Shown here piece after piece: positions 1 to 33,842 of a stretch of DNA of 33,842 bases. A program made the translations under genes and the position numbers. Below the pieces are notes generated by a model. It searched no databases, was not told where the DNA came from, and saw nothing but the letters and a program-made list of their open reading frames with translations. How positions within the stretch are numbered: the first letter of the stretch is position 1; the number at the start of each line of letters is the position of its first letter. Origin of the DNA: Pseudomonadota bacterium (GTDB taxonomy: Bacteria > Pseudomonadota > Gammaproteobacteria > Steroidobacterales > Steroidobacteraceae); the NCBI GenBank assembly GCA_021849615.1, contig JAJZSQ010000022.1:1-33842 (forward strand). The letters run 5' to 3'.

Positions 1-617
1 GCCGCCACCGGTTGCACGTTGTGGTAGTCGAGCCCATGGCCCGCATGCACCTCGAGGCCAAGCCGCGCGGCGAGCTCCGCGCCGCTCGCGAGCCGCTCGA
101 GCTCGCGGGCGCGCGCCGCGCCGCTCGCCTCCGCGTACGCGCCCGTATGCAGTTCGATCGCCGGCGCCCCGGCGCGCGCACTCGATTCGATCTGGGTCGG
201 CTCCGGATCGATGAACAGCGCCACCCGCACACCGCTCGCGCTGAGTCGCGCCACGGCCGCGCGCACCCGCTCGAGCTGACCGGCAACCTCGAGCCCGCCC
301 TCGGTGGTGAGCTCCTGGCGCTTCTCCGGCACCAGGCAGCAGTGCTGCGGGCGGACCTCGCAGGCGATGCCGATCATCTCCTCGGTGACGGCCATCTCGA
401 GGTTCATGGCGGTCTTGAGCAGTCCGCGCAGAGTACGCACGTCAGCATCCTGGATGTGGCGGCGATCCTCGCGCAGGTGCAGCGTGATGCTGTCGGCGCC
501 GGCGCGCTCGGCCTCGAGCGCGGCATGCACCGGATCGGGCTCGCGGCCGCGACGCGCCTGGCGCAGCGTCGCGACGTGATCGATGTTCACACCGAGGGCG
601 ATCGGGGCATGGGTCAC
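1..617 (-). CDS. pdxJ: Pyridoxine 5'-phosphate synthase, 3' end missing
   Basis: PdxJ condenses 1-deoxy-D-xylulose 5-phosphate with 3-amino-2-oxopropyl phosphate to form pyridoxine 5'-phosphate, the ring-closing step of vitamin B6 synthesis, in the cytosol. The reverse strand reads from a GTG at 617 with a GGAG ribosome site six bases upstream. The protein opens with a family-typical segment ([15 protein letters not shown], residues 8-22), then [12 protein letters not shown], the MNLEMA strand and the VPEKR(Q)ELTTEGG loop with its catalytic glutamate. About 205 codons are present of a usual 240-250, so the C-terminus lies beyond the left edge. No in-frame ATG lies near the conserved start. 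It is the last visible gene of the lepA-lepB-rnc-era-recO group, and the era-recO-pdxJ order is common in gammaproteobacteria. Confidence 0.95.
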
Positions 618-657
618 GGGATTCTCCGCAGCGCTGAAGCACCCCCGCACCGGGGGC

Positions 658-1419
658 TCATGGCGGCATTTTCCCGTAGCGGGCGGTCGGATGCGACCCC
701 CGCTTCAGCGCCTGGGCCACGCGGCGCGTGGCGAGCTCGCGTCCCTCGAGACACTCGGCGAGGGCCGCAGCGAGCAGCACCCGGGCGTCGGCGCGCGTAC
801 GTGCCGCCTCGAGATCACCGCACGCGAGCGCCTGCAGCGAGTATCCGGCGAGCACCCCGGGCTCCTCACTCGCCACCCGATAGAGCCCCTGGGCGGGCCG
901 GAAGCGGTAGAAACCCGCTGGCTCGATCGGCTGCCCGCCGACCTCGGTGGCCAGATCCAGTCCGTAGCCGACCGCACTCAGCAGCTCGAGCTCGAAGCGC
1001 CGCAGGGCCGCCTCCAGCGCCGCGAGCGCCGCGCCAGCACGCAGCCGCGCCAGTGTGGCCCCATACGCATCGAACAGCTCCGGGGCCGCATCGTGGCGCA
1101 GTGTGAGTTTCAGCAGCAGCTCATTGAGATAGAACGCGCTCATCACGCTCGCCGCCGGCAGCGGCGCGGCCGGTGCGGCGCACTCCGCCCCGGTGAGCTG
1201 TCCGGCGTCCCGGCCGTGGGTGAAGGACAGCAGCAGCGGCTGGAACGGCTGCAGCACCGGGGCGAGGCGCGACTTCGGACCGCTCACACCGCGCGCGAAC
1301 AGCGTCAGCCGGCCCTCGGCGCGCACCAGCACTTCGAGGATCCGCCCGCTCTCGCGGTACGGCCGATGATGCAGCAGGTAGGCCGGCGCGAGCTGGACGC
1401 GGCGGGCCGCGGCGCTCAT
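658..1419 (-). CDS. recO: DNA repair protein RecO
   Basis: RecO works with RecR and RecF to load RecA onto SSB-coated single-stranded DNA at gaps, and anneals SSB-bound strands. The 253-residue product begins [20 protein letters not shown]. Its N-terminal OB-fold region includes [11 protein letters not shown] and [15 protein letters not shown], which match the family, and the C-terminal part is helical. Length is close to the usual 230-250. I chose the ATG at 1419 because it overlaps the era stop codon in an ATGA junction. A start further upstream would run deep into era and add residues with no family resemblance. The four-base overlap implies translational coupling to era. No zinc-binding cysteines of the Gram-positive type are seen, as expected for Proteobacteria. 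Confidence 0.93.
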
Positions 1420-2330
1420 GAGTCGAGGCCCAGATCCTTCAGCGCCCGCGCATTGTCGGCCCAGTTCTCGCGCACCTTGACCCACAGCGTCAGGTGCAAC
1501 CGCTCCCCGAGCAGCGCGTTCAGCGTGCGGCGGGCGGAACTGCCGACGCGCTTCAAGCGCTCGCCGCCACCGCCGATGACGATCGGCTTCTGGCCTTCAC
1601 GATCGACCCAGATCACCACGTCGACCGCGAGCTGGCCGTCTTCGTGCTGCATCCGCTCGACCTCGACGGCGATGCCGTAGGGGACCTCCTGGTTCAACTC
1701 CAGGGTGAGCTTCTCGCGCACCGTCTCGGCGATGCGAAACGCCGTGCCGCGGTCGGTGAGCGTGTCGCGCGCAAAGAGCGGCGGGGACTCGGGCAACTGG
1801 GCGGCAATGGTGCGGATCAGATCCTCCAGGCCCTGCCCCTTCAGCGCCGAGACCGGCACCAGCGCGATGAACGGGTGGCGGGCGCTCAGTTCGGCCAGGT
1901 ACGGCAGCAGCCGCTCGCGCGGGCGGACCTGATCGACCTTGTTCACCACGGCGATCGCCGGGCGGTGCACCTGCGCGATGCGCTCGAGCGCGAGCTCGTC
2001 CTCGCCGTTCCAGGTCAGCGCCTCGAGCACCAGCACCGCCACGTCCGCATCGGCGAGCGCCGAGGTCGCGGTCCGGTTCATCGCCTTGTTCAGCGCCCGG
2101 CGCGCCTGGCGGTGCAGGCCCGGGGTGTCGACGAAGGCGATCTGGGCGTCGGGGCGCTGCACCAGACCGAGGATGCGGTGGCGGGTGGTCTGCGGCCGCG
2201 GCGTGACGATGCTGACCTTGGTGCCCACCAGCGCGTTGAGCAGCGTCGACTTGCCGACGTTGGGCCGGCCGACGAGCGCCGCGAAGCCACAGCGCAGCAG
2301 CGGCTCGGCGCCTTCAGGCTGATCGCTCAT
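1416..2330 (-). CDS. era: GTPase Era
   Basis: Era is an essential GTPase that binds the 3' end of 16S rRNA and helps assemble the 30S subunit. The 304-residue protein has the G1 loop GRPNVGKS at residues 21-28, the switch region PQTTRHRI near 46-53, G3 DTPG at 68-71, G4 NKVD at 130-133, and a C-terminal KH domain with the loop IVIGGGGERLKRVG. The ATG at 2330 is chosen because it starts just before the conserved GTPase fold. The reading frame stays open upstream, but only as the shadow of rnc. The gene begins inside the last 17 bases of rnc and ends in an ATGA overlap with recO, so rnc, era and recO are tightly coupled. Confidence 0.97.
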   Translation of the reverse strand: MSDQPEGAEPLLRCGFAALVGRPNVGKSTLLNALVGTKVSIVTPRPQTTRHRILGLVQRPDAQIAFVDTPGLHRQARRALNKAMNRTATSALADADVAVLVLEALTWNGEDELALERIAQVHRPAIAVVNKVDQVRPRERLLPYLAELSARHPFIALVPVSALKGQGLEDLIRTIAAQLPESPPLFARDTLTDRGTAFRIAETVREKLTLELNQEVPYGIAVEVERMQHEDGQLAVDVVIWVDREGQKPIVIGGGGERLKRVGSSARRTLNALLGERLHLTLWVKVRENWADNARALKDLGLDS

Positions 2331-3018
2331 CGGAGTGTTTTCCAATGCTGTCCAAAATACGTTCTGCCGCCTCCTGCTCGGCGCGCCGGCGGCTCGAGCC
2401 GCGGCCGCGCGTACACAGCGAGAGGTCCTCGACCGCGCAACTGACCTCGAAGGTCTGATCGTGCGGTTCGCCCTCGATGCGCTCGACCGCATAGTGCGGC
2501 AGCGCAAGCCCGCGCGACTGCAGGTACTCCTGCAGGCGGGTCTTCGGATCCTTCAGCGCCGCCGGCGGCGGCAGCGACTCGATGCGCGGTGCGAGCGCCG
2601 CGAGGATGAACTCGGCGGCGGCCTCGAGCCCGGCATCGAGAAACAGTGCCCCGCACAGCGCCTCGAAGGCATCGGCGAGAATCGACTGGCGGCGAAAGCC
2701 GCCGCTCTTGAGCTCCCCGGGGCCGAGCTGCAGCGCCTCGCCGATGCCGAGCCGGGCCGCCACTTCCCCGAGCGGCTCGGCGCTGACCAGCCGGGCCCGC
2801 AGTCGACTGAGATCCCCCTCATCGGCCTGGCCGAAGCGCGCGAACAGATGCCGCGCGATGACCAGATTCAGCACCGAGTCGCCGAGAAACTCCAGCCGCT
2901 CGTTGTTCGCACCCGAGGCACTGCGGTGCGTCAGCGCGGCACGAAACAGCGCCACATCCACCGGCGTGTGCTGCAGGTGCGTGCGCACCCAGCGCTCGGG
3001 CCCCTCTGCGTTATCCAC
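2314..3018 (-). CDS. rnc: Ribonuclease III
   Basis: RNase III cuts double-stranded RNA, processing the rRNA precursor and regulating mRNAs. The 234-residue protein carries the catalytic signature NERLEFLGDS at residues 39-48, with the metal-binding aspartate at 46, and a second acidic segment in the helix ADAFEALCGALFLD. A C-terminal double-stranded RNA-binding domain begins at the KDPKTRLQEYLQ segment. The start is GTG at 3018, giving MDNAEGPERW; it overlaps the end of the DUF4845 gene by eight bases. Length agrees with the family (about 226-235). In many gammaproteobacteria the rnc leader is itself an RNase III target; the start here lies inside the upstream gene, so any such target would have to be within that coding region. 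Confidence 0.97.
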   Translation of the reverse strand: MDNAEGPERWVRTHLQHTPVDVALFRAALTHRSASGANNERLEFLGDSVLNLVIARHLFARFGQADEGDLSRLRARLVSAEPLGEVAARLGIGEALQLGPGELKSGGFRRQSILADAFEALCGALFLDAGLEAAAEFILAALAPRIESLPPPAALKDPKTRLQEYLQSRGLALPHYAVERIEGEPHDQTFEVSCAVEDLSLCTRGRGSSRRRAEQEAAERILDSIGKHSDERSA

Positions 3019-3379
3019 CGCCGCTCACGTGCACGGACTTGTCGAACGCCACGCGCAGCGTGACGTTGCCGAACAGCGGCGCATAGGACACGTAGGCCGC
3101 CTCGACCTGGTAGCCCGTGCCGCTGCGACGGATGGTCACGTCCTGCACCGAGGGATAATTGACGCTGTCGATCTCGAAATGCCTCGAAATGGAGTTCTGG
3201 ATCTTGAACACGCTGGCGCCGCCACCCTGGAACTGATGGCTCACCTCATCGAGCGTGTGCGACACCTTCATGTAGTTCAGGTACACCGGAGCCAAACGCA
3301 GCCCGGCGTACAGACAGATCGCCAGCGGCGTCAGCAACACCAACCAGCCGATCAGAGTGATCCCGCGTTCTCGGCGCAT
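3011..3379 (-). CDS. DUF4845 small membrane protein
   Basis: This 122-residue protein matches the DUF4845 family, regularly found between lepB and rnc in gammaproteobacteria; its function is unknown. The N-terminus MRRERGITLIGWLVLL resembles a type IV pilin-like start (basic residues, then GITLI). A single hydrophobic segment at about residues 7-26 should anchor it in the inner membrane, leaving a periplasmic domain of about 95 residues. A GGAGG ribosome site lies seven bases before the ATG, and only 13 bases separate it from lepB. The position next to signal peptidase I and the pilin-like N-terminus suggest an envelope role, but that is inference from context. Confidence 0.85.
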   Translation of the reverse strand: MRRERGITLIGWLVLLTPLAICLYAGLRLAPVYLNYMKVSHTLDEVSHQFQGGGASVFKIQNSISRHFEIDSVNYPSVQDVTIRRSGTGYQVEAAYVSYAPLFGNVTLRVAFDKSVHVSGGG

Positions 3380-3392
3380 CGCTCAACCTCCG

Positions 3393-4487
3393 CTACTTGA
3401 TCTTCTTGCCGATCCGACTCCAGATCGGGCCGCCCTTGCGATTGATGTCCCAGTTGAACCAGATGTAAGTCGCCCGGCCGACCAGATTGCGCTGCGGGAC
3501 GAAGCCCCACACCCGGCTGTCGTCGCTGTTGTCGCGATTATCCCCGATCATGACGTAGCGCTTGGCCGGGACGTCCATCTCGACCAGCTTCTGCTCGAAC
3601 AGCGGCAGCGCGTCCGGCGGCGGGTTGCCGCCACAGATGTACCCGCGCGCGTCCGAGCGCGGGCAGGTCGGCAGCGGATCGGCGGTGACCTCGAGCGGCA
3701 CCGGGCAGAGCAGCACGTGGTGCACGTGGTGACCGAGATCCTCGGTGCCAAGCTGCATGTTCTGGTAGCAACCGTCGTTGTACGTCCCGTCGATGCGCAG
3801 CGGGATCTTCTTCCCGTTGATCGTCAGGCGGTCATCGTGCACCACCACGTGATCGCCCGGCAGCCCGACCACGCGCTTGATGTAATCCTCGGTGGGCTTC
3901 GGCGGATAGCGGAACACCACCACGTCGCCGCGGTGCGGCTCGCCGGTGGAGAGGATCTTGGTGTGCGTGATCGGCAGGCGCAGCCCGTAGGCAAACTTCT
4001 CCACCAGGATGAAGTCCCCGTCGAGCAGCGTCGGCATCATCGAGTCCGACGGAATGCGAAACGGCTCGAACAGGAACGAGCGCACCAGCAGCACCGCGAG
4101 GGCGACCGGGAAGAAGCTGCGCGCATAGTCGACGGTGGTCGGCTCCGGCGTGCTCAGCGGATCGCGGCCCGCGGCGGTGGCCGCCGCGGCACGCCGCGGC
4201 GACAGCAGCAGTGCATCGATCAGCCACACGATGCCCGTGACCACCGAGATCAAAAGCAGCACGGCACTGAAGTTCAGCGCCTCGGCGGCGAAGATGCGCA
4301 GCACCACCGCCACCAGCAGCACCGGCAGCGCCCGATAGCACCAGGCGACGAACGCCGGCTCGCGCCCCGGGGCGTCCGCGAGCAGCCGGCGCGGCTTGAG
4401 CAGCCAGTCATCGATCACGCACACCAAGCCGACCGGAATGGCGAGCCAGGACAGAACGATGATCAGCTGCATCACGACGGACGGCAT
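3393..4487 (-). CDS. lepB: Signal peptidase I (leader peptidase)
   Basis: LepB removes signal peptides from Sec- and Tat-exported proteins on the outer face of the inner membrane. The 364-residue product has the catalytic serine at 149 within IPSDSMMPTLLDGD and the lysine general base at 204 within DYIKRVVGLPGD, so the Ser-Lys dyad is intact. The late conserved box GDNRDNSDDSR is also present. Four hydrophobic stretches precede the catalytic domain (about 6-27, 48-66, 70-95, 123-140), more than the two anchors of the E. coli enzyme (324 residues). The ATG at 4487 has a GGAG site at good spacing. An upstream in-frame ATG at 4586 lacks one and would run through a strong hairpin. Co-transcription with lepA and the rnc group is likely. 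Confidence 0.95.
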   Translation of the reverse strand: MPSVVMQLIIVLSWLAIPVGLVCVIDDWLLKPRRLLADAPGREPAFVAWCYRALPVLLVAVVLRIFAAEALNFSAVLLLISVVTGIVWLIDALLLSPRRAAAATAAGRDPLSTPEPTTVDYARSFFPVALAVLLVRSFLFEPFRIPSDSMMPTLLDGDFILVEKFAYGLRLPITHTKILSTGEPHRGDVVVFRYPPKPTEDYIKRVVGLPGDHVVVHDDRLTINGKKIPLRIDGTYNDGCYQNMQLGTEDLGHHVHHVLLCPVPLEVTADPLPTCPRSDARGYICGGNPPPDALPLFEQKLVEMDVPAKRYVMIGDNRDNSDDSRVWGFVPQRNLVGRATYIWFNWDINRKGGPIWSRIGKKIK

Positions 4488-4517
4488 GGCGGCTCCATTG
4501 ACGAGTTTGGGCACGAA

Positions 4518-4558
4518 CCGGCAACACTGGGCGCTCGAGTGCGCCAGTCCGTTGCCGG
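4518..4558 (-). other. Long imperfect hairpin in the lepA-lepB spacer
   Basis: The left arm (4518-4534) and right arm (4541-4558) pair almost throughout around a six-base loop. Eight outer pairs are perfect (CCGGCAAC with GTTGCCGG), followed by a two-base bulge and another eight or so pairs. The structure would form in the lepB mRNA leader about 30-70 bases before the start codon. No run of T follows in the transcribed direction, so it is not a typical rho-independent terminator. It could affect lepB expression or mRNA processing. Confidence 0.6.
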
Positions 4559-4598
4559 GCAGCGAGGGAATCGTGGCAGAGGACATCGCGGCGGCACG

Positions 4599-6392
4599 CT
4601 ACTTGCGGCCCACTTGCAGCACCGCGAGGAACGCCGATTGGGGAATCTCCACCCGGCCGACCTGCTTCATGCGCTTCTTGCCCTCTTTTTGCTTCTCGAG
4701 CAGCTTGCGCTTGCGGCTGATGTCACCGCCGTAGCACTTGGCGAGCACGTTCTTGCGCAGCGCCTTGACCGTGGCGCGCGCGACGATCGCGCTGCCGATC
4801 GCCGCCTGCACGGCGACCTCGAACATCTGCCGCGGGATCAGCTCCTGCATCTTGTCGACCAGCTCGCGGCCGCGGTGATACGCATTGTCGCGGTGCACGA
4901 TGATCGAGAGCGCATCGACCCGCTCGCCGTTGATCAGGATGTCGAGCTTCACGAGCGGGGCGGCCTGGAAGTGCGAGAACTCGTAATCGAACGAGGCGTA
5001 GCCGCGGCTCACCGACTTCAGCCGGTCGAAGAAATCGAGCACCACCTCGGCGAGCGGCAGTTCGTACTGCAGCGACACCTGAGTGCCGAGGTAGAGCATC
5101 TTCTTCTGCACGCCGCGCTTCTCGGTGCACAGCTGCAGCACCGACCCGACGTGATCGGGCGGCACCAGAATGTTGGCGATGATGATCGGCTCGCGGATCT
5201 GCTCGACCTCGTTCAGCGGCGGCAGCTTGGCGGGATTGTCGACGTAGACCACCTCGCCGTCGGTGCGCGCCACTTCGTACACCACCGTCGGGGCGCTGGT
5301 GATCAGATCGAGGTGGTACTCGCGCTCGAGCCGCTCCTGCACGATGTCCATGTGCAGCAGGCCGAGAAAGCCGCAGCGGAAGCCGAACCCGAGCGCGCCG
5401 GAGACCTCCGGCTCGTAGTGCAGCGCCGAGTCGTTCAGGCGCAGCTTGGCGAGCGCATCGCGGAAGCTCTCGTAGTCCTCGGCGTTCACCGGGAACACCC
5501 CCGCGAACACGCGCGGTTTGATCTGGCGGAACCCGGGCAGGACCTCGGTGCTCGGCCGGCTCTCGAGCGTGATGGTATCGCCCACCGGCGCCCCGTCGAT
5601 CTCCTTGATGCCCGCCACGATGAACCCGACGTCACCGGCGGCGAGCGTCTGTTCGACGATCGGCTTCGGCGTGAAGCGGCCGAGCCGGTCGACCGGGTGT
5701 GCCCGTCCGGTGGACACCACTCGGATCTTCTCCCCGCTCGAGACGCTGCCGTTGACGACGCGCACCAGCGAGACCACTCCGACGTAGTTGTCGAACCAGG
5801 AGTCGATGATCAGCGCCTGCAGGGGCGCGGCCGGATCGCCGCGCGGCGCCGGGATCCTGTGGATGAGCGCCTCGAGCAGCGCATCGACCCCCTCGCCGGT
5901 CTTGGCACTGACTCTCAGCGCGTCGTGCGCCTCGATGCCGATGATCTCCTCGATCTCGGTCATGACCCGCTCGGGGTCGGCCGACGGCAGGTCGATCTTG
6001 TTGATCACCGGCACCACCGTCAGACCCTGCTCGAGGGCGGTGTAGCAGTTCGCGACGCTCTGCGCCTCGACGCCCTGGGAGGCATCGACCACGAGCAGCG
6101 CCCCGTCGCAGGCCGCGAGCGAACGGGACACCTCATAGGAGAAATCGACGTGCCCGGGGGTGTCGATCATGTTCAGCTGGTAGCGCTGGCCGTCCCGCGC
6201 GTCGTAGTAGAGCGTGACGCTCTGCGCCTTGATGGTGATGCCGCGTTCGCGCTCGAGGTCCATCGAATCGAGGACCTGTGCGTGCATCTCACGGGCATCG
6301 AGCCCGCGGCACAGCTGAATGAATCGGTCGGCAAGCGTGGACTTGCCGTGATCGACATGAGCGATGATGCAAAAGTTACGTATGAGCCGCAT
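4599..6392 (-). CDS. lepA: Elongation factor 4 (LepA), ribosome back-translocase
   Basis: LepA is a translational GTPase that acts on stalled or mis-translocated ribosomes and affects 30S biogenesis. The 597-residue protein has the expected length. Its GTPase domain carries AHVDHGKST at 11-19, the switch I segment [18 protein letters not shown] and [11 protein letters not shown]. Further on come an EF-Tu-like domain 2, the EF-G-like domains, and the LepA-specific C-terminal domain ending in [19 protein letters not shown]. The ATG at 6392 gives the family-typical opening [18 protein letters not shown]. Upstream is a perfect -10 hexamer, so lepA is likely the first gene of the lepA-lepB-DUF4845-rnc-era-recO-pdxJ transcription unit. 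Confidence 0.98.
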
Positions 6393-6440
6393 GAATCCGG
6401 GCCGCGTGTTCTGCCGCGCCAGATTGTCAGCGGCGGGCGG

Positions 6441-6446
6441 ATTATA
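6441..6446 (-). promoter_or_regulatory. Probable -10 box of the lepA promoter
   Basis: The minus strand reads TATAAT here, about 48 bases before the lepA start, in an otherwise G+C-rich 119-bp gap. No good -35 hexamer (TTGACA-like) is seen 16-18 bases upstream. Recognition may therefore rely on the strong -10 or on an activator. Confidence 0.55.
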
Positions 6447-6511
6447 CCTGCAGATCGGCGCCGAATTTGCCCTACTTCACACCGTCCGGGCGTCGCGGCG
6501 CCGGGGTGTGC

Positions 6512-6760
6512 TCAGCCGGCACCGAGGTGACGGCTGAGCGCCGCGGGGTCGAAGCGGAAGCGGCACACGAGCGTCTCGCCGAGCAGCAGCACCGGGACCT
6601 GCAGCCCATAGCGGCGGGTCAGTTCCGGGTCGGAGTCGACGTCGAGCCGGCGCAGCGGGGGCAATGGGGTCCCGGCAGCGAACTCGTTCAGCGCCGCGAG
6701 CATCTCATCGCACAGCAGACAGTCCCGCCGCGAGATCAGCGTCAGGGTCGGGGCGCTCAC
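6512..6760 (-). CDS. Glutaredoxin-like (DUF836-type) small thiol protein
   Basis: This 82-residue protein has a thioredoxin-fold layout: a first strand (LTLISRRDC), a CxxC pair C14-LL-C17 at the start of the first helix, RRLDVDSDPELTRRYG, and the cis-proline segment VPVLLLGE. That is the pattern of the short glutaredoxin family often found beside lepA. It is likely a cytosolic thiol-disulfide protein; its substrate is unknown. It starts at GTG 6760, overlapping the rseB stop by four bases, so it is translated from the rpoE-rseA-rseB transcript. No signal peptide is present, which separates it from the periplasmic Dsb proteins despite its place in an envelope-stress operon. Confidence 0.82.
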   Translation of the reverse strand: MSAPTLTLISRRDCLLCDEMLAALNEFAAGTPLPPLRRLDVDSDPELTRRYGLQVPVLLLGETLVCRFRFDPAALSRHLGAG

Positions 6761-7797
6761 GGCGGTGGCACCGAGTGAGCGAACGAACCGCCTGAGAGCG
6801 CCGGGAACGACGCCGGCTGCGCCCGCACCGAATCGGCGATCGAGCGCACGGTGCGCGCCGGTGCCTCACCGACCGCGGTGACGCGGTGCCCATCGACGAA
6901 GGTAGAGAAGACGTTGGAAGCGCCCATACGCGCCGATTCTACCGCCGGATGCGCCGTTTGGCGCCGCGCGTGGCGGGTGACGAACACCGAGACCGAGGCC
7001 AGGCCGTCGGTGTACACCAGATGCTCGACCGGCCCCAGGGTCCCGGGCATGCTCTGCGCGACGTGCGTCGCCATGTGGAAGCCCGGCGGCAGCCACAACG
7101 CATTCCAGACCAGCCCGCCCTGCTTCGGCGGCGGCGCCCTGTTGCGCAGCCAGCGGTAGCCGGCCGTCGAGAGGTGCGGCTTGAAGGCCGCATCCGGGAT
7201 GCTGGGTTCGATGTTCAGGGTCGCGAAGGCGATCTGCTCGATCACCTCGCCGCCGTGGCGGGCGTCCCAGAGCTGGATTTTCAGCGGCAGCCCACGCCGG
7301 TCGATCCACAGCCGGTAGCCATAGCGATAGTCATCGCGCGGCATCACCGTCACGAGGCGCGTCAAGTGCTGATCGATGCGCTCGCGCGGCCCTTCGCGCA
7401 ACCGGTAGAACCGCTCGGTGTTCTTGTTCAGGACCGGCACGGTGCCGATCAGCGAGCTGCCCGGGGGCATCTGCTCGACCAGCGCCTCGCGCTTGTCGGG
7501 CAGGTAGCAGGTCAGGTTCGAGCCGGTGCGGATGAACTCCCGCCCCGAGCCGTCGAGCGACTGCAGCCGCTCCGAGACCACCCCGTTCTTCAGCCGGTGC
7601 ACGATGCGCAGCATCTGCACCTGCCCGCCCTCCCAATGCGCGAACGTGCCCTGGTAGTCGAGGGTGGTCAGGGCGTGATTCATCCGCTCGAGCAGCACCG
7701 CCGGCTCGCCGGCGAGCGCCGCGGCACTGCCGATCGCCCACAGCAGTGCCCAGGCGCCGAAGGCCCTGCTAGTGCGGCCGCTGCGTCGCATGGCCAT
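6757..7797 (-). CDS. rseB: Sigma-E regulatory protein RseB/MucB
   Basis: RseB is a periplasmic protein that binds the anti-sigma factor RseA and blocks its cleavage until lipopolysaccharide or misfolded-lipoprotein signals displace it. The 346-residue product has a signal peptide (MAMRRSGR, a hydrophobic core and AAALA before GEPAVLLERM). A MucB/RseB N-terminal domain follows, with the recognisable LDYQGTF and LTRLVTVMPRDDYRYGYRLW segments, and then a C-terminal domain with NALWLPPGF. The start is uncertain: ATG codons at 7797 and 7791 and a GTG at 7821 are possible, all inside the rseA tail. I use 7797 because it gives a compact signal peptide. Its position after rpoE and rseA fits the role. 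Confidence 0.9.
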   Translation of the reverse strand: MAMRRSGRTSRAFGAWALLWAIGSAAALAGEPAVLLERMNHALTTLDYQGTFAHWEGGQVQMLRIVHRLKNGVVSERLQSLDGSGREFIRTGSNLTCYLPDKREALVEQMPPGSSLIGTVPVLNKNTERFYRLREGPRERIDQHLTRLVTVMPRDDYRYGYRLWIDRRGLPLKIQLWDARHGGEVIEQIAFATLNIEPSIPDAAFKPHLSTAGYRWLRNRAPPPKQGGLVWNALWLPPGFHMATHVAQSMPGTLGPVEHLVYTDGLASVSVFVTRHARRQTAHPAVESARMGASNVFSTFVDGHRVTAVGEAPARTVRSIADSVRAQPASFPALSGGSFAHSVPPP

Positions 7798-8440
7798 GGC
7801 CGGCGGCCCGCCTGACGACACGGCGCCGGGGCGCGGGCGCGGGCGGACCGACCGCCGCCTGGCTGACCATCAGCGAGGACAGCAGACTGCCGCCACTGAT
7901 CGGCCAGGAATACGCACTGTGCGCCACGACATAATCTGCCAGCTGCGTCGGCGGCATGGGGGTCATCAGTTGCGCCGTGGTCGGCGGCACCACGTAGCTG
8001 TCCGCACCGCTGCTGCGCCGGCGCGCCACGCCGTCCACGACCGGCGCTGCCGCCACGCTCGCAACGGTCATCGGCGCAGCGGCGAGCACCGGTCCGCCGT
8101 GATGGGCACGCAGCCAGAGAATCGACAATGCCGCGACGCCGGCGGCGAGCCCGACACCGGAGAGCATTCGCACCCAGGGGGCCGAGGGCAGCGGCACCCC
8201 GTCGGTGCCCGTGGCGAGCTGCGGCTCGTGACTGAGCGCGGCGTTCACCCGGCCGGCCACTGCGCTTTGCAGCACCACGCCGCGCTCGGCGCGGATCACC
8301 GCCCCGATGAGCGCGTAGCGCCCCCAGCGCGCCTTCAGCGCATCGTCGCGCGAGAGCCGGCGTGCGAGCAGCTCGCACTCGCCCGCGGGCAGCTCGTCAT
8401 CGAACATCGCGGACAGCTGACTGTCGAGTTCCTCGTTCAT
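7769..8440 (-). CDS. rseA: Anti-sigma-E factor RseA/MucA
   Basis: RseA is a single-pass inner-membrane protein that holds sigma-E inactive. Regulated proteolysis by DegS- and RseP-type proteases releases the sigma factor. The 223-residue product opens with the family motif LDSQLSAMFDDELPAGECELL (residues 5-25), then a helical cytoplasmic sigma-binding domain with RWGRYALIGAVIR. One membrane segment lies at about 91-110 (MLSGVGLAAGVAALSILWL), followed by a proline- and alanine-rich periplasmic part. Its ATG overlaps the rpoE stop in an ATGA junction, ensuring near-equal synthesis of sigma and anti-sigma. The periplasmic domain differs from E. coli RseA, as is usual. Confidence 0.92.
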   Translation of the reverse strand: MNEELDSQLSAMFDDELPAGECELLARRLSRDDALKARWGRYALIGAVIRAERGVVLQSAVAGRVNAALSHEPQLATGTDGVPLPSAPWVRMLSGVGLAAGVAALSILWLRAHHGGPVLAAAPMTVASVAAAPVVDGVARRRSSGADSYVVPPTTAQLMTPMPPTQLADYVVAHSAYSWPISGGSLLSSLMVSQAAVGPPAPAPRRRVVRRAAGHGHATQRPH

Positions 8441-9045
8441 CCGAGTTCCTCCGTACGGCCCAGTCCTCCCTCGAACACTTCGCGCAAGCGTCGGTCAATC
8501 GCCTCGCGCGCCCGGAAAATACGCGACCGTACCGTGCCGACGGGACAGCCCATCGAGGCGGCGATCTGTTCGTAGGAGAGCCCCTCGAGCTCGCGCAGCA
8601 CGATGGCGGTGCGCAGATCCTCCGGCAACTGCTCGATGGCCGCGTTGACGGTCTGGCGGATCTCATCGGTCAGCACCAGTCCCTCGGGGGTTTCGGAATC
8701 CTTCAGTCGGCCTTGCATATCGTAGGACTCATCGATGCTGTCACGGTCAAAGTCGTAATCGACAGGGCTGCGGTCACGTGAGACGACCGCATTCTTCGCG
8801 GTGTTGATCGCGATACGGTACAGCCAGGTGTAAAACGCGCTATCACCGCGAAACTGCGGCAACGCCCGGTAGGCCTTGATGAAGGCCTCTTGAGCAATGT
8901 CCTCGGCTTCGGCGGGGTTACGAACATAGCGCGTCACCAGCTTGACCAATTTGTGCTGGTACTTGAGCACCAGCACATCAAAAGCACCCTTGTCGCCCCG
9001 TTGTACCCGGCGAACCAGGCTCAAATCGCTGACATCGGCGCTCAT
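8437..9045 (-). CDS. rpoE: RNA polymerase sigma-E factor (RpoE/AlgU)
   Basis: This is an extracytoplasmic-function sigma factor directing transcription of outer-membrane and periplasmic stress genes. The 202-residue product has the classic RpoE opening (DLSLVRRVQRGDKGAFDVLV). Region 2 includes EAEDIAQEAFIKAYRAL and FYTWLYRIAINTAKN. Region 4 has a helix-turn-helix at SYEQIAASMGCPVGTVRSRI. The ATG at 9045 is preceded by AGAGGG at seven-base spacing. The frame stays open upstream through the intergenic region, but those residues are not family-like. A sigma-E-type promoter sits about 50-78 bases before the start, consistent with autoregulation. rseA, rseB and a glutaredoxin-like gene follow in overlapping frames. 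Confidence 0.97.
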   Translation of the reverse strand: MSADVSDLSLVRRVQRGDKGAFDVLVLKYQHKLVKLVTRYVRNPAEAEDIAQEAFIKAYRALPQFRGDSAFYTWLYRIAINTAKNAVVSRDRSPVDYDFDRDSIDESYDMQGRLKDSETPEGLVLTDEIRQTVNAAIEQLPEDLRTAIVLRELEGLSYEQIAASMGCPVGTVRSRIFRAREAIDRRLREVFEGGLGRTEELG

Positions 9046-9095
9046 TGCGCGCCCTCTGCTCCTGAATGTAAGAAGGCCGCCCGCGCCGCGACCTG

Positions 9096-9123
9096 AATAG
9101 ACCCTGAAGCTTCGGATAAGTTC
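9096..9123 (-). promoter_or_regulatory. Sigma-E-type promoter of rpoE
   Basis: On the minus strand GAACTT (9123-9118) is followed by exactly 16 bases and then TCTATT (9101-9096). This closely matches the known sigma-E/AlgU pattern GAACTT-N16-TCnnA. It lies in the 121-bp gap between sdhE and rpoE and would start transcription about 45 bases before the rpoE ATG, fitting positive autoregulation. Confidence 0.75.
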
Positions 9124-9166
9124 AGATGTCTCCACACCTCCCGAGGTCCCCGGAGGCGGGTCCCGA

Positions 9167-9442
9167 TCATGCCCCCGCCCTGGGGCCTGCGCCAGCGGCC
9201 GCGAGAACCCGACCGACGAGCCCGGCAAACGCGGGGTCGGCCGGCACCTCACCGGCGAGCAGGTAGCGGGCCAGCTCCGGGTCCGGCAGTTCGAGCAGCC
9301 GCTCGAGCAGCGCGCGCTCCTCCTGTGCGGCACTGGCCAAGGTTGCGTCTAGGTAGACTTCAAACAGGACGTCGAGTTCCTTCATGCCGCGCCGGCAGCG
9401 CCAGCGCAGCCGGCGCCCCTCGACATCGAGCGGTGCGTGCAC
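9167..9442 (-). CDS. sdhE: SdhE, FAD assembly factor for succinate dehydrogenase
   Basis: SdhE (YgfY/CptB, SDHAF2 family) promotes covalent attachment of FAD to SdhA. The 91-residue product contains the hallmark RLRWRCRRGMKELD segment, including the RGxxE motif needed for flavinylation, and an LLELPDPELARYLL helix typical of the family. No ATG precedes the conserved region. I chose the GTG at 9442, five bases after the sdhB stop, giving a start VHAPLDVEGRRLRW; its ribosome site is weak. Position at the end of the sdh operon fits co-expression with its SdhA client. The C-terminal alanine-glycine tail is slightly longer than in E. coli. Confidence 0.92.
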   Translation of the reverse strand: MHAPLDVEGRRLRWRCRRGMKELDVLFEVYLDATLASAAQEERALLERLLELPDPELARYLLAGEVPADPAFAGLVGRVLAAAGAGPRAGA

Positions 9443-9447
9443 GTCGT

Positions 9448-10230
9448 TCAGCTCTGCCGCTCGATGAGCATCTTCTTGATCTCGGCAATGGCCTTGGCGG
9501 GATTGAGGTCCTTCGGGCACACGTCCGTGCAATTCATGATGGTGTGGCAGCGATACAGCTTGAAGGGGTCCTCGAGCGCATCGAGGCGCTCGCCGGTCGC
9601 CTCATCGCGGCTGTCGATGATCCAGCGATACGCCGCCAGCAGCGCAGCCGGTCCGAGATAGCGGTCGCTGTTCCACCAGTAACTCGGGCAGGCGGTCGAG
9701 CAGCACGCGCACAGGATGCACGCGGCGGGCCGGTCGATCTGCTCCTGCTCTTCCTTCGACTGCAGCCGCTCGCTGTCCGGCGGCGCCGGCGTGTGGGTCT
9801 GCAGCCAGGGCTTCACCGAGGCGTACTGGGCATAGAACTGCGTCAGGTCCGGCACCAGGTCCTTCACCACCGGCATGTGCGGCAGCGGATAGATGCGGAT
9901 CTCGCTGCCGAGGTCCTGCATCGAGGTGGTGCAGGCGAGTCGGTTGATCCCGTTGATGTTCATCGCGCACGAGCCGCAGATGCCCTCGCGGCAGGAGCGG
10001 CGGAAGGTCAGCGAGGCATCCACGCTCGCCTTGATGCTGATCAACCCGTCGAGCACCATCGGCCCGCACCCCGAGACGTCGAGCTCGAAGGTGTCGACCC
10101 GCGGGTTCTCCCCGGAGTCCGGATCGAAGCGATAGATGCGAAACGTACGCACTTCGCGCGCGCCCGCGGGCGCTTTGTGCGTGACACCGCCGCGGATACG
10201 CGAGTTGGGAGGCAGTCGGAACTCAGCCAT
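9448..10230 (-). CDS. sdhB: Succinate dehydrogenase iron-sulfur subunit
   Basis: SdhB passes electrons from the SdhA flavin to ubiquinone through three Fe-S clusters. The 260-residue protein has the 2Fe-2S cysteines at 80, 85, 88 and 100 ([11 protein letters not shown]). It also has the [12 protein letters not shown] block with cysteines 171, 174, 177 and 181, and later cysteines 228, 234 and 238 ([12 protein letters not shown]) that complete the 4Fe-4S and 3Fe-4S sites. All expected ligands are present. The N-terminus ([12 protein letters not shown]) resembles that of other high-G+C Proteobacteria. It lies 13 bases after sdhA and is followed at once by sdhE. Confidence 0.98.
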
Positions 10231-10243
10231 CGGAAGCCCTTGC

Positions 10244-12028
10244 TCAGTAAGTCCGCGCCTTCGGCGGGACAGTTTCGACGTCGTCGGTGAGCGTGTTCAG
10301 GTGCACCGGCCGGTACTCGAAGCGCACCTCACCCGGCCCTTCGACCGACACCAGCGTGTGCTTCATCCAGTTCTGATCGTCGCGGTTCGGATAGTCCTCG
10401 CGCGCGTGCGCGCCGCGGCTCTCGGTGCGGTTCACCGCCGAGCGGATGGTCGCGGTCGCCTGCATCAGCAGGTTCTCCAGCTCCATCGTCTCGATCAGGT
10501 CGGTGTTCCACACCAGCGAGCGGTCGCTGACGCGCACGTCGGCAAAGGACTGGTAGGTCTGCTCGAGTTTGCGCGCACCCTCGGCGAGCGACTCCCCGGT
10601 ACGAAACACCGCCGCATCGAGCTGCATGGTCTTTTGCATCTCCAGGCGGATCTCGGCGGTCGCTCGCGAGCCGTTGGCGTTGCGCAGACGATCCAGACGC
10701 GACACGGCGAGCTCCGCGCCGTCCTTCGGCAGCGGCGCATGGCGCGTGCCGGGTTTGATCAGCTCGGCGCAGCGGCGCGCGGCCTGACGGCCGAAGACCA
10801 CGAGGTCGAGCAGCGAATTCGAGCCGAGCCGGTTCGCCCCGTGCACCGAAACGCACGCGGCCTCGCCCACCGCCATCAGCCCCGGCACGACGCTGTCCGG
10901 ATCGCCGTCGCGGAAACGGACCACCTCGCCATGGTAATTGCAGGGAATGCCGCCCATGTTGTAGTGCACGGTCGGCTGCACCGGAATCGGCTGGCGCGTC
11001 ACATCGACGCCGGCGAAGATGCGCGCGGTCTCGGCGATGCCCGGCAGGCGCTCGTGGATCACCTCCGGCCCCAGGTGCTCGAGGTGCAGGTGGATGTGAT
11101 CGCGTTCGGGGCCGACGCCGCGGCCCTCGCGGATCTCGATGGTCATGGCACGGCTCACCACGTCGCGCGACGCGAGATCCTTCGCATTCGGCGCATAGCG
11201 TTCCATGAAGCGCTCGCCCTTGGCGTTGGTGAGGTAGCCGCCCTCCCCGCGCACCCCCTCGGTGATCAGACAGCCGGCGCGGTAGATGCCGGTCGGATGG
11301 AACTGCACGAACTCCATGTCCTGCAGCGGCAGCCCGGCGCGCAGCGCCATGGCATTGCCGTCCCCGGTGCACGAGTGCGCCGAGGTGCACGAGAAATACG
11401 CCCGGCCATAGCCGCCGGTGGCGAGGATGGTCATGTGCGCACGAAAGCGATGCAGCTTCCCTTCGGTCATGTCGAGCGCGATCACGCCGCGGCACTGCCC
11501 GTTCTCCATGATCAGGTCGATCGCGAAGAACTCGACGAAGAACGTCGCCGAGCGCCGGATCGACTGCTGATAGAGCGTGTGCAGCAGCGCATGCCCGGTG
11601 CGGTCGGCGGCCGCACAGGTGCGTTGCGCGGTGCCCTTGCCGAAGTGCGTGGTCATGCCGCCGAAGGGCCGCTGGTAGATCCGGCCCTGCTCGGTGCGCG
11701 AGAACGGCACGCCATAATGCTCGAGCTCGATGACCGCCGCCGGCGCCTCCTTGCACATCAGCTCGATCGCATCCTGGTCACCGAGCCAGTCCGAGCCCTT
11801 GACCGTGTCGTACATGTGCCAGCGCCAGTCGTCCTCGCCCATGTTGCCGAGTGCGGCACTGATGCCGCCCTGGGCGGCCACGGTGTGACTGCGCGTCGGG
11901 AACAGCTTGCTGATGCAGGCGGTGGACAGTCCCGCCTCGGCGAGGCCGAGCGTGGCGCGCAGTCCGGAGCCGCCCGCGCCGACGACGATGACGTCGTAGG
12001 TGTGGTCGATGAATTCGTATGTGCTCAT
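10244..12028 (-). CDS. sdhA: Succinate dehydrogenase flavoprotein subunit
   Basis: SdhA oxidises succinate to fumarate with covalently bound FAD in the TCA cycle and respiratory chain (complex II). The 594-residue product starts [20 protein letters not shown], with the dinucleotide-binding loop at 17-22. The histidine that binds FAD covalently is at 48 in [10 protein letters not shown]. Substrate-site segments include PTVHYNMGG and [12 protein letters not shown]. The ATG at 12028 has GGGAGG six bases upstream and overlaps the sdhD stop as ATGA. The open frame continues upstream only opposite sdhD and sdhC. Length matches the 588-residue E. coli protein. Confidence 0.98.
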
Positions 12029-12411
12029 GCGGCGCCTCCCAACGCCACTTTGATAACTGCGAACACGCCGGCGGCGGCGGCGAGCACGTGCAGATAGGTC
12101 ACCAGCGCGAGCGCCACGGTGCGCATGCCGCGCCCGTGAACGTAGTCCTCGACGACCACGCGCACGCCGAGCTGCGAGTGCCAGGCCGCGCTCAGCACGA
12201 ACAGGATCAGCAGCACCGCCGTCCACGCCTGCCCCATCCAGGCGCTCACCACCGGATAGGAGAGCGTCGGCAGCGACAGCAGCGAGACGACGAACCAGAT
12301 GGCGAGCGGCACCAGCGCCACGGCCGTGAGCCGCTGCACCCACCAGTGATGCACGCCTTCCTTGGCCGCGCCGCGGCCGAGCACCTGACCGAGCGGACTG
12401 CGCAGGCTCAT
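12025..12411 (-). CDS. sdhD: Succinate dehydrogenase membrane anchor subunit D
   Basis: SdhD with SdhC anchors complex II in the inner membrane, binds heme b and forms the ubiquinone site. The 128-residue protein has three hydrophobic segments (about 29-47, 55-76 and 98-122). It carries the conserved [10 protein letters not shown] near the start and the [16 protein letters not shown] block: His78 corresponds to the heme-ligand histidine of E. coli, and Asp89-Tyr90 to the quinone-site pair. It starts at ATG 12411 inside the sdhC stop (ATGA) and ends in the same way with sdhA. Confidence 0.93.
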
Positions 12412-12797
12412 GCGTGCCTCCCGGCGAGCAGCCATGCGGCCAGCGCGGCAAACAACACCGCACTGCCGATCAGCACGAGGTAAGCACTGGCGCGCGACTG
12501 CGCGCGCTCGAGGCCGCGGCCGCTGTCCCACACCAGGTGGCGCAGGCCGGCGCACAGGTGATAGGCGAACACCGCGAGCAGCGCGAGCCAGAGGATCTTG
12601 AAGATCCCGCGCCCGAGCAGCGCACTCGCGTGCGCATAGGTGAGCGGCCCGCCGGCGACGGCCATCAGCCAGTACACCAGCACGATGAGTCCGAGCGCGA
12701 GCACGAGCCCGGTGGCGCGGTTCAGCACGGAGGTGAGCAGCGTGTAGCGGTGCATCCGGTACACGGACAGATGCGGCGAAGTGGGTCTTTCAGCCAT
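12408..12797 (-). CDS. sdhC: Succinate dehydrogenase cytochrome b subunit C
   Basis: SdhC is the cytochrome b subunit of complex II. The 129-residue protein opens with the family motif [10 protein letters not shown]. It has three membrane segments (about 31-49, 65-85 and 104-126) and the [14 protein letters not shown] block, whose His80 should be the heme b ligand. The quinone-site segment reads TSVLNRATG: Ser23 and Arg27 are conserved, but the histidine usually found one residue before the arginine is Asn26. The ATG at 12797 follows the SDHAF4-like gene by 14 bases and is chosen because the SPH motif follows directly. Confidence 0.95.
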
Positions 12798-12811
12798 AAG
12801 TGCTCGAGCGG

Positions 12812-12997
12812 TCAAAAGTCGATGCAGCGGCCCTTGCGCTCCCAGTCGCCAAAGCGCGTCGGCTCGGGGCCGGCCGGTCCGCCGATCTCCCGGAGCGTCG
12901 GCTGCGACTCGCGCGCGGCAGCGGGCGCAGATGCTGCGGCCCCCGCGCCGACTTCGGTTGCGGACGGCGTTTGGGGGGTATTCGAATCGTCCTGCAT
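12812..12997 (-). CDS. DUF1674 / SDHAF4-type succinate dehydrogenase assembly factor
   Basis: This 61-residue protein ends in the diagnostic DUF1674 signature: EIGGPAGPEPTRFGDWERKG (residues 37-56), then RCIDF at the C-terminus. In eukaryotes the same signature defines SDHAF4 (Sdh8), which binds flavinylated SDHA and protects it until it joins SDHB. The N-terminal half is alanine-, serine- and threonine-rich and probably disordered. It is the first gene of the sdh operon, 14 bases before sdhC. That location makes a role in complex II assembly likely, although I infer it from the family and the context. The gene is short enough to be missed by automatic annotation. Confidence 0.88.
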   Translation of the reverse strand: MQDDSNTPQTPSATEVGAGAAASAPAAARESQPTLREIGGPAGPEPTRFGDWERKGRCIDF

Positions 12998-13023
12998 GTG
13001 CGCTTAAGTTTGCCAGAATTGCG

Positions 13024-13043
13024 CTGTGCCCGCCATGGCACAG
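13024..13043. repeat. Inverted repeat in the sdh/ygfZ divergent control region
   Basis: A perfect 7-bp inverted repeat (CTGTGCC, six-base spacer, GGCACAG) sits in the middle of the 81-bp gap between the divergent sdh operon and ygfZ. It is well placed for a dimeric repressor acting on both, but no matching regulator is known to me. Confidence 0.5.
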
Positions 13044-13078
13044 CTTGCAGGCGCTGCGCTCCGCTAAGATATCGTCAT

Positions 13079-13996
13079 ATGAATTCACCACTGCACCGCA
13101 CCGCATTGACGGATCTCGGCGTGCTGCGCCTCGGCGGCGCCGACGCTGCGCGTTTCCTGCAGGGACAGGTCTCGAACGACCTGACCCGCCTCAGCCCCGA
13201 GCGCACGCTGCTCGCCGGGTACCACACCCCGCAGGGGCGCACCATCGCCCTGCTGCGCCTCGTGGCGCGCGCCGAGGACGAACTGCTCGCGCTGCTGCCG
13301 CGCGAACTCGTGAGCACCGTCAGAGAACGGCTCGCCAAATACGTGCTGCGCGCCAAAGTCACGCTCACCGACGTCTCGGGCGAATGGGGCATCAGTGCCC
13401 TGGCGGCGACCGAACACCTGCCGGACGGGACGCTCGCGACGCTCGCGCCGCAGTCACTTGCGCAAACGCCCGGCGCGTGCACGCGGCACGAAGAGCGCTG
13501 GTTTGTGTGCCTCGGCGCCGCTCCGGTGCGCTGGCTCGAGATCGCCCCGGCGGATCAGACCCCGGGCGAGGCCGCGCCCACGGCGCGCGAACACTGGCGG
13601 CTGCTCGATGTGCGCGCCGGCCTCACGCAGGTGTACGCCGCGACGAGTGAGCACTTCGTCGCACAGATGTTGAATCTCGATGCGCTCGATGCGATCGCGT
13701 TCGACAAAGGCTGCTACACCGGACAGGAAGTGATCGCACGCGCGCATTATCGCGGGCGCGTGAAACGCCGCGCGCAGCGCTTTCGATCGCGCGCACCGCT
13801 CGTGCTCGCGCCGGGGGCGAGCGGCGTGCTCGGTGATGGCCGTGCCTTCGAAGTGCTCGAGTCGGCGCGTCTGGCCGATGGCCGTGCGGAGTTTCTGGCG
13901 GTCACGGCCCTGCCGAGCGCCGAGCACGGCGAGCCGGCCGAGGGGCCGCGCCTCGAGGCCGAAGCGCTCGAGCTGCCGTACGCGCTCGAGGCGTGA
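13079..13996 (+). CDS. ygfZ: Folate-binding Fe-S cluster repair protein YgfZ
   Basis: YgfZ (COG0354, related to the glycine cleavage T-protein and to mitochondrial IBA57) binds tetrahydrofolate and supports synthesis or repair of certain Fe-S proteins. The 305-residue product has RFLQGQVSNDLTRL near the N-terminus and the family hallmark FDKGCYTGQEVIAR, with its essential cysteine, in the second half. The ATG at 13079 gives MNSPLHRTALTDLG; upstream codons are not family-like. A TAAGAT sequence at 13065-13070 could be a -10 box, which would leave a very short leader. It is divergent from the sdh operon, whose SdhB subunit carries three Fe-S clusters, so shared regulation would be sensible. Confidence 0.95.
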   Translation: MNSPLHRTALTDLGVLRLGGADAARFLQGQVSNDLTRLSPERTLLAGYHTPQGRTIALLRLVARAEDELLALLPRELVSTVRERLAKYVLRAKVTLTDVSGEWGISALAATEHLPDGTLATLAPQSLAQTPGACTRHEERWFVCLGAAPVRWLEIAPADQTPGEAAPTAREHWRLLDVRAGLTQVYAATSEHFVAQMLNLDALDAIAFDKGCYTGQEVIARAHYRGRVKRRAQRFRSRAPLVLAPGASGVLGDGRAFEVLESARLADGRAEFLAVTALPSAEHGEPAEGPRLEAEALELPYALEA

Positions 13997-14010
13997 GCCC
14001 GGCGGCTCAC
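13993..14010. terminator. Shared hairpin between convergent ygfZ and murI
   Basis: A perfect 7-bp stem (GTGAGCC / GGCTCAC, loop CGGC) spans the 10-bp gap between the two genes. The ygfZ stop codon lies in one arm and the murI stop in the other. No T-run follows on either strand, so a bidirectional terminator is possible but not classical. Confidence 0.45.
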
Positions 14011-14810
14011 AGATCGATCAGTTCGACCTCGCGCTCGCTGATCGGCCGCTCGAGAAAGCGTGCCCCGATGCGCGCGAAGCGCTCCGGGGCATCGGTGGCG
14101 AGCAGGCGCAGCCCGCCCTGCCCGCCGGCCTGAGCAAGCCCCGCCTGGCGCAGCGCGGCACGCACGTGGCGCGCGGTGGTCTCGGCCGAATCGACAATCC
14201 GCACCGCGGAGCCGACCGCGGCGCGAATGGCGCCGGCCACCATTGGAAAGTGCGTGCAGCCGAGCACGAGCGTATCGGGTGCGGCACCGGCGGCGGGAGC
14301 GAACAGCGCATCCAGATAATGGTGGGCCACGGCTTCGGCGATCGGACCGTCGCCCAGGCCCTCTTCGGCGAGCGCAACGAACAGCGGCGCGGGCAGTGCG
14401 TACACCTGCGCCTCGGGGCGCCGCCTGAGAATCGCCTGCTGATACGCTCCACCGCGCACCGTGCCCTCGGTGGCGAGCACCGCGATCCGTCCGCTCGTCG
14501 AGGCGTCGGCGGCGGCCTCGGCACCGGGCTCGATCACCCCGATGACCGGCAGCGAGGCGAGCTGCGCGCGTACTGCCGGCAGGGCCACCGCCGAGGCGGT
14601 GTTGCAGGCCATCACCAGACACTTCAGGCCGTAGCCGGCGAGCGCCTCGGCCGCCTGCAGCGCATAGCGGCCGACCGTCTCGGGGCTTTTCGTGCCGTAC
14701 GGCAGCCGCGCCGTGTCGCCGAGATAGACGAATCGCTCGGCCGGCATCTCGCGCAGCAACGCCTTGAGCACCGTGAGCCCACCGACGCCGGAGTCGAACA
14801 CTCCGATCAC
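14007..14810 (-). CDS. murI: Glutamate racemase
   Basis: MurI interconverts L- and D-glutamate, supplying D-glutamate for peptidoglycan. The 267-residue protein starts MIGVFDSGVGGLTVL, with the substrate-binding Asp6-Ser7. The two catalytic cysteines are Cys69 (MACNTAS) and Cys186 (LGCTHFP), so the cofactor-independent two-base mechanism is intact. The start is GTG at 14810. A GAGG ribosome site formed partly by the lysS stop codon precedes it, and only seven bases separate it from lysS, indicating an operon with lysS. It is convergent with ygfZ. Confidence 0.96.
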   Translation of the reverse strand: MIGVFDSGVGGLTVLKALLREMPAERFVYLGDTARLPYGTKSPETVGRYALQAAEALAGYGLKCLVMACNTASAVALPAVRAQLASLPVIGVIEPGAEAAADASTSGRIAVLATEGTVRGGAYQQAILRRRPEAQVYALPAPLFVALAEEGLGDGPIAEAVAHHYLDALFAPAAGAAPDTLVLGCTHFPMVAGAIRAAVGSAVRIVDSAETTARHVRAALRQAGLAQAGGQGGLRLLATDAPERFARIGARFLERPISEREVELIDL

Positions 14811-14817
14811 GGGCGCC

Positions 14818-16332
14818 TCAGGTCGCTTCCGGGCGCAGGTGCGGAAAGAGGATGACGTCGCGGATCGAGGGCGAATCGGTGAAGAACATCACCAGCCGGT
14901 CGATGCCGACACCGAGACCGGCGGTCGGCGGCATGCCGTACTCCAGCGCCCGCACGTAATCGGCGTCGTAGAACATCGCCTCCTCGTCGCCGCGATCCTT
15001 GCGCGCGACCTGGGCGCGAAAGCGCGCCGCCTGATCCTGCGGATCGTTCAGCTCGGAGAAGCCGTTGGCGAGCTCACGGCCGGCGATGAACAGCTCGAAC
15101 CGATCGGTGATGAACGGGTCCTGATCGTTGGCGCGCGACAGCGGGGAGACTTCCGCCGGGTAGGCACACACGAACGTGGGATCCATGTAGGTGTGCTCGG
15201 CGGTCTTCTCGAAGATCTCGATCTGCAGCTTACCCGCACCGTCGTGCGCCTGCGGGGTGATGCCGAGCCGCTCGCACACCTGGCGCAGGTACGCCGGATC
15301 GCGCAGCCGGCTGCGCTCGAGGTCCGGGTTGTGCTCGAGGATCGCCTCCTCCACCGTGACCCGGCGGAACGGACGGCCGAGATCATAGCGGCGGCCCTGG
15401 TAGGTGAGCTCCTCGGCGCCGTGGATCGTCTGCGCCAGCCCGCGGATCGCCTTCTCGATCCAGTCCATCAGGTCGCGATAATCGGCGTACGCGAGGTACA
15501 GCTCGAGCATCGTGAACTCCGGATTGTGCTGCGTCGAGAGCCCCTCGTTGCGGAAATTGCGGTTGATCTCGTAGACGCGCTCGAAGCCCCCGACCACCAG
15601 GCGCTTCAGGTACAGCTCCGGGGCGATGCGCAGATACATCTGCAGGTCGAGCGCATTGTGATGGGTCACGAACGGGCGCGCCGCGGCGCCACCGGGAATC
15701 GGCTGCATCATCGGGGTCTCGACCTCGATGAAATCCAGCGCATCGAGGAAGTCGCGCAGGTAGCGCACGATGCGCGCCCGCGTGCGGAACACGTTGCGGC
15801 TCGCCTCGTTGACGATCAGATCGACGTAGCGCTGGCGATAGCGCGTCTCGACATCGGCCAGGCCGTGCCACTTGTCCGGCAGCGGCCGCAGCGACTTCAC
15901 CACCAGGCGCAGCTGCTCGACGCGCACCGAGAGCTCCCCGGTCTTGGTGCGGAACAGCTTGCCGGTGGCCCCGACGATGTCCCCGACGTCCCAGCCCTTG
16001 AACGCCTCGTAGAGCTCCGCGCCGATGCTGTCCTTGTGCAGAAACAGCTGGATCTGTCCGGTGCGGTCCGCGATGTTGGCGAAGCTCACCTTGCCCATCA
16101 CCCGCTTCAGCAGCATCCGCCCGCCCACCGTCACCCGCGTCGGGTTCGACTCGAGCCACTGCTCGTCGCGGGCCGCGAACGCCTCCTGCAACTGGCCGGC
16201 GAGCGCATCGCGGCGGAAGTCGTTCGGATACGCCGTGCCCTGGGCGCGCAGCGCCTCGAGTTTGGTGCGCCGCTCGGCGATCAGCTTGTTCTCATCGGGC
16301 CGCTCGGCCGGATCTGCGTGCGTGTCGGTCAT
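14818..16332 (-). CDS. lysS: Lysyl-tRNA synthetase, class II
   Basis: LysS charges tRNA-Lys with lysine. The 504-residue protein has an N-terminal OB-fold anticodon-binding domain ([20 protein letters not shown], near 80-99). The class II catalytic motifs follow: motif 1 [11 protein letters not shown], motif 2 [20 protein letters not shown], and motif 3 [11 protein letters not shown] near the C-terminus. Length matches E. coli LysS (505). The ATG at 16332 lies seven bases after the prfB stop, repeating the prfB-lysS pairing found in E. coli and many other gammaproteobacteria. murI follows closely. Confidence 0.98.
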
Positions 16333-16339
16333 GTGCTGC

Positions 16340-17435
16340 CTATAACCCCGCCTTGAGCGAGGCTTCCAAAAATTGATCCAGATCCCCGTCGAGCACCGCG
16401 GTGGTGTTGCCGACCTCGACGCCCGTGCGCAGATCCTTGATGCGCGACTGGTCGAGCACGTAGGAGCGGATCTGATTGCCCCAACTGACGTCGGACTTGG
16501 ATTCCTCGAGCACCTTGGCGGCGGCGTTGCGCTTGTTCACCTCGAGCTCGTACAGCTTCGCTTTGAGCATCTTCATCGCCGTGGAGCGGTTCTTGTGCTG
16601 GCTGCGCTCGGCCTGGCAGGCGACCACGATGCCGGAGGGCATGTGCGTGATGCGCACCGCGGACTCGGTCTTGTTGACGTGCTGGCCGCCGGCGCCCGAG
16701 GAGCGGTACACGTCGGTTTTCAGATCCGCCGGATTGATGTCGATCGCGATGTCCTCATCGACCTCCGGGGAGATGAACACCGAGGCGAAGGAGGTGTGGC
16801 GACGATTGCCGGAATCGAACGGGGACTTGCGCACCAGACGGTGCACGCCGGTCTCGGTGCGCAGCCAGCCGTAGGCGAATTCGCCCGTCACCTGAACGGT
16901 CGCGCTCTTGATGCCGGCGACTTCGCCCGGGTTCGAGTCGATTACCTCGCACTCGAAGCCCCGTGCCGCGCCCCAGCGCAGGTACATCCGCAGCAGCATC
17001 TGCGCCCAGTCCTGCGCCTCGGTACCGCCCGCGCCGGCCTGGATGTCGAGAAACGCGTTGTGCGAGTCCATCTCGCCGCGGAACATGCGCTTCAGCTCCA
17101 GACGGCGCACCGCAGTCTCCAGGCTGTCCGCCTCGCGGGTCAGATCCGCCGCGGTCGCCTCGTCCTGCTCACTCTCGGCGAGTTCGAGCAGCTCCGTGGC
17201 GGCGCCGATGCCGCCGTCGACCCGCGAGATCGCCTCGATGTCCGAACTGAGACTCGCCCGCTCGCGGCCGAGCTGCTGGGCGCGCTCCGGCTGCGCCCAC
17301 ACGCCCGGATCCTCCAGCTCGCGGGATACTTCCTCGAGGCGCTCTTTCTTCAGATCGTACTCAAAGAAACCCCCGTAAGGAGCTCATGCGCTCCTCGAGG
17401 TCTTTGAGCTGGCGCTTCAGAGGATTGAGTTCCAT
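16340..17435 (-). CDS. prfB: Peptide chain release factor 2, programmed +1 frameshift
   Basis: RF2 recognises UGA and UAA stop codons and triggers peptide release. The gene is read in two frames: 24 codons from ATG 17435 ([20 protein letters not shown]...) to an in-frame TGA at 17361-17363. The next frame starts at GAG 17362 and runs 340 codons to 16340, giving 364 residues, close to the usual 365. The stop-recognition motif SPF is seen in [11 protein letters not shown], and the catalytic GGQ in [14 protein letters not shown]. The break is the conserved RF2 autoregulatory frameshift and not a mutation. lysS follows by seven bases. Confidence 0.97.
17360..17375 (-). promoter_or_regulatory. RF2 programmed frameshift site
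   Basis: The minus strand reads CGG GGG TTT CTT TGA G. A purine-rich Shine-Dalgarno-like GGGGG lies just before the slippery CTT codon and the in-frame TGA. When RF2 is scarce the ribosome skips one T and continues in the +1 frame with GAG. The first base after TGA is G, whereas E. coli has C. Confidence 0.92.
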
Positions 17436-17479
17436 CGTGCGATGCCGTCCGGGTGAAATACGGGAAGTGACCTGCCATG

Positions 17480-18502
17480 CTAGCGGTCCGGCGCTGGAAT
17501 TTCCAGCCGCGCGGCCGCCTCGGCGCGCTGCATCAGGCGCACCAGCTGCGTGCGATTGTTGATGCCGAGCTTGCGGTACGCGAGGCGCAGCAGATTGCGG
17601 ACCGTGGCCGGGGCGAGCCCGCAGCGACGCGCCACGGCATGGTAGTCCTCCCCGGCGGCGAACCGCCGCGCCACCTCGTATTCGCGCCGCGTGAGCCGCT
17701 CCTGCGGCGGCGTGCAGCACAGGCTCAGCACCAGCGCGTCGGTGAAGCGGCGCGCCTGAATGCGCTCCCCGCGCCCCGCGAGCGGCACGGGCTCCTCGCG
17801 CTGCGCCCGCACGAGCAGCCCGGCCGGCAGCCGCAGCCCGTTCCATTCGGGCCAGAGCGCGCCGATCGCCTCCCCGAGCTGCGCACCGCAGTGCAGCACC
17901 GTACCATCGCACAGCGTCAGGGCCCGATGCGGTCCGGGCACGATCCCCGGCTCGCTCGAGGCGTGCCTGAGGCACAGCGCCCGATGCACGGCCCGCGACT
18001 CGGACAGGTGCGGCATCAACACCTGCAGGCGTTCGCAGTCCTGGGAATCGAACGGCACATCGCTCTGGGCGCGGTGCAACGAGAGCCACTCCCCGCCGGC
18101 GCTGCCGCAGGCCGCGGTCCCGATCAGCAGCTGGCGCTCGATGCGCCCGCGACGCAGCTGCTCGTGCGCCTGGGCATCGAGACCGCGCGCCAGCAGCGCC
18201 GTGGCATCCTCCATGTGCGCCGGCCCGTGGGCACCGGCCGTCGCCTCGAGCGCCTCGGGGCGCTGGCGCACCAGGGACACGAGCGGCTCGAGCGCCGCCG
18301 GGGGCATGCGGTAGGCGTGCAGCCGATGCACCTGCAGGCGGCCGCCGTGGATCTGACCGGTGGACCACAATGCCGCATCGAACGCCACCTGCTCGGTGAG
18401 CGCCGCGAGCGCCAGATCCTCGAACGGCTCCGACACGGCCCGCTGCGCCATGCGGTACAGCTGCTGCGCAAACTGCAGAATCGCTTCCAAGACACACCCC
18501 AC
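17480..18502 (-). CDS. LuxR-family transcriptional regulator of unknown signal
   Basis: The 340-residue protein ends in a LuxR/GerE-type helix-turn-helix at about residues 270-325 (LTRREYEVARRFAAGEDYHA, then ATVRNLLRLAYRKLGI). This indicates a DNA-binding regulator. The N-terminal 265 residues show no receiver domain aspartate pattern, no P-loop and no membrane segment. A weakly conserved, helix-rich sensory or PAS/GAF-like fold is possible, but I cannot assign it. The start is a GTG at 18502 without a clear ribosome site; a TTG four codons later is an alternative. It lies 44 bases before prfB and is preceded by a 322-bp gap with inverted repeats. It may form its own unit between recJ and prfB. 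Confidence 0.8.
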   Translation of the reverse strand: MGCVLEAILQFAQQLYRMAQRAVSEPFEDLALAALTEQVAFDAALWSTGQIHGGRLQVHRLHAYRMPPAALEPLVSLVRQRPEALEATAGAHGPAHMEDATALLARGLDAQAHEQLRRGRIERQLLIGTAACGSAGGEWLSLHRAQSDVPFDSQDCERLQVLMPHLSESRAVHRALCLRHASSEPGIVPGPHRALTLCDGTVLHCGAQLGEAIGALWPEWNGLRLPAGLLVRAQREEPVPLAGRGERIQARRFTDALVLSLCCTPPQERLTRREYEVARRFAAGEDYHAVARRCGLAPATVRNLLRLAYRKLGINNRTQLVRLMQRAEAAARLEIPAPDR

Positions 18503-18824
18503 CCGGCGCGAACCGCCGCGCCGGCCGGGAGCGGACGGCGCGGGCTACGGCCCGCGTGTTATTTCAGTTATGACGTTATTCCGGCGCGGAATGAGGCGAG
18601 CCCGATCCGCGTCGACCGAAGTAGGATTGCGGACGATGATACCGCGTTGTGAGATATGTGACAGCATGCTGCTGCGCACCCGCAGCACGCGCCCGGCCTC
18701 ACACCAACACAACACGGCATCCAGGCCCATCCGCTGCAGACCCGCTGGGCAGGCGTGCAGCACGCGACCGACCACGGCCGCGCTCAAAGAGGAGTGACGC
18801 AGCAACCGGGCGAAGAGGAAGTGC
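18503..18824. promoter_or_regulatory. 322-bp intergenic region upstream of the LuxR gene
   Basis: I see no convincing gene here. Two structures stand out. One is a perfect 7-bp stem with a four-base loop at 18539-18556 (CGCGGGC/GCCCGCG). The other is a symmetrical ATTCCG-GCG-CGGAAT at 18578-18592, about 76-90 bases before the GTG of the LuxR gene. The part around 18556-18580 is locally A+T-richer than the surroundings, as expected for a promoter. The palindrome could be the binding site of the regulator itself. Confidence 0.45.
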
Positions 18825-20546
18825 TCAGGGCGCGAGAATGTGATCGACCAGCAGCTGCAGCCGCCGCTCGCCCTGGTATTCGTTGACGTCGAGGCGATAC
18901 ACCAGCCGCCGCTCACCCTGCGGCAGCGGCGCCTCGGACTGCGGGTCGAGACTGTTGAAGGCGATCGCGTCGAAGGCGCGGTTGCGCTCCCCGTGCACCC
19001 ACATCTTCAGGTGCCGCTCCCCGACCACCCGGGCGGTGCGCACCGTGAACACACCGTCGAAGCTCGGCTCGGGAAACGCCTGCCCCCAGGGCCCGCCGGC
19101 GCGCAGCGCTTCGGCCGTCGGCAGCGCAATCTCGTCCACCGCGAGCGCCCCGTCGGTCTCGATCACATCACGCAATGCGCTGCGCTCAGGCCAGGTGGCC
19201 ACCGCCGCATCGAAGCAGGCCGCGAACCGATCGAGCTCGGCACGCGCAAGCGTCAGCCCCGCGGCCATGGCATGCCCGCCGAAGCGACCGATCAAACCCG
19301 GATGGCGTGCGTCGAGTTGCGCCAGTACATCGCGGATGTGGATGCCGGGTACCGAGCGCGCCGAGCCGCGCAATTCCTCCTCGCCGGCCGCGGCAAACGC
19401 GATCACCGGGCGGCGCAGCCGGTCCTTCACGCGGCTCGCCACCAGTCCGACCACGCCCTGATGCCACTGCGCATCGAACAGGCACACGGCGCTGCGCTGC
19501 TCCGCGTCCGGATCGCGTTCGGCGAGCCCGCGCACGGCCGCAAGCGCCTCGGCCTGCATACGCGCCTCGATCTCGCGCCGCTCGCGGTTCAAGGCATCGA
19601 GCCGCGCGGCCAGCGCCGCAGCGGCGGCCGGGTCGTCTTCGAGCAGGCACTGGATGCCGATCGACATGTCCTCGAGCCGGCCGGCCGCATTGAGCCGCGG
19701 CCCGACGGTGAACCCGAGGTCCGCGCTCACCAGGCGCTCGCGCTGACGCGAGGCGAGCGCAAGCAGCGCGCTGATGCCCTCAACGCAGCGGCCGGCGCGG
19801 ATGCGCTTGAGCCCCTGATCGACCAGCACCCGGTTGTTGCGATCGAGCGGCACCAGATCGGCGACCGTGCCGAGGGCGACCAGATCGAGCCATTCGGCCA
19901 CGCCCGGCGCGCCGGCCTCGAGCAGGCCCGCGGCGCCGAGTCGGCGATGCAGTGCGGCGAGCACGTAGAACGCCACGCCCACACCGGCGAGCGAGCCGCT
20001 CGCGAAGCGGCTGGCGGGCAGGTTCGGATTGACGATGACGCGGGCCGCGGGGAGCGCCTCGCCGGGCAGGTGATGATCGGTGATGAGCACCTCGATGCCG
20101 TGCGTGCGCGCCTCCTCGACGCCGGCGAGCGATGCGATGCCGTTGTCGACCGTGACGATCAACGTCGGTTTGCGCTCGGCCGCGACGCGAACGATCTGCG
20201 GCGTCAGTCCGTAACCGAACGCGAAACGGTTCGGCACCAGGAAGTCCGCGGTGAACCCCCAGGCGCGCAGGGCACGCAGCATCAGCGCGGTACTGGTCGC
20301 ACCGTCGGCGTCAAAATCCCCGATCACGAGAATGCGTCCGCCGGCGCGTTGCGCGAGCAGCAGCTCCGCGGCGGCCTCGACCGACTCCAGCGTGCCGACC
20401 GGCGTCAGATGCTCGAGGCCCGTCTCGAGTTCACGCGCCGTGCGAATCCCGCGCGCGGCGTACACGCGCCGCAGCACCGGGTGCAGCGCGTCACCGATCG
20501 CGCCCGCGTCCTGCGCGGCCGCGCGGCGGACCACGCGCAGCGTCAC
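18825..20546 (-). CDS. recJ: Single-stranded-DNA-specific exonuclease RecJ
   Basis: RecJ degrades single-stranded DNA 5' to 3' in recombination, mismatch repair and base-excision repair. The 573-residue protein belongs to the DHH phosphoesterases. It has the metal-binding DFDADG at 76-81 region (Asp77, Asp79, Asp81), VTVDNG near 131-136, and TDHHLPG with Asp157-His158-His159. The DHHA1-domain motif GGHAMAAG lies later, with a C-terminal OB-fold. The start is GTG at 20546, sharing a GTGA overlap with the stop of the rpfE-like gene. The frame is open further upstream only as the shadow of that gene. Length matches E. coli RecJ (577). Confidence 0.96.
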   Translation of the reverse strand: MTLRVVRRAAAQDAGAIGDALHPVLRRVYAARGIRTARELETGLEHLTPVGTLESVEAAAELLLAQRAGGRILVIGDFDADGATSTALMLRALRAWGFTADFLVPNRFAFGYGLTPQIVRVAAERKPTLIVTVDNGIASLAGVEEARTHGIEVLITDHHLPGEALPAARVIVNPNLPASRFASGSLAGVGVAFYVLAALHRRLGAAGLLEAGAPGVAEWLDLVALGTVADLVPLDRNNRVLVDQGLKRIRAGRCVEGISALLALASRQRERLVSADLGFTVGPRLNAAGRLEDMSIGIQCLLEDDPAAAAALAARLDALNRERREIEARMQAEALAAVRGLAERDPDAEQRSAVCLFDAQWHQGVVGLVASRVKDRLRRPVIAFAAAGEEELRGSARSVPGIHIRDVLAQLDARHPGLIGRFGGHAMAAGLTLARAELDRFAACFDAAVATWPERSALRDVIETDGALAVDEIALPTAEALRAGGPWGQAFPEPSFDGVFTVRTARVVGERHLKMWVHGERNRAFDAIAFNSLDPQSEAPLPQGERRLVYRLDVNEYQGERRLQLLVDHILAP

Positions 20547-21556
20547 GTGAGGGCCTCCAACGCCGGACGGCCGCGCCGCCAGCGCCGCCACAGATCCTGC
20601 CGGCGCAGACTCCACGCCCGATCGTTCGCGAGCAGCCAGAGCCGCTCGAGCGTGCCGGCGCCGAGCGCCGTCACCGCCGGGGCGATCCAGCGCTGATCGA
20701 GGTCGGCGAGCGCGCTGAGCAGGTCGGCCTGCCCCGCCCCCCGCAGCGCCTCGCTCACCTCGAGCGCGCACAGTATGCGGGCCGCCGGCGGCGTACCGAG
20801 CACGCCGGCGGCGGCTTGCGGCGGGGCTCGCAGAGCGCCGCCGCCGAGCGCCACCAGCCCGGCCAGATATGCCTCCTCGCCGTACACCTCGGCGCGCAGC
20901 GACGTACCGGGGAGCGGCGCCGCCGCCCCCGCCCCGCCGCCCCAGATCCACAGCTGTGAGACCGGCGGCGCACCGCGCGCGGCGCGCACGGCGTTCAGCG
21001 GATGGGTGTGCAGCCACATCTCCAGCTCCGAACCGAGCCGGCGCAGGGCCCCTGCCCCCGGACCTTGCGGCAGCCGCTCGGCGAGCGCCTCGACGGGCAG
21101 ACGGGCCGGATCGAAGGTGCGGACCGGCGCCCCGGCCGGCGCCCCGAGCAGCAGTGTCCCGCCCGGCAGCCCCGTCAGCGTCAATCCCGAGCCCGCGTAC
21201 AGCGCATTGAACTCCTCGGCGAGGCGCGCCGCCTCGGCCGCCTCGAGGCGCAGCCGGCCGCGCCGCTCCAGATGCACCCGTCCGACCCCTTCGGTGAGGC
21301 TCAACGGCTCGGCGAGCCACAGCGCAGGGGCGGGAGCCTCGGCGGCGGCCGCCGCGACGCTTGCCGGCGGCAGTTTGGCGTAGGGCGCGAGATCCAGCCA
21401 GTGCGCCGCCCAGGAACGCCAGCCGTTCGCCAGCGGCCCGGCGTGCGCGAAGCGCCCGAGCGCCTCCAGACCGGGCAGCGTGCCGCGCGCGGCCGGCGCG
21501 GTCTCGGGCTCGGCGCCCAGGTACAGATCCGTAATGACGATGACGAGTTCGCTCAC
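20543..21556 (-). CDS. RpfE-like conserved protein (phosphoglycerate mutase-like family)
   Basis: The 337-residue protein resembles the conserved protein encoded beside recJ in Xanthomonas and relatives, known there as RpfE. The most recognisable block is about residues 175-210, with SELEMWLHTHPLN and later QLWIWGGG. Some members carry a phosphoglycerate mutase-like label, but I see no evidence for that reaction. No signal peptide or membrane segment is seen, so it is probably cytosolic. Composition is very rich in alanine, glycine and leucine. The start is GTG at 21556, only 18 bases from the divergent Mth938-like gene, and the stop overlaps recJ by four bases. Confidence 0.75.
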   Translation of the reverse strand: MSELVIVITDLYLGAEPETAPAARGTLPGLEALGRFAHAGPLANGWRSWAAHWLDLAPYAKLPPASVAAAAAEAPAPALWLAEPLSLTEGVGRVHLERRGRLRLEAAEAARLAEEFNALYAGSGLTLTGLPGGTLLLGAPAGAPVRTFDPARLPVEALAERLPQGPGAGALRRLGSELEMWLHTHPLNAVRAARGAPPVSQLWIWGGGAGAAAPLPGTSLRAEVYGEEAYLAGLVALGGGALRAPPQAAAGVLGTPPAARILCALEVSEALRGAGQADLLSALADLDQRWIAPAVTALGAGTLERLWLLANDRAWSLRRQDLWRRWRRGRPALEALT

Positions 21557-21559
21557 GGG

Positions 21560-21572
21560 CGGTATCGTACCG
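21560..21572. repeat. Palindrome centred in an 18-bp divergent spacer
   Basis: CGGTA-TCG-TACCG is a perfect 5-bp inverted repeat filling most of the 18 bp between the two divergent start codons at 21556 and 21575. A regulator bound here would block the translation-start region of both genes. No separate promoter is visible in such a short gap. Confidence 0.4.
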
Positions 21573-21574
21573 TC

Positions 21575-21946
21575 ATGCGATTCACATTAGAGAACGGAAC
21601 GCACGTCAACACGGTGCGGGCCTATTCGGCCGAGGCGCTGCGCATCGGCGAGCAGCAGCTGCACGCCAGCTGCATCGTCAGCGCCGAGCAGCTCATCACC
21701 GACTGGGCGCCGCGGCGCTTCGAGGACCTCGAGGCGGTGCATCTGGAGCCGCTCTTCGCGCTCGAGCCCGAAGTGGTGCTGATCGGTACCGGGCCGCGCC
21801 AGCGCTTCGCGCCGGCGTCGGTGCGTGCGGCCTTCGGCGCGCGCGCCATCGGGTTCGAAGTGATGGACCTCGGTGCGGCCTGCCGCACATTCAACGTCCT
21901 GGTGCACGAGGACCGGCGGGTGGCGGCGGCGCTGTTTCTGGCGTAA
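21575..21946 (+). CDS. Mth938-like (DUF498) domain protein
   Basis: The 123-residue protein fits the Mth938 / DUF498 family, which includes the mitochondrial complex I assembly factor NDUFAF3. The tell-tale segments are PEVVLIGTGPRQRF in the middle and GFEVMDLGAACRTFNVLVHEDR near the end, where substrate or cofactor contacts are thought to be. Biochemical function in bacteria is not established. The ATG at 21575 begins MRFTLENGTHVNTVRAY. The family often sits near respiratory or export genes; here it is divergent from the rpfE-like gene and convergent with pcm. I see no signal peptide. Confidence 0.85.
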   Translation: MRFTLENGTHVNTVRAYSAEALRIGEQQLHASCIVSAEQLITDWAPRRFEDLEAVHLEPLFALEPEVVLIGTGPRQRFAPASVRAAFGARAIGFEVMDLGAACRTFNVLVHEDRRVAAALFLA

Positions 21947-22183
21947 TTCGCGCCGGACGAAGACGGCACAGGGGGAGCGGCTCAGGACTCTGCGACCGCG
22001 CGCCGCCTGCGGCGGCGCTGCGTGGGTGTATTGTTGCTTTCCAGGTCGCGATCCGGCTGTTGCTTTTGTGTCAGCGCCCCCTCCTCCCTGTGCCCTCTCC
22101 CTCGTCTCATCGCGAACGCCAGACTGTCGCCGCCAGGAGACGGGCGCTATGTTAACCGCGCGCTGCGCGCCGAGGCAAGCCGC
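21947..22183. other. 237-bp gap between convergent genes, with a GC hairpin
   Basis: No gene is seen here. A perfect 7-bp stem with a three-base loop (CGCCGCC/GGCGGCG) lies at 22001-22017 and is followed on the plus strand by a T-rich stretch (TATTGTTGCTTT). It could end transcription of the Mth938-like gene. Confidence 0.4.
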
Positions 22184-22846
22184 TCAGCTGCGGCCCCCGA
22201 GCAGCGGCACGAATGCCACGCGCCCGAGTGACTCGCGCATCACACCCTGCTCGCGCCGGGTGTAGCGCATCAGTTCCTGCTCGCCCTCCGGGCCCACCGG
22301 CACGATCAGCCGGCCGCCCGGCGTGAGCTGCTCGAGCAGCGCCTGCGGCACAACGAGCGGCGCGGCCGCCACCAGGATCCCCTCGAACGGCGCCTGGGAT
22401 TTCCAGCCCTGCGTCCCGTCGCCGTGATGGAACTTCACGTTGCGGATCTCGAGCTCCTTCAACCGCTCCCTGGCCCGATCGATCAGCGCGCCGATCCGCT
22501 CGACGGTCACCACCCGCTCCACGAGCGGCGCCAGCACCGCGGTCTGGTAACCGCAGCCGGTGCCGACCTCGAGCACGGTGCCAAGCGGCCCGCCCTCGAG
22601 CAGCGCCTCGGTCATGCGCGCCACGATGTACGGCTGCGAGATGGTCTGGCCGAAGCCGATCGGCAGCGCGGTGTCCTCGTAGGCCCGGCTGCCGAGCGCC
22701 TCGTCGACGAAGATGTGCCGCGGGGTGTTGCGAATCCGGTCGAGCACCGCCAGGTTGCTGATGCCCTGCTCGCGCAGGCGCTGCACGAGCCGATCGCGCG
22801 TGCGCGCCGAGGTCATGCCGATGCCGGCCATGCGCAGGTCAGCCAT
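22184..22846 (-). CDS. pcm: Protein-L-isoaspartate O-methyltransferase
   Basis: Pcm methylates L-isoaspartyl residues in aged proteins using S-adenosylmethionine, allowing their repair. The 220-residue protein has the family segments [25 protein letters not shown] and the SAM-binding motif [18 protein letters not shown]. Late segments ([27 protein letters not shown]) also fit. The ATG at 22846 overlaps the surE stop by eight bases, as in many gammaproteobacteria where surE-pcm are coupled. In those genomes nlpD and rpoS usually follow; here the operon ends at pcm. Confidence 0.96.
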
Positions 22847-23597
22847 CGAGCCCCTCCAGCCACGCGCTGAGCGACCCGAGCGCCGCGTGGCGGGTCAGAT
22901 CGACCTGCAGGGGCGTGACCGACACGTAGCCGGCATCCACGGCATGAAAGTCCGTGCCCGGACCGGCATCCTGCTGCGGACCCGCCGGCCCCACCCAGTA
23001 CACCGGCCGGCCGCGCGGGTCGCGCGCCGGCACGATCGGCTCGGAACGGTGGCGGTGCCCGAGCCGCGTGCCGCGAAAGCCGCGCAGCGCCTGAAGCGGC
23101 ACGTCCGGCACGTTCACGTTGAGGATGAGCGAGGACTCGATCGGTCGGGTGAGCATCTCGCTCACCAGCCGGTGTGCCACCGCCGCGGCCGTCTCGTAAT
23201 GCCCGCCGCTGCCCGGCCGGGTGCACAGCGAGACCGCGAGCGTCGGCAGCCCGAGGAAGCGCCCTTCGATGGCCGCCGCCACGGTCCCGGAGTAGAGCAC
23301 GTCGTCGCCGAGGTTGGCCCCTTCGTTGATCCCCGAGACGACCATGTCGTGCACGTCTTCGAACAGACCGGTGATCGCCAGGTGCACGCAGTCGGTCGGC
23401 GTGCCCTGCACGCAGTACAGGCCCGGTTCGATCTCGATCACCCGCAGCGGCATGTCGAGCGTGAGCGAGTTGCTCGCGCCGCTGCGATTGCGGTCGGGAG
23501 CGACGACGGTAAGCTCGCCGAGGTCGGCGAGCCGGCGGCGCAGCACGCGGATGCCGGTCGCGAGATAGCCGTCGTCGTTGCTGAGCAGAATTTTCAC
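22839..23597 (-). CDS. surE: 5'-nucleotidase SurE
   Basis: SurE is a metal-dependent nucleotidase and exopolyphosphatase linked to stationary-phase survival. The 252-residue product opens [11 protein letters not shown], with the metal-binding Asp-Asp at 8-9. It has the nucleophile-region segment [15 protein letters not shown] and the family motif [20 protein letters not shown]. Length matches the usual 250-255. The start is a GTG at 23597 directly before the conserved KILLSNDDG; upstream codons are not family-like. The smr gene is divergent 77 bases away. surE usually follows truD directly, but here smr separates them. Confidence 0.96.
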
Positions 23598-23616
23598 AGG
23601 CAGGGTGCAGTCTCGG

Positions 23617-23650
23617 CGAGGACGATCCTCGGGAAGGGCGCGACTATACT
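23617..23650 (+). promoter_or_regulatory. smr promoter region with overlapping inverted repeat
   Basis: TATACT at 23645-23650 is a good -10 box, 25 bases before the smr GTG. A perfect inverted repeat, CGAGGA-CGA-TCCTCG, covers 23617-23631 where the -35 element would be. A protein bound there could control smr and possibly the divergent surE. Confidence 0.5.
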
Positions 23651-23674
23651 GGAAGCAAAATCGGCGGAGGTAGC

Positions 23675-24211
23675 GTGTGCGTATCGGACCGCGATGAGGA
23701 TCGGCAACTGTTCCGCGCCGCCATGCGCGGCGTGAAGCCGCTGCAGGGCGCGACTGCGGGCCCGCCGCGGCCGAAGCCGCCGCCCGCGGCGCGCTTCTCG
23801 CGCGCCGACCGGCTGGCCGTGCTCGAGGAGAGCCTGAACGGTGCGGGCCCGATCGACCCGGCACTCGCCGCCGGCGATGAGCTGGTGTTCCGCCGCGAAG
23901 GGGTGCCGCTCGGGGTGCTGCGCCGGCTGCGCCGCGGCGAGTACCGGGTGCAGTGCGAGCTCGACCTGCACGGACTGACGGTGCCGCAGGCGAAACAGGC
24001 GCTGCGCGAATTTCTCAGCGAGGCGCTCGCGCGCGACTGGCGCTGCGTGCGCATCGTGCACGGCAAGGGGCTGCGCTCCGGTCATCGCGGCCCGGTCCTC
24101 AAGGGCATGGTCGCCTCCCTGCTGCGGCGCATCGGACCGGTCCTGGCGTTCGTCTCGGCACGCGCGGTCGATGGCGGCACGGGCGCCATCTACGTACTGC
24201 TCGGCTCGTAG
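23675..24211 (+). CDS. Smr domain protein (SmrA/YdaL-like)
   Basis: The 178-residue protein ends in a Smr domain: [17 protein letters not shown] carries the DLHG motif, and [11 protein letters not shown] the HGKG motif, followed by [12 protein letters not shown]. Smr domains are nucleases or DNA/RNA-binding modules related to MutS2, and recent bacterial examples act on mRNA in stalled-ribosome rescue. The N-terminal [17 protein letters not shown] stretch is typical of the gammaproteobacterial stand-alone group. The start is GTG at 23675, with GGAGG four bases upstream. Its last 22 bases overlap the convergent truD end, so the two genes share a 3' region on opposite strands. Confidence 0.9.
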
Positions 24212-25257
24212 TCTTCGAGCACGAACAGCTCGCGCAGCACCGCCGTGGCGTACGCGCCGCGGGTGAGGCGGAACTGCAGCAGCACCCCGTCGGGCTCGAT
24301 CTGCGCCTTAAGTTCGCGCACCGCCAGGCGCAGGCTGCGCCGCTCCTGGCGCATCCCGGCAGCCTCGAGCAGCGCGCAGGCCGCCGGAAACCGACTCACG
24401 ATGTCCTTCTCGAGGTCCCGCACTGCGCCCTCGCTGTCCGGCTCGCCCCGCCCCCACAGTGGCCCGCTCGGGTGGATCTCGAGCCGCGCGGCTCGCTCGC
24501 GCAGCGTCGCATCCGCCACCTCGACCGCGAAATGACTGCCGCGCCCATCGAGCTGGGCGCGATCGCCCGCCTCGAGCTCGCACCAGCGGCCGGTGCGCAC
24601 CCGCTCGGCGAGCACGGCGTTGAACAGCAGGCTGCGCACCGCCGAGAGCACGAACCCGCGCTCCGACGGCCGCAACGCACCGGGATCAGCCGGCAGGTGG
24701 GCGAGATTGCCGCCCTCGCGGCCGAAGCGTTGCGGGCCGAAATAGTTCGGCACGCCATGCGCGCCGATGCGCTCGAGCCGTGCCTGCAGCGCCTGCGCCT
24801 CGGGGGGCGCTGCGCGCGCCCGGATGCGAAACCGGTTACCCTCGAGCGCCCCGCGCGGGAGCTTGCGCGTGTGGCCGTGTGCCTCGAGCACCTCGAAGCC
24901 CTCCCCGCGCACCTCGCTCCACTGCTCGGGCCCACGCGCGCCGCGCGGCACCGTGAACCACTGCACCGCCACCGCGCGCCGATCCTTCAGTCCGGCGTAG
25001 CCGACCTCGAACGGCCGGCAGCCGCCGATGCGGGCGAGCTCACCGGCCACCCAGGCGGTGTTGGCATCGCGTTTGCGCACCCGCAGCAGCACGTGCGCAC
25101 CGGCGCCGGCGGGCTCAAACCCGAGGCATTCCTCGACGCAGAAATCCTCCGGCTCGGCGCGCACCCGCACGCGCCCGAGCGACGCGCCGTAGGCCCGCGG
25201 CGGATCGAGCGCTGCAGCATGATCGCCCGGCGGCGTGCTGAGCTCGCTCAATGCCAC
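24190..25257 (-). CDS. truD: tRNA pseudouridine-13 synthase TruD
   Basis: TruD converts uridine 13 of tRNA-Glu to pseudouridine. With the GTG start at 25257 the protein is 355 residues (E. coli 349). The catalytic aspartate is Asp92 within GYAGLKDRRAVAVQWF, preceded by RVRAEPEDFCVEE and followed by EGNRFRIR and VPNYFGPQRFGREG, all family hallmarks. The start is uncertain: a TTG at 25251 that would overlap the upstream stop is an alternative, and neither has a clear ribosome site. The gene overlaps the end of the PNGase A-like gene by ten bases, suggesting translational coupling. The usual neighbour surE is displaced by smr. Confidence 0.94.
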   Translation of the reverse strand: MALSELSTPPGDHAAALDPPRAYGASLGRVRVRAEPEDFCVEECLGFEPAGAGAHVLLRVRKRDANTAWVAGELARIGGCRPFEVGYAGLKDRRAVAVQWFTVPRGARGPEQWSEVRGEGFEVLEAHGHTRKLPRGALEGNRFRIRARAAPPEAQALQARLERIGAHGVPNYFGPQRFGREGGNLAHLPADPGALRPSERGFVLSAVRSLLFNAVLAERVRTGRWCELEAGDRAQLDGRGSHFAVEVADATLRERAARLEIHPSGPLWGRGEPDSEGAVRDLEKDIVSRFPAACALLEAAGMRQERRSLRLAVRELKAQIEPDGVLLQFRLTRGAYATAVLRELFVLEDYEPSST

Positions 25258-27020
25258 GGCGATGCGCCGAGCAGATCGCAGCGTCTGGCATCCATGACGG
25301 CGCTGACCGCGTTGGCGCTGTTGACGATGGTGCGCGCATAGCACTCGGGCGCACCGTGGCCGCGGCGCTGGAACTCGTAGCGCTGCGAGCCGGACATACC
25401 CGAATGGCCGAGGAAGTTGAAGTTCGGGTCGAACAGCAGCGTGTCGGTGGCGCGCACGCGGTCGCTCAACGCCTGGCCGGCCTCGCCGTCCCAGGCCGCT
25501 GCGGTGCGCTCGCCGAAGTGCTGTAGCACCGAGGTGGTGATGGCGTAATCACCATTCACCTGCTGCGCCTGATCATAGGTGAGTGTGAGCGGGAAGCTCC
25601 AGGTGCTCACCCGGCGCTCGTCCCGCCGGTCCGCGCCGCTCACCTGCGTGACGGTACGCACGACGCTGGTGAGCGCGATCTGCTGGTCGTAGACGGTGTT
25701 GTTGATCGTATAGTTCTGCCGGTTGGCGAACTGGAAGTCCTGTTCGACTGAGGTGCTGCGCAATCCGTCCGGCAGCTCGAGGTAGCCCGAAAGGCGCGTG
25801 CGCACCGCGGAACTGACGCTGACCGAGCCGCTGACGCTGCCGCCGGCGCCGCTCGCCAGATCGGCAGTGACGTTCGGGGCGAGGGCCGGCACGTCGACCT
25901 CCGTGACCGCGCCGCGGATCGAGCTGAGGCGCATATCCTGGTACACGAGCAGGCTCGCGGCCACGGAGAAGTAGTTTCCATCGTTGTAGACACTGACGGC
26001 GATGGTGTGCGGCTTGCCGTTGTCGAGCTCGGCGGCGAGCGGCGTCAGGTCGACGCGAAACGGCTTGAAATTCAGCGTTTGCACGCCCGGCGTCGGCTGC
26101 CAGAGGAACGGATCGATGCCGCCGGTGAAGATCCACGGCGAGACCGGCGCATAGGCAACGGTGCGCCCGTCGACTTCGACCACCACCTGACGATAACCGC
26201 TGCTGCCGCAGCTCTGCAGCTCTTGGACATACTGATCGGGCACGCAGGTGTACCAGAACTCGTCCCCGATCTGGCTCTGCGCGGTGACCTCGAGGTACAC
26301 GTGCGTCATATTGGTCGGGAAGGTGATCTGCTGCGAGAGCTGCTGTGCGGGCGTATCGAGGTAGCTCGGCTGGTTGGCGCTGTTGAGCGGATAGACCGCC
26401 GAGGGCGCCGTGCCCCGCACGCGTCCGTCGGCGCGCGCCGCACCTTCCTCGCCGTCCTCGCCATGGGGCGCCGGGTAGAAATACAGATAGCCGCTGCCGT
26501 GGATCACGCCGGTGTAGGTGCTGTTGACGATGTTGAAAATCGTCGCAGCCCCCGACTGCGGCTCAGCGAGCAGCGCGCTGTAGTCGGTCACGTCGCGCTC
26601 GACCGTCCAGAGCGGACCGACGCTCGAGGTCGGCTCCGGTGTGGTGCCGAAATACAGCGCCGCGTTGCCGAGAAACACGTACGCGCTGCGGTCGTACTGC
26701 ACCCCGGCGTTCTCGTTGAAGTGCGCCACGAACACGACTTTCGCCCACGGACCGGGGCAGCCGGCCGGCGGGCTATAGGTGAACGGCAGCGGCGCGTACA
26801 CATCGAACGTGTCGGACTGAAAGAGAGTCACGATGCACGGTCGGGTCGGCGGATGGGCGACGAGCAAGTCGGCCGTGGCGACGTTCTGCTGACCGATCTG
26901 CGGCTTCGGCGGGACGTTCAGCCCGCCGCCGGCGTCCCCGGCCGCCGCCAGTGGCAGCGCGAGACTCCCGAGCATGCCGAGCAGCACCGCGCACAGTGCC
27001 GATTTCAGTTGCGTTCGCAT
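25248..27020 (-). CDS. Secreted peptide:N-glycanase A-like protein (PF12222-type)
   Basis: Plant-type PNGase A hydrolyses the amide between asparagine and N-linked glycans. The 590-residue protein begins with a signal peptide (MRTQLKSALCAVLLGMLGSL, cut near residue 27). The N-terminal signature follows: DTFDVYAPLPFTYSPP, CPGPWAKVVF (88-97), GVQYDR (106-111), TTPEP (126-130) and WTVERDVTDYSALL (138-151). NSTYTGVIHGSGYLYFYP follows these. The same blocks in the same order define the plant enzyme and the acid-active bacterial PNGase H+ group. Two cysteines near 61 and 88 may form a disulfide. The ATG at 27020 has AGGGGG close upstream. It lies 126 bp after ispF and overlaps truD by ten bases. 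I infer export and deglycosylation from the family; activity is not shown. Confidence 0.82.
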   Translation of the reverse strand: MRTQLKSALCAVLLGMLGSLALPLAAAGDAGGGLNVPPKPQIGQQNVATADLLVAHPPTRPCIVTLFQSDTFDVYAPLPFTYSPPAGCPGPWAKVVFVAHFNENAGVQYDRSAYVFLGNAALYFGTTPEPTSSVGPLWTVERDVTDYSALLAEPQSGAATIFNIVNSTYTGVIHGSGYLYFYPAPHGEDGEEGAARADGRVRGTAPSAVYPLNSANQPSYLDTPAQQLSQQITFPTNMTHVYLEVTAQSQIGDEFWYTCVPDQYVQELQSCGSSGYRQVVVEVDGRTVAYAPVSPWIFTGGIDPFLWQPTPGVQTLNFKPFRVDLTPLAAELDNGKPHTIAVSVYNDGNYFSVAASLLVYQDMRLSSIRGAVTEVDVPALAPNVTADLASGAGGSVSGSVSVSSAVRTRLSGYLELPDGLRSTSVEQDFQFANRQNYTINNTVYDQQIALTSVVRTVTQVSGADRRDERRVSTWSFPLTLTYDQAQQVNGDYAITTSVLQHFGERTAAAWDGEAGQALSDRVRATDTLLFDPNFNFLGHSGMSGSQRYEFQRRGHGAPECYARTIVNSANAVSAVMDARRCDLLGASPWH

Positions 27021-27146
27021 GGTGACCCCCTGATGGTGCGGACCGCGATCCCCGTCGGCGGGAAGGCCGGCCCGGCGTGCTGTTGTGATTCGACGGCGAC
27101 CCGGGGATAACGCTAGCACGCGCCGCCCTGCGCTGCCAGCGTCCGC

Positions 27147-27623
27147 TCAGCGCGCCTCGAGCAGCAGCACCACGGCCTGGGCGCCAATGCCCTCGGCGCG
27201 GCCGAGGAAGCCGAGCTTCTCGGTGGTGGTCGCCTTGACGTTGACCGCCTCGGGCGGCACGTCGAGCAGTTCCGCGATGCGCGCGCGGATCACCTCGCGG
27301 TGCGGGCCAATCTTCGGCCGCTCGGCGAGCAGGGTCAGATCCGCGTTGCCGACGCGCCAGCCGCGCGCGCGCAGCAACCCGAGCGTATGGGTGACGAAGC
27401 CGGCGCTGTCGGCGCCCTTCCAGCGCGGATCGGTGTCACTGAAGTGTTGACCGATGTCGCCGAGCCCGGCGGCTCCGAGCAGCGCGTCGGTGAGCGCGTG
27501 CAGCAGCACGTCGCCGTCAGAATGTGCGAGCACGCCCTGGGTGTGCGCCACCGGCACCCCGCCGAGCATCACGTGCTCGCCGGGACCGAATGCGTGCACG
27601 TCGAAACCCGTACCGACTCTCAT
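27147..27623 (-). CDS. ispF: 2-C-methyl-D-erythritol 2,4-cyclodiphosphate synthase
   Basis: IspF makes 2-C-methyl-D-erythritol 2,4-cyclodiphosphate in the MEP isoprenoid pathway. The 158-residue protein has the zinc-binding GFDVHAF at 6-12 (Asp8, His10), then [20 protein letters not shown] with its histidine ligand. [11 protein letters not shown] and the late [15 protein letters not shown] segment complete the family pattern. Length matches the family (about 160). It starts in the ispD stop (ATGA overlap at 27620-27623), as in E. coli, where ispD and ispF are also adjacent. Confidence 0.97.
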
Positions 27624-28300
27624 GCCGAGGCCTCCAGCAAAGCCGCGGCGAGGGTCAGATCCGCCGCGGTGGTGATTTTCAGGTTACCGGCCGAGCCGGC
27701 CACGAGCACCGGGCGCGCATCCAGCCACTCGAGCGCCTGCGCCTCGTCGGTGGGCACCCGCCCCGCCGCGTGCGCCGCATCGAGCGCGCGACACAGCGCG
27801 CCGTAGCGGAACATCTGCGGGGTGAGCGCGCGCCACAGTCCGGTGCGATCGACGGTGGCCGCGACGCAGTGCTGCGCATCGGCGCGCTTGAGCGTGTCGG
27901 CGGCCGGCACCGCGAGCAGCCCGCCGAGCGGATGCTCGGCAAGCTCGCCGAGGAGACGTTCGAGATCCTCCGGTGCCAGGCAAGGCCGGGCCGCATCGTG
28001 CACCAGCACCCAGTCCTCGGCGGCGGCGCGCGGCGCGAGCGCTGCGAGCGCATTGCGCACCGAGTGACTGCGCTCGGCCCCGCCGGCCACCGTCATGACC
28101 CCGGGTGGAGCCACTTCGGGCCAGTACGGATCATGCGCGGCGAGCGCCACCAGGGCGCCCGCGCAGCGCTCATCGGCGAGGAACGGTGCAAGCGCCCACT
28201 GGATCACCGTACGCCCGCGCAGCGGCGCGTACTGCTTGGGCCGCTCGGAGCCGAACCGCCGGCCGATTCCGGCCGCCGGCATCACCAGCCAGTAGCGCAT
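27620..28300 (-). CDS. ispD: 2-C-methyl-D-erythritol 4-phosphate cytidylyltransferase
   Basis: IspD transfers CMP from CTP to 2-C-methyl-D-erythritol 4-phosphate in the MEP pathway. The 226-residue protein begins with the nucleotide-binding loop [17 protein letters not shown]. It continues with [15 protein letters not shown], the VHDAARPCL segment and [10 protein letters not shown], all standard for the family. It sits three bases after the ftsB stop and overlaps ispF by four bases. The ftsB-ispD-ispF order is conserved in gammaproteobacteria. Confidence 0.97.
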
Positions 28301-28303
28301 GAC

Positions 28304-28603
28304 TCAGCGCGATCCGGCCGGCGGGAAACGCGGCGGTTCGACGACCATGTAGAACGTTTCGTGCGGACCGATCATGCCGAGCTCACTGCGCGCACGCTCC
28401 TCGATGGCGCCGGTGCCGGTCTTCAGATCGGCCACCTCCGCGGCGAGGCGCGCATTGCGGCGGCTCAGGTGCGCATTGAGCTTCTCCTGCGCCGCCACCA
28501 CCCGCTCGAGCCGATAGACGGGCCGGACACCCTCGCCGGAGATCCAGATCCGGTACTGCAGCAGCACCAGCGCGGCGATCAATGCGGCAAGGAGGACTTT
28601 CAT
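28304..28603 (-). CDS. ftsB: Cell division protein FtsB
   Basis: FtsB is a bitopic inner-membrane protein forming the FtsQBL complex that activates septal wall synthesis. The 99-residue product has one N-terminal membrane segment (about 3-21) and a coiled coil through residues 30-65 (LERVVAAQEKLNAHLSRRNA). The conserved EERARSELGMIGPHETFYMVV tail spans about residues 68-88. The ATG at 28603 is required to keep the membrane segment, but no ribosome site is visible in front of it. A very strong hairpin lies just upstream at 28613-28635. It is 58 bases after eno, and the eno-ftsB-ispD order is conserved. Confidence 0.95.
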   Translation of the reverse strand: MKVLLAALIAALVLLQYRIWISGEGVRPVYRLERVVAAQEKLNAHLSRRNARLAAEVADLKTGTGAIEERARSELGMIGPHETFYMVVEPPRFPPAGSR

Positions 28604-28612
28604 GCGGTGTGT

Positions 28613-28635
28613 GGCCCGGGGCGGCGCCCCGGGCC
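28613..28635 (-). other. Strong GC hairpin before ftsB
   Basis: A perfect 10-bp stem (arm GGCCCGGGGC) with a three-base loop lies in the eno-ftsB gap and ends nine bases before the ftsB ATG. No T-run follows it, so it is not a typical terminator. It occupies the place where a ribosome site is expected and could limit ftsB translation or mark an mRNA 3' end for eno. Confidence 0.6.
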
Positions 28636-28661
28636 GAGCTTACGGCGGCGTGTCCCGGCGA

Positions 28662-29957
<1,296 letters not shown>

Positions 29958-30806
29958 TCACTTCCTATCTTGTGCCAGCAAAGTCTCTTCGAACGGTCGG
30001 GCCTTGGCGGCCACATCCAGCGCCTTGAGCGTCTGAAGCAGCGGCTCGATGCGATCGAGCGGCCAGGCGTTCGGCCCGTCGGACAGCGCCCGGGCCGGGT
30101 CCGGATGCGTTTCCATGAACACCCCGGCGACGCCCGCGGCCACCGCGGCGCGGGCGAGAACCGGCACGAACTCGCGCTGCCCCCCGGAGCTCTCCCCGCG
30201 TCCGCCCGGCAGCTGCACCGAGTGGGTCGCATCGAAGATCACCGGACAGTCGCACTCGCGCATGACCGCGAGGGAGCGCATGTCGGCCACCAGATTGTTA
30301 TAGCCGAAGCTGAAGCCGCGCTCGCACACCATGATCTGCTCGTTGCCGGTCGAGCGCGCCTTCTCGACCACGTTGCGCATCTCCCAGGGGGAGAGGAACT
30401 GGCCCTTCTTGATGTTGACCGGCTTGCCGCAGGCGGCCACGTTCAGGATGAAATTCGTCTGCCGGCAGAGAAACGCCGGGGTCTGCAACACGTCGACCAC
30501 AGAGGCGACCTCGGCGAGCGGCGTGTCCTCATGCACATCGGTGAGCACCGGCACGCCGAAGGTGCGACGCACGGCATCGAGCACCTTCAGGCCCTGCTCG
30601 AGCCCGGGGCCGCGGAAGCTCTTCTTCGAGGAACGGTTGGCCTTGTCGAAGGAGGACTTGAACACGAACGGCAGTGCGAGCCGCTGCGTGATCTCACGCA
30701 GACGCCCGGCGACTTCCTGCACCAGCGTCTCGCTCTCGATGACGCAGGGACCTGCGATCACGAGCAGCGGCTGGTCGATCCCGATGTGCGCTCCGGCGAG
30801 CTGCAT
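29958..30806 (-). CDS. kdsA: 3-deoxy-D-manno-octulosonate 8-phosphate synthase (Cys-type)
   Basis: KdsA condenses phosphoenolpyruvate with arabinose 5-phosphate to give Kdo 8-phosphate for lipopolysaccharide. The 282-residue protein contains [20 protein letters not shown] and [11 protein letters not shown]. Near the start it has AGPCVIESE with Cys21, where E. coli and other metal-independent enzymes have asparagine. The other metal ligands of the Aquifex type are also present: the histidine in DATHSV, the glutamate in FMETHPDP and the aspartate in ALSDGPN. I read it as a metal-dependent (class II) enzyme. The ATG at 30806 follows pyrG by 11 bases; frames further upstream are only shadows of pyrG. 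Confidence 0.96.
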
Positions 30807-30817
30807 GCCCGTGGCCT

Positions 30818-32528
<1,711 letters not shown>

Positions 32529-32550
32529 GACGGGCATGCAGACTAGCACA

Positions 32551-33842
32551 TCAGCGGCCGGCGTGGGGTGTCTTCTTCCAGAGCAACCGCGCGCGACGGC
32601 GTGCGCCGCGTCGCGCGCGCACGCTCTCATCGAGCCACAGATCGCCCGCCGCGAGCAGCGTATCCCCGTGATAGACGAGCGGCAGGCAAGCCCGTTCCGC
32701 CGGCGGCACGCGCGCCTCCTGCAGCAGACTCTTCAGCGCCCGGCGCACCCCTCCGGGCCGCAGGCGCAGACGCTCCCCGCCGCTGCGCCAGCGCACGGTG
32801 AGCGGCGTGCCGAGCGCATCGAGATCGAGCGGTCCGTGCGCATCGGCCCTGAGTTCGAGCACGCCGCATCCGCCCGGCAGTTCGCAGCGCGGCGCGGCGC
32901 GCACATCCCAGGACACCTCGGCCCCGGGGCGCAACGGACCTGACTGCGCGCCGAGCGGTTCGATCCAGATCAGATCGGCGTGGCGCACCAGTCGGGTGCC
33001 GGCCCAGAGGACCTCTGGATGCGCATCGGGGCGCGCGTCCAGCACCGGAGCGGCGATCTGTTCGAGCCGGCGGGCATCGGGCAGCGCCACCCCGTGTGCG
33101 CCGATCCACAGGCGCAGCGCATTGCGCCGCCGGGCCGGCGCGAGCCTGCGCAGCGCCTTGACCGAGAGCGCAGCACCGTCGCGGGCGGGCTCCAGGTCGC
33201 TCAGCGCCAGCGCCTCGAGCAGCTGCTGGCCCTCGGCGGCGAGCCGCGCGGTACGGGCCACCGCGCCCGCCACGCCGCGCCAGCGCGCGTGCACCGCCGG
33301 GAGCACCTGGCGGCGCAGGTAATTGCGGTCGAAGCGCTCATCGAGGTTCGAGACGTCCTCGCTCACTGCGAGCCCCTGGGCGCCGACCCAGGCGGCGAGC
33401 TGCGCCCGGCGGAAGCCGAGCAGCGGGCGCAGCAGCTCGCTCGTCCCGAACGGGGCGCGCGGGGCCATGGCCGCCAGTCCCGCCAGGCCGCAGCCGCGAA
33501 ACAGCTGCAGCAGGACGGTCTCGAGCTGATCGTCCTGATGGTGGGCGGTGAGCAGCACCTCACCGCGCCTCAGTTCGCCCGCGAGCGCCCGATAGCGCGC
33601 CGTGCGCGCCGCCTCCTCCAGCGAGCCGCCCGGGGGGTTCTCGACGCGGATGCGCACGACCTTCAGGGGCACGCCGAGCGCTCGAGCGAGCGAGCGGCAG
33701 TGACGGCTCCAGCGCGCGGACTCGGGGTGCAGTCCGTGATCGACGTGGACCGCGCGCAGTGCCGCGGGGCGGGTGCGCAAGCGGGCGAGGCCGGCCAGCA
33801 GCGCGGTGGAATCCACGCCGCCGCTGAACGCCACGCACAGGC
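32551..33842 (-). CDS. tilS: tRNA(Ile)-lysidine synthetase, 5' end missing
   Basis: TilS attaches lysine to cytidine 34 of the AUA-reading tRNA-Ile, changing its amino-acid and codon identity; it is essential. About 430 residues are visible. The first in view is the PP-loop strand LCVAFSGGVDSTALL, so only a short N-terminal part lies beyond the right edge. VDHGLHPES and the LLTAHHQDDQLETVLLQLFRG motif follow, with the DRNYLRRQVLP segment afterwards. A C-terminal domain of the E. coli type ends in SLLQEARVPPAERACLPLVY. The order tilS-pyrG-kdsA-eno is familiar from Proteobacteria. Confidence 0.95.
   Translation of the reverse strand, partial: LCVAFSGGVDSTALLAGLARLRTRPAALRAVHVDHGLHPESARWSRHCRSLARALGVPLKVVRIRVENPPGGSLEEAARTARYRALAGELRRGEVLLTAHHQDDQLETVLLQLFRGCGLAGLAAMAPRAPFGTSELLRPLLGFRRAQLAAWVGAQGLAVSEDVSNLDERFDRNYLRRQVLPAVHARWRGVAGAVARTARLAAEGQQLLEALALSDLEPARDGAALSVKALRRLAPARRRNALRLWIGAHGVALPDARRLEQIAAPVLDARPDAHPEVLWAGTRLVRHADLIWIEPLGAQSGPLRPGAEVSWDVRAAPRCELPGGCGVLELRADAHGPLDLDALGTPLTVRWRSGGERLRLRPGGVRRALKSLLQEARVPPAERACLPLVYHGDTLLAAGDLWLDESVRARRGARRRARLLWKKTPHAGR

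Follow-up and report, generated by a model that had tools for sequence, protein, structure and literature searches.

Bacterial acid peptide:N-glycanases, the PNGase H+ enzymes, have already been expressed and assayed (PMC4231336, PMC7348039). The relatives assayed so far release N-glycans at pH 2 to 2.6 (PMC4231336, PMC7348039), with a pH optimum of 2.6 for the Terriglobus roseus enzyme, and the substrates tried on them were eukaryotic N-glycoproteins (PMC4231336). Activity is reported for the enzymes of T. roseus, Dyella japonica, Frateuria terrea, Xanthomonas theicola, Acidobacterium capsulatum and Kutzneria albida (PMC4231336, PMC7348039). Among 13 homologues expressed in E. coli, six were clearly active (Tr, Xt, Ac, Ka, Ft, Dj) and seven showed negligible activity, so membership in the Pfam family PF12222 does not guarantee activity (PMC7348039). 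As to the purpose of such enzymes in bacteria, the authors of the T. roseus study themselves offer only speculation (PMC4231336).

Here, we describe a gene of this family in a stretch of 33,842 nucleotides (the window) from a genome of the Steroidobacteraceae (G000; 218 contigs, 87% complete), in which it is the single PF12222 match. The features discussed below are the following.

25248..27020, minus strand: PNGase A / PNGase H+ type protein, 590 aa (PF12222; match to 9vla, "PNGase Bb")
24190..25257, minus strand: truD (PF01142, E 4.2e-57), probable GTG start at 25257
27147..27623, minus strand: ispF (PF02542, E 7.2e-65)
27021..27146, minus strand: gap of 126 bases between ispF and the PNGase gene, a possible promoter, with a GTGCTAGCGTT element that is similar in other ispF-truD carriers
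26940..27020, minus strand: probable Sec signal peptide, residues 1-27 (MRTQLK... to LPLAAA), by eye
26688..26696, minus strand: codons of Y109-D110-R111, candidate catalytic Asp and adjacent Arg (D110 and R111 in 32/32 aligned rows)
26256..26264, minus strand: codons of D253-E254-F255, candidate catalytic Glu (E254 and F255 in 32/32 aligned rows)

The 590-aa frame runs from an ATG at 27020 to a stop at 25250-25248. The coordinates 25248-27020, given in a preliminary description of this DNA, are correct, and the strand, which it did not give, is minus. The sequence blocks that it listed (CPGPWAKVVF, GVQYDR, TTPEP, WTVERDVTDYSALL and NSTYTGV) were all found in the translation, and the ispF and truD flanks that it proposed are borne out by Pfam: the neighbors match IspF (YgbB), TruD and IspD, with ispD and ispF upstream of the PNGase gene and truD downstream. 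Its overlap with the truD start amounts to 10 bases shared with the PNGase stop, given a truD start at GTG 25257; at this position, the truD of a related locus (L003) has ATG. The overlap may now couple the translation of the two genes. On the other side, a GTGCTAGCGTT or TGCTAGCGTT-like element lies 91-96 bases upstream of the PNGase start codon in five intact carriers (about 95 in the window), and a similar TGCTAGCGTT-like element is present in two broken carriers; TAGC is absent from the ispF-truD junctions of G163 and G204. A search of positions 24900-27800 for sigma-70 promoters and terminators returned none, and the gap that holds the GTGCTAGCGTT element has no match to the sigma-70 consensus. 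In the neighboring ispD, the match at L068 and L072 (genomes G201 and G191) is split in two with 150 bases between the parts, as with an insertion.

PF12222 matches residues 76-347 with an E of 4.2e-50 (170.9 bits versus a curated cut-off of 25.3), and this profile search, which the preliminary description had proposed, confirms the PNGase A N-terminal family identity. The nearest solved chain, 9vla, is matched by the single sequence over window protein residues 53-453 (E 6e-42) and by a profile of the window protein and 20 relatives (21 rows) over profile positions 29-563 of 571 (E 2e-85). This profile reaches residue 547 of the 561 of 9vla; the C-terminal Pfam domain PF25156 gave no match at E up to 1, and an NCBIfam search of the window protein gave none. 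Relatives were found at 23 loci of a prokaryote-only collection, comprising five proteobacterial MAG loci at 69-94% identity and eighteen loci at 36-43%, of which 15 are Acidobacteria by title; alignment A1 comprises 20 of the 23, L005 being omitted as broken and L009 and L020 as truncated or of uncertain start. Among 14 control genomes, the sole PF12222 match was in Sulfolobus acidocaldarius. The label "plant-type", used initially, is right insofar as the protein is of PNGase A type, but it is not the best one, since the prokaryotic relatives are chiefly Acidobacteria and bacterial acid enzymes have been published. Judged by its sequence, the window protein is a new member of the already known PNGase H+ kind.

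C62, C88, W92, D110, R111, E254 and W307 are conserved in all 32 aligned rows, the broken L005 among them. D110, R111 and E254 would correspond to Asp60, Arg61 and Glu206 of PNGase F, suggesting a catalytic role for these residues. By eye, the N-terminus shows a basic start, a hydrophobic stretch and an AAA site, and intact relatives start similarly. The initial claim that the protein is exported thus agrees with a signal-like N-terminus judged by eye, from which we infer export itself.

The same description had pointed to a G+C content slightly below that of the neighbors as a sign of acquisition. The content is indeed lower (66.7%, fifth lowest of 27 window genes delimited by eye), but at z -0.9 this is uninformative. 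Third-position G+C (z -0.15) and codon usage (12th of 27 counting from the odd end) are equally unremarkable, and the reading of acquisition from composition fails: compared with the 27 window genes, the PNGase gene shows no foreign base composition or sign of recent arrival. Acquisition itself is supported by the restriction of the family to one of 72 sampled genera of the order and by empty junctions in 22 of 30 genomes, as detailed below.

PF12222 was found in 13 of 58 genomes of the genus. In broader samples, it occurs in 9 of 200 genomes of the family, all from one of 25 genera, in 9 of 396 of the order, in 1 of 369 of the class (the window's own genome) and in 4 of 398 of the phylum, own genome included. 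Of the genera with a clearly active PNGase H+, Dyella, Frateuria and Xanthomonas are also gammaproteobacteria. Seven of the 13 genus copies lie between ispF and truD (G000, G211, G102, G119, G018, G111 and G080). The other six are 38-41% identical, and the surrounding sequence that was covered matched neither ispF nor truD. The idea that plasmids or phages carry the gene was considered and rejected, with one Streptomyces record in 72,556 (36% identity over 55%) and none in 50,697.

The ispF-truD spacing in relatives, a comparison suggested at the outset, was surveyed in 30 genomes, own included (the best 30, by TruD likeness, of 49 with a TruD match): six junctions hold the PNGase gene, 22 are empty and two are not visible. 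Where the junction is empty, 10-278 bases separate the ispF match from the truD match, with at most 46 in 18 of the 22 cases. G163 and G204, PNGase-free near kin in the same larger group, have gaps of 165 and 199 bases, in which a search for a PNGase remnant gave short matches only (lowest E 0.011). An insertion scar was likewise rejected, the flanking repeats being short and imperfect only. On a tree of four neighbor proteins from the 30 genomes, the junction state changes once, with a support of 79/87 (not starred). Most likely, the gene arrived between ispF and truD a single time, in the common ancestor of a small clade; since G163 and G204 lie inside the larger group without the gene, one gain plus one loss is also possible. 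Because the six other genus copies lie elsewhere, the place between ispF and truD looks like an accident of insertion.

A tree of 32 proteins was built without L011, the duplicates of L002-L006, the broken L031 and L044, and L089, a weak second copy in G1000 where no long frame with the motif was found. The six ispF-truD rows group as one clade with full support. Of the remaining six genus rows, five fall in a clade whose ten other members are all acidobacterial. A single clade for the 12 genus rows is rejected (p-AU 2.6e-5), and we read this topology as suggesting that PNGase was gained at least twice within the genus. The stem of the ispF-truD clade measures 1.46 changes per column and its identity to the nongenus alignment rows is 36-42%; its specificity may therefore differ. 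The tree tool warned of long branches meeting, L035 with L086 (included untrimmed, on a very long branch) and L087 with the ispF-truD clade, so that L035 is unsure as a third line and any donor of the ispF-truD clade read from this tree would be tentative. In four genomes (G200, G214, G215 and G211), completeness is 77-90% and contamination 3-6%; the second genus line does not depend on these alone, since G156, G175 and G192 share the neighbors downstream of PNGase. G156 and G175 are 94-95% complete, and in both a galU-like gene precedes the PNGase gene, among housekeeping genes (names by eye).

The five intact ispF-truD copies, compared in all 10 pairings, give dN/dS values of 0.19-0.31. In four of these five genomes (L002 left out), the corresponding values are 0.16-0.38 for truD and 0.03-0.17 for eno. 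Five of the seven ispF-truD copies are intact and under purifying selection. The other two belong to the sister species G111 and G080 (support 100/100). Neither has a start codon in the interval from the upstream stop to the PNGase match, and hence no signal peptide is in frame; the stretch with TTPEP and WTVERD is missing from both, and G080 has lost still more of its N-terminal portion. On these sequence grounds, we call both copies broken. Their remaining frames show a dN/dS of 0.33, which does not look like prolonged neutral drift.

The surroundings of one genus copy bear on its role. At L043 (positions 2-10896, genome G215), an apparent N-glycan utilization run encodes a pfkB-family kinase, a LacI-type sugar-binding protein, GH92, a TonB-dependent receptor, PNGase A and GH29, the arrangement expected for what would be N-glycan uptake and breakdown. 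For G215, completeness is 82% and contamination 6%. Farther down the same contig, a protein shares 63-75% identity with its counterparts in eight other genomes of the genus, a likeness that fits genus membership, and a stray contig is possible. A literature search on N-glycan loci found nothing. In the window's own genome, GH92 and GH29 are both present, on contigs other than that of PNGase. This GH92 protein (L083:8208-11612, contig C157 of G000) has at least 1,134 aa as delimited and shows Lactonase and YncE beta-propeller matches beyond its GH92 domains. At the acidobacterial locus L019, the PNGase copy adjoins GH29. Across the genus, the co-occurrence is weak: GH92 (one match below the cut-off included) is present in 10/13 carriers versus 22/45 other genomes (P = 0.07, not significant), GH29 in 8/13 versus 16/45 (P = 0.09, not significant), and both in 7/13 versus 8/45 (P = 0.015, uncorrected for kinship or for three tests). 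We consider, with moderate confidence, that the enzyme most likely serves to feed on N-glycoproteins.

We are fairly confident that the gene product is an exported PNGase H+ type amidase and that the gene entered the ispF-truD gap once, was mostly kept and was broken in two species. The enzyme, a member of the PNGase A family of EC 3.5.1.52 type, would act outside the inner membrane. It would split N-glycoproteins by hydrolysis where asparagine is linked to the innermost GlcNAc, probably with an acidic pH optimum, to yield Asp and free glycan. The glycan could in turn be degraded by exoglycosidases, for instance the GH92 protein whose gene lies elsewhere in this genome. After what was most likely a single entry in the small-clade ancestor, purifying selection keeps the gene in most members.

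A secreted protein that keeps the fold but binds glycans, or is otherwise altered, and has no glycanase activity seems unlikely to us. The long stem of the ispF-truD clade and the negligible activity of seven of the 13 expressed family members (PMC7348039) speak for it, as does the dN/dS of the frames remaining in two species that have lost the TTPEP..WTVERD block; however, the intact copies keep D110, R111, E254 and the family-invariant Trp and Cys residues, and their dN/dS falls in the truD range. It is harder still to see the gene as a vertically inherited ispF-truD neighbor whose function is linked to the two housekeeping genes; vertical inheritance in this place, combined with a lack of glycanase activity, would by the preliminary description have told against its own reading. 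The identical place in seven genomes, the overlap of the PNGase stop with the truD start and the wider gaps of G163 and G204, where loss is possible, would agree with this. Yet the gene is missing at 22 of the 28 visible junctions, six other genus genomes hold their copies elsewhere, copies are broken in two species, and the family is absent from the other genera of the order sample; we give vertical inheritance hardly any credence.

That the exported amidase is a factor against eukaryotic partners or prey rather than a feeding enzyme would fit the eukaryotic origin of the N-glycoproteins tested with its relatives (PMC4231336), but the sole genus copy with a rich context, at L043, sits among glycan uptake and breakdown genes. 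This factor is a very improbable reading, and of the two roles first proposed, nutrient release and attack on eukaryotes, nutrient release is the better.

To our knowledge, no bacterial glycanase acts on the N-glycosylated surface proteins of acidophilic archaea. A broader scenario, which we put forward tentatively and consider improbable, is that the genus repeatedly and independently acquired N-glycanases to feed on the glycoproteins of acid-loving neighbors, including such archaeal surface proteins, and that the long-stemmed ispF-truD clade is a specialized form. Heavy glycosylation has been described for the extracellular proteins of Sulfolobales (PMC4408177). From isolate codes, we would guess that the genus lives in acid habitats and that its relatives perhaps come from acid mines; the literature consulted on acid mines gave no link to these genomes, and our argument does not use that origin.

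What is new here is the history of gain and loss of the gene and not the kind of enzyme. Within one genus, a glycanase gene is found in at least two lines, has settled in a housekeeping run, has been selected and has then been broken, which makes it a test case for the purpose of secreted N-glycanases in bacteria. It also adds a divergent clade to a kind of enzyme employed in glycan analysis.

Among known enzymes, PNGase F carries out the reaction proposed for the window protein, with Asp60, the neighboring Arg61 and Glu206 in its active site, and zebrafish Ngly2, which catalyzes the same reaction, lost its activity when the residues matching those of PNGase F were replaced (PMC12753239). The PNGase F family gave no Pfam match with the window protein (E up to 1) and none in the PDB profile search (E up to 10). 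The plant enzyme PNGase A of almond belongs to the family that gave PF12222 its name, but it is eukaryotic and itself glycosylated (PMC7348039), and the T. roseus enzyme shares 28% identity with it (PMC4231336). PNGase Bb is a near-full-length relative by profile only, and a literature search on its name found nothing. The active PNGase H+ enzymes are, like the window protein, bacterial; they are described as related to PNGase A (PMC4231336, PMC7348039) and are of similar size, the T. roseus enzyme having 61.5 kDa and a predicted secretion signal (PMC4231336). The window gene differs from theirs in its genus and in its place in the genome.
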